The notes beneath the pieces were generated by a model. That model was given only the letters and a program-made list of their open reading frames with translations. It was not told the origin of the DNA and searched no databases. From assembly GCA_018268315.1 (NCBI GenBank), contig JAFDWU010000003.1, forward strand, positions 1-64,000: a stretch of 64,000 nt of DNA, read 5' to 3'. This document shows, one piece after another, positions 1-64,000 of the stretch (position 1 is the stretch's first letter; every line of letters starts with the position of its first letter). This DNA is from Armatimonadota bacterium (GTDB taxonomy: Bacteria; Armatimonadota; Fimbriimonadia; Fimbriimonadales; Fimbriimonadaceae). The translations under genes were made by a program, and so were the position numbers.

Positions 1-536
1 ATATGCCGGTGGACCACCTTTACGGCGGTCCGATTCTTGGCCGCCATCTGCTGGAGCAAGGCTTTGCCGATCAAGACGTGGTCGTGGTCAGCCCCGACGT
101 CGCCGGGGTTAGCCGAGCCAAGCGCCTGGGTGAAATGCTGCACAAGCCGTTTGTGGTCATCGCCAAGCGCCGTCCCGCGCCGAACGAGGTTGAAGTCGTT
201 GAAATCGTTGGTGACTTCAAGGGCAAGAAGTGCATCATCATCGACGACATGATCGATACCGGCGGCTCGGTCGCCAGCGGCGCGCGCGAACTATTGAATA
301 GGGGCGCGACGGAGGTCATTGCAACCTGTACGCATCCGGTGTTCAGCAACAACGCGGTTCAGCGCCTGGTTGGAGCCGGCATCTCGCAGGTTATTTCGCT
401 TGATACGATCCCGATTCCGGAAGAGCAGCGCCTAAAGGAGCTGACGGTGCTGCCGTCCGCGCCGCTCATCGGTGAGGCGATGCGCAGGATTCACCTAAAC
501 GAATCGGTCAGCGAACTCTTCCATGACTGGAATTAG
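1..536 (+). CDS. prs: Ribose-phosphate pyrophosphokinase, C-terminal part (5' end outside window)
   Basis: Makes PRPP from ribose 5-phosphate and ATP for nucleotide, His, Trp and NAD synthesis in the cytoplasm. The frame is open to the left edge, and the first residues (MPVDHLYGGPIL) match the middle of PRPP synthetases, so the ATG at 3 is internal and the gene is cut by the window. The PRPP-binding signature IIIDDMIDTGGS is intact, as is the flexible-loop region with VVIAKRRP. About 177 C-terminal residues are present of a family that is usually ~315 long. The next gene starts 14 nt before the stop, so the downstream membrane-protein genes are probably co-transcribed. Confidence 0.95.
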   Translation, partial: MPVDHLYGGPILGRHLLEQGFADQDVVVVSPDVAGVSRAKRLGEMLHKPFVVIAKRRPAPNEVEVVEIVGDFKGKKCIIIDDMIDTGGSVASGARELLNRGATEVIATCTHPVFSNNAVQRLVGAGISQVISLDTIPIPEEQRLKELTVLPSAPLIGEAMRRIHLNESVSELFHDWN

Positions 537-984
537 CGCCGTGGCGGTGGCCAGCGAAGCCGAGCCGGGGATCACTTGGACTGTGCACCCGATGGAGTCG
601 CAGCCGCGGAAAGGCTATATCGTATTAGCAGCGGCGATTATTGCCGCCGCATTAGGCCTCATTTTTTTCAGAAACCCTATCATGGCTGGGCTTGGTTTTG
701 CTATGATTGCTGGACCTACCGCTGAATTCTGGCTAGGGGCCAAATTCACGGTTGACGAGAAGGGCGTATCCAGTCGGGTGGGGCTGAGCGTCTCTTCGAT
801 TGAGTGGCCAGACGTGAAGCGAGTGACTATACAAGGAGATACCGTTAAAGTGTCCCCGTTAGAGAGCGGCTCGCGTCTCGAAGAATTCCGCGGGGTTAGC
901 CTTAAATTCGGCAATCAGGACCGCGAAGCAATCTTAGCCGCGATGCGCAAATGGGGAGGCGAAAATGTTCGATTCATTGGATGA
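523..984 (+). CDS. Small membrane protein with PH-like C-terminal domain, unknown function
   Basis: This 153-residue protein is not recognised as a named family. A membrane hairpin is visible at about residues 32-70 (GYIVLAAAIIAAALGLIFF, then NPIMAGLGFAMIAG). A soluble beta-rich part follows, with FTVDEKGVSSR and IEWPDVKRV, which resembles the PH-like domains of small bacterial membrane proteins. The ATG at 523 overlaps the prs stop and has no clear Shine-Dalgarno. GTG codons at 541 and 547 or the ATG at 592 are alternative starts. It overlaps the next gene by 20 nt and belongs to the run of membrane proteins that ends at 5415. Confidence 0.7.
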   Translation: MTGISAVAVASEAEPGITWTVHPMESQPRKGYIVLAAAIIAAALGLIFFRNPIMAGLGFAMIAGPTAEFWLGAKFTVDEKGVSSRVGLSVSSIEWPDVKRVTIQGDTVKVSPLESGSRLEEFRGVSLKFGNQDREAILAAMRKWGGENVRFIG

Positions 985-1279
985 TCCCCTGACCAGCGAG
1001 GAGGCCGACGCCATTATCGATAAGGTCGTCGAGCGCATCAGCCGGAAGAAGATGGAAGTGCCCGCGCTTCTGTTCTTCGAAACCCACAAACCGCTTTCCT
1101 ATGTTGGCAGCCAGTTCACGGTTGCCATGTCCCCGTTCATCGTTCCGTTTTTTGGTTACGACCGAACGAGGGATGCTATCCGTCTTCTTTCCAAACGGGA
1201 GTATGTGGACCGTTTGGTTAATCGCCTTGAATCCTCAGCGCAGGCGCGAAATCGGCGTCCAGCACCGGAGCTTAACTAA
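965..1279 (+). CDS. Hypothetical protein, 104 aa
   Basis: Not recognised. The N-terminal half is acidic and helical (SEEADAIIDKVVERISRKK). A moderately hydrophobic centre (FTVAMSPFIVPFFG) could touch the membrane, and the C-terminus is Arg-rich. It starts inside the 3' end of the upstream gene and its stop overlaps the next start by one base (TAATG), so it is translationally coupled on both sides. This strongly suggests a real gene belonging to the same complex or pathway as its neighbours. Confidence 0.7.
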   Translation: MFDSLDDPLTSEEADAIIDKVVERISRKKMEVPALLFFETHKPLSYVGSQFTVAMSPFIVPFFGYDRTRDAIRLLSKREYVDRLVNRLESSAQARNRRPAPELN

Positions 1280-2229
1280 TGCAGTATCTCGACACAGGTT
1301 GGTTTGGAATGTTGCTGACGCTGATAATGGTCAGCTTCATTTTCACCAATATCATGAGGGCTCATTCGAGCCACCGCAAAGGTTCCTCGCTGTTCATTCG
1401 GCGAATCGCCGGCTTGAACGCCATCGATGAAGCAGTAGGCCGCGCAACCGAAATGGGGCGTCCGGTTCTGATGGTGCCGGGTCTTAGCGACACCACCATT
1501 AACGCGAAATCGTTGCAAGCCCTGAACATCTTTTCCTACGTGGCGCGTACTGCCGCCAAGTTCTCCAATCCGATTCTGGTGTGCTGCTATAACGCCTCGG
1601 TTTATACGGTCGCCCAAGAGATGATCCGCGAGGTTTATCAGCAGGAAGGACTGGGAGATCGCTTCGATCCAGACTCGATCCAATACGTATCTGATCGACA
1701 GTTCGCGTTCGCGGCAGGCGTATCCGGCATGATCCTTCGCGAGCGGGCCGCGGCAACGTTCTTCATGGGTGAGTTCTACGCCGAGTCTCTGATCTTCGCG
1801 GAAACCGCCAACTCCGTTGGCGCGATCCAGGTGGCAAGCTCAACCGAGTTCAACCAAACCCCGTTCTTTATTGCCGCTTGCGACTACGTTCTTATCGGCG
1901 ACGAATTCTATGCGGCCAGCGCCTACCTTACAAGAGCTCCTGTGCTTGTGGGAAGCCTGGTCGGCCAGGACTGGTGCAAGGTAGCCCTGATGCTATTGGT
2001 TCTCTTCGGAGCGCTTGACGTAACTGCCGAGGTCCAGTTGCAAACGACTCGCGGTCGCAAAGATGGGAAAGAGGTTGACGTCCCCATCCACCGAAAGAGG
2101 CCAGCAGATTCAATTTCGATGCGTATGCTCAATCCAGATCCAGATACTGAGGTTGTGAAGGCTGTAAAGCGGGAGAAGCTTCCCCCTGATCAGATATCTA
2201 TTCCGTCGCCGGGTGGAGGTGGCAACTAA
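1279..2229 (+). CDS. DUF6754-like membrane-anchored protein
   Basis: 316 residues. An N-terminal transmembrane segment (WFGMLLTLIMVSFIFTNIM) is followed by a globular part containing GRPVLMVPGLSD, then Ala-rich helices and a second hydrophobic segment near residues 232-248 (VALMLLVLFGALDV). The C-terminal ~55 residues are charged. It resembles, from memory, an uncharacterised family (DUF6754) whose members sit with other unknown membrane genes. No catalytic motif is visible. TAATG overlap upstream and a one-base overlap downstream indicate an operon. The function is unknown and the family assignment is moderate. Confidence 0.7.
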   Translation: MQYLDTGWFGMLLTLIMVSFIFTNIMRAHSSHRKGSSLFIRRIAGLNAIDEAVGRATEMGRPVLMVPGLSDTTINAKSLQALNIFSYVARTAAKFSNPILVCCYNASVYTVAQEMIREVYQQEGLGDRFDPDSIQYVSDRQFAFAAGVSGMILRERAAATFFMGEFYAESLIFAETANSVGAIQVASSTEFNQTPFFIAACDYVLIGDEFYAASAYLTRAPVLVGSLVGQDWCKVALMLLVLFGALDVTAEVQLQTTRGRKDGKEVDVPIHRKRPADSISMRMLNPDPDTEVVKAVKREKLPPDQISIPSPGGGGN

Positions 2230-3143
2230 TGCTTAACCTATTCCTGGATATCGATCCGCCCACAATCTTTAACGCGCACAACAATTTCCAGACGCTGACA
2301 ACGTACATCATCGGCGCGTTGCTGGCTGGCTTTGGAATTCTATTTGCGTTGTTGAAGGCGCCTCCTCAAACACGACGCGGCATCGTCTTCTTCGTCACGT
2401 TTATATCGGGTTTCTTTTACGTTCTGCTATTCATTTGGCCGAGCCCGATAAATCGATCAAAAGGCGATGCGCCAATCAACGGCTTTGATAACGTAGGCTT
2501 CTGGCTGGCAGATGCCCAGCCGGTAGTCAGCACAATGACTCAAATCATTGGCGGCTTCCTTATCGGCCTTGGAATCTTCTCGCTGATGCGCATTCACTTG
2601 AAGCGCATCGTGAAGGGCGGCGGAGATGCGCCGTTTAGCTTCACGCTTGTCCTGAGCATGATCCTGATGATCATCTTTGGCTTCTGGGATTTCCACCAGC
2701 GCCAACAGCCAGGCGCCGGCCCCTTGCTCGACAACCAAGCTAACTGGGGCTTCGTGAATTACGCGAAGGACTATCTCTTCGATGGAATGCTGCAGGAGAT
2801 GGAGGCAGCGATGTTCTCAATCATCGCCTTCTATATTCTCTCCGCGGCGTACCGCGCATTCCGAGTTCGGTCAATCGAAGCGACGATCCTGCTGACAACC
2901 GCCCTAATCGTCATCCTCAGCCTCATGAGCGTTGTCGAGTATCAGTGGGGCGAGATGGTGAACAGCGTTGCTGGAGGGAATAAGAACAGCTTCGTTCAGA
3001 ATTTCACGCTGACCAACGTGGCCGGATGGATACGGGCGAGCGTTCAGCAGCCAAGTATTCGAGGAATCGACTTCGGAGTGGGCATCGGCCTTCTCGCGAT
3101 GTCCTTAAGAATTTGGCTAAGCCTTGAGAGGGCTGGAGAATAA
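2229..3143 (+). CDS. Polytopic membrane protein, unknown function
   Basis: 304 residues with about seven or eight predicted membrane segments, for example YIIGALLAGFGILFALL, GIVFFVTFISGFFYVLLFIW, IGGFLIGLGIFSLM and TILLTTALIVILSLMSV. Polar loops carry Asn/Gln-rich stretches. I do not recognise a family or transport signature. It starts on the last base of the preceding stop codon (ATG inside TAATG) and ends 2 nt before the next gene, so it is tightly coupled to both. It could be a scaffold or channel-like subunit of the cluster, which is an inference from position only. Confidence 0.7.
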   Translation: MLNLFLDIDPPTIFNAHNNFQTLTTYIIGALLAGFGILFALLKAPPQTRRGIVFFVTFISGFFYVLLFIWPSPINRSKGDAPINGFDNVGFWLADAQPVVSTMTQIIGGFLIGLGIFSLMRIHLKRIVKGGGDAPFSFTLVLSMILMIIFGFWDFHQRQQPGAGPLLDNQANWGFVNYAKDYLFDGMLQEMEAAMFSIIAFYILSAAYRAFRVRSIEATILLTTALIVILSLMSVVEYQWGEMVNSVAGGNKNSFVQNFTLTNVAGWIRASVQQPSIRGIDFGVGIGLLAMSLRIWLSLERAGE

Positions 3144-3145
3144 CA

Positions 3146-4099
3146 ATGAGCATTGGCGAAAAGCTTCAAAGCCTTCCAAAATGGATTCTGTTCCTGTGCC
3201 TGATCGTCACCGCGTCAGTGCTGCAGTTCTTCAACATTCCGCTGCCGAACAAGCCGCAGGACCCCGCCATCGACTACTACGCGTTTGCGATGAGCATTCC
3301 GCCTGGCTCAACCGTGCTGGTTTCGTCTGACTGGACGAACTCCACCCACGGCGAGAGCGGGCCGCAGTTCGACGCGCTTATGCGCATTTTGATGCGCCGC
3401 AATATCAAGTTCGCCGTTTACACAACGGCGGACGGTCAGGCTCCGCAGGTTGCCAAGGATGAGATCCGACGCCTAAATGAGCAGCGGGTTAAAGATGGCG
3501 AGCGACCCTACAGGCCTTTCGAAGATTACGTGATGGTGGGTTACTTCCCAAGCGCGGAAGGTGAGAACCTTGCCATGTCGATCAACCTTCGCTCCGCGTT
3601 TGCGGGCAAGAAGGACTTTCCCGAAGGCGCAAAGGAGCCGGTGGATATCTGGCAGAGCCCAGTGCTTAAGGACATCAAGGACATTAGCGACGTTAAGGCG
3701 CTGTTCCTGATCTCCGCTTCAAACACCGATCAGATCATCATCGAGCGGCTTGCGGCGAAGGTTCCGCTGGTCTACGCGGTTACCGGAATCAGCGCGCCGC
3801 AGAACTTCAATTACTACTCGTCTGGCCAGCTTAAAGGCCTCGTGGGCGGATTGAAGGGAATCTACGATCTTGAGTATCTGATGACGAGCGGTGTGAATCA
3901 CCCCGGGGCGGATGGGAAAATCGCGGTTGCTTCAACAAGGGTGCCAGGAGATGTACCGCCGCTTCCGGGCAGGAACCAGGGGTTAGGCACAGCCTATTTC
4001 CCAACTCTGCACGCGGCGCTCGCCCTGATGATTCTCGCGATCATCATCGGTAATGTCGGAATGTTTATGGCGCGCAAAGCACAAGGAGCTTCGAAGTGA
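3146..4099 (+). CDS. Bitopic membrane protein with large extracytoplasmic domain
   Basis: 317 residues. One membrane segment lies near the N-terminus (WILFLCLIVTASVLQFF) and another at the C-terminus (ALALMILAIIIGNVGMFM). Between them are about 250 soluble residues that alternate beta and alpha (STVLVSSDWTNS, KFAVYTTADGQAP, KALFLISASNTDQIIIERLA), like a Rossmann-type fold. The topology suggests that the middle domain is outside the cytoplasmic membrane. It overlaps the next gene by 4 nt (ATGA-type). Function is unknown. Confidence 0.7.
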   Translation: MSIGEKLQSLPKWILFLCLIVTASVLQFFNIPLPNKPQDPAIDYYAFAMSIPPGSTVLVSSDWTNSTHGESGPQFDALMRILMRRNIKFAVYTTADGQAPQVAKDEIRRLNEQRVKDGERPYRPFEDYVMVGYFPSAEGENLAMSINLRSAFAGKKDFPEGAKEPVDIWQSPVLKDIKDISDVKALFLISASNTDQIIIERLAAKVPLVYAVTGISAPQNFNYYSSGQLKGLVGGLKGIYDLEYLMTSGVNHPGADGKIAVASTRVPGDVPPLPGRNQGLGTAYFPTLHAALALMILAIIIGNVGMFMARKAQGASK

Positions 4100-4809
4100 A
4101 GTACGAACTGTGGAAAACCGGTAGTAGCGTTCTTGCGACGTTTGGGCTCTACTCGGTTCTGTACCGAGAGAACAAGTTCTACCGCTTCTTTGAGCACATC
4201 TTCCTCGGCCTCGCTGCCGGATGGACGTTGGTGGTCATTTGGGTCGAAATCGAGAAAGACCAGTGGTGGGGCAAGATGCTCGGCGCGAACAACGACGCCG
4301 GCACTTCCATGGTGCAGTCTGGCTATTGGCTTTATGCGTTCCTCGTTCCCATTGGTGTGATGGGCTACTTCGTCTTCAGCAAGAAGCATAACTGGATCAG
4401 CAAGATTCCGATTGGAATCGTGCTTGGCCTCTATGCTGGCCAGCAGTTCCAAGCATGGCTGCAGCGGTACGGACCGCAGATTTCCACTTCGCTGAAGCCA
4501 ATTCTCCCGACGACGTTCACGTCGATAACGGTGCCGGATAACCCCGTTCCTGGGGAGGTGTACTTCACCCAGGCGCTGACGAATGCGATCTCGCTGTTCA
4601 CGCTTCTGAGCGTCGTGGCTTACTTCCTATTCAGCTTTAACGAGAATAACAAGCTGCTGAACAGGCTGAGCACGTCTGGCCGCTGGCTGTTGATGATCGG
4701 CTTTGGCGCGATCTTCGGCACAACAGTGACGATGCGCTTCACGCTTCTGATTGACCGCATGCACTTCGTATGGATCGACTTCGTGCGGGACATGCTGCTT
4801 AGAAGGTAA
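4096..4809 (+). CDS. Polytopic membrane protein, unknown function
   Basis: 237 residues with about six hydrophobic segments, including HIFLGLAAGWTLVVIWV, YWLYAFLVPIGVMGYFVF, IPIGIVLGLYAG, ISLFTLLSVVAYFLF and WLLMIGFGAIFGTTV. No recognised signature. Overlap of 4 nt with the preceding gene, and the next start codon follows the stop directly. It is part of the same unrecognised membrane cluster. Confidence 0.7.
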   Translation: MKYELWKTGSSVLATFGLYSVLYRENKFYRFFEHIFLGLAAGWTLVVIWVEIEKDQWWGKMLGANNDAGTSMVQSGYWLYAFLVPIGVMGYFVFSKKHNWISKIPIGIVLGLYAGQQFQAWLQRYGPQISTSLKPILPTTFTSITVPDNPVPGEVYFTQALTNAISLFTLLSVVAYFLFSFNENNKLLNRLSTSGRWLLMIGFGAIFGTTVTMRFTLLIDRMHFVWIDFVRDMLLRR

Positions 4810-5415
4810 GTGGTAGAGCCCTCACTGGGCCGAGCGTTTGCGGAGCTAAGAGTTAAGCCTTGGCTTTGGATTCTATGGTCGCTGCCATTCTTTGCGCTGC
4901 AAACCTACTTTGTTTCGGTGGTCATTCCGGCCTGGCTGCCACAGCTTAATAGCTACTCGGCGGCCTCGCTGGAAGGCAATCCATTCGACACATCTGGCTT
5001 CTTTCAGATCGTTCTCAGTCTGATTTTCTATGGCGGGTGCCTTGGGGGGTTAACCTACCTGCCATTGGTAGAGGCTGCCCGAAGAAGAGGCGTCAAAGTA
5101 GGCGTTATCGACGCGACTCTCATGCTTCTGTTTGGTTTCTGCGCAAGCGCATTGGTTGTGGTTGGCGCGCTTTGCTGCTTGCTGCCTGCGGCGCTGGCGT
5201 TTGCATGGACGGTTTGCGCGCCGCTCTCGCCATTCTTGCCAACCGGCGTCGCCTCCGGGTTATCAAGGCGCTACGCCCCGATTCTTGGCAGCGCCCAGCT
5301 GTTAGGAGTCCTCGGTTTTGCTGTGTTCGGAGTTGGCGTTTTGATAACCCTTCCCATCTTCGCGATATGCCTTGCCGACCTGCTGGATACTCGCCCGCCG
5401 CAGTTCAAGCTCTAA
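4810..5415 (+). CDS. Polytopic membrane protein, last gene of the cluster
   Basis: 201 residues, GTG start immediately after the preceding stop. Four or five membrane segments are visible (LWILWSLPFFALQTYFV, IVLSLIFYGGCLGGLTYL, LMLLFGFCASALVVVGALCC, GVLGFAVFGVGVLITLPIFA). Not recognised. This is the last gene before a promoter-like TATAAT element and the ribosomal-protein operon, so the membrane cluster probably ends here. Confidence 0.65.
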   Translation: MVEPSLGRAFAELRVKPWLWILWSLPFFALQTYFVSVVIPAWLPQLNSYSAASLEGNPFDTSGFFQIVLSLIFYGGCLGGLTYLPLVEAARRRGVKVGVIDATLMLLFGFCASALVVVGALCCLLPAALAFAWTVCAPLSPFLPTGVASGLSRRYAPILGSAQLLGVLGFAVFGVGVLITLPIFAICLADLLDTRPPQFKL

Positions 5416-5431
5416 GTTCGACGGCATCCGG

Positions 5432-5539
5432 TATAATTTGCCCTAATCACACACGCCAGAGTGGCGCTCACAGGTGTTTCGCGCAAGCGGAAAGTCAGAA
5501 GCGTCTAAACCAAGCTCTGTGCGGAGGAAAAACCTGGAA
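5432..5539 (+). promoter_or_regulatory. rpsB promoter element and structured 5' leader
   Basis: A perfect TATAAT lies at 5432-5437 (no convincing -35 box). It would give a leader of ~95 nt before rpsB. The leader holds a hairpin CGCCA-GAG-TGGCG (5454-5466) and a second stem TTTCGC-GCAA-GCGGAA (5477-5492) capped by a GNRA tetraloop. The rpsB Shine-Dalgarno GGAGG is at 5523-5527. S2 operons in other bacteria are autoregulated through their leaders, so a similar role is possible here, but this is inference. Confidence 0.4.
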
Positions 5540-6358
5540 ATGCAAACACAATTAAGCATGAAGGAACTGCTTGAATCAGGCGTTCACTTCGGTCACCAAA
5601 CTCGTCGCTGGAATCCTAAGATGAAGCGCTACATTTACGGCGCTCGAAACGGGATTTATATCATCGATCTCCACCAGACGATCAAGCTGTTTGAAGACGC
5701 GCTTCACTTCGTCAAGCAGATCGCTGAGGATGGCGGTTCCGTGCTATTCGTTGGCACGAAGAAGCAGGCGCAGTCGGCAGTTCGAGAAGCTGCTCAGCGC
5801 AGCGGCCAGTACTTCGTCAGCGAGCGATGGCTTGGTGGCACCCTTACGAATTGGAAGACGATTCAGCATCGAATCTCTCGCCTTAAGGAGCTTGACCGCA
5901 TGGAGAGCGAGGGCTACCTCGACCGATTGCCGAAGAAGGAAGCCCTTAAGCGCCGAGAAGAGCGCGCGAAGCTGAACCGCTACCTGGAAGGCATCCGCAA
6001 CATGACGAGCCTTCCGAAAGCGATGTTCATCGTTGATTTGAACAAGGAAGAGATTGCCGTTCTGGAAGCGCGAAAACTGGGCATTCCTGTTGTGGCAATC
6101 GTTGACACCAACTGCGACCCCGACATGGCTGATGTCGTGATCCCGGGTAATGACGACGCGATCCGCGCGATCCGCCTCGTTACCGGCAAGATCAGTGACG
6201 CAATCCTTGAGGCTCGGCCGATTGACGCCGCCCTTACGGAGGGCCAGCTCACCGAAGAGGGAGAGCTGATGGAAGACGCCGAAGGTCAGGCAGTTGAATT
6301 TGGCGACGTGGAAGAGGAGCTTCTGCGCGCATTTGGTACAGAGGAAGGTACGGAATAA
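5540..6358 (+). CDS. rpsB: 30S ribosomal protein S2
   Basis: Ribosomal protein S2 of the small subunit, needed for S1 binding. The ATG at 5540 (start [20 protein letters not shown]) is preceded by GGAGGAAA at a good distance. In-frame upstream codons exist from 5474 but do not resemble S2. Hallmarks are [43 protein letters not shown] and [12 protein letters not shown]. Length is 272 residues, slightly long because of an acidic C-terminal tail, which is common. First gene of rpsB-tsf-pyrH-frr-uppS, with tsf 2 nt downstream. Confidence 0.97.
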
Positions 6359-6360
6359 GC

Positions 6361-7197
6361 ATGGCAGGCTATACAGCACAAGATGTAAAGCGATTGCGAG
6401 AAGAGACCGATGCCCCGATGATGGAGTGCAAAGGCGCGCTTGAGGAAGCGGGCGGCGACTTCGAAAAGGCAAAGATCATTCTTCGCGAAAAGGGCAAGGC
6501 GGCCGCCGCAAAGCGAGCCGACCGAAACACTGCTGCCGGCGTGGTAGCGATTTCGCACAGCCACGACCATCAGCGCGTTGGTGGCATCGTTCTGGAATGC
6601 GAAACGGACTTCGTTGCTCGCAACGAGGGCTTCATCGCAGTAGCGAAGGAACTCGCGGAAGTATTTCTGGATAACGATCCGGGTAGCGACCCCCTTGCTG
6701 TCAAGCATGGGGACAAGACCGTCGGCGACATCGTCGAGGGCCTTGTTGCAACCTATCGCGAGAATTGTAAGCTCACTAAGGCGTTGCACCTCAAGACCGC
6801 TGATCGATTTGCGATCTACGTCCATCACGACAACATGAAGGCGATCGTCGTCGAGGTTGCAGGAGACGCTGAAAAGGCCGGCGATGCCGGTCGAACCGTG
6901 GCCATTCAGGCTGTTGCGTTCCCGCCGGAGTTCATTTCCCGAGACGAAGTGCCGAGCGGCAAGATCGAAGAGGAAATCAAGATCGAAACCGAGCGCGCGA
7001 TTAAGGAAGGAAAGCCAGAGAACGTTGCCAAGCAGATTGCTCAAGGCCGCGTGAACAAGGAGTACTTCTCCCGCGTGGTTCTCATGGATCAGCCTCTATA
7101 CAAGGACATGTCCAAGACCGTCGGCCAGTTCATTAAGGAATCGGGCGACGTCGCGGTGAAGAAGTTCTATCGTCTCGCCGTCGGCGAGGGGAGCTAA
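6361..7197 (+). CDS. tsf: Translation elongation factor Ts
   Basis: Nucleotide-exchange factor that recycles EF-Tu-GDP. The N-terminal UBA-like domain (VKRLREETDAPMMECKGALE) and the core motif VLECETDFVARNEGF are typical. At 278 residues the dimerisation region is present. It starts 2 nt after rpsB, as in most bacteria, and is followed by pyrH 7 nt later. Nothing unusual. Confidence 0.97.
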   Translation: MAGYTAQDVKRLREETDAPMMECKGALEEAGGDFEKAKIILREKGKAAAAKRADRNTAAGVVAISHSHDHQRVGGIVLECETDFVARNEGFIAVAKELAEVFLDNDPGSDPLAVKHGDKTVGDIVEGLVATYRENCKLTKALHLKTADRFAIYVHHDNMKAIVVEVAGDAEKAGDAGRTVAIQAVAFPPEFISRDEVPSGKIEEEIKIETERAIKEGKPENVAKQIAQGRVNKEYFSRVVLMDQPLYKDMSKTVGQFIKESGDVAVKKFYRLAVGEGS

Positions 7198-7204
7198 GGC
7201 TCCC

Positions 7205-7927
7205 TTGGCAGACCGGCGCCGATTCGAGCGCGTCATTATTAAGCTCTCCGGCGAAGCACTCGCCGGAGATGGCTTCGGCCTTGATCAGAAGGTCCTTCGC
7301 TACATCGCGACGGAGATCAAGGCGGTTTACGAAGCAGGTACCCAAGTTGCAATCGTCGTTGGCGGCGGCAACTTCGTCCGCGGGGAAGCGTTTAGCCAGG
7401 AAGGCGGCATCGATCGCACGATCGCCGACCAGATGGGCATGCTTGCGACCATCATGAATTCGCTCGCCATCCAGTCTGCGCTGGAAGCGCAGGGCGTGCC
7501 TACAAGAGTTCAGAGCGCGATCAACGTTGCGCAAGTGGCGGAAAGCTTCATTCGCCGCAGGGCGATCCGGCACCTTGAGAAGGGAAGGATTGTCGTGCTG
7601 GCGGCAGGTACGGGCAACCCGTATTTCACCACCGACACCGCCGCAGTCTTGCGGGCAATCGAGATCGATGCCGACTGTCTGATCAAGGCGACGAAGGTCG
7701 ATGGCATTTACGACAAAGACCCCAAGCGGCATGGCGACGCTGTTCGGTATGAGAATTTGAACTATACGGAAGCGATAGCGAAGCGTCTTGCCGTCATGGA
7801 TCAAACCGCGTTTACGCTTTGTCGGGAGCATAAGTTGCCCGTAATCGTGTTGAATTTTAACGAGCCTGGCTCCTTGCTCCGAGCCGTAAGCGGCGAGCCC
7901 GCAGGCACCCTAGTTGGAGGCGAATAA
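7205..7927 (+). CDS. pyrH: Uridylate kinase (UMP kinase)
   Basis: Phosphorylates UMP to UDP in pyrimidine synthesis, a hexameric amino-acid-kinase-fold enzyme. The signature stretches VIIKLSGEALAGD, IVVGGGNFVRG, RADQMG-like DQMGMLATIMNS and TGNPYFTTDTAA are all present. 240 residues is the usual length. The start is TTG at 7205, following an AAGG. The gene ends directly before frr with no spacing. Confidence 0.96.
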   Translation: MADRRRFERVIIKLSGEALAGDGFGLDQKVLRYIATEIKAVYEAGTQVAIVVGGGNFVRGEAFSQEGGIDRTIADQMGMLATIMNSLAIQSALEAQGVPTRVQSAINVAQVAESFIRRRAIRHLEKGRIVVLAAGTGNPYFTTDTAAVLRAIEIDADCLIKATKVDGIYDKDPKRHGDAVRYENLNYTEAIAKRLAVMDQTAFTLCREHKLPVIVLNFNEPGSLLRAVSGEPAGTLVGGE

Positions 7928-8488
7928 ATGGCAATTGCACAAGTTATTTCTGATTGCGAACATCGAATGAAAGCCGCCGTGGAATCGATGGTCCACGATT
8001 TCGGCACCTACCGCACGGGACGCGCAACTCCAGCCGTCCTCGAGCGCGTTCACATCGAATATTACGGTGTCGAAACGCCGGTAAACCAGGTTGCCAATAT
8101 CTCGATTCCTGAGCCGCGACAGCTTTTCATCCAGCCGTACGATAAGTCGATGATTCCAATGATCGAGCGCGCGATCCTGAAGAGCGATCTCGGCATCAGC
8201 CCCGTCAACGACGGCACCGGCATCCGCCTCAATTTCCCTTCGATGAACGAAGAGCGCCGCAAGGACCTCGTGAAGCAGGTGAACACCCGCGCCGAGAACG
8301 CATGCGTGGCTATCCGTAATGTCCGCCGCGATGCCATCGATCACCTTAAGGCGCTGGAGAAGAAGAAGGAGATTACTGAGGACGAGCTGAAGCATGAGGA
8401 AGTCCACGTGCAGAAGCTGACCGATAAGTTCATCGCCGAAGTGCACGATCTTCAGAAGAAGAAAGATGCCGAGCTGATGGAGGTCTAG
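7928..8488 (+). CDS. frr: Ribosome recycling factor
   Basis: Splits the post-termination ribosome together with EF-G. 186 residues with the expected YRTGRATPAVLERVHIEYYG, NISIPEPRQLFIQPYD and NDGTGIRLNFPSMNEERRK regions and the C-terminal helix. The ATG abuts the pyrH stop codon. Standard operon order. Confidence 0.97.
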   Translation: MAIAQVISDCEHRMKAAVESMVHDFGTYRTGRATPAVLERVHIEYYGVETPVNQVANISIPEPRQLFIQPYDKSMIPMIERAILKSDLGISPVNDGTGIRLNFPSMNEERRKDLVKQVNTRAENACVAIRNVRRDAIDHLKALEKKKEITEDELKHEEVHVQKLTDKFIAEVHDLQKKKDAELMEV

Positions 8489-8494
8489 TTTTCG

Positions 8495-9256
8495 TTGGCA
8501 GCCGTTCAAAAGGGCGCCCGAGATACGGTTCCACTTCGCGCTCAGGCGCTGGGCATTGACCTTGCCGCTCTTCCTAAGCATGTCGCCATCATCATGGATG
8601 GCAATGGCCGCTGGGCGCGGCGCAACGGTTTAGCCCGCTTGCTTGGGCATCGAGAAGGCTACCGAGCGCTTAGAGGCGTACTCCTGACCGCCGCCGAGCT
8701 TGGCATCAAGTATCTTACGGTTTACGCCTTCTCAGCGGAGAACTGGCGACGGCCCAGCGACGAAGTCGATGGCCTGATGAAGCTCATCGAAAAGGCGGCG
8801 CGTGATGAACTGCGCGCAATGCATCAGAACAACGTTCGGGTGAACGTTTCCGGCCGCATCGACGAGGTTCCAGCCGGCCTGCGAAACGCCCTTGAGAGCG
8901 GCGTTGAAACCACCAAGGACAACACGGGCATCACCTTCACGCTTGCTGTGAACTACGGCGGCAGGGCCGAGATCGTGGATGCCATCAAGCGAATAGTGCA
9001 GGATGGCGTCAAAGCCGAGGACATCAGCGAGGAGCTTGTTCAGAAGTACCTCTACAACCCTCAGCATCCCGATCCCGATTTGATGATCCGGACCGCCGGC
9101 GAAATGCGCTGGAGCAACTTCCTGATCTGGCAGGCGGCTTATGCGGAACTGGTGGTCACGGACGTAACCTGGCCAGAATTTGGCGAAACGCAACTCCTAG
9201 GGGCCGTCAAGGAATACCAGCGCCGAACCCGCAAGTTTGGCGCGGTTGTGGAATAG
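8495..9256 (+). CDS. uppS: Isoprenyl (undecaprenyl) diphosphate synthase
   Basis: Cis-prenyltransferase that makes the C55 lipid carrier for peptidoglycan. It contains HVAIIMDGNGRWA with the catalytic Asp, the HREGYRAL region, YAFSAENWRRP and the C-terminal HPDPDLMIRTAGE followed by SNFLIWQ. 253 residues from a TTG start at 8495, which has a GGAGG 10 nt upstream. The cdsA and dxr genes that often follow are absent; a 109-nt gap leads to a pair of small genes. Confidence 0.96.
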   Translation: MAAVQKGARDTVPLRAQALGIDLAALPKHVAIIMDGNGRWARRNGLARLLGHREGYRALRGVLLTAAELGIKYLTVYAFSAENWRRPSDEVDGLMKLIEKAARDELRAMHQNNVRVNVSGRIDEVPAGLRNALESGVETTKDNTGITFTLAVNYGGRAEIVDAIKRIVQDGVKAEDISEELVQKYLYNPQHPDPDLMIRTAGEMRWSNFLIWQAAYAELVVTDVTWPEFGETQLLGAVKEYQRRTRKFGAVVE

Positions 9257-9365
9257 CCTGCTAAGCCTGCTTGTATTAGCCCATCAGCCCCAATCCCGCC
9301 TGTATTGCCGGTAACGGTGTCGCACGGCCTCACCAACACTTAGAGGGCACGGAGGCGTGACACAT

Positions 9366-9557
9366 ATGAATGCATTTCTAATTGACCGAAGCCTAGGGTA
9401 CGGCTGGAACGATGAGACTCATCTGATGCCAGATTCGGACCTGGTGCACACCCCGATGGATACCACGAGGACCATCGATCCCGAACTGCCCATTGACCCG
9501 CGAACGGGCTCACGCTCAATTCGCATGTTCTCACTCGCAACTATGGACCTTCAGTAA
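9366..9557 (+). CDS. Small protein, paralogue A of a tandem pair
   Basis: 63 residues starting MNAFLIDRSLGYGW. The ATG at 9366 has GGAGG 10 nt upstream at 9351-9355; an in-frame GTG at 9357 sits too close to it. It is clearly homologous to the next gene: shared positions include MN, IDR, a Trp, DL, the block PMDTTRT-DPE-P, then RSIR-FSLA-M-L. No signal peptide, membrane segment or Cys pair. The pair lies between uppS and a strong terminator, so it is probably an independent short transcription unit. Function is unknown; a peptide precursor or small regulatory protein are both possible. Confidence 0.7.
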   Translation: MNAFLIDRSLGYGWNDETHLMPDSDLVHTPMDTTRTIDPELPIDPRTGSRSIRMFSLATMDLQ

Positions 9558-9652
9558 GCCCAAACAGGCTGAAACGACGAATAACTCGCAACTTACCGGG
9601 GAAGGATTACAGCCCCACAGGGCAAAACCTAACTTGGAGAAACTGAATTCTT

Positions 9653-9847
9653 ATGAACACACTCGTTATTGATCGCAATGTCGTTTGGAGCTGGGACGAA
9701 GATGCGCGTCCAGAGCGAGACTTGCCGTACTGCCCCATGGATACGACTCGAACGCTCGATCCTGAGAGTCCGACCGGACCGAAGGTTGGAGGCGCGCGCT
9801 CAATACGTCAATTCTCCCTTGCCGTGATGGAACTCAAGACTGCTTAG
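9653..9847 (+). CDS. Small protein, paralogue B of a tandem pair
   Basis: 64 residues starting MNTLVIDRNVVWSW. Preceded by a GGAG about 15 nt upstream, so the ribosome site is only moderate. It shares PMDTTRT, DPESP and RSIRQFSLAVMEL with the 63-residue protein 95 nt upstream, with two short indels, which is strong evidence that both are translated. It is followed within 40 nt by an intrinsic terminator. I do not recognise the family. Confidence 0.7.
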   Translation: MNTLVIDRNVVWSWDEDARPERDLPYCPMDTTRTLDPESPTGPKVGGARSIRQFSLAVMELKTA

Positions 9848-9886
9848 TTTTGCGCATGGCCTTGCGCCCGCGCTCCGGTGGAACGT

Positions 9887-9923
9887 AGCCCAGGATCTCG
9901 CTGATCCTGGGCTTCTTCTTTTG
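9887..9923 (+). terminator. Intrinsic terminator after the small-protein pair
   Basis: Perfect 11-bp stem AGCCCAGGATC / GATCCTGGGCT with a 5-nt loop, followed by TCTTCTTTT. It separates the tandem small genes from the methionine synthase gene downstream. Confidence 0.85.
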
Positions 9924-9945
9924 CGCTGGTATCCTTTAGGTTAGT

Positions 9946-11619
9946 TTGAACCAGGAGAACACCGGCCCCGAGAGAGGAGAATGTACTTACGACCCGCTTC
10001 ACGCCTTTATGGCGAAGTTTGAAGCGGCCCAGGCACCTCGCGAGGAGACGTCCAAAGAAGCGCTTTCCGTTGAAGATCAGCTGAAGCGGCATATCATCGA
10101 CGGCACCAAGAAGAACCTTGAGCGCAATCTCGACTTGGCGCTTGAGACCTACACTCCGCTTGACATCATCAACAACATCTTGCTGGACGGCATGAAGACC
10201 GTCGGCGAGCTGTTTGGGGCGGGGAAGATGCAGCTTCCGTTCGTGCTCCAAAGCGCTGAGGTGATGAAATCGGCCGTACGCTACCTGGAGCCGAAGATGG
10301 AGAAGACCGAAGGCTCCGAACGCGGCTCGATCCTGCTGGCCACGGTGGCGGGGGACGTGCATGACATCGGCAAGAACCTCGTCGACATCATCCTCAGCAA
10401 CAACGGCTACCGCGTCGTGAACATTGGCATCAAACAGCCCCTCAACACGATTTTGCAGCAGGCGGAGGAGCACAAGTGCCAAGTCATCGGCCTAAGCGGC
10501 CTCTTGGTGAAGAGCACACTCATCATGCGAGAGAATTTGCTGGAGATGAACGACCGCGGAGTCTCGCACTATCCGGTGATCCTTGGCGGCGCGGCGCTTA
10601 CCCGCGCTTATGTGGAGCAAGACTTAGCGGCGCTATACAAAGGCACGGTGCGCTACGCGCAGGATGCCTTTGAAGGTCTTGCGCTCATGGAAACCATTGG
10701 CGGGCAGGCTTCGGCGCCCGCGCTTGATGAACCAGCGGTCCCGCGCGTAACTTCGCACCGGCTGCCTGATCTGGACCGCACACTCTACGTTTTTGATGGC
10801 ACGGGTAGCGACGTTGTGCCGCAGGCAGAGTCGCCCGCGCTGCCGTTCTACGGCGCGCGCAAGCACACGAAGTTTGATCCATTCGAGCTGTTTCGCTACA
10901 TCAACCCGGTCGCGCTGTTCCGTGGGCAGTGGCAATTCAAGCGGCCCGACCACCTTTCAAACCCCGGGTTCACCGCCTGGCTGGAAGAAACCGCGCGCCC
11001 GATTTTCGACCAGATGCAGAAGCGGCTGGCCACCGTCATCAAGCCGCAGGTCAAGTGGGGCTATTTCTATTGCCATGGTGAAGGCAACGACCTCATCATT
11101 TACGAAGAAGATGCCCGCACCGAGCGGCTGCGCTTCAACTTCCCGCGCCAGCGGGATAACCGCAGGCTTTGCCTGTCTGATTTCTTCCGCCGTCCCGGCA
11201 CGCCCCCGGATACGGTTGGTTTCCACATCGTTACCGTCGGCGATGAGGTGTCGCGCTACGAAAGAGAGCTTTTCGAGAAGGGCGATTATCAGGATTACCT
11301 GTACGTGCACGGAATGGGGGTCGAGACTGCCGAGGCGCTGGCGGAGTATTGGCACAAGATGATCCGCGCCGAGCTCGGCCTTGCCTCAGAAGAGCCTCAA
11401 GACATGCGTGGCCTGTTCGCGGCCCGCTATCGCGGCGCGCGTTACAGCTTCGGTTACCCGGCATGTCCGAATCTGGAAGACCAAGCTAAGCTCTTCGAAT
11501 TGCTTAAGCCGGAAGACATCGGAATCGAGCTGACCGACGAGTTTATGTTGAATCCTGAGCAGTCGACTTCAGCAATTATCGTCACCCATCCGGAGGCCAA
11601 GTACTTCAACATTAGATGA
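9946..11619 (+). CDS. Methionine synthase B12-binding and activation module (C-terminal half of MetH)
   Basis: Corresponds to the cap, cobalamin-binding and reactivation domains of cobalamin-dependent methionine synthase. The homocysteine and methyl-THF domains are missing, so a separate subunit is presumably encoded elsewhere. The helical cap lies at about residues 40-120. The B12-binding signature is GDVHDIGKNLV, whose His is the cobalt ligand, with GLSGLLVKS and VILGGAALTR after it. The activation domain occupies about 280-557, with RGARYSFGYPACPNLEDQ and ELTDEFMLNPEQSTS. The start is uncertain: TTG 9946 follows an in-frame stop closely, and ATG 10009 would cut a conserved segment. A strong Shine-Dalgarno plus ATG at 9981 is out of frame and reads a 13-codon ORF. 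Confidence 0.88.
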   Translation: MNQENTGPERGECTYDPLHAFMAKFEAAQAPREETSKEALSVEDQLKRHIIDGTKKNLERNLDLALETYTPLDIINNILLDGMKTVGELFGAGKMQLPFVLQSAEVMKSAVRYLEPKMEKTEGSERGSILLATVAGDVHDIGKNLVDIILSNNGYRVVNIGIKQPLNTILQQAEEHKCQVIGLSGLLVKSTLIMRENLLEMNDRGVSHYPVILGGAALTRAYVEQDLAALYKGTVRYAQDAFEGLALMETIGGQASAPALDEPAVPRVTSHRLPDLDRTLYVFDGTGSDVVPQAESPALPFYGARKHTKFDPFELFRYINPVALFRGQWQFKRPDHLSNPGFTAWLEETARPIFDQMQKRLATVIKPQVKWGYFYCHGEGNDLIIYEEDARTERLRFNFPRQRDNRRLCLSDFFRRPGTPPDTVGFHIVTVGDEVSRYERELFEKGDYQDYLYVHGMGVETAEALAEYWHKMIRAELGLASEEPQDMRGLFAARYRGARYSFGYPACPNLEDQAKLFELLKPEDIGIELTDEFMLNPEQSTSAIIVTHPEAKYFNIR

Positions 11620-11688
11620 CGTGGGTATTTCGGCTCCGATATGTACGAACGTGCGGTACAAATAACGTTAAGGTAGGCTAGCAGACTG

Positions 11689-12201
11689 GTGGCGGAGTGG
11701 TATTACATTGGACACTACGGGCAATTAGGCCCGCTCTCCTTGGATCAGATGGAAGAACTGATTCAGGGTGGAGTAATCGTCCGCGATACCTTCGTCTGGA
11801 AATCCGGTTCAAGCGACTGGGTTCAAGCGGAAAAATCTGAAGAATTAATTGGCTATTTCGCCAGCCTTCCCGGCTACATGGCCGCCCCGCCTCCCGCTCC
11901 TTCGCCCAAGCCGACCCCTTTCCAGCAGTCTCCTCAGCTGATGTCTCAGCCTCAGGCCAACTACGGGCGATTGATGCCGCTGAACCAAAGCGATCGCAAT
12001 GCGGTGCTTGGCGGAGTGCTGCAGCTCATCCCCGGCGTAGGGCGCATCTACCTTGGCTACGCCGCGATCGGCGTGCTTCAAATTGTTGTATTCTTCATGA
12101 CCTGCGGCATCGGCTGGCTCTGGTCGTTCATCGATGGAATCGTTATTCTTTCGGGCGGCGTGAAATACGACGGCTTTGGCCGTCGACTTGGCCCTAGTTA
12201 G
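11689..12201 (+). CDS. GYF-domain / TM2-domain membrane protein
   Basis: 170 residues from a GTG. Residues 1-60 form a GYF_2-like domain (WYYIGHYGQLGPLSLDQMEELI, and FVWKSGSSDWVQA). A Pro/Gln-rich linker (80-105) precedes a TM2-like double membrane hairpin (LGGVLQLIPGVGRIYLGY, then IVVFFMTCGIGWLWSFIDGI). Such proteins are thought to bind Pro-rich peptides at the membrane, and the role here is unknown. A second GYF-type protein lies at 45573-46061. Confidence 0.8.
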   Translation: MAEWYYIGHYGQLGPLSLDQMEELIQGGVIVRDTFVWKSGSSDWVQAEKSEELIGYFASLPGYMAAPPPAPSPKPTPFQQSPQLMSQPQANYGRLMPLNQSDRNAVLGGVLQLIPGVGRIYLGYAAIGVLQIVVFFMTCGIGWLWSFIDGIVILSGGVKYDGFGRRLGPS

Positions 12202-12242
12202 TCGGCGCAAACCGAGCATCTATTCGTCTATAAAGCAAAGAG

Positions 12243-12818
12243 ATGCGAATACTCCTATCGTTAGCTGCCTGCCTTGCCTGCGCCATGAGCCTTGCGCAAT
12301 CCACCTATGCGCCGGCACGGGGCGAGACCGATATCATGCTGACGGTAGAGGGGAAGGGCGATATCGTGATCCAACTTCATACCGCTGAAGCGCCCAAGAC
12401 CACTGCTCGCATCGCGCAGCTTGTAAAGAACGGTTTCTACACTAATCAACGTTTCTTCAAGGTCATCACCGAGCCGCGGCCGTTCCTGGTTCAAATCGGC
12501 GATCCCCAGTCGGTGAACGGCAACCTGGACGACCCTTCAATGGGATCAATGGGTAGCGGCGTTCAACTGCCTTACGAAGCCACGAAGTTTACGAACGAGG
12601 AAGGCGCGGTTGGGCTAAGCACCGTGGTTGACAACAAGAATTCCGGCGATAGCCAGTTCTACATCCTTCTCGGCCGCCACCGGTTCCTCGATGGCCGCTA
12701 CACCGTTTTCGGTAAGGTGGTGCAGGGAATGGATATCGTGCACCGAATTGAAAAGGGCGACCGCGTGACCGCCGCCAAAGTTCTAACCGGCCCGGGGGTT
12801 GGGAAGATCGGGCAGTAG
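12243..12818 (+). CDS. Secreted peptidyl-prolyl cis-trans isomerase, cyclophilin type
   Basis: Accelerates prolyl isomerisation during folding outside the cytoplasm. The N-terminus MRILLSLAACLACAMSLAQS is a signal peptide. The cyclophilin core follows: ILLTVEG-like IMLTVEGKGDIVIQL, FYTNQRFFKVI (catalytic Arg region reads NQRFFKV), FTNEEGAVGLS and SQFYILLGRHRFLDGRYTVFGKVVQGMDIV. The Trp of drug-sensitive cyclophilins is replaced by His/Arg, as in many bacterial forms. 191 residues. Probably independent of the kinase gene downstream, whose start lies 2 nt after this stop or further on. Confidence 0.9.
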   Translation: MRILLSLAACLACAMSLAQSTYAPARGETDIMLTVEGKGDIVIQLHTAEAPKTTARIAQLVKNGFYTNQRFFKVITEPRPFLVQIGDPQSVNGNLDDPSMGSMGSGVQLPYEATKFTNEEGAVGLSTVVDNKNSGDSQFYILLGRHRFLDGRYTVFGKVVQGMDIVHRIEKGDRVTAAKVLTGPGVGKIGQ

Positions 12819-12819
12819 T

Positions 12820-13857
12820 TTGCGAACCGCAAAACCGGCTCTTGAGACCTGGAAGCGCTTGGTGCTTCGCGCGATGCCGCTTCCCGCATGGCTGAGTCCC
12901 GACGCGCCACAATGCGACGTTGTATTAAGCACGCGCGTGCGCGTGATGCGCAACCTGGCCGGCCATCGATTTCCCCATCTCGCGCCAAGCGACGAACGGC
13001 TGGCGGTTCTGAAAGAAGTTCTCGCCGCGACCCGCGGCATCGGCATGGACCTTGAGGTCAACAAGTCGATCACCAACGCCGAGCGCGAGTATATGGTGGG
13101 CGCCCGACTTATCAGCCCCGATTTCGCTTACCAAGACCCTTCGGCGGCGGTGCTGCTGAACGAGGATCGCTCCCTAAGCCTGATGGTGAACGAGGAAGAC
13201 CACCTGCGAATTCAGGCGCTGGTGGGCGGATGGAGCCTAGAAACCGCCCGCCTTCTCGCCCTGCGAGCGGAGAAAGGTCTTGCCTCCCAGCTTCACTTTG
13301 CTCGCCTTGAGGATCGCGGCTATCTGGCGGCCAGCCCGTTCAACTGCGGCGCGGGCGTGCGTCACTCCTGCATGCTGCACCTCATCGGTCTTGCCAGCGC
13401 GAAGCGCCTGCCCAACATCTTGAAAGCCCTTGGTGAGAAGAATCTCGTCGCGCGGGGACCGTTTGGCGAATCCAGCCGCGCCATCGGCGCGTTCGTCCAG
13501 ATAAGCAGCACGTCCGGCGACGCGGTTGAGTTCGCGGGCGCGGTCGAGTATCTGATTCAAGAGGAACGCATCGCCCGCATCAACGCTCATGCGGACAAGG
13601 TTGCCGGCCCCGCGCAGAAGGCGATCACGCTGGCGCAAACCTCGCGCACTTTAACCCTTGCCGATTGCCTGAGGGTGCTTGGCTGGGTGCGGTGGGCCTG
13701 CATCGAAGGCATGGTCGGCTTGCAACCTCGGCAGGTAGACGCCTTCCTTTCTTCGATGGACATCCATGCTTCGATCAGCGATAAGGGGCCGGAACAGGCT
13801 CGCGCCGACGCCCTCAGAGGCTTTCTGGACATGGCCTCGATTCCCGTGCTTTCCTAG
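12820..13857 (+). CDS. mcsB: McsB-like protein-arginine kinase (ATP:guanido phosphotransferase)
   Basis: Family that phosphorylates protein arginines and marks proteins for Clp degradation. Visible motifs are DVVLSTRVRVMRNL near the N-terminus, NEEDHLRIQAL, the substrate/nucleotide loop AASPFNCGAGVRHS and SSRAIGAFVQISS. In canonical McsB the loop reads CPTN with an active-site Cys; here that position is Ser, with a Cys four residues later. No mcsA, ctsR or clpC is adjacent. Start is uncertain: TTG 12820 gives 345 residues, ATG 12874 gives 327, and an earlier TTG at 12799 overlaps the cyclophilin gene. The family assignment is firm; activity is not proven by sequence. Confidence 0.85.
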   Translation: MRTAKPALETWKRLVLRAMPLPAWLSPDAPQCDVVLSTRVRVMRNLAGHRFPHLAPSDERLAVLKEVLAATRGIGMDLEVNKSITNAEREYMVGARLISPDFAYQDPSAAVLLNEDRSLSLMVNEEDHLRIQALVGGWSLETARLLALRAEKGLASQLHFARLEDRGYLAASPFNCGAGVRHSCMLHLIGLASAKRLPNILKALGEKNLVARGPFGESSRAIGAFVQISSTSGDAVEFAGAVEYLIQEERIARINAHADKVAGPAQKAITLAQTSRTLTLADCLRVLGWVRWACIEGMVGLQPRQVDAFLSSMDIHASISDKGPEQARADALRGFLDMASIPVLS

Positions 13858-13948
13858 TCAATCGCAAAAAGGAAACTTTTCCACTTTTTCGTGAAAAACG
13901 CGGTGCGAAACCCTTGGAAAAACCGTGAATAGTAGAGGGACTTGCACC

Positions 13949-13990
13949 CAATATCTTGGGGCTGGTTAAATAAAGAACCCCTAGATATTG
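13949..13990 (+). promoter_or_regulatory. Two NrdR boxes upstream of nrdR-nrdJ
   Basis: CAATATCTTG (13949-13958) and CTAGATATTG (13981-13990) each match 9 of the 10 core positions of the NrdR box CwATATaTwG as I know it. Their starts are 32 bp apart, about three helical turns, as is usual for paired NrdR boxes. Together they form an imperfect inverted repeat. The second box abuts the nrdR Shine-Dalgarno. A weak promoter (TTGCAC 13942, TTAAAT 13966) would place box 1 in the spacer. Confidence 0.7.
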
Positions 13991-13998
13991 AGGAAAAG

Positions 13999-14475
13999 AT
14001 GCTCTGCCCCTACTGCCGACATTCTGAACAGCGAGTGCTTGATTCGCGCCCATCGAGAGATGGATCGACGATCCGCCGCAGGCGAGAGTGCTGCAGCTGT
14101 TTGCGAAGATTCACGACGTTCGAGGGCCTAGAAAGGCAACGACTTTTTGTCGTGAAACGTGGCGGCTCCCGCGAGGAGTTCAACCGCGAGAAGGTGTTTG
14201 AAAGCATGCGAGTTGCATGCCGGAAGCGCCCGGTATCGGTTGAAGTTCTGCGCGAAGCGGCCAGCAAGGTGGAGCGAGATCTTTTTCAGGAGCACGACGA
14301 GGAAGTCGCGAGCAAGCAAATAGGAGAAAAGGTCATGGACGAACTCAAAGCGATCGATACAGTGGCGTACGTGCGCTTTGCCTCGGTCTATCGGGAATTT
14401 GAAACAGTTTCCGACTTCACCGACATCATCGAGGCGATGAAGAGAAATCGCGACTTGATTCGAAATTCAAACTAA
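13999..14475 (+). CDS. nrdR: Transcriptional repressor NrdR
   Basis: Zinc-ribbon and ATP-cone repressor of ribonucleotide reductase genes that senses dATP/ATP. The ATG at 13999 follows GAGGAAAAG and gives 158 residues starting MLCPYCRHSEQRVLDSRP. An N-terminal extension to 13942 is open but does not fit the family. The four zinc Cys are CPYC and the later CCSC, with the conserved DSRPSRDGSTIRRRREC between them. The ATP-cone starts at VVKRGGSREEFNREKV. Followed 73 nt later by nrdJ, the expected target. Confidence 0.95.
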   Translation: MLCPYCRHSEQRVLDSRPSRDGSTIRRRRECCSCLRRFTTFEGLERQRLFVVKRGGSREEFNREKVFESMRVACRKRPVSVEVLREAASKVERDLFQEHDEEVASKQIGEKVMDELKAIDTVAYVRFASVYREFETVSDFTDIIEAMKRNRDLIRNSN

Positions 14476-14548
14476 GTTTATGGCAGCCGATGGCAGCGGC
14501 AAGACGCCTTGCCGTCGGTGAGCCTAGGGGAAAAGAAAAAGAGGACAC

Positions 14549-17500
14549 ATGAAGGTCAATCGTCATTACACAAAGCGGGGAGAAAACCCATACGAGGGTA
14601 TCGAGTTTGAGGCTAGAAAGAGCGAAATCCGGAATCCGGATGGCTCTACAGTCTTCTTAATGGAGAACGTGATGGTTCCCAAGGAGTGGTCTCAGGTGGC
14701 CACCGACATCCTTGCCCAAAAGTATTTCCGCAAGGCAGGGGTAACCGGGGAAGGCGACCATGAAACCGATTCACGCCAAGTCTTCCACCGCCTCGCCGGA
14801 TGCTGGGCCTATTGGGGCAAGCAGTACGGCTATTTCGATAGCGAAGAAGACTCCCAAGCGTTTTATGACGAGCTTTGCCACATGCTGGCGCTTCAAGTCG
14901 CGGCGCCGAACTCCCCTCAGTGGTTTAACACCGGCCTTCACTTTGCCTACGGCATCGAGGGCGTTCCCCAGGGCCACTATTATGTGAACCCGAAGACCAA
15001 GAAGCTGGAGCGAAGCAAGAACGCTTACGAGCGGCCCCAGCCTCACGCCTGCTTCATTCTCAGCGTGAAGGACGACCTCGTGAACGAGGGTGGCATCATG
15101 GACCTGTGGACCCGCGAGGCTCGCATCTTCAAGTACGGCTCCGGCGTTGGCACCAACTTTTCTAAGATTCGCGCCGATGGCGAAAAGCTAAGCGGTGGTG
15201 GTCGCTCCAGCGGTCTTATGAGCTTCTTGAAAGTGGGCGACCGCTCGGCGGGCGCAATTAAGTCTGGCGGCACAACCCGCCGCGCGGCAAAGATGGTGTG
15301 CCTGGATGTTGATCATCCCGACGTCATGGAGTTCGTCAACTGGAAGGTTAAGGAAGAGCAGAAGGTTGCCGCGTTGGTTACCGGCTCGTTGCTGAATAAC
15401 CGCCACTTGAACCTAATTATCCGCGCCTGCCACAACCCGGAAGTCGCCGAAGAGTCGCGCTGCAATCCGCGTGAGAACGCCGCCTTGCGAAAGGCGATTG
15501 CCGAGGCGAAGGTCGTTGGCATCCCTCTGAACTACGTTCAGCGAGCGATCCAGCTTGCCGAGCAGGGCGCGACTGGAATCAGTTTCCCGGTGTTCGACAC
15601 CGGCTACGAAAGCGAAGCATATATTACAGTTTCGGGCCAAAACTCTAACAATTCGGTTCGCGTCTCGAATGAGTTCTTCCACAGCGTGGAGGCTAAGAAG
15701 AACTGGCAGCTGAAGGCTCGCTCGGGTGGGCGGATCATCAAAGAGTTGAACGCCAAGGAGATGTGGGACGACATCTGCGAGGCCGCGTGGATGTGCGCCG
15801 ACCCTGGCATCCAGTACGACACCACCATCAACGAGTGGCACACCTGCCCGGCGGATGGCCGCATCAACGCGAGCAACCCGTGCAGCGAGTACATGTTCCT
15901 CGATGACACTGCGTGCAACTTAGCCAGTATAAACTTAATCAAATTCTATAATCCAGAGACGGGCGCGTTCGACCTACAAGGCTATCGCCATGCGATCCGC
16001 CTGTGGACCATCGTGCTGGAAATCAGCGTGCTGATGGCGCAATTCCCGTCGAAGGACATCGCCCAGTTAAGCTACGATTTCCGAACCCTCGGCCTTGGCT
16101 ACGCAAACCTCGGCGCGCTGCTGATGCAGATGGGCATTGCCTACAACTCGCCTCAGGGCTTTGCGATCGCCGGCGCGCTCACCTCCATCTTAGGAGGCGA
16201 TAGCTACGCCGCAAGCGCAGAGATGGCGCGAGAACTTGGCCCGTTCGACCGCTACGCGGCGAACTCGGAGAACATGCTGCGGGTCATCCGCAACCATCGC
16301 CGCGCGGCCTACAACGCTCCGAAGGAGCAATACGAAAGCCTGAGCATCACGCCGGTTGGCATAGACCCCGATGAGTGCCCGACCGATATGCTGAAGGCGG
16401 CCCGCGAGGCGTGGGATCAGGCGTTGGAGCTTGGCCAGGCCCACGGCTTCCGCAACGCGCAGGTAACCGTGCTCGCCCCCACCGGCACCATCGGCCTGGT
16501 GATGGATTGCGACACCACCGGCATCGAGCCGGATTTCGCGCTGGTTAAGTTCAAGAAGCTTTCCGGCGGCGGCTACTTCAAGATCATCAACCAGTCGATT
16601 CCGATCGCCCTGAAGCGGCTTGGCTACACCCAGGAGCAGATTGAGGACATCGTTTCCTACTGCGTAGGCAGAGGCACGCTTGCTGGCGCGCCGGGAATCA
16701 ACCACGAGGCGCTGCGAGGAAAGGGCTTCACCCAGGATGCCATCGATAAGGTTGAGGCTGCGCTTGCCAGCGCGTTCGAGATCAAGTTCGCGTTCAACAA
16801 GTGGGTGCTGGGCGATGAGTTCTGCAAGAGCTACCTCGGTTTCACCGACGAGCAGCTTGACGACTTCAGTTTTGACCTCTTGCAGGCGCTCGGCTTTTCC
16901 AAGGAAGCCATCGACGCCGCCAACGAATACGTGTGCGGCTCCATGACCATCGAAGGCGCGCCCCATCTGAAGCTGGAGCACTACTCGGTATTCGATTGCG
17001 CCAACCGGTGCGGCAAGAAGGGAAGGCGGTTTATCGACGCCGAGGGCCACATCCGCATGATGGCAGCGGCGCAACCCTTCCTCAGCGGCGCGATCAGCAA
17101 GACGATCAACCTGCCATCGGAAGCAACCCTGAAGGACGTCCACAACGCCTACTGGCTAAGCTGGAAGCTGGGCCTGAAGGCGAACGCGCTGTACCGCGAC
17201 GGCAGCAAGCTCAGCCAGCCGCTGAACGCGGCGGTGGATGACGCGGCGGCGGCAATTCTGGAAGCCTCGATGGACGTTGAGGAGCCGCAAAGCCACGCCG
17301 AGCAGGTTCAGCAGGCAGCGCAGAAGCTGGTCTATCGCTACATCGCGCGGCGGCGGCTGATGCCGTCTCGCCGTAAGGGCTACACCCAGAAGGCAAGGGT
17401 CGGCGGGCACAAGGTTTACATCCGCACCGGCGAATTCGAGGACGGGACGCTCGGCGAAATCTTCGTCGATATGCACCGTGAGGGCGCCGCGTTCCGGTCG

Positions 17501-18151
17501 TTGATGAACTGCTTCGCAATCGCCATCTCGCTTGGCTTGCAGTACGGCGTTCCGCTTGAGGAGTTCGTGGAGGCGTTCGTCTTCACCCGGTTCGAGCCGA
17601 ACGGCAGCGTGCAGGGTCACGAGAACATCAAGATGTCGACGTCGATTATCGACTACATCTTCCGCGAGCTTGCGCTGAGCTACCTCGGCCGCACCGACCT
17701 GGTGCAGGTGAAGCCGGAAGACTTGCGCGGCGACACTGTTGGCAACCCAACCCAGGCGATGGAGTTCATCGCCGAAGAGGATGGCGGCGATCTTTCCGGA
17801 CCCGCACCAGGAATGGCGCATTCTTCCAACGATTCGCGCGGCTTCAACCGCTCGCAAGTGACGGAAGAGGATGATGAGGACGACGACGGCGGCCAGGAGC
17901 CCCTCCCTTTCGAGGGGAACGCCCGGGCGACGGGCAGCCCGACCTACATGCTGGAGATGGAGCACAAGGCGAAGGCGGCGAAGAATAAGCCCGCGCTCGC
18001 GGTGGAGCTATCTCGGGATGAGCAGGTTCGTATGGCGCGGCTGAAGGGCTATGAGGGCGATCCGTGTACGGAGTGTGGCCAGTTCACGATGGTGCGCAAC
18101 GGGACTTGTCTGAAGTGCCAGTCTTGCGGCGCGACGAGCGGCTGCTCGTAG
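14549..18151 (+). CDS. nrdJ: Adenosylcobalamin-dependent ribonucleotide reductase (class II, long form)
   Basis: Reduces ribonucleotides to deoxyribonucleotides with B12, independent of oxygen. 1200 residues. The N-terminal reductase core contains [32 protein letters not shown], the active-site region [42 protein letters not shown] and [17 protein letters not shown]-type domain lies near 930-1060. The C-terminus is a Cys-rich tail ([20 protein letters not shown]), probably for disulfide reduction or zinc. Start ATG at 14549 is preceded by GAGGACAC. Paired with nrdR behind NrdR boxes. B12 use matches the B12-dependent methionine synthase upstream. Confidence 0.96.
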
Positions 18152-18156
18152 GTTTC

Positions 18157-18185
18157 TTAGGGGGCGCGCGTAGCGCACCCCCTAA
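18157..18185 (+). terminator. GC-rich hairpin after nrdJ, probable transcript end
   Basis: TTAGGGGGCGCGC / GCGCACCCCCTAA forms a 13-bp stem with one mismatch and a 3-nt loop, starting 5 nt after the nrdJ stop. No T-run follows, so it is either an atypical terminator or a 3'-end stabilising hairpin. Confidence 0.55.
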
Positions 18186-18239
18186 CCTCCATATACTAAG
18201 GCCCTTGCATTAATTACCAAGTTTGTGCCAGATTTTGGC

Positions 18240-20573
18240 ATGTTGCGGTTCGCCATCAAGGCGCTCTTCGTTCTTGCAGCAGCTAGCTTTGCTGCAATTC
18301 CCACGACTTCGCTGCCCAGCGATACTCTCCTGTTTAATGGTTGGGGTGTTAAGCCAGTCGGGCATCAAGTTGAAGTCGGCCCGATGACGTTCAAAATGGT
18401 GGTTGCGCCTGACGGCAACCATCTAATACTGACAAATCGAAGAGACAATGGCCCCCATATTGTAACGGTGGACTTAGCAACAAACACGGTGACGGACTCC
18501 ATCGCCGTACCCGACTCCCTGAATGGTTTAGCTTTTAGTCCGGACGGGCAGTCCCTTTATGTCACCGGCGGAAAGGGAAGTGACGCCCTGCGCGTCTACA
18601 GCTATTCTAGTGGCACGTTAACTCTCGAAAACCAGCTACAGAGGCCGGATTGGAGCGAGGTTACCGGTGTCGCTGTGCAGCCGACAACCGGCATTATCTA
18701 TGTGGGCTTGTATCTACAAAATGAAGTCGCAGCAATCGATCCTGTGACTCTGAACGTGATTGCAACGATTCCGGTCGACATTGGGCCAGTGGCGCTTGCG
18801 TTCACGCCCCAGGGTCGCTACCTTTACGTTGCAAATCGAATGGGCAAAACCGTTTCGATGATCGACACAACCACAGATGTCGACCTTGGAGACTTTCCAG
18901 TCGGTCCGCGTCCGGCAGATATTGTGACATCCGCCGATAACCGCATTTTTGTTGCTTGCGCCGGTGAGAATGCAGTGCATGTGATGAAAGAGGCGGATAT
19001 GCTGAAGCTCCTAGATCCCACTGCTACTCCTACCCAGTATCCAATAAATGGCTGGAACTACGAAATCCTTAATACTTCACTTGAACCGACCATTCTTGAA
19101 GGCAGCACACCGGTAAGCCTTGCGATCAGCTCAGATAATAAGAGCCTATACGTCTGCAATTCGAATAACAACGACGTGATGGTCGCCGACATTAGCGACC
19201 CGATGGCTACACGAATCAAAGGATTCATTCCAACCGGTTGGTACCCCACCGCGGTCGCCGCGACAGATCGCCTCTTCATCGCAGACGGCAAAGGTCTGCG
19301 CTCGACACCCGAGATGAATTTTCACGGATTTCTCTCAATTATCGACTCGATCGATGATTTACACCTGGCGGATTGGACCAACGTAGTCAAGCAGAACATC
19401 CCGTTCCATGTCGCGAATATCATGTCCACCCCGCCAATCGCCGGCGCCTCAATTGTGCCGACAAGCACAACGGTGGGATCCCCAATTAAGCACATTCTCT
19501 ATGTGATCCTAGAAAATCAAACGTTTGACGGTGTACTTGGCGATCTCGGAATTGGCAACTGTGATCCTTCTCTTTGTATGTTCGGTAACAACTTCACTCC
19601 CAATCGACACTCGCTTGCCAGGCAGTTCAACGTGATCGACAATATCTACTGTAACGGGGAAATTAGCTTTGACGGCCATCTTTGGTGTGATAACGCAATC
19701 TCAACCGAAGCCACCCAAAGATTCGTAACAAATGGGATGGATCCGATCAACGAAGACATGTCTGGTACGGTCGGAAGCATCTGGGAAAAGGCCCTCCGGA
19801 TGGGGCTATCGGTTCGGATCTATGGCGAGAACGATACAGGCACCGCCATAAATCAAAGCTACATGCGCAAGGAATTTCCGAATAGATTTAGGATGCGCGA
19901 CAAGGACAGATGCAAGATATGGATAGACGATCTGAATCAAGCTGCGATTACGGGGAAACTTCCGAATCTCATGGTGATGAGCCTTGGCGAAGATCACACA
20001 TTTGGGACGCAATCCGGTATGCCGACTCCAGCCGCCTGCATTGCAAGCAATGACTTAGCAATTGGCAGAATTGTCGAGGCGGCGAGTCATAGTCCATTCT
20101 GGAACTCAATGGCCATATTCTTTGTGGAAGATGATCCTGCGTTTGGTTTTGACCACGTCGATTGGCATCGCACTTATTCCTTGGTTGCTAGTCCATGGTG
20201 CAAACCACGCTTTGTTGATCACACCATGTACTCGCAGACAAGCATTCTGCGGACAATTGAATTGCTACTTGGAATCGAACCCTTAACCCAATACGATGCT
20301 GCTGCTACCCCTCTTTCCGCCTTATTTGGAACCACGCTCACCAGCAATCTATATACGGCGTTACCTGAAACCGTCGACATGGAACAGAAGAACCCGATGC
20401 CGAAAACACCCGATGCGATCGCAGCGGATAAGTTTGATTTCATTCACCTGGATCGTGCTCCGGCGGACATCGTGCGCAGGATGTTGTGGGCGGCGATGAA
20501 GGGGCAGAACACCCCGTTGCCCGCGGTGCGCCACTCGTTCCAGGGCGACCCGGAGTTTCCACCGCCGAAGTAG
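18240..20573 (+). CDS. Secreted YncE-type beta-propeller / phosphoesterase fusion
   Basis: 777 residues from ATG 18240 (a GTG at 18225 is also in frame). A signal peptide (MLRFAIKALFVLAAASFAA) is followed by repeats of the YVTN/YncE propeller type, for example GLAFSPDGQSLYVTGG, ALAFTPQGRYLYVANR and SLAISSDNKSLYVCNSN, to about residue 400. The C-terminal part resembles the phosphoesterase/alkaline-phosphatase superfamily: HILYVILENQTFDGVLGD, then SFDGHLWCDN, MSLGEDHT and FFVEDDPAFGFDHVDWHR, which supply the Asp/His metal ligands. Substrate is unknown. Codon use is visibly more AT-rich than nrdJ. Solitary gene. Confidence 0.85.
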   Translation: MLRFAIKALFVLAAASFAAIPTTSLPSDTLLFNGWGVKPVGHQVEVGPMTFKMVVAPDGNHLILTNRRDNGPHIVTVDLATNTVTDSIAVPDSLNGLAFSPDGQSLYVTGGKGSDALRVYSYSSGTLTLENQLQRPDWSEVTGVAVQPTTGIIYVGLYLQNEVAAIDPVTLNVIATIPVDIGPVALAFTPQGRYLYVANRMGKTVSMIDTTTDVDLGDFPVGPRPADIVTSADNRIFVACAGENAVHVMKEADMLKLLDPTATPTQYPINGWNYEILNTSLEPTILEGSTPVSLAISSDNKSLYVCNSNNNDVMVADISDPMATRIKGFIPTGWYPTAVAATDRLFIADGKGLRSTPEMNFHGFLSIIDSIDDLHLADWTNVVKQNIPFHVANIMSTPPIAGASIVPTSTTVGSPIKHILYVILENQTFDGVLGDLGIGNCDPSLCMFGNNFTPNRHSLARQFNVIDNIYCNGEISFDGHLWCDNAISTEATQRFVTNGMDPINEDMSGTVGSIWEKALRMGLSVRIYGENDTGTAINQSYMRKEFPNRFRMRDKDRCKIWIDDLNQAAITGKLPNLMVMSLGEDHTFGTQSGMPTPAACIASNDLAIGRIVEAASHSPFWNSMAIFFVEDDPAFGFDHVDWHRTYSLVASPWCKPRFVDHTMYSQTSILRTIELLLGIEPLTQYDAAATPLSALFGTTLTSNLYTALPETVDMEQKNPMPKTPDAIAADKFDFIHLDRAPADIVRRMLWAAMKGQNTPLPAVRHSFQGDPEFPPPK

Positions 20574-20595
20574 CGGCTACGATAAACTCTGTTTC

Positions 20596-21267
20596 ATGCG
20601 AATCTTGGTGTTCACCGGAGCCGGAATCAGCGCCGAGTCCGGCATCCAGACCTTCCGCGCCTCCGACGGCCTGTGGGAGGAGCACCGGATTGAGGACGTT
20701 GCCTCGCCGGACGGCTGGCGGCGCGATCCTGAGTTGGTCACCCGCTTCTACAACCTGCGCCGCCGCGCGGTGCTTGCCGCCGAGCCGAACGTCGCCCACA
20801 AGGCGCTGGCCAAGCTGGAAGCGAAGCACAACGTCACCGTCGTCACCCAGAACATCGATGACCTCCACGAACGCGGCGGCTCCTCAAACGTGATTCATCT
20901 GCACGGCGAGATATTCAAAGTGCGAAGCGAACGGAACGAGAACTTGCTGCTCGATTGGCGCGAGGACGTGCAGATCGGCGACAAGGCGCCGGATGGAGCG
21001 CAGCTAAGGCCGCACGTGGTCTGGTTTGGCGAGCAGATTCTTGGCTGGGGCGAAGCGAGCGAGGCGGCGTTTGAAGCCGATTGCCTCATCGTGGTGGGTA
21101 CCAGCGCCCAGGTTTTCCCCGCCGCCGGGCTCATCAGCATGTTCGCGGGTCAGCAGCGCCACTTCATCGACCCCAACGTCCCCGAGCAGCTTCGCGACCG
21201 GTTCGAGTGCCACCTCAGCCCCGCCACCGTCGGCGTGCCGCCGCTGGTGGAGCGACTACTTCAGTAG
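20596..21267 (+). CDS. Sir2-family NAD-dependent protein deacylase, zinc-less
   Basis: Sirtuin that removes acyl groups from protein lysines using NAD. It contains FTGAGISAESGIQTFRASDGLW, VTQNIDDLHERGG with catalytic IHLHGEI, and VVGTSAQVFPAAGL. The YxxR pair typical of desuccinylase-like class III sirtuins is visible as FYNLRRRAV. The four zinc Cys normally found after the catalytic His are absent and the zinc module is shortened. 223 residues. It overlaps the convergent downstream gene by 7 nt. Confidence 0.92.
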   Translation: MRILVFTGAGISAESGIQTFRASDGLWEEHRIEDVASPDGWRRDPELVTRFYNLRRRAVLAAEPNVAHKALAKLEAKHNVTVVTQNIDDLHERGGSSNVIHLHGEIFKVRSERNENLLLDWREDVQIGDKAPDGAQLRPHVVWFGEQILGWGEASEAAFEADCLIVVGTSAQVFPAAGLISMFAGQQRHFIDPNVPEQLRDRFECHLSPATVGVPPLVERLLQ

Positions 21268-22085
21268 GCGCTAAATATCTCGTTGAACTCGCGGTAACTC
21301 ACCGCGCCGTCCGCAAAACCGAACGAGCCGGTCTCCTGCATCGACTGCGCCGCCCGCATGAACCCGCTGTATGCAACCCGGGCAAGGGAACTGCCCACGC
21401 TGATGCGCTTAACCCCAACCGCCGAAAGCTCATTAAGAGTCAGCTTGACTCCCGCTAGCCCCATGATCACATTCACCGGGCGATCTACCGAGCGAACCAG
21501 TTCAGCGATATCGGAAAGGGAAGCCAGGCCGGGTGCGAAGAGAACGTCTGCGCCCGCCTCCTGATAAGCCTGCAACCGGCGGATAGTGTCGGCAAGGTCT
21601 GGCTTGCCCACCAGATAGTTCTCGCAGCGGGCGGTGATAGTGAAAGGAAAGCCCAAATTGCGGACTGCGGCAACCGCCGCGCGAACCCTGTCAGCAGCCT
21701 CTGAAATCTCGTAAGACTGCGCCTCCGGCCGATGGGAAACATCCTCGATCGAGGCCCCTGCCAGCCCCACGACCGCTGCCAAGCGGTATGTTTCCTCCAC
21801 CGCCTTCAGATCCTCGCCGAATCCGTTCTCCATGTCCGCGCTCACCGGTAAATCGGTTGCCGCGCACACCAGCCGGGCATGCTCGAACACTTCTTCGCGG
21901 CTTACGCCGCCATCTGGCCGACCGAACGAGTAGGCGTGACCCGCGCTGGAGGTCGCCAGCGCCTCAAAACCCAAATGCTGCAAAAGAAGGGCGGAGCCGA
22001 CATCAAATGGATTCGGGATGATGAAGGCGGAATCCCGCTGATGCAGATCGCGGAAGGCAAGAGCTTTTTCGGCTTGGGTTCGCAT
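21261..22085 (-). CDS. Isocitrate lyase / PEP mutase family enzyme
   Basis: TIM-barrel enzyme of the PEP mutase/2-methylisocitrate lyase group, forming or breaking C-C or P-C bonds near a carboxylate. Key stretches are [20 protein letters not shown], the metal-binding [20 protein letters not shown] and ITARCENYL. The KKCGH active-site loop of true isocitrate lyases is absent, so this is the shorter PEP-mutase-like branch. 274 residues, with no phosphonate genes nearby, so the substrate cannot be named. Confidence 0.85.
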
Positions 22086-22225
22086 GGCCTTTCACACTAC
22101 CTTGCTCACCACCGCGCTCGGGCAGAACAATCAGCACACCATGCCAAGCACACAAAACTGCTGACAGCAAGCGAAAATGGTCCGCTGGTAGACTCACCAG
22201 CAACCAAGGAGAGAGAAGAAAAGCT

Positions 22226-22597
22226 GTGAACGTTCCTGCAGATCTTAAGTACACGTCATCCCATGAGTGGGTCAAGATGGAGGGCGATATCGCCACCATC
22301 GGCATCACCGACCACGCCCAGTCTGAGCTTGGCGACATCGTCTACGTTGACTTGCCCGAAGTAGGCCGCGCGGTAAAGGCCGGCGACACTTTCGGCAGCA
22401 TCGAATCGGTTAAGACGGTTTCCGATGTGTACGCTCCGGTAAGCGGAGAGGTTGTTGAAGTGAACGGGATGCTTGGCGCCCAGTCCGAGGTCGTAAACAC
22501 CGACCCCTACGGCAAGGGTTACCTGGTTAAGATCAAGGTAAACGGCGCGGCCGACGGTTTGCTTGATGCAGCCGCATACACGGCGTCGATTTCCTAA
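22226..22597 (+). CDS. gcvH: Glycine cleavage system H protein
   Basis: Carries the lipoyl-bound aminomethyl group between P and T proteins. 123 residues from a GTG preceded by GGAGAGAG. The lipoylation site is Lys63 in [15 protein letters not shown], and the fold is marked by HEWVKMEGD and [10 protein letters not shown]. First gene of gcvH-gcvPA-gcvPB; gcvT is not in the window. No glycine riboswitch is visible in the 140 nt upstream. Confidence 0.96.
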
Positions 22598-22653
22598 CAG
22601 CTTTCCTGGCGTAGAAATCTTGGTTGCTTCCGCCTTTGGCGGCAATTATTGAC

Positions 22654-23981
22654 ATGCCATATATCCCCCATACCGTTGAAGACCGCCAGGAGATGCTGGC
22701 GACAATTGGCGCGCGCTCGATCGACGAGCTGTTTCGCGAGATTCCTGACGATCTCAAGATCGCGCCCCAATCGCTGAACATTCCGTCCGCGCTGGATGAA
22801 TCGAAGCTCCTCGCCCACCTCACGCAAATCAGCCGCAAGAACGTTGACCTCACGCGGGTGGTTTCGTTCCTTGGCGCAGGCGCTTACGACCGCTTTATTC
22901 CCGCCACTGTGAACGCGGTGATCTCGCGCGGCGAGTTCCTTACCGCCTACACGCCGTATCAGCCGGAGTTCAGCCAGGGCTATTTGCAGAGCATCTACGA
23001 ATTTCAGTCGATGATCGCCGAGCTTTACGGCATGGACGTGGCTAACGCCTCGATGTACGATGGCGCGACCTCGCTGGCCGAAGCCGCGATTCTCGCCCAT
23101 GGCGTAACCGGCCGCAAGAAGATTTATGTGAGCGAAGCGGTGCACCCGCACTACCGGCAGGTGCTGGATACCTATTGCTGGTCGATGGATTTGGACGTGG
23201 TGCAGATGCCTACCGAAGGCGGCTACACCAAGATCGGCGAGCTTGAGGACGCCGCTTGCATCCTGATTCAGTATCCGAACTTCTTCGGATCGATTGAAGA
23301 TTTGGCCGCTGCCCGCAAGGCGGCGACGGATAGCGGCGCGATGTTCATCGTCTGCGCTGATCCCGTGGCGATGGCGCTCATCACCCCTCCCGGCGAGTTT
23401 GGCGCGGACATCGTGGTTGGCGAGGGCCAGCAGCTTGGTGTGCCGATGGGGCTTGGCGGCCCTTACGTGGGCTTATTCGCCTGCAAATCAGAATTTGTTC
23501 GCCGGATACCGGGCCGTATCGTTGGCCGCACCACCGACCACGACGGTCGCGAGGGATTCGTAATGACCCTGCGAACCCGCGAGCAGGATATTCGCCGCGA
23601 GAAGGCGACCTCGAACATCTGCACGAACGAGGCGCTGATGGCGCTGGCCTGCACGGTGTATTTGGAAGCGATGGGCAAGAATGGCCTGAAGCAGGTCGCC
23701 GAGACGAGCGTTCGCAACACGCAGTACACGATGAAGGCGCTAACCCAGGCGGGTGCGAAGCTGAAGTACCCGAACGCAAAGGTGTTCGATGAGTTCGTCG
23801 TTGAGCTGCCGAAGGACGCCAGCGAGGTGAGAGACAAATTGATTGACAAGGGATTCTTGGCGGGATTGCCGCTGGGGCCGTATTACAAGGATCAGGCGAA
23901 CTGCCTGCTGGTGGCGGTGACCGAGAACCGCTCCAAGGAGCAAATCGATGCCTTTGCCTCGGCGCTCAAGGAGGTGATTCG

Positions 23982-23985
<4 letters not shown>
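22654..23985 (+). CDS. gcvPA: Glycine dehydrogenase (decarboxylating) subunit 1
   Basis: N-terminal half of the split P protein. The ATG at 22654 gives the typical start MPYIPHTVEDRQEMLATIG; an upstream in-frame extension is unlikely. Conserved parts are FLGAGAYDRFIPATVN, YTPYQPEFSQGYLQSIYEFQ, NASMYDGATSLAEA and GGPYVGLFACK. 443 residues, normal. Overlaps gcvPB by 4 nt, consistent with a tetramer made in equal amounts. Confidence 0.96.
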
Positions 23986-25471
<1,486 letters not shown>

Positions 25472-25475
<4 letters not shown>

Positions 25476-25801
25476 ACCTCGAAATACAGGTGCCGGTGAT
25501 TGCGGCACCCTGGGTTAAAGCCTGCCTGGCAGGCTGGACACTGTGTGCCATCGGCGAGGTACTCGTTGATTGAGAACCTGTGGCCGCACTTGCCGCACAG
25601 CAGGGCTTCCGATTCAAATTGGGCTTTGGGCCACAGCTGTGCGGGGTGATCGGCGATGGCATCGTGGCATTCGCGGCAGGAATAGAATTCGCCGCAGCAG
25701 TGGAATTGGATTGCTAGGATGTCGGACGGCCCGTGGTAGTGCTGACAGCGAGTCTCGCCGTCAACCTCGATTCCTCGTACCGTGATTCTGCTGGATTCCA
25801 T
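25472..25801 (-). CDS. CHY zinc-finger protein
   Basis: 109 residues with the CHY-type ligand series: CQHYHGPSDILAIQF, then CCGEFYSCRECHD, followed by CGKCGHRF, CPACQAGFNPGC and a final His pair. It binds several zinc ions and probably acts in redox or protein-quality pathways; its partner is unknown. Single gene, transcribed from the intergenic region shared divergently with the MerC-like gene. Confidence 0.9.
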
Positions 25802-25850
25802 AAACCGTACTGTAACAAGCAGCCCGCAGGCCGCGTCTTAATAGATACGA

Positions 25851-25874
25851 TACCCCCAGGGGGTAGTGTATACT
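25851..25874 (+). promoter_or_regulatory. CsoR-type palindrome and -10 box before the MerC-like gene
   Basis: TACCCCCAGGGGGTA (25851-25865) is a perfect palindrome with 7-bp arms, like operators of the CsoR/RcnR metal-sensor family. A -10 box TATACT (25869-25874) begins 4 nt after it. The ATG lies only 11 nt after the -10, so the transcript would have almost no leader. No csoR-like gene is in the window. Confidence 0.6.
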
Positions 25875-25885
25875 AGATTTCAAGC

Positions 25886-26401
25886 ATGCCGATCCTTGCC
25901 CGCGCCCATAAGTTTGACCTTGACCGCATTGGAGCGGTGGCCAGCTTCATTTGCGCGGTGCACTGCCTCCTTTCGGGGCTTCTCCTCGGTCTGCTAGCTA
26001 TCCTCGGCGTTGGGTTCATCGGAAATCCGCTCGTCGATTGGATCTTCATCAGCGTGGCAGTGATGGTCGGTCTCGGCGCAGTCTGGGACGGCCATCGTCA
26101 CCACCACTCTTGGAAACCCGCCGCGCTGTTTATTGGCGGACTGGCGAGCATCCTCATTTCTCACACGGTCTTTAACCATGTTCACGCCGCGAATCAGCCG
26201 CTGGATGCGGATGCGATCTTCAGCACCGTCTTCGCGGTGGCTGGCGGATTGATGCTGGTCTCATTCCACTTCGTGAACCGGCGGATGCACAAGGCGTCGC
26301 ACTGCGTATGCGACGAGCCCATTGTGCCAAAAGAAAAGAGTCCAGCGAATGTCTCGCTGAACTCTTCAGAGCCTGTGGTGAGAACCGAAGTTCTTAGGTG
26401 A
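25886..26401 (+). CDS. MerC-domain membrane protein, probable metal transporter
   Basis: 171 residues with four membrane segments. The first carries a Cys and a His close together (ASFICAVHCLLSGLLLGLL), as in MerC-type mercury or metal uptake proteins. A His-rich loop HRHHHS follows segment two, and the soluble tail contains CVCDEP, so metal handling is plausible. No Shine-Dalgarno precedes the ATG, which fits the near-leaderless promoter. The palindrome upstream points to control by a copper, nickel or sulfur sensor. Ends in an 8-nt overlap with convergent dnaN. Confidence 0.75.
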   Translation: MPILARAHKFDLDRIGAVASFICAVHCLLSGLLLGLLAILGVGFIGNPLVDWIFISVAVMVGLGAVWDGHRHHHSWKPAALFIGGLASILISHTVFNHVHAANQPLDADAIFSTVFAVAGGLMLVSFHFVNRRMHKASHCVCDEPIVPKEKSPANVSLNSSEPVVRTEVLR

Positions 26402-27494
26402 GCGCCATCGGCATGATGACGCAGAAGAAACTCTGATCATCGTCGGCCGGTCGGAATACCGCCGGGCGGTTATTCTCCGTCATCTGAACTCGAATTCCTG
26501 GGCCATCGAGCACCTGTAGCAGATCGTTCACATACTTGCCGTTGAAGGCGATGTTGATGTCCCCGTTATTGGAGTGCATCTCAACCTCTTCCTTGGCAAG
26601 GCCGCGGCCTTCCGACTGGGCGATGATCGTCACCCGATCATTCGTTCCCTTAAACTCAAGCCGGTCGTTGTTATCCTTTGCCAGAATCAACGCTCGGCGC
26701 ACCTTCTGGAAAAGCTGGTCGACTTCCATGCTCCACTCGCGAGTCGATTCGCTGGGCACAACTCGCTCCCAGTTCGGGAACGTACCCATTAGGAGCTGAG
26801 CGACCATTCGGCAGTTGCCGGTATCCACGCCCATCCGACCCACGCCAAAGCGCAGAACCAGTTCGGCGTCATCGGCAAGCGGCATCGTCTTCAGCGCGCG
26901 TAGCGCCTTGGCGGGAACAACTGCGTTGATATTGGAGCCAATGCCTTCCTTCTTGATTCGGCGCACGGCGAGCCGATGGGTGTCGGTCGCCACCATCGTT
27001 AGCACGGTTCCGTCGTAGTTAAACAGCACGCCATTCAGAACCGCTCGATGCGATTCTGGCGACACTGCGTAGATGACGGCGTCGATAGCTTCCTTGAGGT
27101 CGCCAAAGGTGAGCGTAAGCTCGCCCTCTCCGCCGTAATCGGGCGGTTCGGGGAAATCGTCCGCGTCCAGCATTCGCATCTTGAACTCGGAACTGCTATG
27201 GGTGAGCTGAACGCCTTGATCCTGTGTTTTGAGCTCAATATCGCCATCGATTAGGGAGCTAACCCAATCTTTGAGCAATGTGGCTTGCAAACACACGGCG
27301 CCCGTTTCTTCAACAAAGGCGCTAACCGTTCGCTCGACCCAGATTTCTCCGTCGCAGCCGAGGATGCGGACGGTGGAATCACCGGCCGCAAGCTTCAAGT
27401 TTTGAAGGATAGCGTTGGGCGAACGGTTGGCACTCGCTGTAGTAGCGAGTTGAACCGCCTCAACAAACTCCTTGCGTGGACACGTGAACTTCAA
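26394..27494 (-). CDS. dnaN: DNA polymerase III beta subunit (sliding clamp)
   Basis: Ring-shaped processivity clamp. 366 residues comprising three similar domains. Recognisable parts are KFTCPRKEFVEAVQLA, VLNGVLFNYDG and ATDTHRLAVRR in the centre, and the C-terminal NNRPAVFRPADDDQSFFCVIMPM. Unusually it is not next to dnaA or recF: it lies 12 nt behind a small gene downstream of an ECF sigma factor. No DnaA-box cluster or origin is visible nearby. Confidence 0.96.
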   Translation of the reverse strand: MKFTCPRKEFVEAVQLATTASANRSPNAILQNLKLAAGDSTVRILGCDGEIWVERTVSAFVEETGAVCLQATLLKDWVSSLIDGDIELKTQDQGVQLTHSSSEFKMRMLDADDFPEPPDYGGEGELTLTFGDLKEAIDAVIYAVSPESHRAVLNGVLFNYDGTVLTMVATDTHRLAVRRIKKEGIGSNINAVVPAKALRALKTMPLADDAELVLRFGVGRMGVDTGNCRMVAQLLMGTFPNWERVVPSESTREWSMEVDQLFQKVRRALILAKDNNDRLEFKGTNDRVTIIAQSEGRGLAKEEVEMHSNNGDINIAFNGKYVNDLLQVLDGPGIRVQMTENNRPAVFRPADDDQSFFCVIMPMALT

Positions 27495-27506
27495 TGTGGC
27501 TCCTGT

Positions 27507-27797
27507 CTAACCCTGTAAGGGTAAATGATATTGCAGATAGGAGGGAGCTTGCCGTCTCGGCTCGAACTCCACCCCTTGGGAGTAAATCTTCATAAGAACG
27601 CGTTGGTAGCTTTCCTCGGTGAAGTCGACTCCGCCTTGGTTTCGCAGCACATCGACCGTGCTGCGGAGGCTTTCCATATCTTGTTTCAACGCCGGATCTT
27701 TCTCCGCATATGCGAGGAGATCTTCCTCAAGCTCTTTGCCGAGTTCTCGACCGGCGTATAGGTCTACCAGTTTCGTATAAAAGTCTCGTTCATTCAT
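27507..27797 (-). CDS. Small protein coupled to the ECF sigma gene, possible anti-sigma factor
   Basis: 96 residues, soluble, with helices LVDLYAGRELGKELEEDLLAYAEKDP and DMESLRSTVDVLRNQ. The first 60 residues resemble the N-terminal helical region of anti-sigma factors, but the zinc His-Cys motif and a membrane segment are absent. Its ATG overlaps the sigma gene stop by 4 nt, so equimolar production is likely. The anti-sigma role is inferred from position and shape only. Confidence 0.6.
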   Translation of the reverse strand: MNERDFYTKLVDLYAGRELGKELEEDLLAYAEKDPALKQDMESLRSTVDVLRNQGGVDFTEESYQRVLMKIYSQGVEFEPRRQAPSYLQYHLPLQG

Positions 27798-28372
27798 TGG
27801 ATCCTCTCCATGGTTCCTCCTAGCTTCTCGCGGAGTGCTTTACGTCCTCTGTACAGCCTCGATTTCAGTGCCGGAACACTGATTTTGAGTACCTCCGCAG
27901 CTTCTCTAGCGGCCATATCCTCAAGATCACAGAGTACAAGCGGTTCCCGATACTCCACCGGGAGCTCCGCCAGTGCCTGCTGGACCGTAATGCGAAGAGT
28001 GGCCTTGTCCTCTCCGCCGGAATACTGAGCGTCAGGGGGCAACTCCATAAGCCGGTGCTGCCGCAGTTTGTCGATACACAAGTTGCGAGCGATACGAAAG
28101 AGCCACGTTCTGAAAGCTCCATCTGCCCGTAACTCGGCCGAGCGCCTGAGAACCCGCAAGAATGTATCTGCGGTTGCGTCTTCGGCGTCCGAACGGTTGC
28201 CCAACATCCGATAGCAATATCGGAAGATGCGTTCGCCGTAAAGCTCGTACAGGTGACCCAAAGCCTGGGGATCGCCCTGTGCAAGGGCGTTGAGCCAGCG
28301 CTTTTCAGCCATGCTGTTTTGTGCGTTCTGCGTAGCATCTGTAGGCATAGGAAAGACGCGGTTGCCGCGCAT
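27794..28372 (-). CDS. RNA polymerase sigma factor, ECF family
   Basis: 192 residues. Region 2 shows ALGHLYELYGERIFRYCYRM and SDAEDATADTFLRV, continuing into RTWLFRIARNLCIDKLR. Region 4 shows LAELPVEYREPLVLCDLEDM, then AAREAAEVLKISVPALKSRLYRGRKAL, the DNA-binding helix-turn-helix. No Shine-Dalgarno precedes the ATG at 28372; ATG 28348 is an alternative start. The regulon cannot be deduced. The upstream MbnP-MbnH set and downstream dnaN are candidates by position. Confidence 0.92.
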   Translation of the reverse strand: MRGNRVFPMPTDATQNAQNSMAEKRWLNALAQGDPQALGHLYELYGERIFRYCYRMLGNRSDAEDATADTFLRVLRRSAELRADGAFRTWLFRIARNLCIDKLRQHRLMELPPDAQYSGGEDKATLRITVQQALAELPVEYREPLVLCDLEDMAAREAAEVLKISVPALKSRLYRGRKALREKLGGTMERIQ

Positions 28373-28470
28373 GTAGATGCGCGCCAGACCAGTTTAACAC
28401 TGATCCCGGTGTTTTTGCAGACTTTGGTGATTGTTTCTGTACTTTCCCAAAATATGGCGATTTACCGTAT

Positions 28471-30213
28471 TCATTGAGTGTCCTTGAACTCAAAATCAGG
28501 CTCGTTCAAGGTGTTGAGGAATGCAATCAGCGCCTTTTTCTGGTGTGGGCTCAGCCGGATTCCCTCAACGGGGTGTTTCGCGATATTTGGATCAAGATTT
28601 GCGTTTTGCGAAATATGTTCGCTGTAATGATCGATCACTTCCTGAAGGGTTTTGAAGCGTCCGTCGTGCATGTAGGGCCCAGATAGAGCCAAATTGCGAA
28701 GGGAAGGGGTCTTAAACTTGCCGATATCGGTTTGCCTTCCGGTGGCGCGGGCTCGCCCCTCATCCTTTGTTGGCCTTAGGCCGTTGTCGTGAAAGGCGTA
28801 ATCACTGAAAAGATTGCCGCCGTGGCAATGGAAGCAGTCGGCGCCCCGTTTGCCTCTTGCCGGATCGAATTCCGTGATGAAGAGCACGAGCCCTTCTTTT
28901 TCAAGATCGCTCAGCGTGGCTTGATCGCGTCTCGCTTGGTCGAATTTGGAGTCGCCGCTGACCCTGGTGAGCAGGAACTGCTCCAGAGCGAGACTAACCC
29001 TCTCTGCGGTGATGCCCGGTGAGCCGAAGGCTTCCTTGAATTCTTCGCGATAGGTTCTGAGCTCGTTTAGGCGCTGCACGACCTCGCCCAGCGTCAGATT
29101 CATCTCGTGCTTATCTTGAATGGGGGCGAGCGCTTGATCTCGGAGCCTCGTTCTCCGTCCATCCCATGTGTAGAACTTTGACCAGGCAAGATTGAACAAA
29201 GGTGGCGCTTTGCGCGTCCCTTTCGTGCCGTCATCGCCCCGGCTGACCGGGTGGCCGCCATCGCTGTACGCAAACTCGGAACGGTGGCAGTTAATGCAAG
29301 CGGCGCGGCGGTTGCGCGAGAGAATGGGATCCCAGAACAAGCGGTGCCCAAGGCGCACGCCTTCCACCGTTAAAGGGTTATCAAGGGGCAGGCTGGGCTG
29401 AGGGAAGCCGTCGGGCATTTCCATCTCGTAGGCATGGGTTCCTGTCGGCAGCGGCATCGCCTTCGGCGTGGCTGGCTGCGAGTTCAGCGCCTCTGACCGA
29501 ACAAAAGAAAATGAGTGAGCGATATTCTGGGTCAGCAGCTTCGCGAGAGGGTCATCCTTTGCCGAATGGGTGGAGGCTTGGTCATCGCCTTTCCCAAGAT
29601 ATACGCCTCGCATCACCTTGGCGAGGTCTTGAGAAAGCACCACCGATTGCCCGCTTGCGGCAGAAATCGGAAGGGTTACGCGCATCAAATTCGGGTCGTT
29701 GGCCACGTGATAAACGAAGCCGCTTAGCCGCGAGCCGGGCTGCTCCCACTTGCCTTCGGTAGCAGAGAAGATGTAGCCGCCCTGCCAGCCCCAGTGCATG
29801 GCGTTTACGGTTGGATTCAAGGGGTCGTTCGGGCCGCGCTTAGAAGGGTCCGAGTGATTCAAAGCAGGCGGTACACCCACATTAAAAGAGAGTTGCTTCC
29901 AGTTCTTCCCCTCGGGAACCTCTAGCCGGCACGTGTCCGCGCCATCCTGGGGGTTCAGGTAGCAAACGGTGTCAACCGAAACCGAATGCCCATCGTCCGA
30001 TTGAAGCTGAAAACCGGAGAGAAGAAGTGAGTTGCGCGTAAAGCCGACCATCGCCCCTGCGGCGGAATATCGCACATCTCCCCACTCGACGGCCTTGCCA
30101 TCAAATGTTTGCTGCAGGCGCAGATTCAAAACCCCCGGAGAGGGCTGCTTAACAAAGCCAAGCGCAATGCCTGCGAGGGAAGCAAGGATTACGACTGGTC
30201 GAAGGGGAATCAT
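28471..30213 (-). CDS. MbnP-like domain fused to MbnH/MauG-like dihaem cytochrome c peroxidase
   Basis: 580 residues from ATG 30213, which begins a signal peptide (MIPLRPVVILASLAGIALGF); the frame is open further upstream but less plausible. Residues ~28-250 resemble MbnP, a periplasmic copper protein: paired Cys (VCYLNPQDGADTC) and the hallmark MHWGWQGGYIF. Residues ~270-575 are a dihaem peroxidase of the MauG/MbnH group with haem sites CINCH and CFHCH, plus the conserved FKTPSLRNLALSGPYMHDGRF. In methanotrophs MbnH oxidises a Trp of MbnP to make its copper site; here both are on one chain, so in cis modification is a reasonable inference. Follows the YHYH gene by 52 nt on the same strand. 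Confidence 0.85.
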   Translation of the reverse strand: MIPLRPVVILASLAGIALGFVKQPSPGVLNLRLQQTFDGKAVEWGDVRYSAAGAMVGFTRNSLLLSGFQLQSDDGHSVSVDTVCYLNPQDGADTCRLEVPEGKNWKQLSFNVGVPPALNHSDPSKRGPNDPLNPTVNAMHWGWQGGYIFSATEGKWEQPGSRLSGFVYHVANDPNLMRVTLPISAASGQSVVLSQDLAKVMRGVYLGKGDDQASTHSAKDDPLAKLLTQNIAHSFSFVRSEALNSQPATPKAMPLPTGTHAYEMEMPDGFPQPSLPLDNPLTVEGVRLGHRLFWDPILSRNRRAACINCHRSEFAYSDGGHPVSRGDDGTKGTRKAPPLFNLAWSKFYTWDGRRTRLRDQALAPIQDKHEMNLTLGEVVQRLNELRTYREEFKEAFGSPGITAERVSLALEQFLLTRVSGDSKFDQARRDQATLSDLEKEGLVLFITEFDPARGKRGADCFHCHGGNLFSDYAFHDNGLRPTKDEGRARATGRQTDIGKFKTPSLRNLALSGPYMHDGRFKTLQEVIDHYSEHISQNANLDPNIAKHPVEGIRLSPHQKKALIAFLNTLNEPDFEFKDTQ

Positions 30214-30265
30214 GGGGTTCACCAAGTTGTGGGCAGCCTTCGCTGCCCACAACTGATTATTTACG

Positions 30266-31747
30266 CTACGGCAGATTTGAGCTGGGCCTGCCGGTGACGT
30301 CGTAAGGTTCGAGCGAGGTGAGGGTGATTCGGAATATCGCACTCGGCCCCGAATAACCGGCATCCGTATGGTAGATGGTCGTCAGCCCCGCGCTTCGCAG
30401 GTCCTGAGCCACCAGCACCCAGTTACCGGACGTGCCGTCCGAAGCCTCGATCTTATAGTGACCACCTTCCACCGAGCTGAAAGTGATCGCGATCTGCCCA
30501 CTACGAGTCAACCGCAGAATCTTCGTCGGCGAGAACGGGCCCGCGTTGCGCGCAAGGGTCACCACTTCCGTTAGCTTCTGCACGATGCCGCCAGAGGCTT
30601 CACCGAAGAACTGCCGACCGATCGTGTAAGGATAGGCGGGTGAGCCGTCGGGATTGATCGTCACGAAGTACGCATAGGTTCCGTTCGGATACTCCGGCGT
30701 CTTGCAGAATCGACCGTTGAACGGGTCAAGGTCGAAGTCTCGGCCAACCTGCCCACCAAGATCGCCAAGGAAGTCAAAGTCCTCCGTGTAAATTCCAAGC
30801 GGGTGGATTTGGTCGACATTCGGCCCGAACTGGTTCGGAGCAAGCTGCATCGCCACGTTGTGAAGCTGCGCAGCCCAGTGCCCCAACGAATGCCGTCCCG
30901 TAGCCGCCAGGTTGGTAGTTCCGAACTGGCCGTTGCGAAGGATGTACCCAGTGCGCATCCGAACGATCGGGCTCGTGGGGTCGTTCGGGTTAGCGAAGCC
31001 GTACGGCCCGTAGACCGGGTAGCCATCGTCTGCCCATCCAAGTATCTTGGAATGCCCGCCCAGGTTGGTTTCCAGATACTTGTGGGTCAGCGGATCGATT
31101 GCGACATGATCGCCCAACTGTGCGCGAAGCGCAACCGGGTTATCGTGATAGTGGTACTGGCCGCTTGGCGGTTGGTGAGCGTTGCCCGCGTCAAACGAGT
31201 TTGCTTCCGCGAGCACGGCATTGCGCCACCAAATCGCGCTCGGACGGTTCATCGAAGGCTCGTCGCGCATGGTTTGGCTGTTCCAGGCGAAGGTGTCCAG
31301 CATGTTGAACATCGCCACCCCGTTCACCCACAGTCCCTGCGCGCCGCCACCCGTCAACTGATGCTGAGTGGCCGGACGCGGAGAGCGCGAAAAGCGCATC
31401 ATCAGGTTCTGGTTGCTGGGCCAGTTCCCGAGAACGTGCTGCACGTCTACATACCACGGGCCCATTTGATGGCTGGCAAGGCCGGTTGCGAGAACGTAGA
31501 TCCAGCCTGCCGAATATCCCACCTGCTGTACATCGCTGTAAGCAGGAAGCGTCTGCCCGCCGCCGAAGTTCGGCAAGTCGGGCGAGGGCCAAGTGGTGGT
31601 TGGCTGTCCGCCACGAACCTGCACAACCCGGGCGTACCGCCCCGATAGCATCGTGTACCAGCTATCGATCTGCGGGTTCGGGATCGTTTGCGCGCACGCC
31701 GCGAACGGCGCCAAGCTGCCGACGAGAATGAGATTTAGGTGCTTCAT
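30266..31747 (-). CDS. Secreted YHYH-domain protein
   Basis: 493 residues from ATG 31747, which has GAGGAG upstream and starts a signal peptide (MKHLNLILVGSLAPFAACAQ). The YHYH motif is in PPSGQYHYHDNPVAL, followed by GHSKILGWADDGYPVYGPYGF, both hallmarks of the family. A C-terminal ~90-residue beta domain (RLTRSGQIAITFSSVEGGHY) looks like a cell-surface or sugar-binding module. The biochemical role is unknown. It sits between a Spy-like protein and the MbnP-MbnH fusion, which suggests metal or redox work outside the cytoplasm. Confidence 0.82.
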   Translation of the reverse strand: MKHLNLILVGSLAPFAACAQTIPNPQIDSWYTMLSGRYARVVQVRGGQPTTTWPSPDLPNFGGGQTLPAYSDVQQVGYSAGWIYVLATGLASHQMGPWYVDVQHVLGNWPSNQNLMMRFSRSPRPATQHQLTGGGAQGLWVNGVAMFNMLDTFAWNSQTMRDEPSMNRPSAIWWRNAVLAEANSFDAGNAHQPPSGQYHYHDNPVALRAQLGDHVAIDPLTHKYLETNLGGHSKILGWADDGYPVYGPYGFANPNDPTSPIVRMRTGYILRNGQFGTTNLAATGRHSLGHWAAQLHNVAMQLAPNQFGPNVDQIHPLGIYTEDFDFLGDLGGQVGRDFDLDPFNGRFCKTPEYPNGTYAYFVTINPDGSPAYPYTIGRQFFGEASGGIVQKLTEVVTLARNAGPFSPTKILRLTRSGQIAITFSSVEGGHYKIEASDGTSGNWVLVAQDLRSAGLTTIYHTDAGYSGPSAIFRITLTSLEPYDVTGRPSSNLP

Positions 31748-31776
31748 GGTTAACTCCTCTTCGATTTCTTTCAGGT

Positions 31777-32736
31777 TCAAACTCTTGGGGGAGGGCCGTC
31801 GGGGCCATCGCCTCCGGGTCCACCGCCAGGGCCGCCTTGGCCACCAGGACCTCCTTGGCCGCCAGGCCCACCCTGGCCACCAGGTCCACCTTGGCCGGGA
31901 CCGCCAGGTCCCATGGGCCGCATCTGCTGCTCACGCGCCTCAAACGTCTTGCGCTGAGCGTCGGTGAGGATGGCAAGGAACTTCTCGCGCAGGCCGCCCT
32001 GGGAGGATGCTCGGCTGGTTGCGCCGAACTGACCGTTCTGAGCGGCGTTAAACGCCTGCTGGTCGGACTCCTTGGAGCCGTGCAAGGCAAGCTCATAAAT
32101 CTTCGCCTTCTGGTCCGCGCTCAGGCCGACCTCGAAGATGAAGCCGGGAACTCGCGCATTTCGAAGGGCGGGAAGGGCTTTCAGCAGCTTATCTGCCTCA
32201 GTTCGCTGGCCTTCCGTGAGCAGGTTTCGGATTTCGGCGTCAGCAGCCTTCTCCTTCTGCATCATCTGGCTGTTCATTCCCGGCCCGCCCTGGCCGCGAC
32301 GTCCCTGGCCACCGCCGGGTCCGCCTTGTCCCTGAGGACCGCCGCGTCGCCCTTGTCCGCCCTGTCCTCCGGGACCACCTTGGCCGCCCATCTGGGGTCC
32401 GCCCTGACCGCCAGGACCGCCTTGACCTTGCGGTCCACCCATTCCGGGGCCGCCTCGGAAGCCGATCTTGGATTGGATCGCCTGGATCTGCTTCTCCTGA
32501 TCGTCGCTGAGTTCAAGCACCGCTTTCAGAAGCCGCGCCGGAGTGCGGGCGAGGGAAGGCTTGCCCATTCCCATACGGGGGCCGCCACCCTGCGGGCCGC
32601 CAGGACCGCCGCCTTGCGGTCCACCCTGGCCGCCTCCCGGAGGGCCATCCTGCGGGCCCTGAGCAAATAGTGCCGAAGCCATGACGAGCGCAAGCGCTAC
32701 TGCCTGCGCGGTGCTAAATCGAGTGATCTTAATCAT
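31777..32736 (-). CDS. Secreted Gly/Pro/Gln-rich protein with Spy-like LTxxQ motifs
   Basis: 319 residues with a signal peptide (TAQAVALALVMASALFAQ). Three low-complexity GGPGGQGG tracts (about residues 26-55, 95-155 and 285-312) separate helical parts. The helical parts carry four LTxxQ-type motifs: LSDDQEKQI, LTEGQRTEA, LSADQKAKI and LTDAQRKTF. That motif is typical of Spy/CpxP periplasmic chaperones and related metal sensors. The Gly-rich tracts could act as flexible spacers. First gene of the three-gene minus-strand set with YHYH and MbnP-MbnH. Confidence 0.75.
   Translation of the reverse strand: MIKITRFSTAQAVALALVMASALFAQGPQDGPPGGGQGGPQGGGPGGPQGGGPRMGMGKPSLARTPARLLKAVLELSDDQEKQIQAIQSKIGFRGGPGMGGPQGQGGPGGQGGPQMGGQGGPGGQGGQGRRGGPQGQGGPGGGQGRRGQGGPGMNSQMMQKEKAADAEIRNLLTEGQRTEADKLLKALPALRNARVPGFIFEVGLSADQKAKIYELALHGSKESDQQAFNAAQNGQFGATSRASSQGGLREKFLAILTDAQRKTFEAREQQMRPMGPGGPGQGGPGGQGGPGGQGGPGGQGGPGGGPGGDGPDGPPPRV
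31795..31912 (-). repeat. Low-complexity GGPGGQGG-coding repeat tract
   Basis: Imperfect tandem units built from GGCCACCAGG/GGCCGCCAGG-like blocks, coding for Gly-Gly-Pro-Gly-Gly-Gln near the C-terminus of the Spy-like protein. Similar tracts lie at about 32270-32450 and 32575-32660. They are slippage-prone and may vary in length between strains. Confidence 0.6.
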
Positions 32737-32900
32737 TTGTTCTCCTGCGCGCCTTCGCGCTTACAAGAGAATTAAGGGTTTGAATCGTGAAACGAAAATG
32801 AAAACTTGGCGGAATACACCAAAAGTGCAGAGCCCCACAGTCCTGGCAAACCCGTTCGTTTACCAGGCTAATCTTTTTGCCTGCATGGAAAGGTAAGAGT

Positions 32901-32943
32901 GGCGCCCGAGGTCCAATTGAACCGCCTGGGACCTCGCGGCGCC
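32901..32943 (+). promoter_or_regulatory. Strong hairpin in the sucC 5' region
   Basis: GGCGCCCGAGGTCC pairs with GGACCTCGCGGCGCC, giving a 14-bp stem with one bulged C and a 14-nt loop, ending 41 nt before the sucC ATG. No T-run follows, so it is not a standard terminator. Function is unknown; a leader element or a terminator for unseen upstream transcription are options. Confidence 0.45.
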
Positions 32944-32984
32944 TCCAACCATTTCGTCCTCGCTGGTAAACTCACGCTTCCCAC

Positions 32985-34133
32985 ATGAAGCTTCACGAGT
33001 ACCAGTCAAAAGACCTCCTTTCCCGATTCGGCGTCCCGGTTCCTGCCGGTGAAGTCACCGACGACCCGAAAGAGGCTCTCGCAATTGCCGAGAAGCTTGG
33101 CGGCAAGGTGGTTGTTAAGGCCCAAGTTCTGATGGGTGGCCGCGGCAAAGCAGGCGGCGTAAAGCTGTTCGACAGCGCCGGCCCCGCTGCTGAGTTCACC
33201 AAAGAACTGATTGGCAAAACTCTCGTAAGCATCCAGAATCCCGCTGGCATGAAGGTTGAGAAGGTGCTGATCGCCGAGCAGGTGGACATCGCCAAAGAGT
33301 TCTATCTCTCGGTCCTCCTGGATCGATCCGAGCAGAAGCTGGTGGTTATGATTTCCGCGAAGGGCGGCATGGATATTGAGGAAGTCGCTGAGACTGATCC
33401 CGACGCCATCATCAAGCTGTATGTGGACCCCGCCTTTGGGCTTTGCGATTATGAAATTCGTGCGGCACTCGCGGATGCGCACATCCCGAAGGAAGCTCGC
33501 GGTCAGATGGTCGGCTTGATAAAGAGTCTCGTGAAGGCTTACCTGGATGCCGATGCCGAGCTCATCGAAATTAACCCGGTGGCGCTAACGCCCGACGGCA
33601 AAGTGATTGCAGCGGACGCCAAGGTCGCCATCGACGACAACGCGCTTTTCCGCCACAAGGATTACGCGGCAACCAGCACCGACAGCGCCGAGAACCCAAT
33701 CGAAGCAGAAGCGCTGCGACGCGGCATTGCATACGTGAATCTCGGTGGTGAGATCGGCATTATCGGTAACGGCGCGGGCCTTGTAATGTGCTCGTTGGAC
33801 GAAGTGAACGCGGCAGGCGGCAAGCCGGCCAACTTCCTGGATGTCGGCGGCGGCGCACAGGCTGAGCGCGTGAAGTCTTGCGTGGAACTGGTCCTGATGG
33901 ACAAGAACGTGAAGGGCCTGCTCATTAACATTTTTGGCGGCATCACCCGCGGCGACGAAGTTGCCAAGGGCATCCTCGTTGCGTTCGATCAGCTAAACGT
34001 GAACATCCCGGTGGTGGCGCGCGTGGAAGGAACTGCAAGCGACAAGGCGCGCGAAATGCTGGCCTCGACGAAGATCGTACCGGCCGAGACCATGCAGGAA
34101 GCCGCCCAGAAGATCGTCGCTCTGACAAGGTAA
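32985..34133 (+). CDS. sucC: Succinate-CoA ligase, beta subunit
   Basis: TCA-cycle enzyme converting succinyl-CoA to succinate with ATP or GTP formation. 382 residues starting MKLHEYQSKDLLSRFGVPVP, with ATP-grasp elements VVKAQVLMGGRGKAGGVKL, ELIEINPVALTPDG and GLLINIFGGITRGDEVAKG. Complete and typical. The alpha subunit sucD, usually adjacent, is not here; an amidohydrolase follows 6 nt later instead. Confidence 0.96.
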   Translation: MKLHEYQSKDLLSRFGVPVPAGEVTDDPKEALAIAEKLGGKVVVKAQVLMGGRGKAGGVKLFDSAGPAAEFTKELIGKTLVSIQNPAGMKVEKVLIAEQVDIAKEFYLSVLLDRSEQKLVVMISAKGGMDIEEVAETDPDAIIKLYVDPAFGLCDYEIRAALADAHIPKEARGQMVGLIKSLVKAYLDADAELIEINPVALTPDGKVIAADAKVAIDDNALFRHKDYAATSTDSAENPIEAEALRRGIAYVNLGGEIGIIGNGAGLVMCSLDEVNAAGGKPANFLDVGGGAQAERVKSCVELVLMDKNVKGLLINIFGGITRGDEVAKGILVAFDQLNVNIPVVARVEGTASDKAREMLASTKIVPAETMQEAAQKIVALTR

Positions 34134-34139
34134 GCAAAA

Positions 34140-35327
34140 ATGGGCGCCGAACTGCTGACTCCGACCGAAAAACTATCGCTCGTCGAGCTTCGGCACGACC
34201 TTCATCGCAATCCCGAACTTGGGTTTGAGGAAGTCAGAACGTCCGGCATAGTTCAGGCAGAACTGGAGCGCCTTGGCATTCAGATTGTAAATGGCATGGC
34301 CAAAGGCACCGGCGTGCTTGGCTGGCTACCAGCAACCAATCCGGGAGCCAAAACCATCGCTTTAAGGGCAGACATGGACTGCCTGCCTATCCACGAGGAA
34401 ACCGGAGTTGAGTACAAGTCAGAGCATGCTGGCCGGATGCACGCTTGCGGCCACGATGCCCACGTAACCATGCTGATTGGCGCGGCTCGCCATCTGGCGG
34501 CCTTGAAGGAGCGACCGAACAACGTGCTGTTCCTGTTCCAACCCGCCGAAGAAGGCGGTGGAGGCGGCAAGTTCATGGTGGATGAAGGCGCGCTCGACGG
34601 CTCGCGCATTGGCAAGCCGGTGGACGCAATTTTCGCGCTTCACGGCCAGCCACTTTATAACGTAGGCCAACTTGGAACCCGGCCAGGACCGATCACCGCT
34701 TCCGCCGACCAGTTCATCCTGACCTTCAAAGGCAAGGGCGGACATGCGGCGTATCCGCACCTTTCCAACGATCCCATCGTGATCGCAAGCCACTTTGTTA
34801 CCGCGCTGCAATCCGTCGTCTCGCGCAGCGTTTCACCGATTGAGAGCGGGGTCATCACGATTGGCCGCTTCGCGGCGGGGACGGCAAGCAACATCATCCC
34901 CGATGAGGCGGTGCTTGAAGGCACGATCCGCGCGCTGAGCGATGAGGTGAGGGAAGTGCTGTTGCGGCGCATCAAGGAGATCGCGCACGGAGTCGCCGAT
35001 GCGTTCGGCGCAAAAGCGGAGTTCTTCTGGCATCTCGGCTATCCGGTGACCGTGAACCATCCGGTGGCGATGGAATACGCTCGGGAGAGCCTGACCGCCA
35101 CAAATCTCGACGTCTTCGAGTGCGAGGCATCGATGGTCGGGGAGGACTTCAGCTTCTACGGCAAGCACGTTCCCGCCTGCTTCAGTTGGCTCGGCCTGAA
35201 GCTGCCTAACGAGGAGTCTCGTCCCGCGCTTCATAACCCGAAGTTCGATTTCAACGATGAAGCGATCGCTCTTGGTGTGAGCGCCCACGTGGCGTTTGCG
35301 CTTGGGCCGGCAGATCGTTTGAGGTAG
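34140..35327 (+). CDS. M20-family amidohydrolase (N-acyl amino acid hydrolase type)
   Basis: Zinc/manganese-dependent hydrolase of the IAA-amino acid hydrolase/HipO group. 395 residues. Metal-binding and catalytic parts are HACGHDAHVTMLIGAA, FQPAEEGGGGG and ALHGQP, plus the C-terminal LHNPKFDFND. The dimerisation domain begins near FILTFKGKGGHAAYPH. The natural substrate is not predictable; N-acetyl or hippurate-like amides are typical. It sits 6 nt after sucC and 2 nt before hpt. Confidence 0.9.
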   Translation: MGAELLTPTEKLSLVELRHDLHRNPELGFEEVRTSGIVQAELERLGIQIVNGMAKGTGVLGWLPATNPGAKTIALRADMDCLPIHEETGVEYKSEHAGRMHACGHDAHVTMLIGAARHLAALKERPNNVLFLFQPAEEGGGGGKFMVDEGALDGSRIGKPVDAIFALHGQPLYNVGQLGTRPGPITASADQFILTFKGKGGHAAYPHLSNDPIVIASHFVTALQSVVSRSVSPIESGVITIGRFAAGTASNIIPDEAVLEGTIRALSDEVREVLLRRIKEIAHGVADAFGAKAEFFWHLGYPVTVNHPVAMEYARESLTATNLDVFECEASMVGEDFSFYGKHVPACFSWLGLKLPNEESRPALHNPKFDFNDEAIALGVSAHVAFALGPADRLR

Positions 35328-35329
35328 CT

Positions 35330-35866
35330 GTGCAGCGCCATCTTGAAGTCCTGCTAAGCGAAGAGAAAATTCAGGCCCGCGTGAAAGAGCTTGCCGAAGA
35401 GGTCGGCCACTCAATTCCGACCGATAATCTGCTGCTGGTCGGCATCCTCAAAGGCTCGGTCTATTTCCTCACTGATTTCAGCCGCGCACTGTCCGTGCCC
35501 CATGAAATTGACTTCATGCGCGTAAGCTCGTATGAGGGCGAAAGCAGCCGCGGCGTCGTTCAAATTTTAAAAGACTTAGAATCTAACATCGAGGGGCGTA
35601 ACGTCCTGATTGTGGAGGACGTCGTAGATTCGGGGCTGACATTATCCCACCTAATGGAGATGCTCCAGGTACGAGGCCCCAAGTCATTGAACGTGGTGAC
35701 GCTGCTTTCCAAGGCCCTCGCAAGGGGCAAGGTAGCTGAAAGCAAGTTCGTTGGCTTTGAAATACCGGATCAATTTGTGGTAGGATATGGCTTAGATTTA
35801 GGAGAGGCCTACAGGCATTTACCCTACATCGCCACCTTTTCCCACGAAGCGAGCACTGCTCCTTAG
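35330..35866 (+). CDS. hpt: Hypoxanthine phosphoribosyltransferase
   Basis: Purine salvage: hypoxanthine or guanine plus PRPP to IMP or GMP. 178 residues, GTG start 2 nt after the preceding stop. Contains LLVGILKGSVYFLTDF, the PRPP loop VLIVEDVVDSGLTLSHL and the C-terminal FVVGYGLDLGEAYRHLPYI. Standard length. Confidence 0.95.
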   Translation: MQRHLEVLLSEEKIQARVKELAEEVGHSIPTDNLLLVGILKGSVYFLTDFSRALSVPHEIDFMRVSSYEGESSRGVVQILKDLESNIEGRNVLIVEDVVDSGLTLSHLMEMLQVRGPKSLNVVTLLSKALARGKVAESKFVGFEIPDQFVVGYGLDLGEAYRHLPYIATFSHEASTAP

Positions 35867-35935
35867 CGATCCCTTGACAGGTCCATAAACCATCCCGGTT
35901 CGCATTCTTTTGAGAACACTCAACCCAATAACGCA

Positions 35936-37306
35936 ATGACGCATCAGTTCCGTCCCCGTAAATCCAACGGCCGCTCTCGCAATCGAGGCGGCAGCCGAGA
36001 AGGCATGCCCAAGGTCGATCAAGCCGATCTCGAGCAGCTTCCAGAAATCGACTTTAACCACTTTGACCAGATGACGCCCGCCGACCTCTTGAAGGCGTCG
36101 AAGGCCGCCAAGCTGTCGCCCAGCCTGACTCGCAATGAGATTATTGAAGAGCTGCTGCTTGAGGCGAACCGCGAGCACGACGTTTCCTACGGCAGGGGCA
36201 TTCTTGAGCTGATGAACGACGGTTGGGGATTCTTGCGCCGCGAGAGCTATGTTCCGGGCCCGCAGGACGTTTACGTTTCCCAATCCCAAGTCAAGCGTTT
36301 TAACCTGAAAGCCGGCGATATGGTGTTCGGCCTAGTGCGCCAGCCGAAAGAAGGCGAAAAGTATCAAGGCATGCTCCGCGTTGAGAGCGTGAATGGTTAC
36401 GGCACCGCCGCGCCGGAAATGCAGCGCCGCAAGGTTTTCGAAGAGCTCACCCCGCTTCACCCAGAAGAGCGCCTGATGATGGAGACCACGCCTGATAACA
36501 TCGTGGCGCGCATCATCGACCTTATCTGCCCGGTTGGCAAGGGCCAGCGCGGCCTCATTGTCTCCCCGCCGAAGGCCGGTAAGACGACGATCATGAAGAC
36601 GATCGCGAATGCGATCTCGGCCAACCACCCCGAAGTTTATTTAATGGTCCTGCTGGTGGACGAGCGGCCGGAAGAAGTTACCGACATGAAGCGCGGCGTT
36701 CGCGGCCAGGTTATTTCCTCCACGTTCGACGAGCCTGCCGATAACCACATGCGAGTAACCGAGCTGTGCCTGGAACAGGCTAAGCGCCTGGTTGAATGCG
36801 GCCGAGACGTCGTCATCTTGGTGGACTCGCTGACCCGACTTTCGCGCGCCAGCAACCTGACCATTAATCCGTCGGGACGAACGCTTTCCGGTGGTTTGGA
36901 TCCTGCCGCCCTCTATCGACCTCGCCGATTCTTCGGCTCGGCGCGAAACATTGAGGAAGGCGGATCGCTGACCATCATCGCTTCCGCGCTGGTGGATACC
37001 GGCAGCCGCATGGATGATGCGATTTTCGAGGAATTCAAAGGGACCGGCAACATGGAATTGGTGCTGGATCGAGACCTCGCCGAGCGGCGCATCTGGCCCG
37101 CTATCGACGTCAAGCGGTCCTCAACCCGCCATGAGGAGAAGCTGTTCCGCCGCGAAGAGCTTGAGGGCGTTATTCAACTGCACCGCCTGCTGGCGAATCA
37201 GGAGAACAGCGTCGAGGCTACCGAGTCGCTAATCAAGCTGCTGAAGCGCTTCCCGTCGAACTCCGCGTTCCTCGACAGCGTTGTGCAGAAGACTCGCGCG
37301 AACTAG
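35936..37306 (+). CDS. rho: Transcription termination factor Rho
   Basis: Hexameric RNA helicase that ends transcription. 456 residues with a short basic N-terminal extension ([16 protein letters not shown]). Next comes an RNA-binding domain ([31 protein letters not shown]). The ATPase core has Walker [28 protein letters not shown] and [11 protein letters not shown]. Complete. Preceded by 69 nt with a TTGACA at 35873 but no clear -10. Confidence 0.97.
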
Positions 37307-37424
37307 CCCCGTTTGAACCTGAAACTGTTAATCCTTGTTTAAGATTGGCCCAATTCGTTGTATATAAGTAAAACAATGGATCACACCCGATTGGGTTGCC
37401 GTCTGTAACGACAAGGAATACAAC

Positions 37425-37565
37425 ATGCCAGGGATTTCAAGCTATCTCAGCCGGCCGCCCATGTGGCGGGACACTATCATACGTAGCGAGTACGTCGCCT
37501 CTAAGAAGAGGGCTCGCTCGCTGTTGCGCGCGAGCCTTCAGTGTTTTAGGGGAGGTCGAATCTGA
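37425..37565 (+). CDS. Possible 46-residue ORF coupled to the HNH gene
   Basis: ATG 37425 has AAGGAAT upstream, and the ORF ends TGATG, its stop overlapping the start of the HNH gene. The product starts MPGISSYLSRPPMW and is Arg-rich at the end (KKRARSLLRASL). A 7-bp inverted repeat GGCTCGC/GCGAGCC lies inside it. It may be a leader peptide that sets HNH translation, or the stretch may be an untranslated leader. A promoter-like TATATA lies at about 37371. Confidence 0.4.
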   Translation: MPGISSYLSRPPMWRDTIIRSEYVASKKRARSLLRASLQCFRGGRI

Positions 37566-38119
37566 TGGCCTACCGCGACGTGCTCATCCTGAACAACAAT
37601 TACGAGCCGCTGAATGTGTGCAGCATTCGCCGCGCGATGGCCCTGATCCTGCTTGGCAAAGCAGAGCCGATTTTAGAGAGCGATGAACTGCTGCGAACCT
37701 GCTCAGGACCCAGGACCGCGCCCAGCATCCTCAAGATGCGCTACCTGGTGCGTCGGCCCATGCCCGAATTAAGGCTTTCCCGCCACTCCATCCTTGCCCG
37801 CGATAACTACACCTGCCAGTACTGCGGCGTGAAGGGGAAGGACCTGACGATCGACCACGTGGTGCCACGCTGGACCGGCGGGCCCCACACATGGGATAAC
37901 TTGGTGGCAAGCTGCCGTCGCTGCAACCTGAAGAAGGGCGATAAAACGCCGCAGCAGGCGCACATGAAGCTGAATCGCAAGCCCAAGCGCCCGCACTACA
38001 TTCCTTACCTAAGCCTGCCACTTTACTTGAAGGCGCAGAACAGGGAAGAGTGGCGCATGTACTTGCCGTACTTCCAAGAATTTGCGCGCGAAGACGAATC
38101 GCGCGAGCTTACGGCGTAG
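37565..38119 (+). CDS. HNH endonuclease family protein
   Basis: 184 residues. The HNH core follows CQYCG: LTIDHVVPRWTGGPHTWDN, then the second CxxC in CRRCNLKKGDKT. The N-terminal part (VLILNNNYEPLNVCSIRRAM) matches a widespread chromosomal HNH family thought to act in housekeeping DNA processing rather than phage defence. GGGGAGG lies upstream, partly inside the small ORF. It overlaps the convergent GerMN gene by 11 nt. Confidence 0.9.
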   Translation: MAYRDVLILNNNYEPLNVCSIRRAMALILLGKAEPILESDELLRTCSGPRTAPSILKMRYLVRRPMPELRLSRHSILARDNYTCQYCGVKGKDLTIDHVVPRWTGGPHTWDNLVASCRRCNLKKGDKTPQQAHMKLNRKPKRPHYIPYLSLPLYLKAQNREEWRMYLPYFQEFAREDESRELTA

Positions 38120-38699
38120 GCTTCTTGTTCCGAATGATCGGGGTCGGATCAGTCAGATCCGCATGCCCGAGCGTGGTAAGCGGCTTGCCTTCCGCGCTGA
38201 ACTTCACCGACTTAATGTCGGGGAACTGGGCGAGAGTCGCGGAAATTCCATCCAAGATTACTTTCTCATCGGCGGAGCCATAACCGGCGTCGATCGCGCT
38301 CGTGAAGTTCACCGTAGCCACGCCGCCATCGACGGATACGCCAAGCACCTTGGCATCGGCAGGGACCGAGGAGATAAGCCGCAGGTAGTGGTTTAACGCG
38401 AACACCATCGGGTTTTCGCCTTCCGGCAGCTTGACGGTCGCGCTATCAAACGTGACCTGCAGATCCTTGCTGTGGGGGGTCAGAACGGTAACGGATGTCG
38501 ATGCGGTTTCCTTCGGCGGTTGAGTTTGCTCGGCGGGTGGCTTCTCGCCCGGCGCCTGTTCGGTGGCTTCCTTAGATATGGCCTTGGGCAGCGGCTCATT
38601 GGCCGCATAGCGGCTGTACGCCGTCATGCTGGCTAACCCGACGCCGCTTAGCAGCAGCGCCATGATTAGCTTGGAAGTAACCTTAGTTGCCTTTGACAT
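38109..38699 (-). CDS. GerMN-domain secreted or membrane-anchored protein
   Basis: 196 residues. A signal anchor (LIMALLLSGVGLASMTAY) precedes a Pro/Glu/Thr-rich linker (about 35-70). The GerMN domain follows, with PMVFALNHYLRLISSVPADAK, VDGGVATVNFTSAI and ADEKVILDGISATLAQFP. Such domains accompany spore or cell-wall proteins. Its start overlaps the end of the upstream amidase gene by 17 nt, so it probably acts with it in peptidoglycan remodelling. Confidence 0.85.
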   Translation of the reverse strand: MSKATKVTSKLIMALLLSGVGLASMTAYSRYAANEPLPKAISKEATEQAPGEKPPAEQTQPPKETASTSVTVLTPHSKDLQVTFDSATVKLPEGENPMVFALNHYLRLISSVPADAKVLGVSVDGGVATVNFTSAIDAGYGSADEKVILDGISATLAQFPDIKSVKFSAEGKPLTTLGHADLTDPTPIIRNKKPTP

Positions 38700-40368
38700 C
38701 TCCTAGATAAACCTTGAGCCCTCGCACGATGGCATTCGAGACCACGTAGGCGAAGCTCTCTTCCGTCATACGCGCTCGATCCACCTTATTATTGATGAAT
38801 CCCATCTCAATCAGTACAGCCGGCATTTCCGCGCCCCGCAGGACCGCGAACCCGTTCGTGTAAAGCGTCGTATCGCTTCTTATTCCAAGCGACGGGATTC
38901 CATTCACTTTCTTGATTTCATCCTGAACGCACTCCGCCATCAGCTGGGAAATCGGATCGCGGCGGTGATAGTACGTCGTCGTTCCGCTTATCTGATTTTC
39001 TACGCTCGTATCGTTGATATGTACGGAGATAAAGAAATCGGCGTGGTTCTTGTTGGCCAGGCCCGGACGGTCGGGAAGGGGGATGAACTCATCGCTCTTG
39101 CGTGTCATGATGACGGTCGCGCCCTGATCCGTAAGCTTTGCCGAGAGGATCGAGGCAATCTTGAGGGTCATGTCCTTTTCGTTAAGCGAGCCGTCGGGGC
39201 TGCGCGCGCCGGTATCGCGTCCGCCATGGCCGGGGTCAACGACGATGACCTTGCCCGCCAGGTGGCCGCCGCCAATATCTGGTCTGACGACTTGGATCTG
39301 GAGTTCCTTGCCTGAGGTGCTGACCTCAACGCCGACGGGGCGGCTGAACACTAGCCGTAGCGTCGACTTGTCGGCGGTGGCTTCCTTCAGATCGGGGACT
39401 TTGGGCAACTCGTCCTTAACCAGCGCCATTTCCACGCCCGGTAGGTCGATCTCCAGCACGTCCGGCGATGGCCGGTTCACCGAAGGCTGACTGCTGATAG
39501 CCTTGAGGAACTCAAGCGTGATGAGCGTGTTGCGACCCTTGTCATAGGCGGCTTGTAGGCCGCCGTCATTCTTGTTGACCGCTGGATTGGTGGGCGCGGG
39601 AGAAGGCGGGGCTCCGGGCGTTTTTGAGGAAGCGGGGTCGTCCTTCCTCGCGATACCGCCAACGCTTCCTTCATCATCGCTCTTCGGCGTGATTGGCGCG
39701 GGAGCGGCAGGTTTGCTTTGCGGTTCATTGGAATCGGCTTCGCTCAGCTTGGTGATATCGATTTCAAGCTGCTTCGTGGCCTTGTCGATACCCTCGGGCA
39801 GTCTGTAGGCGGTGGGTGTTTCCAGCACCACGCGGACGGTGTCGTCCTTAAACTGGCTGGCGCGACCGGTATCGTCGAACGCCTGGCTGGAAGTGTCGTC
39901 CAGGATCGCATTCGGAATATCCACCACGATGCGGTCGGGATCATCGAGGGTGGTGATGACCGGCTTAACCTTTAGCGAGGTTTTGAACTGCAGCACGCCG
40001 TGAATGGCGTCTACCGAATCGACGTGGGCCAGCACGTGCAGGGAATTGTCGTCGAACCACATGGGCACGGCGCCAAGCTTCCCGGCGGCGGCCTTCATGG
40101 CAAAGCAGGGCGTGTTGGAAAACGTGCGGAAGGGCACGAGCACGCTTTTGCCTTCGAAATCGACCTCCGCGTAGGAGCCGCTTTGGCTAACTTTCCAGTT
40201 CCACTGGGACGCGGCGGAGAAGGGGACGAAACATTCATCCCCAAGGCGGACCACACCGGTTCTTACGGCGGGTTCGCCCATGTAGCGTACTTCTGCAGAG
40301 CGCAACTGCGCAACTGCTGCCGTAGCTATCACCATCCATGGACAGATACAAACGAGCATTCGCTTCAT
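38683..40368 (-). CDS. N-acetylmuramoyl-L-alanine amidase with AMIN domains
   Basis: 561 residues from ATG 40368; an ATG at 40386 is also in frame. Signal peptide (MKRMLVCICPWMVIATAAVA). Residues ~25-110 resemble a copper-amine-oxidase-N-like stalk domain. An AMIN-type domain follows (VKPVITTLDDPDRIVVDIPN), then a Pro/Ser linker and a second AMIN-like part. The Amidase_3 catalytic domain spans ~375-560, with zinc ligands in VDPGHGGRDTGA, NEKD and SVHIND and the catalytic Glu in LIEMGFINN. Cleaves peptidoglycan stem peptides, probably during cell separation. Confidence 0.93.
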   Translation of the reverse strand: MKRMLVCICPWMVIATAAVAQLRSAEVRYMGEPAVRTGVVRLGDECFVPFSAASQWNWKVSQSGSYAEVDFEGKSVLVPFRTFSNTPCFAMKAAAGKLGAVPMWFDDNSLHVLAHVDSVDAIHGVLQFKTSLKVKPVITTLDDPDRIVVDIPNAILDDTSSQAFDDTGRASQFKDDTVRVVLETPTAYRLPEGIDKATKQLEIDITKLSEADSNEPQSKPAAPAPITPKSDDEGSVGGIARKDDPASSKTPGAPPSPAPTNPAVNKNDGGLQAAYDKGRNTLITLEFLKAISSQPSVNRPSPDVLEIDLPGVEMALVKDELPKVPDLKEATADKSTLRLVFSRPVGVEVSTSGKELQIQVVRPDIGGGHLAGKVIVVDPGHGGRDTGARSPDGSLNEKDMTLKIASILSAKLTDQGATVIMTRKSDEFIPLPDRPGLANKNHADFFISVHINDTSVENQISGTTTYYHRRDPISQLMAECVQDEIKKVNGIPSLGIRSDTTLYTNGFAVLRGAEMPAVLIEMGFINNKVDRARMTEESFAYVVSNAIVRGLKVYLGDVKGN

Positions 40369-40554
40369 GCTTAGCTTTCCGCCCATTGTACATGAAGACG
40401 AAGGGAAAGATGCTGGATTGCTATGAATGTGGTTTGAAATGGTGTCGTGTTTTGGATATGGGTAAGTTTGAGCGTTATTCTTAGACTACGTTTGTTTTGT
40501 GGTTTGCGCGTGTTCCGTTTTTCCGCGTCAGCGGGTATCTTAACGCTTCGGCCC

Positions 40555-40630
40555 GGGCGATTAGCTCAGTTGGTAGAGCGCCTCGTTTACACCGAGGATG
40601 TCGGGGGTTCGAGCCCCTCATCGCCCACCA
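40555..40630 (+). tRNA. tRNA-Val (anticodon TAC)
   Basis: Cloverleaf with acceptor GGGCGAT/ATCGCCC, D-loop AGCTCAGTTGGTAGAGC, anticodon stem CTCGT with loop TTTACAC (anticodon TAC), T-arm GGGGGTTCGAGCCCC and encoded CCA. 76 nt. The accessory-looking region begins directly downstream. Confidence 0.97.
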
Positions 40631-40900
40631 TCAAATTGAGCCTGAACCGGCTCTCGGCGGAGCCATTTCGTGGTTATGCGAACCCGGTGGTCTCTTAAAT
40701 CGTCTCTCAATGAGGACATTGTGTTCTAAGAGTCAATAAGGGCAGATAATCACGACGGTTCTTGCCGCGAAGTGAAATTGGGTCGTCTCGTAGCACCCTA
40801 TTCTGTACGAACCTCGAAGCCCAGACGCGGAGTATTACCATTGCATCCTTGCGGTACGCTACAGACATTGTAGGAGGCTTCTAATATAGCTGACCAAATC

Positions 40901-42196
40901 GTGGTGCAAGAGCAAGCAGTGTGGGAGGACGAGGAGGGCCCGACTATCAATGGAGTTGCCTCCAATAAATATGGCTCCGGAAATGCGGGCTGCATAAATC
41001 TAACAACTGAGTTGCCTAACCTCCTAGATAGAGCGGTCCGCTACGAGCAAAGGCAACCGTTCGGGCCTAGACCCGCCCGAGCCAACTGGAGCGGCACCTA
41101 TCAGCTCTTCGGGAGTTCGAAGCTGAAAACCCGTATCGAGAAAGCCAAGAGTTCCGGAGCCCCAATGCCTTTGGTTCGTGTGTGCATTTTATTTGGTGTT
41201 GGCGGTGACATCAACATGTTAGGACTGCGCCACTACTTTGAGCAAGCAGACGATTGTGTGATAATTAACGTCCCGGGATGGGAGGCATCTTGGAGCCCAG
41301 ACGGTCGGCCCTGGCTCTTTGGCATTTCCGGCCAGACCCTTCCTCCCTTGGGCGAGGGCCTTAACCAGATCAAGGCTCTGTTCGATCGAACAGGAATACT
41401 CGGCGGACTGAAGTTTAAGATCACGAGCCTGGGCGCATACAGCACCGGTTATAAAGGCTTGGTACAGTCGATCAACGAGGGCCTGCTACCATTGGCCGAT
41501 CTTAATTCCGTCGTTTTTTTTGATTGCGCATACCGGATGGACAGGCCGGATCCAGCGGTAGACGATACTGAGGTGAACCTCGCGGAAACAGAAAGGAACA
41601 ATGGCCCTGACGAAGTTGACACCGGACATTCTAAATCCGCATACAACACGAAAAGGGCGCTGATGCGGATCGCGAAACAAGCCCCTGGGGCTAAGGTTGT
41701 AGCATACTTGGTCACGCCTGGCGGCAGCCCCGTTTATCTGAACCCCACGACGGCCGATAAATGGCAGTATACAGTTGATTTCCCGACGAAAATTGATCTC
41801 CGCCGCCCAACAAATGCCGCATTATCTTCAGGGGAATGCCTGTATGGAGTAGTGCTGACAAGGGTGCTTAACTTTGCCAAGAAGAAGGGCCTGGTGCGAA
41901 GAATTCCTGCAGAGTTTGAGGAGTTGTATCGTGTATTGCCAGCGCGTGGGATGATCGCTTCAGCAAATCAAACGCAAAAAACAAATGGAGCATTTAGACC
42001 CACAACTACTTTGCTGTCTTGGGGCCTCGCCAACCATGACAAAGTCAAAGCGGCCCAAGGAAGAGTAACCGAAGCGGTTGGGATAATTTCTCAGAGCCAA
42101 TTGCTGTACGGGGGAAACTACCCAACTGTAGGCAATGAGGCAGGTGCCCATCACCTAGCCGCTCTTGCGGAGTTTGCCTCGGAATTCCTGATGTAG
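40901..42196 (+). CDS. Hypothetical protein, ~431 aa, start uncertain
   Basis: Not recognised. Alternating hydrophobic strands and helices suggest an alpha/beta fold: LVRVCILFGVGGDINML, CVIINVPGWEAS, FKITSLGAYSTGYKGLVQSI and SVVFFDCAYRM. The order resembles an alpha/beta hydrolase, but there is no clean GxSxG. GTG codons at 40901 and 40904 lie over 20 nt from the only good Shine-Dalgarno, AGGAGG at 40872-40877. An ATA at 40886 (reading ATA-Ala-Asp-Gln) is at the ideal distance and in frame, so a rare ATA start adding 5 residues is possible. First gene after tRNA-Val; converges with the 901-residue gene. Confidence 0.6.
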   Translation: MVQEQAVWEDEEGPTINGVASNKYGSGNAGCINLTTELPNLLDRAVRYEQRQPFGPRPARANWSGTYQLFGSSKLKTRIEKAKSSGAPMPLVRVCILFGVGGDINMLGLRHYFEQADDCVIINVPGWEASWSPDGRPWLFGISGQTLPPLGEGLNQIKALFDRTGILGGLKFKITSLGAYSTGYKGLVQSINEGLLPLADLNSVVFFDCAYRMDRPDPAVDDTEVNLAETERNNGPDEVDTGHSKSAYNTKRALMRIAKQAPGAKVVAYLVTPGGSPVYLNPTTADKWQYTVDFPTKIDLRRPTNAALSSGECLYGVVLTRVLNFAKKKGLVRRIPAEFEELYRVLPARGMIASANQTQKTNGAFRPTTTLLSWGLANHDKVKAAQGRVTEAVGIISQSQLLYGGNYPTVGNEAGAHHLAALAEFASEFLM

Positions 42197-42712
42197 AAGA
42201 AGCTCTGTCTCGGAAGATTTTCATCCCGAGGCCCAGCCACTTGGAACGCCGCGCTACAATCCACAAGTGCGGCCGGCGAAACCGCTTGAAATACATTTGA
42301 GAGGCAAGACTATTCCTCACCCGGTCGGAAGAACGTAGCCAGCAAGGCCCACATCGCTCACCCACTTCGAACCATGAAGCGGTTGTGTTTGTTTACGTCT
42401 TGACTTCAAAACAGCCGCTTGAAAGCCCGTCTGCGGGCCGGGATTTGTTCCGTACGCTCCTCATATCAAGCTGTCCACCCGTCACCCGCGCCGACATCCT
42501 GCCGGATACGCTTTTCAAACTGTTGCCATAGGTTCCGCCAACAACGCTCGAACCGGGGCACTACTGGCAACCTCGCCGCCTGCCCGGCGGTACTATCTCC
42601 TTCTCATCGAGAGCGTTTTTCGACATCCCTACTATAGTTATTCATCGCCCGTGGAGCTGGCACTTTGGGTGGAACAATGTTGTTATTCAACTTGCCTCCT
42701 GAAATAGCAACC
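42197..42712. other. 516-nt gap without a supported gene
   Basis: Only short ORFs with no family resemblance. One imperfect inverted repeat (AAGCGGTTGT 42377 / ACAGCCGCTT to 42420) and a small GC-rich hairpin near 42428 are visible. It may be a degraded gene or a long 3' region between two convergent genes. Confidence 0.5.
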
Positions 42713-45418
42713 TCATACCTGCAAATCGAGAGGTTTATATTCGACCGCGACGATCTGATCTGTTGGAGTAATGGATATCCACTCGCTATAAGGTTTATCG
42801 GGCTCGGCTCCGTCGTCGAACGGCTTTCCGAGCGGGTTGAAGCCGTTCTCATAAAACTCATCCCTTGCAAGAGTATTCTTGAAATCAGAGTTCTGCTTTT
42901 CTAACTTTGCTATATTTAGATCAATGACCTCGCGTAGGGTCATCACGCTCCCATCGGCGTGTTTATATTCTTCTTCGCCGCCAACATAGGTCGCATTGAG
43001 AGAATCGGGATCATCTTCAATAGTCAAGATGTAATTGAGAGCCGCCCGCTCCATCCCTGGTCGAACGGGCAAGACTGCCTTGACCCACGGTGCGTTCAAA
43101 AATGCATTGCGACTAGAATCCCCATCAAGTTGGAGCAGCCATCCTAGGGAACTACCAAGAGGCGCCGGATTTGAATCTTCGGTTATTAGGTAGTTGCCCA
43201 GGCGCTTTGCTCTGCTGTCAGTGACATAAGAGATGCGGTCCATCGGCTCGATATTCGCGGCCGGATCATCGTTAGCAACGGTTCCTGAAAACGACTCCTC
43301 CGTTGTCAAGTTATAAACCGTATGAGGTTGCCACCATTCTGGAGCCACAAAGTAAAGCATTGCATCTACATCAAAAATTGCACGGATGATCTCGGAGCGG
43401 ACGTGCGCGATACGGCTATCTTCGGGAGTCATGCTCAGTTTCCACGACTCCATCATAAGCTTTCGGACAAGAGCTCGGTACACAACGGTACGCTCCTCTT
43501 CTCGCAGGTCCCAGGCTGGGCGAGACGCTATTGCATTTACATTCTTTACGCGTTGCTTAAGAGCCTCTAAAAAGGCGAGCTTGAGAATTCGAGCTTTATC
43601 TGCATTGTATGTAGCGAGGTTCTTGTTGTTAGCGTCCGTAACTTCCTTCTTTAGTGCCTCCTCATCTATTGGAATAAAGTCGATTTCAAAGTCAAGCGGT
43701 ATATCTTTACCATTGCTGAATTTCACTGAGAAGAGGATCAACTTAAACGTATCGCCCACCTGAAATATGCCGCGACGGGAATCCTTTGTCATTAGAAGGA
43801 CCGTCCCGCCGCCCCCAGCACCAACAAATCGACTTTGATGGAATTTATATTTTGGGGGCGCGTCTATCAATATCGGAACGTCGAGGCGGATCTGCTCATC
43901 ACTCTCATCTCCATCTGCAGACTCGCGATTACCGAGTTGCTGCGCTGCAGTGGGATCGAAGTTGCCGCCGTTGTTTCCAGCGTTCCACGTATAAGTTGAG
44001 TCGTTGCTTGCTCCCCTTATCGGATTGAATTGAAAGTTGAAGGTCATTTTGACTGTCTTGACCGCTTCATAAGGAATGTCGTCCGGCTTCGTTAAGCTAG
44101 ACATGTCGGGCGCACCAACAGCATCGATCATGTCAGAAAGGCAAAGATCCGAGCCGGGCTCGTCGACGTAGAATTGCCAACAAAGACGCTGACCTAAATC
44201 TTGTAATTGGACGCCAATACGCCGCATTTTTCTTCTCAGCTCGTAATTGAGCAACTTATCCGTTTGGTTGGAGATAACATGTCGCTTGCTGCTTGTGTCA
44301 ATAGTTTCCGTCGTCGTCCTAAACGTTGTCTTGAAGCTGCGCTTCAAATCTGTCGCAACTTTCTCAGTAATGTCGCGTGTCGTTTTGTGAGCGGACTCTC
44401 GACTCTGCTTTTGTACGGTGCTAACGTCGACGCTTTGGCTAGCCTTAGCCTCGAATATCGTTGCCAAGGAGAAACTCTCACCGGCGGATGCACCAACCTT
44501 GACGTTTTGCTGGTTCTCAAACTTAACTGCTTCACTAAGCTCGTCCTTGTAGTTGCTATTCTTTTCCGTATGTATTGCCTCGTCCACTAACTGCTCGAGA
44601 GACCGCTCCACCAGAACCCTTCGACTGCTGGTTTCGATAAGCTCAATTGTTGTTCCTGGAGCGAGCCAGACATGTTCAACCGGTTCGCCTAGAAAACTTC
44701 CAAGATCAAAGAAATATTGACGGTAGAGATACATATACGCGACCGGAGATAGAGCTGCGGAACTGACATCCCTTGGATCAATACCTGCGAGAGGATCATC
44801 TGCCTCAAAAATGGTGTCCAAAGCGGCGACCTTGCTCACTTGAAACAGCTTCGCCAATAGGTCAGGATTCTTCCCGTCGGCACCATCGCAAAAGTCACGT
44901 AAGAGTGAAGCAACCTGAGACTCATATTGCATGATTGCCAGAATCGGAATCGCGCTCTGCCGTGTTTGGTGTCTCTCATTGAGCGATTGCTGCACTGCAA
45001 CAAGAGCAGGTGCGTCTACAGAATCCAAGCCCGCCGCGTCGCTTACTTGTTTCCATTGGTTTCCTTGCGGCAAACGGCCTCGCTGTGAAACAAATCGCTG
45101 AACCTGGATCAAGAAGAGGTCAAGAATGCGGCTATTCCAGCACTGTGTCAGGCTTACCGCCAGTGGATGCTTCTTCGGAGTGCCGACAACAAGAGGCTCA
45201 ACAAACCGGTCTCTTGCTATATTTTGAGGGCCAGGCGCGATGTTGCCCGCTATGGTAGTTCTGATTACATCCGAGTTACTACAGATTCCCCGTGCTGAAA
45301 GCCACCTGATAATCCTTGGAGATTTCCATCCAAGTAGCGGTTGGGTTATTCCGTATAACTCGCTCGCATATGGCGGGATACCCTGAAAGTCGTCCAGATT
45401 TTTTCTTAGCTTAAACAT
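42713..45418 (-). CDS. Large unrecognised protein, ~901 aa
   Basis: ATG 45418 has AGAGAGG 6 nt upstream; the frame continues to 45493 but lacks a ribosome site there. No signal peptide or membrane segment. The N-terminal third is helical (VEPLVVGTPKKHPLAV, LSPVAYMYLYRQYFFDL). Residues ~330-400 form a Ser/Thr/Lys-rich, coiled-coil-like stretch (SRESAHKTTRDITEKV, FRTTTETIDTSS). Next comes LRRKMRRIGVQLQDLGQRLCW, and a beta-rich region with Gly runs (FVGAGGGGTVLLM). The C-terminus is acidic. Such builds occur in toxin-like or particle-associated proteins, but I cannot assign a function. Confidence 0.6.
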   Translation of the reverse strand: MFKLRKNLDDFQGIPPYASELYGITQPLLGWKSPRIIRWLSARGICSNSDVIRTTIAGNIAPGPQNIARDRFVEPLVVGTPKKHPLAVSLTQCWNSRILDLFLIQVQRFVSQRGRLPQGNQWKQVSDAAGLDSVDAPALVAVQQSLNERHQTRQSAIPILAIMQYESQVASLLRDFCDGADGKNPDLLAKLFQVSKVAALDTIFEADDPLAGIDPRDVSSAALSPVAYMYLYRQYFFDLGSFLGEPVEHVWLAPGTTIELIETSSRRVLVERSLEQLVDEAIHTEKNSNYKDELSEAVKFENQQNVKVGASAGESFSLATIFEAKASQSVDVSTVQKQSRESAHKTTRDITEKVATDLKRSFKTTFRTTTETIDTSSKRHVISNQTDKLLNYELRRKMRRIGVQLQDLGQRLCWQFYVDEPGSDLCLSDMIDAVGAPDMSSLTKPDDIPYEAVKTVKMTFNFQFNPIRGASNDSTYTWNAGNNGGNFDPTAAQQLGNRESADGDESDEQIRLDVPILIDAPPKYKFHQSRFVGAGGGGTVLLMTKDSRRGIFQVGDTFKLILFSVKFSNGKDIPLDFEIDFIPIDEEALKKEVTDANNKNLATYNADKARILKLAFLEALKQRVKNVNAIASRPAWDLREEERTVVYRALVRKLMMESWKLSMTPEDSRIAHVRSEIIRAIFDVDAMLYFVAPEWWQPHTVYNLTTEESFSGTVANDDPAANIEPMDRISYVTDSRAKRLGNYLITEDSNPAPLGSSLGWLLQLDGDSSRNAFLNAPWVKAVLPVRPGMERAALNYILTIEDDPDSLNATYVGGEEEYKHADGSVMTLREVIDLNIAKLEKQNSDFKNTLARDEFYENGFNPLGKPFDDGAEPDKPYSEWISITPTDQIVAVEYKPLDLQV

Positions 45419-45572
45419 AACAGACCTCTCTGCCAGAATTGGCACTACCAATAAATGCCTTACAGTACTATATATAGCATATTCAGCGAACACAAATGGG
45501 CACCCGACTGCTTCTAGGCGAATTCTGCAACGGCGCTGGCGGGTTCACACCGGCCGAGGTTTGATTTCCGTG

Positions 45573-46061
45573 CTAAACCGTTCCTGATTCCGACATCCTA
45601 AGCATCCATCCAATCGCAATGACGGCGAAGCTCACGACTGCAATGATAAGGGCGATCCAGCTTTTCGGATGGCCGGTGATTCTCGTCTGGATGGCATAGT
45701 ACAGGGCATAGCCAGCGAATAAAAGACCGATGCCTTTGAAGACAAAGAAGAAGATGAGTCCGAGAAGTGATCTGATGATGACCCCCACGATAATGCCCAT
45801 GTCATGCTGCTCCCAAGTCTTGACGGCAGAACTGGTATCGAATCGCGGATAGGTGGCTGCCGGTGGCTGCACGGTTCGCGAGGAGGCGGTTGGCGTTGGA
45901 AACAGCCCCGGAATTGCGCTCGCTGCCATCGTCTCTCCGGACGCTACATCCTTCAGCAGGGATTGAGGCGTAAGTCGGTTCTCCTGCGCCCACTGGCGCA
46001 GAACATCCGTGGTCACAGGGCCATACTGTTGCCCGTCGCTGCCGGTGACGAAGTATTCCAT
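45573..46061 (-). CDS. GYF-domain membrane protein
   Basis: 162 residues. An N-terminal GYF_2-like domain (EYFVTGSDGQQYGPVTTDVLRQW, LTPQSLLKDVASGE; key residues G, Y, G-P and W) is followed by a Pro/Ser linker and three hydrophobic segments (IIVGVIIRSLLGLIFFFVF, LLFAGYALYYAI, WIALIIAVVSFAVIAIGW). Lies 74 nt behind the ABC permease gene on the same strand and may be its accessory. Similar in build to the protein at 11689-12201. Confidence 0.75.
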   Translation of the reverse strand: MEYFVTGSDGQQYGPVTTDVLRQWAQENRLTPQSLLKDVASGETMAASAIPGLFPTPTASSRTVQPPAATYPRFDTSSAVKTWEQHDMGIIVGVIIRSLLGLIFFFVFKGIGLLFAGYALYYAIQTRITGHPKSWIALIIAVVSFAVIAIGWMLRMSESGTV

Positions 46062-46135
46062 TCCGAAGACTATGACATAAGTTTTTTGACAATGTCACTT
46101 GGTCGGATTTCTGATTAATCGGGTGGAACTCACTT

Positions 46136-49100
46136 TCAAAAGGGCCGATCTTCTAGCACACGTTTTTGTTCCACAAGCCCATTCTTGTGCGGTTTAAGCA
46201 GGGTTTCGCCAGTTTTGGGGACCCTTATGTAGCCATCCCGGTTGTTGCATGAATTGGTGAGGATCACCGCATAGCGTCGATTGAGGCCATATTCGTACGG
46301 TTTATGGGTTTGCGGGTCAATGAACTCCTCCTTTGCCGGGAGGCGTTCCGGCAGAGTGTCAATTAACGCCAGCGAGAGCCACGCAATTTCAGCTTTTCTA
46401 TATGCTTGCTCGCGGGTGGGTTGGTAACGGGTGTCCCACCTGAAATAGTCAGCGAATTTCCCGGGGTGGTCGTAGAATTCCGCCCATGTCGGATACTGGT
46501 CTTCGGGAATGACCTCGTCAGGAGTCGTACTCCACGCATCCCGTGCGCTTCTCCAGAACGCGAAGAGATTAAAGGGTTTCTCGTACTTTTCAGTTGGCCT
46601 ACGCTCTTCGATCAGGTCGGAAATAATGCCACGGAGGTCGCCGAAATTTGGGAAGGATTCAGTCGCTGATGCTTCGTATTGGTTGACTCTATCCGCGTAT
46701 TCGCCGATCGTCCCTCGTAAGTAGTATTTGGGCCCGTGCAGAGGCGGAAGGTTCTTCCAAAAGTTAAGGGCTTTCCTAATGACGGGTTTGGGTGGATTTG
46801 AAGCGATGAGTAGCGAAAGCAATCGACCACCTCCACGCCTTATCCCGACGGCTTCGTTTGATGAACCCGTGTCCGGGTTACTCTCAACAATAATCGCAAG
46901 ACGCTCTACGGTTTCAGCAATCTCCTCTGCTTCGTCATATCGCCCTTGCATACAGCGAACGATGCCAACCCCACAAGCGATCCATGCTAAGTAGCTACCT
47001 TTGTCCTGAGGAACGTTCGCCAGACTAGTAATGGTCGGGGTGTTTTGCTCGGTGACTCGCTTTTCAAGTAGGGGTGGTATGTAGTCAAGTTGGCTCGCTT
47101 CATCTAAAACTGCGTTCCAGTCACGCTCGTCGAGCGAGATGCTTGGCGTCCAAGCGAGCACGCGCGCTTCGAATGTTTTCGGCAAGGGCTTTAGGTTTAG
47201 GAGTCGCCGATGTGGGTCTACGGGTTGCTCAACCGCAACACCAACTTCTTGAAGATTCGTCGGGATGCCCGCTTGAGCGCAGAGCTCTTTTTCCCGATGA
47301 CCGAGGAACCCAAAGAGGTCATAGAGGCCCAAGGCGAGGAGGCTGAAAATGGCGACAACGCTGGCAGCAATGATGGCAATGCGCGCGGTCACTGCCCCAG
47401 CTAATCGGAGCCAATTTGTTTTAGGAGTCGCTTCTTGATGTCTTACTCGGCTAAGCAAGTACGGCGTCCAGAGCAACCGCAATATCGGCACAATCAAGAA
47501 TCCCAACGGGATCGCAAACAAGGGTAGTGGTATGACGGAAGAGGATCCAATCTGCCCAAAAGCCGAAGAGAGGACCCAATTGAGGCACCAACCAAATATG
47601 ACGACGCTGCTTAGGTAGTAGACCAGGGCGACCTTGGTTTGGCTCGCGCTAATCGAACCTGATCGCCGCTGCCGTCTGATTAGCCAGGCAAGTGCTGTTA
47701 ACTTGCCTAACGCGAACGTCCAGAGCACAAGAAAGGTGAGTTCGAAGGAAGAATAGCCGGATAGCCAAGATGGCAGCCTTGAGGCAAAGAAGGTTGCGAG
47801 AAATACGATGGGAGCGTAGACATACCGCAGGTGCTTGACGCGGACCAAGTCGATCCATTGTCCAACGCACAGATTGCGCCAGGTGACGAAGACTAGGCAG
47901 AAAAAGATCGATACTGCAAATGTGATCAAGTCGAAATTCAGCCAAGGACTGATGGCCTGGAGGAGCGTGTAGCCCGTAACTTTCTCGCCTTGTTCGGTCA
48001 AGAAGCCTGCGGGCTGGAACAGGAGCGGGATAGCTAGGCAGAGAATGATGAGAAAGGCTGCGGCACTACTCTTTGCCAAAGCGGCGAACTTCGCCATCGC
48101 CAGATCCCAGTCGCTGAGCGGTCGTGTTCCGTAGAAATGTAGGAAACCTTCCTCGCCTCGCTGCATGTCTGATCTTCGAACCCCGCATCCAATCAACCAA
48201 GCCACGCCAAGAATTCCGGCGAGAAGTGCGGGTAGCCACACCGCGGCAAAGGTGGAGATCATTGGAAGTGCGAAAACCTTCTTAATTTCCTGCTGGGGCC
48301 CCTGGGGCAACATCATCGGTTTATGCGGGAGGTAGAAAATGCCGCCAGTCTCTGATGTGAAGAACGACGGAATGAGGAAGAGGAGCCCGAAAGCCAGCGC
48401 GAGGTAGGGAAGAATCTTCCCCTGCTGACGCCATTCGTAATCCACTTGGCAGGCAAACGGGCTGCTGAAAGCCTTGTGCGCCTTAACTGCGCCGCCGCTA
48501 GTCTGAAAAGTCGCAACTCCGCCTTCGTTACGGGCGCGGGCGATTCCAACTAAAGCAGTCGGAAAAGAGAGAACCACCACCAGAGCAAAGGCGACCAGCG
48601 CCCACTGGGTGGGGAATTCGCCGCTGTAGGAAAGGGCAAGCAGGGTAAGAATTCCTCCGCACAAGCCCAGGGTGAAGATGAGCTTGGCGTAGGCGAATCG
48701 AGAAGGCGACCAGTAGATCGCCTGCAAACCCGCCATCATCGCCGCCGCCCCAATCGGGATCGCGAACGGATCGATCGGTACCTCGCCCTTTCGCGCCAGT
48801 AATACGAACATCTGGATCAGCAGCCAAGCCAGCCCGGTTCCCGCAAGCATGGGCATTAACACCAGCTGCCGCGTGGCTATGGGTTTGGTCAGGAAGTGGC
48901 TTGGGTAGCAGGAATTCGTGGCGGCGATATCCGCATCCGGGTGGACGAACACACCCACCAAATAGAGCAGGCACAGCCCAACGACGCCGAACCCCAGCGA
49001 AATCCAGTTGAGGCTGACCTTTTCGAAGTGGAGCATGCTGAACACCAAGCCCACCAGCAGCACCAGGCCGCACGCGAAAAGGAGTCCCCGCTGCTGACGA

Positions 49101-49150
49101 CCAATCAGCGCGCGGGTGACCGTGAAACCGGATGGCGCCGCCCTCGTCAT
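46136..49150 (-). CDS. ABC-2-type transporter permease with large C-terminal domain
   Basis: 1004 residues. The first ~620 contain about 14 membrane segments (for example GLLFACGLVLLVGLVFSML, ALVAFALVVVLSFPTALVGI, ITFAVSIFFCLVFVTW) in an ABC-2 exporter arrangement. Residues ~640-1004 are soluble and helical (WNAVLDEASQLDYIPPLLE, YDEAEEIAETVERLA), like tetratricopeptide-type repeats. This fusion is unusual. The start overlaps the ATPase gene by 4 nt, so the two form one transporter whose substrate is unknown. Confidence 0.8.
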   Translation of the reverse strand: MTRAAPSGFTVTRALIGRQQRGLLFACGLVLLVGLVFSMLHFEKVSLNWISLGFGVVGLCLLYLVGVFVHPDADIAATNSCYPSHFLTKPIATRQLVLMPMLAGTGLAWLLIQMFVLLARKGEVPIDPFAIPIGAAAMMAGLQAIYWSPSRFAYAKLIFTLGLCGGILTLLALSYSGEFPTQWALVAFALVVVLSFPTALVGIARARNEGGVATFQTSGGAVKAHKAFSSPFACQVDYEWRQQGKILPYLALAFGLLFLIPSFFTSETGGIFYLPHKPMMLPQGPQQEIKKVFALPMISTFAAVWLPALLAGILGVAWLIGCGVRRSDMQRGEEGFLHFYGTRPLSDWDLAMAKFAALAKSSAAAFLIILCLAIPLLFQPAGFLTEQGEKVTGYTLLQAISPWLNFDLITFAVSIFFCLVFVTWRNLCVGQWIDLVRVKHLRYVYAPIVFLATFFASRLPSWLSGYSSFELTFLVLWTFALGKLTALAWLIRRQRRSGSISASQTKVALVYYLSSVVIFGWCLNWVLSSAFGQIGSSSVIPLPLFAIPLGFLIVPILRLLWTPYLLSRVRHQEATPKTNWLRLAGAVTARIAIIAASVVAIFSLLALGLYDLFGFLGHREKELCAQAGIPTNLQEVGVAVEQPVDPHRRLLNLKPLPKTFEARVLAWTPSISLDERDWNAVLDEASQLDYIPPLLEKRVTEQNTPTITSLANVPQDKGSYLAWIACGVGIVRCMQGRYDEAEEIAETVERLAIIVESNPDTGSSNEAVGIRRGGGRLLSLLIASNPPKPVIRKALNFWKNLPPLHGPKYYLRGTIGEYADRVNQYEASATESFPNFGDLRGIISDLIEERRPTEKYEKPFNLFAFWRSARDAWSTTPDEVIPEDQYPTWAEFYDHPGKFADYFRWDTRYQPTREQAYRKAEIAWLSLALIDTLPERLPAKEEFIDPQTHKPYEYGLNRRYAVILTNSCNNRDGYIRVPKTGETLLKPHKNGLVEQKRVLEDRPF

Positions 49151-50043
49151 TCGCTTACTCCTTGCCGTGCGCCGGACATTGCGGTGAAAATCTCATCAAG
49201 GCTAAGGGCGTTCTTTTGCAGCAGAGACGCCCCATGCGAAGCCAAAGCTTGGTCAAGTTCGGCGGGCTCCAGGAACGAGAGCGCGCTCCATTCGGTCCCC
49301 CGGCCATCCCACAGCAGGAAGCCAGGCAATTGGGGCGCCTCGCCTTGCGCCTCCAGGAATCGAATCAGCACTCGCGAGTGGTTCTGTTTGATGCGCTCCA
49401 GCGTGTCGCTCAGCACCAGCTCGCCGTTGCGCAGCATCGCCAGGTAATCCGAAACGCGCTCGACCTCCGAAAGCAAATGGGAGGAGAAGAGCACGGTGCG
49501 CCCTTCCTCGGCGATGGTTCTAATAATCGCGCCGAGAATGTCTTTGCGGACAATCGGATCGAGACCGGAGGAGGGCTCATCAAGCACAAGCAGGGCAGGG
49601 CGAAACGCCATCGCGGCCACCAATCCAGCGCGGGAGCGCTGGCCCTTCGAGACCTTGCTCAGCATCGAACTGGGGTCCAGGTTGAACTGCTGCATCAGCT
49701 GGCGGGCGTACTCGGCGTCCCAGGTGGGATAGAAGCTCTCCGAGTAGGTCATTAGGTCTTGGATTCGCATCCAGCCGGGGATGTCAGTCTCTTCCGACAG
49801 GTAGCCGATTTGGGAAAGGACCTTGACCGGCTCCTTGGCGGGATCGACGCCGAACACGCTTACGGTGCCGCTTTGCGGGCGGAGCAGGCCGAGCACATGC
49901 TTAATCAGCGTGGTTTTGCCGGCCCCGTTCTCGCCCACCAGGCCGACCACCAACCCCTCGGAGAAGGAGAGGCTGACATCGGAGAGGGCCTTCTTGGCGC
50001 CAAAGTAGCGGGTGACGTGCTGTAGTTGAACAATTTCCTTCAA
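49147..50043 (-). CDS. ABC transporter ATP-binding protein
   Basis: 298 residues. Walker A GLVGENGAGKTTLIKH, signature VSKGQRSRAGL, Walker B ALLVLDEPSSGLDPIVRKD and the switch His in LFSSHLLSE are all present. A ~70-residue C-terminal domain follows. Resembles the YtrB/EcsA exporters. Overlaps both the GntR regulator gene and the permease gene by 4 nt, which is a compact YtrA-type cassette. Confidence 0.92.
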   Translation of the reverse strand: MKEIVQLQHVTRYFGAKKALSDVSLSFSEGLVVGLVGENGAGKTTLIKHVLGLLRPQSGTVSVFGVDPAKEPVKVLSQIGYLSEETDIPGWMRIQDLMTYSESFYPTWDAEYARQLMQQFNLDPSSMLSKVSKGQRSRAGLVAAMAFRPALLVLDEPSSGLDPIVRKDILGAIIRTIAEEGRTVLFSSHLLSEVERVSDYLAMLRNGELVLSDTLERIKQNHSRVLIRFLEAQGEAPQLPGFLLWDGRGTEWSALSFLEPAELDQALASHGASLLQKNALSLDEIFTAMSGARQGVSE

Positions 50044-50441
50044 TTTGAAACCTCGTGATTTCGGGCCTTGCCCTTCTTCGCGACATAGTCGGTGACTTCC
50101 TCGGTCGACAGCCTCAGTTGATCCGAGGCGGAAAACAGGGTGTCCACATGGGGGTCAAGCAGGCAAAGCAGCTCTTCCTTTGCAAGGGAAGTGATGTTGG
50201 GGGAAACGATGCTGCCGCTGGTTCGCTTGGTGGTAATCAGGCCCAGCTGTTCCAACTCTCGGTAGGCCCTCGCCACCGTGTTGGGGTTCACCACCAGCTG
50301 CTCGGCCAGGCTGCGGATGGAGGGGATTTCCTCTTCCGGCTGCAACCTTCCCGATAGGATCGCCACCCGGAAGTGGTTGACGATCTGTAGGTAGATCGGC
50401 GCCGGGTCAGCCTCGGATATGACGATGCCGAATTGACTCAC
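50040..50441 (-). CDS. GntR-family regulator, YtrA type
   Basis: 133 residues: an N-terminal winged helix (PIYLQIVNHFRVAILSGRL, EEIPSIRSLAEQLVVNPNTVARAYRELEQLGL) and a short C-terminal helical part, as in YtrA repressors that control an adjacent ABC exporter. GTG start with no Shine-Dalgarno; the start codon lies inside a palindrome, consistent with autorepression and a leaderless message. Confidence 0.9.
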   Translation of the reverse strand: MSQFGIVISEADPAPIYLQIVNHFRVAILSGRLQPEEEIPSIRSLAEQLVVNPNTVARAYRELEQLGLITTKRTSGSIVSPNITSLAKEELLCLLDPHVDTLFSASDQLRLSTEEVTDYVAKKGKARNHEVSN

Positions 50442-50463
50442 TGTATTAATATATTAACACAGT
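50440..50463 (-). promoter_or_regulatory. Palindromic operator at the gntR start
   Basis: ACTGTATTAATATATTAACACAGT is a 24-bp inverted repeat with one mismatched pair. Read on the minus strand it ends at the GTG start codon of the regulator. Size, AT-rich core and position fit a YtrA-type GntR operator overlapping a -10 element. Confidence 0.65.
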
Positions 50464-50727
50464 TTTTGGTTTGGTGCGACTGTTTTGTGATTTCTGTGAC
50501 GAAGGAGCGCGCTGGAGTCTCAGCTTCGTAGCGAATTGTTGGGTGCTCTTTCCGAGTGCGTAAGTAGTTGAGTCCTTTGGAATACACTCAGATTCAATAA
50601 TAAAACCTGTAGATATTGCTGAAATTCCTGAGGCTACATGTGGCAGCGATACGTCTCTAGAGGCAGTTGTAAGCCCAGCTCAGTTTCGGGGAAGGGTTTA
50701 TTGCAAATACGCAACTGGAGAAGAACA

Positions 50728-51081
50728 ATGGAAGGATTTTGGACGTGCACATTTGAAGGTATTCAGGGTTTTGGAACCGGTGTCGTCGTGCTAATCGGCG
50801 GAAAGCTGTTCGGCGGCGATACTGGTTACACGTACACGGGTTCCTACACCGTGTCTGGGTCTACTCTCGAAGCTAAGGTCCATGTCGAACAGTATGTGGG
50901 AGGAATCCCAAGCGTCATGGGGCAAACCAACTTCAATTTGGAGTTGCGCGGAGCTGCAAACGGCAACCAGATCGTGATTGCAGGAAGCGTTCCGGGCACA
51001 CCCATGCTGTTTCGAGGGACCATGACAAAGCGCTCCGAACTGCCAGCGAGAAACCAAGCCGTAGTGGGCCAAGCGGGCTAG
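50728..51081 (+). CDS. GrlR-like small beta-barrel protein
   Basis: 117 residues from ATG 50728, which has GGAGAAGAAC upstream; an open extension to 50638 looks non-coding. The pattern MEGFWTCTFEG, GTGVVVLIGGKLFGGDTGYTYTGSY matches the GrlR-like fold, first known as a regulator of type III secretion in enteric bacteria but widespread as a small beta-barrel. No secretion genes are nearby, so function is open. Ends just before a strong terminator. Confidence 0.65.
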   Translation: MEGFWTCTFEGIQGFGTGVVVLIGGKLFGGDTGYTYTGSYTVSGSTLEAKVHVEQYVGGIPSVMGQTNFNLELRGAANGNQIVIAGSVPGTPMLFRGTMTKRSELPARNQAVVGQAG

Positions 51082-51101
51082 CTCCGGCGAAATTCGGGAC
51101 C

Positions 51102-51145
51102 AGCGCAGGGATATCATCTTGATTGGTGCCCTGCGCTCTTTATTT
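51102..51145 (+). terminator. Intrinsic terminator after the GrlR-like gene
   Basis: Perfect 9-bp stem AGCGCAGGG / CCCTGCGCT followed by CTTTATTT. It insulates the downstream GHKL-HEPN gene cluster from its neighbour. Confidence 0.8.
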
Positions 51146-51278
51146 CCGCTCAAGTTCCCAAGCACTCATCACACGGAAACAGGAAGGGTGTTCGCGAACA
51201 GTTGCTCGGGGATTACACGATCTCTACAAAATGTTGCATTCTGTTAGTGCTACACTCCTGTAGGAGTACATCCAATTC

Positions 51279-52847
51279 GTGAGAAAAGTAGCTGGCGAGC
51301 TAGATGCAGTGCCTTCTAAGAGGCTCTTCCTTTCGATAATTGCAGACTATGATCTCAAGCGAGCACTATGCGAACTTGTTGATAATGGTCTGGACGTGTG
51401 GGTTAGGGCTGGCCGAACGAAAGCAATATCTATCGCGGTAGAGATCGACCCTGTCCAACAAACATTGACCGTTACCGACAACGCTGGCGGGTTAGCAAAA
51501 ACCGAGCTTAGATATATTGTCTCCCCCGGTCAGACAGGTACTGAACCGACCGACGAGACAATAGGAATTTTCGGGGTTGGGACAAAGCGTGCTGTCGTTG
51601 CGCTAGCTCAGCGCGTCGTTATCCGTACGCGTTTTCGCAAGGAAGGGACCTACGAGGTCAATATTACGGACGAGTGGCTGAAAGATGACAGTGACTGGAT
51701 GCTTCGCTACGATGAAGTTGATGCAATCGGCGAAGGCACGACGATAATAGAACTAACTAAGCTTAGGTCTCCATTAACCCAGGATTCCATCACTCAAGTA
51801 AAGGATCACTTCGCAGCGACATATGCCTATTTCTTATCCGAAGATAAAGTAAAAATTGTCGTAAATGGTGAACAACTGAAACCGCGGTTCTTTGAGAATT
51901 GGTCCTACCCACCGAAATTTGGCCCAAGGAGATATCTTCATACAATTGACGCTGGGGAATATGGTGCAGTTCGGCTTGAGGCAATCGCTGGGTTAGCGTC
52001 GGAATCAAGTCCCGCTACGGGCGAATACGGTGTCTATTTCTATTGCAACGACCGGCTGATCGGAAGGGCACTTAAGACGTACGAGGTAGGATTCTCGAAG
52101 GGCTTCGCGGGCATTCCACACCCGAAAATATCCCTCACGCGGATAATTGTGAGACTCAACGGTGACGCTAGGGCAATGCCTTGGAATAGCAGTAAGTCAG
52201 ACGTGGATACCAAGCATCCAGTATTCCTTGCCCTACAGGCATGGCTGCTGCAAACGGTCAAGGACTATGCCTCGATTTCAAGAATCTGGATGGGTGATTG
52301 GCCAGATAAAGTCTTCAAGTACAAAGTCGGGCAGATATTGGATGTTCATCTGGACGATTTCCCGAAAGTGGCGAAATCCTACCTTCCGAGCATGCCCCGA
52401 AGTCGGCCCCGGTACGCGGAAAAGATTGAAAGCGCAAACAAGAGCGTCTCACAGAAGAAGCCTTGGGTACGGGGGCTGTATGAAGGTATTTCTGTTGCAG
52501 ATTTGATTCTCAAGACGCACTTGGCGCAAAAGAACCGTTTTGCGTTGATTTCAATCGATAGCACGATCGAAATAGCCTTTAAAGAATATCTTGTTAATGA
52601 ATCAAACACCTACTATACAGATACGCAACTTCTTCAGATCTTTGCTAAGAGACATCTTGTCGTGGCAGAGATCAAGAAATATGTTAGCTTGTCACAGGAC
52701 CAGGAGAGGAAACTCAAATACTACAATGATATTCGAAACAAACTGATCCATGAAAGGGCATCTGTTAGCATTTCAGACAGTGATATTGAGGCGTTTCGAA
52801 AGCTTGTTGAGGGTCTGTTGACCAAGCTCTTTGGCATTAAATTCTAA
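51279..52847 (+). CDS. GHKL (MORC/MutL-like) ATPase with C-terminal HEPN-like domain
   Basis: 522 residues, GTG start 12 nt after an AGGAG that sits in the palindrome ACTCCT-GT-AGGAGT. The Bergerat ATP site is complete: N-box CELVDNGLD (32-40), G1 DNAGGL (67-72) and G2 GIFGVGTKRA (96-105). Residues ~120-330 form a second, MutL/Hsp90-like transducer region. Residues ~405-522 are all-helical and end with IRNKLIHERA: Arg486 and His491 give the Rx4H motif of HEPN RNase-type domains. GHKL ATPases of this kind occur in predicted phage-defence and restriction systems, and HEPN domains are frequent toxic RNases. More AT-rich than core genes. Followed 62 nt later by a nuclease gene. Confidence 0.82.
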   Translation: MRKVAGELDAVPSKRLFLSIIADYDLKRALCELVDNGLDVWVRAGRTKAISIAVEIDPVQQTLTVTDNAGGLAKTELRYIVSPGQTGTEPTDETIGIFGVGTKRAVVALAQRVVIRTRFRKEGTYEVNITDEWLKDDSDWMLRYDEVDAIGEGTTIIELTKLRSPLTQDSITQVKDHFAATYAYFLSEDKVKIVVNGEQLKPRFFENWSYPPKFGPRRYLHTIDAGEYGAVRLEAIAGLASESSPATGEYGVYFYCNDRLIGRALKTYEVGFSKGFAGIPHPKISLTRIIVRLNGDARAMPWNSSKSDVDTKHPVFLALQAWLLQTVKDYASISRIWMGDWPDKVFKYKVGQILDVHLDDFPKVAKSYLPSMPRSRPRYAEKIESANKSVSQKKPWVRGLYEGISVADLILKTHLAQKNRFALISIDSTIEIAFKEYLVNESNTYYTDTQLLQIFAKRHLVVAEIKKYVSLSQDQERKLKYYNDIRNKLIHERASVSISDSDIEAFRKLVEGLLTKLFGIKF

Positions 52848-52909
52848 TTCTTTAATGTGGCTGGAGTACTACCGGTGCTGAATTCCACTTAGCGATCAAA
52901 TTACAAGTT

Positions 52910-53833
52910 ATGGCGCCCCACGACTCTCCATATGTGTATCTATGTGATTCGCTTGCGAATTGGAAGCCATCGCTCGAAGTTAAGTGGGAGCTAAAGCGGC
53001 TTGGAATCCCATTCAAACCGGATAGCTGGGATGTCCGTCAGCTTGAAGATGATGGGTGGTTCTTCGATCGGACGAAGTCACATTCTGCCGTTTCGCAGGA
53101 GGTCCAAGGGGCGAGAGTTGCTCTTTGTGCCTACCCAAATTACACGGCTACTGGGAGGCGTACTTGGCACGAAGTCTGGACAGCGATGGAAAGCAAAGTA
53201 CCAGTCATTGTGATCAAATATGCTAGTGGGACTGAACAGCCGGAATTGCGCTCGCTTCTCTCGAACAGCGTTTGGATTAATGCCCGCTACAATGACGGAG
53301 TAGTCCAACAAGTAGTACAAGCCGCAAAGTTGCTCCTCAATCCTCCGGCATTTCAGGCTCAAATCGAAATTCCTAGGCGGCAGGTAATTACAATCTCAAA
53401 TTCCTATTGGAGAGAGGCGATGAAAGCACTCGGCGCTGCTCCGGAGCTTCTTCATCAAGTGTCGCCTCATTCATTTGAAAACATTGTAGGAGAGCTCTTG
53501 CAAAGTGATGGATTTAAAGTCGAAGTTACCAACCGGACGCGTGATGGCGGCTTTGACGTTATTGCTTACCATGAGACCATGCTTGGCTCAAATCTCTTTT
53601 TGGTGGAGTGCAAGAAGTGGGCGCCCGGTAATCCGGTCGATGTCGGAGTTGTCAGGAGTGTCTATGGTGTCCTCGAAATGCAGGGTGCTTCAGCAGCGGC
53701 AATAGTAACGACTTCCCGTTTCACCTCGGATGCGATGAATCTAGCGCAACCCTTCGCTAAGAGGCTATTTCTACATGACTTCGATCATCTGAAGGCATGG
53801 ATTCATAAGTACAATCAAATGCAGAGTTGTTAA
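52910..53833 (+). CDS. Mrr-type restriction endonuclease with N-terminal TIR-like domain
   Basis: 307 residues. Residues ~180-300 are an Mrr-like nuclease: HSFENIVGELLQSDGF (Glu190), DGGFDVIAY (Asp216), FLVECKKW (Glu233, Lys235) and IVTTSRFTSDA complete the PD-(D/E)xK set. Residues ~5-145 alternate strand and helix (YVYLCDSLANWKP, ARVALCAYPNY, TWHEVWTAMESKVPVIVI). The WHE segment sits where TIR or nucleoside deoxyribosyltransferase-like domains carry their catalytic Glu; that reading is inference. ATG 52910 has no Shine-Dalgarno. Likely an effector working with the GHKL-HEPN protein upstream. Confidence 0.8.
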   Translation: MAPHDSPYVYLCDSLANWKPSLEVKWELKRLGIPFKPDSWDVRQLEDDGWFFDRTKSHSAVSQEVQGARVALCAYPNYTATGRRTWHEVWTAMESKVPVIVIKYASGTEQPELRSLLSNSVWINARYNDGVVQQVVQAAKLLLNPPAFQAQIEIPRRQVITISNSYWREAMKALGAAPELLHQVSPHSFENIVGELLQSDGFKVEVTNRTRDGGFDVIAYHETMLGSNLFLVECKKWAPGNPVDVGVVRSVYGVLEMQGASAAAIVTTSRFTSDAMNLAQPFAKRLFLHDFDHLKAWIHKYNQMQSC

Positions 53834-53895
53834 GGCTGCCAGACGAGCATACGCCGCATGAACGATGGGGAGTGCCCCCCGACCGTGAGGGTTCG

Positions 53896-54603
53896 ATGCC
53901 AAAGGCTCGAAAAGACCGCTTCCTACTCGGGCCATTCTTTGACGTGGACCCAGCGCGTTCAGAGATAATCCCCGTTGGATTCGAGGAGGCAGAGGAGCCT
54001 CTCTCGCTTTGCATGGGCAGATACAAGGTTCGCAGTAACGAGCCTGCCCTTCATGGCTCTGATGTCCACATCACGAATAAGGACGTTACGGCGTTTATCC
54101 AGGCGGATTGGGATCGGGTCTTTGGAACGGACAAGCCTAATCGTGGCTTCCTCCTCGCTTATCGCGCGGGAGCATTTGCAGCCGGAAGAGTCGCGGAAGA
54201 ACTCGTATTGCGCAAGCTCTTGACGAAAGCCCGATTTCGAGGCGGCGCTGTTGTCGAATATCTACTCTTCTCAGAGGCGCAGGAGCGTAGCCTCGTGCTT
54301 CCGCGCAAGGGAAGCCAGTCTGACGACTTGGTGCTTTGCCTCGAAAATGGTGATAGGCTGATCGTGGAGTCGAAAGCCGCATTCGCCGGGAAAAGCTATC
54401 TGAGCCGGTCGGTCCCGAAAGCGGTATCCCAACTGTCGGCTACGCTCGAACGGAACAGTGGCCTTAGCTCTGCCGCGTTATGTCTTATCGATCTTACGCG
54501 TCACAGCATCGCAATCGCGACCATGAATCGCGAGGAAGCCATGTCCAGTCGGCAGGCATTAATTGAACGCATACGCGATTTGACCCTCCTTAAACAACTG
54601 TAG
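53896..54603 (+). CDS. Putative nuclease-like protein of the GHKL-HEPN cluster
   Basis: 235 residues from ATG 53896 (GAGGG 5 nt upstream); a TTG at 53827 would overlap the preceding gene by 7 nt. Not recognised as a named family. Residues 141-163 read QSDDLVLCLENGDRLIVESK: an Asp pair, a hairpin and then Glu158-x-Lys160, as in PD-(D/E)xK nucleases, with helix VPKAVSQLSATLER and strand AALCLIDL following. The N-terminal ~110 residues are of mixed structure. Same strand as the two genes upstream, so a third component is probable. Confidence 0.6.
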   Translation: MPKARKDRFLLGPFFDVDPARSEIIPVGFEEAEEPLSLCMGRYKVRSNEPALHGSDVHITNKDVTAFIQADWDRVFGTDKPNRGFLLAYRAGAFAAGRVAEELVLRKLLTKARFRGGAVVEYLLFSEAQERSLVLPRKGSQSDDLVLCLENGDRLIVESKAAFAGKSYLSRSVPKAVSQLSATLERNSGLSSAALCLIDLTRHSIAIATMNREEAMSSRQALIERIRDLTLLKQL

Positions 54604-54760
54604 CGGAATAGTGTTGGTTCGTCTATGTTATCCGGATTGTTCTTCCCAATGGTAAGAACAATTTGAAGCCAAGCTCCCAGCAACCGTATGTAGAAAGAAT
54701 TCTATCTGTCTTGGAATTTGGTGAAATCTTGGGCCCTCGTGATCCGTATAAATAGATGCA

Positions 54761-54967
54761 ATGAGCAAGAAAGAAGAGTTCTTTATTGAGCAGAGGCCGG
54801 ACGGTCGCTACAACGTCGCGAGACCGAATGCAGAGCGTGCAAGCGCGGTTACAGACACTCAGGGCGAAGCAATTGATCGAGCCAGGCAAATGAACCCCGA
54901 TGCCACGCTCCATGTGGAGCGCGTGCGAAGCGTCGGGCCGGGCCGCGATAAGTGGCGCAAACCCTGA
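54761..54967 (+). CDS. DUF2188-like small protein
   Basis: 68 residues: FFIEQRPDGRYNVARPNAERAS, then TQGEAIDRARQMNPDATLHVERVR, ending in a basic tail. This is the pattern of the DUF2188 family, small beta-alpha-beta proteins of unknown role often found in accessory regions. ATG 54761; only a weak ribosome site is visible. Confidence 0.65.
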   Translation: MSKKEEFFIEQRPDGRYNVARPNAERASAVTDTQGEAIDRARQMNPDATLHVERVRSVGPGRDKWRKP

Positions 54968-55006
54968 AGCACTACGCTCCAGGGTCAAGGTGTCACTGTT
55001 AGCTCT

Positions 55007-57700
55007 TTACTTATCCACAGCGACCGTCACGCGCTCGCGCAGAGCCGCCTGAGCGGCGGCAAGCCGCGCGATCGGCACTCGGAACGGGGAGCAGCTAACA
55101 TAATCCAGCCCAATCGAGTGGCAGAAGTAGATCGATTCCGGATCGCCGCCGTGCTCGCCGCAAATGCCGCACTTTAGCCCCTTGCGCTGGCCGCGACCTT
55201 CTTCCACCGCCAACTTCATCAGCCGCCCCACACCCTTCTGGTCGATGGTCTCGAACGGGTTGTGGGAAAGGATCTTCTGGTTCACGTACTGACCAAGGAA
55301 CTTGCCCTCGGCGTCGTCTCGGCTGAAGCCGAACGTGGTCTGAGTAAGGTCGTTGGTGCCAAAGCTGAAGAACTGGGCGTACTCCGCGATCTCCGCCGCC
55401 GTAAGCGCCGCGCGCGGAATCTCGATCATGGTGCCGAACAGGTAATCCAGTTTCATCGAATTCTCTTCGAGAACCGCCGCGACCACCTTCTCAAGCTGGC
55501 TTTGCACCACCTTAAGCTCGTTTACGGTGCTTACCAGCGGAATCATGATTTCCGGAAGCACCTTCTTGCCGCGCTTGGTCACCTTCACCGCTGCTTGCAT
55601 AATCGCCCGCACCTGCATCTCTACAATGCCTGGGAAGATGATGGATAGGCGCACGCCGCGCAGGCCGAGCATCGGGTTGGCTTCCTTCATGCTCTCAACC
55701 GCTTGCAGCATCGCCTCTTTCTCTTCCAGAACTTCCTTCAGGGCGGTTCCGCCAAGTGAATGCACCGCTAGCCGAAGCTCCGTGGTGACGCGCACAAGTT
55801 CTTCATAAGAGGGAAGGAACTCGTGCAGCGGCGGATCGATTAGCCGGATGGTCACCGGTTTGCCGTCCATCACCTCGAAAATGCCTTCAAAATCGGCCTG
55901 CTGGCTTACCAGCAGCTTTTGAAGCGCCGCGTCTCGATGCGCTTCGGTCTTCGCCAGAATCATGTTCTGCACAATCGGCAGCCGGTCGGCTTCGAAGAAC
56001 ATGTGCTCCGTTCGGCAAAGGCCGATGCCTTCGGCGCCGAATTCGATGGCCTGGGCGGCGTCGCGCGGGTTATCCGCGTTCGCTCGCACGCCGAGGCGTC
56101 GGAACTCGTCGCACCACTGCATGAGGGTGCCAAAGTAGCCAGAGACTTCCGGCGCGATCAGCGGCACTTGAAGCGTGTAAATCTTGCCCGTCGAGCCATC
56201 AACGGTGATATAGTCGCCTTCCTTCACGGTCTGGTCGCCTACATGGAACACGCGCTCGTTCAGGTCCACCTTCAGCGCCTCGCAACCGGCTACGCAGGGG
56301 ATGCCGAAGCCGCGCGCGACCACTGCCGCGTGGGAGGTCTTGCCGCCGCGGGCGGTAAGAATGCCTTGCGCCGCCAGCATGCCATGCACGTCGTCTGGGT
56401 TCGTTTCATCGCGGACCAAAATGACCTTCTCACCTGCATGGCCGCGTCGCTCGGCGGTATCGGCGTCGAATACGGCGATGCCGACCGCAGCGCCAGGCGA
56501 AGCGGCCAGGCCCTGAGCCACCGCTTGAATGTTGCGGTCTTCAAGATAGGCGAGATCAAGGCGGGGGTGCAAAAGCTGGTCGAGGTGAGAGCCGTTGATG
56601 CGCTGGATCGCCTCCTCGCGCTTGATCAGCTTCTCATCCACCATTTCGCACGCCATTCGCACGGCGGCGGGGCCGGTGCGCTTGCCGGCGCGGCACTGCA
56701 GCATGAACAGGCGGTTCCGCTCGATGGTGAACTCAAGGTCCATCATGTCCTTGTAGTGCTGCTCCAGCCGGTGGCCGATGGCCACAAACTCTTCGTAAAT
56801 CTTCGGGCTCTGCTTCTTTAGCTCGCTAATCGGCACGGGTGTGCGGATGCCGGCCACTACGTCTTCGCCTTGGGCGTTCATCAGGTACTCGCCGTACAAG
56901 GCGTTCTCGCCGGTGGATGGATCGCGGGTGAAGGCGACGCCGGTGCCGCAATCGTCGCCGAGGTTGCCAAACACCATCGCTTGCACGTTGCAAGCGGTGC
57001 CAATCTCGTCGGGAATCTTTTCCGTGCGGCGGTAGACGATAGCTCGGTCGTTGTTCCAGCTGCGGAACACGGCCTCGATCGCCATCTCAAGCTGGGTGTA
57101 GGGGTCAGCAGGGAAGGCCATGCCCGTCTTGGTCTTGACGAGGGCAAGGAAATCGTTGCAAATCTGCTTCAGCTCGGCGGCTTTAAGGTCGGTATCTTGC
57201 TTCGTGCCCTGCTTGTGCTTGAAGGCGTCGAAAATCACTTCGAACTCGTGCTTGGGCACGTTCAGCACGACATCGGAGAACATCATGACGAAGCGTCGGT
57301 AGGCGTCGTACACAAAGCGCTCGTTGCCGCTGATCTTGATGAGGCCGGGGATCGTCTCGCTGTTCAGTCCCAGGTTCAAAATCGTATCCATCATGCCGGG
57401 CATGGAGAACTTCGCGCCGGAGCGAACGGATACGAGCAGCGGATCGGCGGGATCGCCAAACTTCTTGCCAAGGTCCTTTTCCACTTGGGCCAGCGCCTTC
57501 TTCACCTCATCCATCAGCCCCTTGGGCATCTTCTGGCCGCCCTCGTTGTAGGCGGTGCAAGCCTCGGTGGTTACCGTGAAGCCGGGAGGGACGGGCAGGC
57601 CGATGTTCGACATCTCGGCGAGGTTTGCGCCCTTGCCACCAAGGAGGTCGCGCATCGATGCATTGCCTTCAGCGAAAAGATAAACGAGCTTTGTTGCCAT
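55007..57700 (-). CDS. ppdK: Pyruvate, phosphate dikinase
   Basis: Interconverts pyruvate, ATP and phosphate with PEP, AMP and PPi; reversible glycolysis/gluconeogenesis step. 897 residues. N-terminal ATP-grasp with LLGGKGANLAEM, GTGVAFTRDPSTGE and LMNAQGEDVVAGIRTP. The phosphohistidine site is GGKTSHAAVVARGFGIPCV. The PEP-binding barrel contains GIGLCRTEHMFF, FGTNDLTQTTFGFSRDD and the Cys of CGICGEHGGDP. Complete and canonical. Single gene. Confidence 0.97.
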   Translation of the reverse strand: MATKLVYLFAEGNASMRDLLGGKGANLAEMSNIGLPVPPGFTVTTEACTAYNEGGQKMPKGLMDEVKKALAQVEKDLGKKFGDPADPLLVSVRSGAKFSMPGMMDTILNLGLNSETIPGLIKISGNERFVYDAYRRFVMMFSDVVLNVPKHEFEVIFDAFKHKQGTKQDTDLKAAELKQICNDFLALVKTKTGMAFPADPYTQLEMAIEAVFRSWNNDRAIVYRRTEKIPDEIGTACNVQAMVFGNLGDDCGTGVAFTRDPSTGENALYGEYLMNAQGEDVVAGIRTPVPISELKKQSPKIYEEFVAIGHRLEQHYKDMMDLEFTIERNRLFMLQCRAGKRTGPAAVRMACEMVDEKLIKREEAIQRINGSHLDQLLHPRLDLAYLEDRNIQAVAQGLAASPGAAVGIAVFDADTAERRGHAGEKVILVRDETNPDDVHGMLAAQGILTARGGKTSHAAVVARGFGIPCVAGCEALKVDLNERVFHVGDQTVKEGDYITVDGSTGKIYTLQVPLIAPEVSGYFGTLMQWCDEFRRLGVRANADNPRDAAQAIEFGAEGIGLCRTEHMFFEADRLPIVQNMILAKTEAHRDAALQKLLVSQQADFEGIFEVMDGKPVTIRLIDPPLHEFLPSYEELVRVTTELRLAVHSLGGTALKEVLEEKEAMLQAVESMKEANPMLGLRGVRLSIIFPGIVEMQVRAIMQAAVKVTKRGKKVLPEIMIPLVSTVNELKVVQSQLEKVVAAVLEENSMKLDYLFGTMIEIPRAALTAAEIAEYAQFFSFGTNDLTQTTFGFSRDDAEGKFLGQYVNQKILSHNPFETIDQKGVGRLMKLAVEEGRGQRKGLKCGICGEHGGDPESIYFCHSIGLDYVSCSPFRVPIARLAAAQAALRERVTVAVDK

Positions 57701-57838
57701 GAGAAATCCTGCGGTTTTGAACCGGCCATTTGGCGGCGGCTCAAGTTGATACTACCCCTGGTTCGCTTAGCTTAACCGAACCTGGGCCAATGGGTGGTTC
57801 GATCATATGACATCCATTTCTGGGTCACAATCATCCTA

Positions 57839-58348
57839 ATGCAAGTACCCGATCTGAGTGTGCAACTGGATACCGGCGAAACCGTGCAGTTAAGCTGCCT
57901 GTATGCGGAAAAGCCGATGGCGCTGGTGTTTCTGCGCCACCTTGCTTGCATGTTCTGCAAGGAGTTTGTGAAGGAACTTCGCTCTCGCCCGGAATTGAAC
58001 GTGGTTTTCGTTGCCGCTTCCGGCGTGCCCGAGGTTAAGGCGCTTAAGGAGCGGCTGCACAGCCCGCATCCGTTCATCGCCGATCCCGACCGCGTGGTAT
58101 ATCGCGCATTCCAAGTTGAGCGAGGCACGATGAGCCAGATGCTGAATGTGCATACGTTCGCGCGCGGGGTGCAGGCTTTAGCAAAAGGGAATTGGAATGG
58201 CAGGCCGGTGAGCGACGCGCGCCAGCTTGGCGGAACCTTCGTCGTTTCCCCCAGCGGGGCGGTGACGTGGGCGCATCACTCGCGTGATGCGGCCGATAAC
58301 GCTAAAGTGAGTGATATCGCCTACCAGCTAGAGCGAGCGGCGGTTTAG
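57839..58348 (+). CDS. Peroxiredoxin-like (AhpC/TSA-2, thioredoxin-fold) protein
   Basis: 169 residues from ATG 57839. The thioredoxin-like fold carries LVFLRHLACMFCKEFVKEL, a CxxC in the peroxiredoxin-like position, then NVVFVAASGVPEV and a C-terminal GTFVVSPSGAVTWAH. It belongs to the AhpC/TSA relatives (PRXL2-type) with a putative redox role. Its end overlaps the convergent downstream gene by 21 nt. Confidence 0.82.
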   Translation: MQVPDLSVQLDTGETVQLSCLYAEKPMALVFLRHLACMFCKEFVKELRSRPELNVVFVAASGVPEVKALKERLHSPHPFIADPDRVVYRAFQVERGTMSQMLNVHTFARGVQALAKGNWNGRPVSDARQLGGTFVVSPSGAVTWAHHSRDAADNAKVSDIAYQLERAAV

Positions 58349-59107
58349 CCCGTTTTCGGAATCCTTCCCGCCGATCATTTGGAAGTCAAATTCTGCGCCG
58401 GTTGGTTTTCCGTGCTCATCTAACATTCGCATGAACAGCCGCAGAATATACGGCGGCTTCTTGCTGAGATAGAAATACATCGTGTAAGCAGGAGAGGCGA
58501 CTTCTACGACGGTAGACGGCGTCTTTCCGAGCCAACCGGCTTCAATCTCCTCATTTCTTACAACCTTGAACGGCGCATCCTGTAGAGAGTCCTCCAGTTC
58601 GGCGAATGAATTGAGTACGCCGGAATCGCCGATCTTTAGCGGCAAGGTTGCCAGGATCAAACCGTAAGTGCCGCCCCAGAAATCGAATGCGGGGCCGTCA
58701 TAGGTGGCTTGGGTCAGTTTTGGTTTTTCGCCCGGCCGAGTTAGGGTGCTCTTTACACCGTTCTTGACGAATTCGCGCTCCAATGTCATGCCATCGGGGC
58801 CAACCAAATAGGAAGAAACCGGCTCAAGCGTGGTTTGATCGAACACATTCAAGTTCAAGCTCGACTTGCCCTTGTAGTAGGTCATGCCTTGCACGCGCTT
58901 CCAGCATTTCCGTCCGTCCACGATGTCTTCCATGAGCCGGTCGGACCAGAGACCCATGGTGCGTTGCTCGCCGGTGGCAAGCTTTGCGGAATACGCCCAA
59001 ACGTTGAAGTAGGGCTTTAACACGGTCGCGTCGATCTGTGGACTGCCAGGTGTCAGCTTTTGCGTAGCCACCAGAGCGGCGGCTAGGAGGAGGGTGGAGC
59101 CAAGCAT
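58328..59107 (-). CDS. Secreted protein of unknown function
   Basis: 259 residues with a signal peptide (MLGSTLLLAAALVATQ). The rest is beta-rich, with KCWKRVQGMTYYKGKSSLNL, LEPVSSYLVGPDGMTLER and YTMYFYLSKKPPYILRLF, resembling DUF3108-like or lipoprotein-carrier-type folds. I cannot name the family. The divergent AraC regulator starts 82 nt away. Confidence 0.7.
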   Translation of the reverse strand: MLGSTLLLAAALVATQKLTPGSPQIDATVLKPYFNVWAYSAKLATGEQRTMGLWSDRLMEDIVDGRKCWKRVQGMTYYKGKSSLNLNVFDQTTLEPVSSYLVGPDGMTLEREFVKNGVKSTLTRPGEKPKLTQATYDGPAFDFWGGTYGLILATLPLKIGDSGVLNSFAELEDSLQDAPFKVVRNEEIEAGWLGKTPSTVVEVASPAYTMYFYLSKKPPYILRLFMRMLDEHGKPTGAEFDFQMIGGKDSENGLNRRSL

Positions 59108-59188
59108 TCGTTTATCGTGGCTTGCTATTAGTCGCTACCGATTTCGCAATCGTCCGAAAATCGACTATTTCAGGCGTAAAGTCAAACT

Positions 59189-60034
59189 GTGGGACTCCGA
59201 AGGGTGGCTGGGAACGAATGCTTTGGCGAGCAGCCGGGTGATTATCTGGTGTCAGAGCGGATGCTATGGCGGCCAGAGCGATCGTGGAAGGGAAGCGGCC
59301 AGCTTAAGATTGCCGCTCTCTATCAAGGCAGGGCCCTATTGGAGGTGCAGGGAAGGGAGCTGAGGCTTGCCCCGGGCATGTTCCACATCACCAAGTCTGG
59401 CGAGACTTACGGAATTCATCAACCCGCGCAGCGAGACTATCACATCCTTTTGGTGGAGTTCAGCGATCGGACGGTGGCTGAATGCTCGGAGGCAATCGGA
59501 GGCTATCAGCCGAAGGAATTCACCCGCCACATCTATTCCGAAGAGACCGAGGTTAGCCCGCTGCTGGGCGCGCTCTGGCGAGCAACGGAGGGCGGGGCAG
59601 ATGCGCTTCATCTGGAGGAGCTTAGCCTCAAACTGTGCCAAGCCATGCTGCGCATGAACCGTGCTGCAGGACCCGAAATATCGAACGTGGTGCGTTCATC
59701 TACGCGCGAGTACTTGAAGTCTCGTTGCGCGCTCGTGGCGGATTACATCGTTTCGAACCTGAGTCGGGAATTGCCGCTGGAGGAATTAGCGAGTGTTGCG
59801 CATCTCTCCCGGTCGCGTTTCGTCGAGGCGTTCACGCAGACGATGGGGATGCCACCGCACCGATTTTTGCGCGCCGAAAGGTTGCGGGAGGCGAGGCGCT
59901 TGCTGAATGCGCACGATCTGAGCGTGCAAGAAGTGGCTCTGAAGGTGGGGTTTTCATCCGGTGCTTCATTTTCGACTACATTTCGCGCCACCTTCGGGCA
60001 AACCCCGTCTGAGCATCGGGCCAGCTTGCGCTGA
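59189..60034 (+). CDS. AraC-family transcriptional regulator
   Basis: 281 residues, GTG start. The N-terminal cupin-like sensor domain (about 35-125: IAALYQGRALLEVQGRELRL, FHITKSGETYGIHQPA) is followed by two HTH motifs: LPLEELASVAHLSRSRFVEAFTQTMG and LSVQEVALKVGFSSGASFSTTFR, with the family signature GxSxxSxFSxxFR in slightly changed form. Ligand and targets are unknown; the divergent secreted-protein gene is a candidate target. Confidence 0.92.
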   Translation: MGLRRVAGNECFGEQPGDYLVSERMLWRPERSWKGSGQLKIAALYQGRALLEVQGRELRLAPGMFHITKSGETYGIHQPAQRDYHILLVEFSDRTVAECSEAIGGYQPKEFTRHIYSEETEVSPLLGALWRATEGGADALHLEELSLKLCQAMLRMNRAAGPEISNVVRSSTREYLKSRCALVADYIVSNLSRELPLEELASVAHLSRSRFVEAFTQTMGMPPHRFLRAERLREARRLLNAHDLSVQEVALKVGFSSGASFSTTFRATFGQTPSEHRASLR

Positions 60035-60041
60035 CCATCAC

Positions 60042-60797
60042 TTAGCTCTTGCCGAAGTAGCCGCTCTCCGGCGGGAAAGCCAGCCAGGGACCGATTTGGG
60101 CGCCACCTGTCAATTTGGCGATATCTATGAGCGTGCCGTCAGGATGTCGGACGTCGAAGCCCAACTCGCTTAGCAGGGGGAGGCCGCCCGCAATGTCGTA
60201 AAGCCGCTCGCGTCTGCCCGCAAGGCCGCGATAGCGGCCGGAGGCGACAAAGGCCATCTCCACCACGATCGATCCGATGAGGCGCTGCTTGCCGGGCAGC
60301 TTTGGCAGGGAGCGTTGCGCCCACTCGTTGTAGCTTATTAGCTCGTAAGGCTGGATAGGGCCGGGCTTTGGCTTTGCTAGCGGTCTGCCGTTAAGGGTCG
60401 CGCCCAGACCCTTGCTGGCTAAATACATTTCATCTAGGTTTGGAATGTAAATGCCGCCCATAACCGCCTGATTGCCTTGAATCAGGCCGATGGTTACGCC
60501 CCACAGCGGCGAGCCGAAGCAGTAGTTGGAAGTGCCATCGATGGGGTCCACCGCCCAGAGTCCGCTGTGGCCAGGCTTATCTAGCCCAAACTCTTCGCCG
60601 TACACGCTTGATCCGGGAAGGAGTTGGGTTAGCTTGGGGCGCAGGAATTCTTCGACCGCGCGGTCCGCGTTGGTGACCAGACTGCCATCGGGCTTGGTTT
60701 CGATTTGAAGACCGGCTTCGCGGAGTTGAATTGCCAATTGTCCAGCCGCTTGCAGAAGCTCTCGCAGTTCTTCAAGCGGGGGAATGGCCACATTCAA
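60042..60797 (-). CDS. Inositol monophosphatase family protein
   Basis: 251 residues. Metal-dependent sugar-phosphatase fold with the two signature parts: the Glu of SVYGEEFG and WAVDPIDGTSNYCFGSPLWG. The C-terminal pattern usually written WDxAAG is here LYDIAGGLPLLSELGFDV, a looser fit. Possible substrates are myo-inositol phosphate, histidinol phosphate or PAP. Its start is adjacent to the end of the next minus-strand gene, which ends 1 nt away. Confidence 0.9.
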   Translation of the reverse strand: MNVAIPPLEELRELLQAAGQLAIQLREAGLQIETKPDGSLVTNADRAVEEFLRPKLTQLLPGSSVYGEEFGLDKPGHSGLWAVDPIDGTSNYCFGSPLWGVTIGLIQGNQAVMGGIYIPNLDEMYLASKGLGATLNGRPLAKPKPGPIQPYELISYNEWAQRSLPKLPGKQRLIGSIVVEMAFVASGRYRGLAGRRERLYDIAGGLPLLSELGFDVRHPDGTLIDIAKLTGGAQIGPWLAFPPESGYFGKS

Positions 60798-61427
60798 TTA
60801 TGGCGTGCCGGGCTCATCGTCGTCTGCTTTGGTCTCCTTTGCGATCTTCTGGATCGCCTGTTTCAGAAACCGCACGTCCTTGTCCTTCTGGGCGGCGGCT
60901 TCGCTGATATCCCTTGGCCTGATGTCGGATAGAGCGACAGCGCCTTGAAAATTCTCAAGCTTGCGTGAGTTGGCGGCCGTTGAGAGATTGTGGTTAGCCA
61001 AGAACGCGATTCGGTGGGCACAGAAGGTTAAGTGATGCTTAATTAGATCGCCCACTGCATCGCAGGCGATCTCGCCGGACGCGCCGTCTAAGCGCGCGGC
61101 CAGCAGGAGGTCGAATGCAAGAACGGAATGATATTTCTCGATCAGGCTGCCAAGTGCCGGACCGATAGATTCTCCGGCGGGTTCAAGTTCGGTGTTTGCT
61201 ATTGCCTTCAAGTATTCGTCCCTCGGCCCAAGGCGAAGCGCCAAGTAGTAGGCAGCAGCCGCTCGCTTGTCGCCGCCCTTCGAGGAGGCAGCGTAGATGC
61301 GCCTCAACGAGGCTGTCGAAACATGCGCGATCGCTTTCACGTTGCACTCATCTAAGTAGGCGGCAAGCACCTTCTGAGAATCTGAATTCGGCGAAACTAG
61401 GGCTAGAGCAACGAGCAGGGCGACCAT
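60798..61427 (-). CDS. Secreted helical protein of unknown function
   Basis: 209 residues. A short signal peptide (MVALLVALALVSPNS) is followed by an all-helical, Ala-rich chain (LRRIYAASSKGGDKRAAAAYYLALRLG, SLIEKYHSVLAFDLLLAARLDG) and an acidic C-terminus. Reminiscent of helical repeat proteins but not assigned. Probably co-transcribed with the monophosphatase downstream. Confidence 0.65.
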   Translation of the reverse strand: MVALLVALALVSPNSDSQKVLAAYLDECNVKAIAHVSTASLRRIYAASSKGGDKRAAAAYYLALRLGPRDEYLKAIANTELEPAGESIGPALGSLIEKYHSVLAFDLLLAARLDGASGEIACDAVGDLIKHHLTFCAHRIAFLANHNLSTAANSRKLENFQGAVALSDIRPRDISEAAAQKDKDVRFLKQAIQKIAKETKADDDEPGTP

Positions 61428-61451
61428 TACTTTCGCATTATAGCGGCGTCT

Positions 61452-61700
61452 TCATTGGCGGTCGTTGAGCCAGTAGTCGGCTGCAACGATAAGCCAAGGC
61501 AGAAATATCCCGATGCAGACTAAGGTCAGTCCAGCACCAGCCTCGCTACGGCCCTCCGACGTGCGCAAGTTGCTTGTAAAAATCAGAATCCCACCAGGAA
61601 TGACGAAGCGGACGAACCCCCACACGAAGCAGAGTCCTGCGCCAATTCTCCACAGCAAGTCTCTATCGATCTTCACTGTCTTACTAGCACTACGGGGCAA
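61452..61700 (-). CDS. Small membrane protein, 82 aa
   Basis: Two hydrophobic segments (LCFVWGFVRFVIPGGILIF and AGLTLVCIGIFLPWLIVAADYW) joined by a charged loop. No family recognised. Lies 24 nt upstream of the secreted helical protein gene on the same strand and may be co-transcribed. Confidence 0.6.
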   Translation of the reverse strand: MPRSASKTVKIDRDLLWRIGAGLCFVWGFVRFVIPGGILIFTSNLRTSEGRSEAGAGLTLVCIGIFLPWLIVAADYWLNDRQ

Positions 61701-61778
61701 GCAGCAGGGAGGTTGAACAAAAAGCCAAACGTCCCCCTTGCGTCAGGCTGCGAAAGGTGGTATCTTATCCCTTGCCTT

Positions 61779-61853
61779 GCGGGAGTAGCTCAGTGGTAGA
61801 GCATCTCGTTGCCAACGAGAGGGTCGCGGGTTCGAATCTCGTCTCCCGCTCCA
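61779..61853 (+). tRNA. tRNA-Gly (anticodon GCC)
   Basis: Cloverleaf with acceptor GCGGGAG/CTCCCGC, D-arm AGCTCAGTGGTAGAGC, anticodon stem CTCGT with loop TTGCCAA (anticodon GCC), T-arm GCGGGTTCGAATCTCGT and encoded CCA. 75 nt. Confidence 0.97.
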
Positions 61854-61868
61854 TTCCTTCAAATTGCC

Positions 61869-62429
61869 TTACGGCCTTTTGACTACGGGAATAGCGGTCC
61901 CCAAGAACACCACCGGATGTCCATCCTCGTGGTCGCAGCTTTCTAGAAAGTCATACAGCGCCTGCGCGCGCTCAAGCACTTCCATCAAGTCGGGCTCCGC
62001 CAGGCGGACCTGTCCCCAAAGAAACTTCGACATGTTCAGCAGTTCGGGTTTCTCGGCGGCGGCGTCGATAAAACGGTCGTGATTCCGCAGCAGTACGCCT
62101 AGTCCCGTCCGCACGTGCTTACGCAATTTCTCGCGGTGCCCCGCGTGATTCTGGAGCTCATCGAGGGCGTGCGGCCCAACCACAGGTTGATAGTAGGTTT
62201 CCACTCGGACATTACGCGGAGCTCTTGTTTCCCTCACGAGCTTAACCTGCTCCATCTGCCGCAGATGATAATAGAGGCCTTGGGGGCTACGGCCGAGCCG
62301 ATTGGCGATTTGTCGTATGGAAAGCGGATGTTCCCTCAATAGCGACGCGAGGATGTCCGTGCGAATGGTGGAAACAAGAACTTCCACCTGTTCCGGCGTC
62401 AAGGGTGACTGCTTTGTACGTCGCGGCAT
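61869..62429 (-). CDS. Winged-helix (ArsR-like) transcriptional regulator
   Basis: 186 residues. N-terminal HTH: VSTIRTDILASLLREHPLSIRQIANRLGRSPQGLYYHLRQME, a typical ArsR/GntR-like winged helix, with a beta wing (VRETRAPRNVRVETYYQ). The C-terminal ~100 residues are helical (KHVRTGLGVLLRNHDRFID, LMEVLERAQALYDFLESC), possibly for dimerisation or ligand binding. No metal-binding Cys cluster. The target is unknown. Confidence 0.85.
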   Translation of the reverse strand: MPRRTKQSPLTPEQVEVLVSTIRTDILASLLREHPLSIRQIANRLGRSPQGLYYHLRQMEQVKLVRETRAPRNVRVETYYQPVVGPHALDELQNHAGHREKLRKHVRTGLGVLLRNHDRFIDAAAEKPELLNMSKFLWGQVRLAEPDLMEVLERAQALYDFLESCDHEDGHPVVFLGTAIPVVKRP

Positions 62430-62470
62430 AAGGGTTCCATTAAGCTTTTTGTTTAGAATGCTTAATAGAA

Positions 62471-63181
62471 TTACGAAGCAGAGGGGAAAATAGCCTCTCC
62501 TGCAAGTACTGTGACTTCGCGTGTGCCATTTTTCGCTAGCAAAGAGCCGTCTCCCTGCACTTTGATCGCCTCAACGATGTCGCCGCCTGTCATCTTAAAT
62601 CGCTTCCCGGGCGTGGCATCGACGTCTGCCCACGAACCGGCAATATCTGAAAATGTTTTGGGTAAGGGAAGTCTTGCAATGGCCGCGCCGAGGCGTTCTG
62701 CCGCCTCATGCGGCGTCAGCCGAATGCCAGTCGCCTGCTCAAGGCTTATTGCACGATCAGCAATTTCTGCAGGGAAGGCCCGTTGCGTGAGGTTAAGCCC
62801 GATTCCCACAACCGGTAGGTTTTGCCCTTCTGGCGTTCGCACCATTTCCGCCAGGATTCCGCCTACCTTTCGCCCCTCAAAAACCAGATCGTTCGGCCAC
62901 GAAACCTTGAGCCCGAATTCCGAAGCGGCTGCTACCGCAATTGCCATCCCCGCCAAGTAGGGAATAGGATGGTCCGCCCATTCGGGAAGGATCAATGAGA
63001 GACTGAGCGACTCGCCCTTCGGGCTATGCCACGTTCGGCCCATTCGCCCCCTTCCGTCGCTTTGAAATGCCGCCAAAACCGCACTCTCAGGCCGTCCCTC
63101 GGCGATGAGTTGAGACGCGATATCTTGGGTGGATTCCACCTCATCCAAAATCAGTATCCCGCGGGAAAGGGGATTCTGCAT
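62471..63181 (-). CDS. birA: Biotin-[acetyl-CoA-carboxylase] ligase
   Basis: Attaches biotin to carboxylases. 236 residues without an N-terminal DNA-binding domain, so it cannot act as a repressor. Conserved parts are EVESTQDIASQLI, the biotinyl-AMP site DGRGRMGRTWHSPKGESLSLSL, VSWPNDLVFEGRKVGGILAE and VGIGLNLTQRAF. Its ATG overlaps the nadC stop by one base (TAATG). Confidence 0.95.
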   Translation of the reverse strand: MQNPLSRGILILDEVESTQDIASQLIAEGRPESAVLAAFQSDGRGRMGRTWHSPKGESLSLSLILPEWADHPIPYLAGMAIAVAAASEFGLKVSWPNDLVFEGRKVGGILAEMVRTPEGQNLPVVGIGLNLTQRAFPAEIADRAISLEQATGIRLTPHEAAERLGAAIARLPLPKTFSDIAGSWADVDATPGKRFKMTGGDIVEAIKVQGDGSLLAKNGTREVTVLAGEAIFPSAS

Positions 63182-64000
63182 TACTCGAATTCAAGGTGGA
63201 ACGGCAGCGCAGGCGCGCTGTGAGTCAGGGCCCCAATCGAAATCAGATGAACACCCGTAAGGGCAACGCCACGAACGGTATCCAACCCGATTCCGCCGCT
63301 TGCCTCAAACAGAACGTCGTCCTTAAACTTCTGCACGGCTTCGCGCATCATGAACGGGTCCATATTGTCGAGCAGAACCACGTCCGCCCCTGCATTGATG
63401 GCTTCTTCAACCTGATCCAAGCTTTCGCACTCCACCTCGATCTTCGTCATGTGGCTGACATATTTCTTCAGCTCGGCGACTGCCTTGCGGATGCTGCCCG
63501 ATGCCGCGATGTGGTTGTCCTTTAACAAGGCGGCGTCGTACAGCCCCATCCGGTGGTTATAGCCGCCGCCGCAGCGCACTGCGTACTTCTGAAGGCTGCG
63601 AATGCAGGGAATCGTCTTGCGGGTATCGATGATTTTGGCTTCCGTCCCCTCGACGCGGATGACGAACTGATTCGTGAGTGTGGCCACCCCGCTCATATGC
63701 ATCACGAAGTTCAAAATCGTCCGCTCGCTCATCAGGATGCGACGGGTCAGATGCTTGCCTTCGGCAATCACGTCGCCCCTTCGAATCTTGTCACCATCGT
63801 TCTTGCGGATTTCGATGGAAGATGTCTCGGGATCACTCGCGTAGGGGCCAAGCAGGTGCTCAATGATGCCGGCGCCGCTTAAGATGCCATCATCCTGAGC
63901 CTCAATAAACCAATCGCTTACCTGGTCGGCAGGAATGCACCCTCCGGTGATGTCTCCATGGCCGATATCTTCGGTCATTGCTTGTTCAACGAGGACCCAC
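63181..64000 (-). CDS. nadC: Nicotinate-nucleotide pyrophosphorylase (carboxylating), 5' end outside window
   Basis: Converts quinolinate and PRPP to nicotinate mononucleotide in NAD synthesis. Contains MTEDIGHGDITGG, LSERTILNFVMHMSGVAT-like MSERTILNFVMHMSGVATLT, DTRKTIPCIRSLQKYAVRCGGGYNHR, ALLKDNHI and VLLDNMDPF. The ATG at 63978 is internal: codons before it read WVLVEQA, as in NadC, and the frame is open to the window edge. About 272 residues are present. TAATG coupling to birA. Confidence 0.95.
   Translation of the reverse strand, partial: WVLVEQAMTEDIGHGDITGGCIPADQVSDWFIEAQDDGILSGAGIIEHLLGPYASDPETSSIEIRKNDGDKIRRGDVIAEGKHLTRRILMSERTILNFVMHMSGVATLTNQFVIRVEGTEAKIIDTRKTIPCIRSLQKYAVRCGGGYNHRMGLYDAALLKDNHIAASGSIRKAVAELKKYVSHMTKIEVECESLDQVEEAINAGADVVLLDNMDPFMMREAVQKFKDDVLFEASGGIGLDTVRGVALTGVHLISIGALTHSAPALPFHLEFE

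Follow-up and report, generated by a model that had tools for sequence, protein, structure and literature searches.

A single-chain variant of the MbnP/MbnH pair, probably exported, in Armatimonadota and Verrucomicrobiota

One gene in the window (the whole stretch of 64,000 nucleotides of Armatimonadota DNA that was analysed) encodes an MbnP domain and a MauG-type di-haem peroxidase domain in one polypeptide of 580 residues. The fusion is genuine, its two domains had been identified correctly, and it is a variant of the known MbnP/MbnH pair. Our analyses make it probable that the protein is a self-contained, exported pair that matures its own Cu(I) site and that serves copper acquisition, storage or protection together with a protein of the YHYH family. 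The gene, its domains and its haem-binding motifs are as follows.

28471–30213, minus strand: MbnP–MbnH fusion gene, 580 residues, defined by profile matches (38 distinct fusions overall)
30142–30213, minus strand: probable signal peptide, about residues 1–24, recognised by eye from the N-terminus MIPLRPVVILASLAGIALGF / MIPLRPVVILASLAGIALGFVKQP
29596–30129, minus strand: MbnP domain, residues 29–206 (PF20243, E 1.5e-26, 93.9 bits, cut-off 27)
28921–29364, minus strand: di-haem peroxidase domain CCP_MauG, residues 284–431 (PF03150, E 8.8e-49, 166.4 bits)
29284–29298, minus strand: first c-type haem motif CINCH, residues 306–310 (first CxxCH motif in 38/38 fusions)
28822–28836, minus strand: second c-type haem motif CFHCH, residues 460–464 (invariant, 38/38 fusions)
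28624–28626, minus strand: Tyr530, at the place of the MauG/MbnH-type Tyr haem ligand (invariant in alignment A1; motif in 37/38 fusions)

The earlier note on this DNA had given the coordinates of the gene exactly, but the strand needs to be corrected to minus. The plus strand of the interval is riddled with stops, and the minus strand is a single open frame of 580 residues. The possibility that a two-gene pair had been misread as one was rejected on account of this one open frame. The proposal that MbnP and an MbnH/MauG-type dihaem enzyme are joined in a single protein was borne out by the PF20243 and PF03150 matches within the frame. In particular, the N-terminal 220 residues, on which this proposal hinged, were found to match MbnP over residues 29–206, and the motifs that had been cited were located at residues 139–147 (MHWGWQGGY), 306–310 (CINCH) and 460–464 (CFHCH). 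The N-terminus looks like a signal peptide, and the protein is probably exported. The fusion gene is present in a single copy and is the sole CCP_MauG match in its genome, which also contains cytochrome c assembly genes. No mau genes for methylamine dehydrogenase were found among the neighbours examined.

The best match of the protein by sequence among solved structures was MbnH (6e1c, E 6.7e-40). Besides the two haem motifs, the C-terminal half contains Tyr530, which is located at the position of MauG Tyr294, a Tyr instead of a Met at the second haem. Likewise, W350, Q360, P364 and E370 share the spacing of MauG Trp93, Gln103, Pro107 and Glu113. The MbnP half was more difficult to relate to solved structures: a sequence search with the N-terminal part alone gave no match, and a profile (A3) of this part was required to match MbnP (7l6g, E 1.4e-25). 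Both domains were matched in 15/15 fused proteins tested. At the same time, the protein missed the equivalog cut-offs of TIGR04052 for MbnP (45.7 bits, cut-off 140), TIGR04039 for MbnH (202.8 bits, cut-off 362.85) and TIGR03791 for MauG (200.4 bits, cut-off 443.85), the MauG score being nearly equal to the MbnH score. Two Bacteroidota-type two-gene pairs that were tested were likewise under the MbnP and MbnH cut-offs. Since Burkholderiales pairs used as controls pass easily (265–296 bits for MbnP and 467–475 bits for MbnH), the fused protein represents a divergent branch and not a textbook MbnP or MbnH.

The divergence of the MbnP half concerns the residues that are expected to form the copper site.

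29785–29793, minus strand: W141-x-W143 motif, predicted Trp oxidation site (both Trp residues in 37/37 aligned fused rows)
29794–29796, minus strand: His140, directly before WxW (His in 36/37 fused rows; Phe or Ala in Burkholderiales pairs)
29707–29709, minus strand: His169, predicted copper ligand 1 (37/37 fused, 9/9 Burkholderiales and 63/72 other split rows)
29566–29568, minus strand: His216 of THS, predicted copper ligand 2 (His in 37/37 fused rows)

The copper site of canonical MbnP reportedly consists of a His, a Met and a kynurenine that derives from the first Trp. We take the Met ligand to be the Met of an aligned GCMS motif, an assignment based on its conservation, and His216 aligns with this Met, which is found in 9/9 Burkholderiales rows. 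When the fused protein was inspected for the His and Met ligand set, His169 was present and the Met was replaced by His216. The canonical four-Cys pattern is also absent from fused MbnP. As judged from the alignments, fused MbnP is a divergent HWxW...THS type and not the canonical four-Cys/Met type, and the apparent Met-to-His exchange is a trait of the clade. HWxW and the invariant THS His together predict a His/His/kynurenine copper site as in CorA and MopE. If the canonical site is indeed His/Met/kynurenine, the fused clade would have exchanged Met for His and would now resemble these two proteins. Across the alignment, HWxW and the THS His seem strongly correlated by raw counts (63/0/9/33), but since these counts represent only 3–4 independent changes on the tree, we do not offer the coupling as proof. 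The WxW motif is present in 37/38 fusions. The exception (L122:283-2277) has an MbnP part without WxW that scores only 44.6 bits against MbnP, and its copper site is possibly dead.

An AlphaFold model of the whole two-domain chain of 580 residues reached a pLDDT of 90 and a pTM of 0.87 (78-row alignment). Its best fold match in the PDB was MbnH (6e1c), followed by MauG in complex with its substrate. The linker of the two domains (residues 243–275) is about 30 residues long, rich in Pro and variable among relatives in the alignment, and its blocks of 10 residues were predicted with pLDDT values of 84–94. A loose linker normally lowers the pTM. Therefore, the high pTM suggests that the two domains are held in a fixed arrangement, and the model makes it plausible that the enzyme acts on a Trp of its own chain. 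We infer that the fusion most likely serves such self-modification. Specifically, the N-terminal domain would be a copper-binding scaffold, while Trp141 is most likely oxidised to kynurenine by the dihaem domain of MauG type at the C-terminus, which would use peroxide or oxygen and would act either in its own chain or on a second copy. A Cu(I) site made up of His169, His216 and Kyn141 would thereby be completed, and outside the cytoplasm the protein would function in the acquisition or storage of copper or in protection, jointly with the YHYH protein that is encoded upstream.

The tight packing of the predicted structure could also be read in another way, namely as that of a stable copper-dihaem oxidoreductase. 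Electrons would move between the haems and the copper, for example to reduce Cu(II) to Cu(I) or to use peroxide, and the haem domain would be more than a one-time maturase. In a permanent 1:1 fusion each enzyme has a single substrate, which is unusual for an enzyme that catalyses maturation only, and the fusion has been retained across diverse Verrucomicrobiota. However, WxW would be less important for such an enzyme and is nonetheless retained in 37/38 fusions, and the same motifs occur in the nearest relatives, which are two-gene pairs. We therefore regard this role as rather unlikely. A similarly low probability is given to the combined proposal that a single chain oxidises its own Trp to build the His/His/kynurenine site and afterwards retains its haem domain as a working redox partner of the copper. 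Alternatively, the chain might be cut after export to yield a mature, separate pair as found elsewhere, and the Pro-rich, variable join of about 30 residues speaks for this. Yet the linker was predicted with high confidence and not as floppy, and the alignment shows no conserved cleavage motif. Cleavage after export thus seems unlikely, and slightly more so than a lasting role in electron transfer.

Directly upstream of the fusion gene, the window contains two features that deserve consideration.

30266–31747, minus strand: YHYH-family gene (PF14240, E 2e-38), conserved partner directly upstream of the fusion
30225–30254, minus strand: perfect 13-bp hairpin with a loop of 4, which takes up the greater part of the interval from the YHYH stop to the fusion start

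In at least 11/38 fusions the gene directly upstream is a YHYH gene of the same strand, and in three more a YHYH gene lies nearby. The YHYH-family gene is the sole gene that is widely common to the flanks of the present fusion and of its long-flank relatives, and a YHYH gene of any kind was found in only 53/291 Armatimonadota genomes. In the family alignment (A4 numbering), His190, His198 and His200 are invariant, and His231 and Cys347 are nearly so. These residues, together with the position of the gene, would fit a dihaem domain whose target is a different protein, for example YHYH, and an MbnP part that serves as a docking or copper-sensing module. Against this view, many fusions are without YHYH in the flanks examined (e.g. 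L006, L007, L011 and L018), and we consider it improbable. Two unusual YHYH genes were observed in other loci: an open frame of 1323 residues with two YHYH domains upstream of a fusion (L009:288-4259), and a frame with a sulfatase-like N-terminus, as judged by eye, and a YHYH domain (L016:2477-5521), which is transcribed away from the kinase/regulator and fusion genes. The hairpin has an RNA folding z-score of -4.4 and is not followed by a T-run; regulation of the second gene and a weak terminator are both conceivable roles.

Several other neighbours were noted. Just upstream of the YHYH gene (31777–32736) lies a gene for an exported-looking Gly/Pro/Gln-rich protein with a weak CpxP/Spy-like match (LTXXQ, PF07813) that is under the cut-off. 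The stretch between the fusion and a dnaN-like gene contains an ECF sigma factor gene and then a small gene that overlaps it and possibly encodes its anti-sigma factor (27507–28372). A MerC-family gene (PF03203) is found at 25472–26401, and a CHY zinc-finger gene (PF05495) lies a few kilobases away on the opposite strand. The ECF sigma factor and Gly/Pro/Gln-rich neighbours are not shared with the second Armatimonadota genome that encodes a fusion (G174) or with three other loci checked. In six cases (G174, L016, L107, L112, L115 and L116) OmpR-type regulators adjoin the fusion. The G174 regulator scored highest against heavy-metal families (TIGR01387, 258.5 bits, under the cut-off of 279.2), as did the L016 kinase (TIGR01386, 238 bits, under the cut-off of 292.55). 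Such heavy-metal-type regulator or kinase genes beside some of the fusions weakly support a role in metal handling.

We found 38 distinct fusions, each with two CxxCH motifs and nearly all from Verrucomicrobiota. Although the present gene is a single copy in its genome, the recurrence of the same order, spacing and motifs in 38 distinct genes makes it extremely improbable that the frame is a pseudogene or an assembly error that joined two neighbours. Chance or misassembly as the source of the fusion was accordingly rejected, given this recurrence in independent genomes. When one genome per species was scanned, 14 full-length fusions were obtained, 13 of which were labelled Verrucomicrobia and one Sphaerotilus. 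In Verrucomicrobiota, MbnP was detected in 22/388 genomes and 25/26 of the genes were fused (one frameshifted gene being counted once); the sole unfused MbnP gene, from a Kiritimatiellae assembly, is broken up. The fused format is thus established and widespread in this one phylum. One fused gene (L118:1324-3034) is split by an apparent frameshift in its MbnH part, which reflects either a sequencing error or decay. A survey across Armatimonadota, as had been proposed in the earlier note, revealed MbnP in only 2/291 genomes; in both of these it is fused and preceded by a YHYH gene. The fusion as a general trait of Armatimonadota was rejected on the basis of this number.

The same note had described MbnP and MbnH as separate in known systems. 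This view holds for the sampled Bacteroidota and Burkholderiales, where the two are adjacent but separate genes, and not for Verrucomicrobiota, where fusion is the normal format. In Bacteroidota, MbnP was found in 67/248 genomes, and the open frames, at most 402 residues long except for one of 517, are too short for both domains; for a genome labelled Phycisphaerales (G298), the sample obtained for the phylum was this same one. In the Burkholderiales-type order, MbnP was found in 14/250 genomes and was fused only in the genome labelled Sphaerotilus. This fusion (L014:7665-9491, Pseudomonadota) is the sole one found outside Verrucomicrobiota and Armatimonadota, and it reflects either transfer or mis-binning. 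Most two-gene relatives have the gene order MbnP then MbnH. Bacteroidota-type clusters (L026, L028, L029, L031, L042, L045, L053 and L057) contain one MbnP with MHWGW followed by two different MbnH genes; in the clusters sampled for the tree (L026, L028, L029 and L031), the two enzymes belong to separate branches. On a Deinococcus grandis plasmid (L158:3989-6762), MbnP-like and dihaem genes are separate, with a gene annotated as copper resistance protein between them.

In an 88-row tree of the MbnH domain, a quick tree without bootstraps, all 37 fused rows fell on one side of a branch with an SH-aLRT value of 97, and the fused clade adjoins the Bacteroidota two-gene relatives. The two Armatimonadota genes are sisters (98) that are nested among Verrucomicrobia sequences. 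Since the fused enzymes form one clade, a single fusion event with later transfer fits best, and the simplest reading of the tree is that one such event was followed by transfer into the order of the present genome. The GC content of the fusion gene is unremarkable (0.569, compared to 0.564 for the window).

The encounter of MbnH with MbnP is hard to study as the two must meet, and a natural 1:1 fusion fixes the partner. A single construct could therefore reveal if kynurenine is formed intramolecularly and if it is required for copper. Moreover, the fused clade suggests a second ligand set for the MbnP family, His/His instead of His/Met, and the uncharacterised YHYH family is named as a partner in a likely copper context. 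No description of an MbnP–MbnH fusion was found in the literature searches made, although one may exist.

MauG, a dihaem protein that oxidises Trp residues of its partner, matches the fusion in sequence and fold; however, its substrate, methylamine dehydrogenase, is a separate protein. CorA and MopE have a copper site of two His residues and a Trp-derived kynurenine, and a dihaem peroxidase partner is encoded alongside (PMC3912023, PMC3423442). The fusion is like them in its predicted kynurenine/two-His site and its dihaem peroxidase, but in the CorA/CorB and MopE/SACCP systems of methanotrophs the partners are separate proteins. MbnP has no marked similarity to CorA or MopE (PMC3621798), and CorA or MopE* was matched neither among the best 50 fold matches listed nor in sequence searches of solved structures. 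The closest counterpart is the MbnP/MbnH pair (PF20243/TIGR04052, TIGR04039; 7l6g, 6e1c), with which the fusion has in common the two domains, WxW, the first copper His, two CxxCH motifs and the MauG-type Tyr. It differs from this pair in being one chain that scores below both NCBIfam equivalog cut-offs, in lacking the four-Cys pattern, and in two residues, His216, which stands where the canonical protein has a Met, and His140 before WxW.
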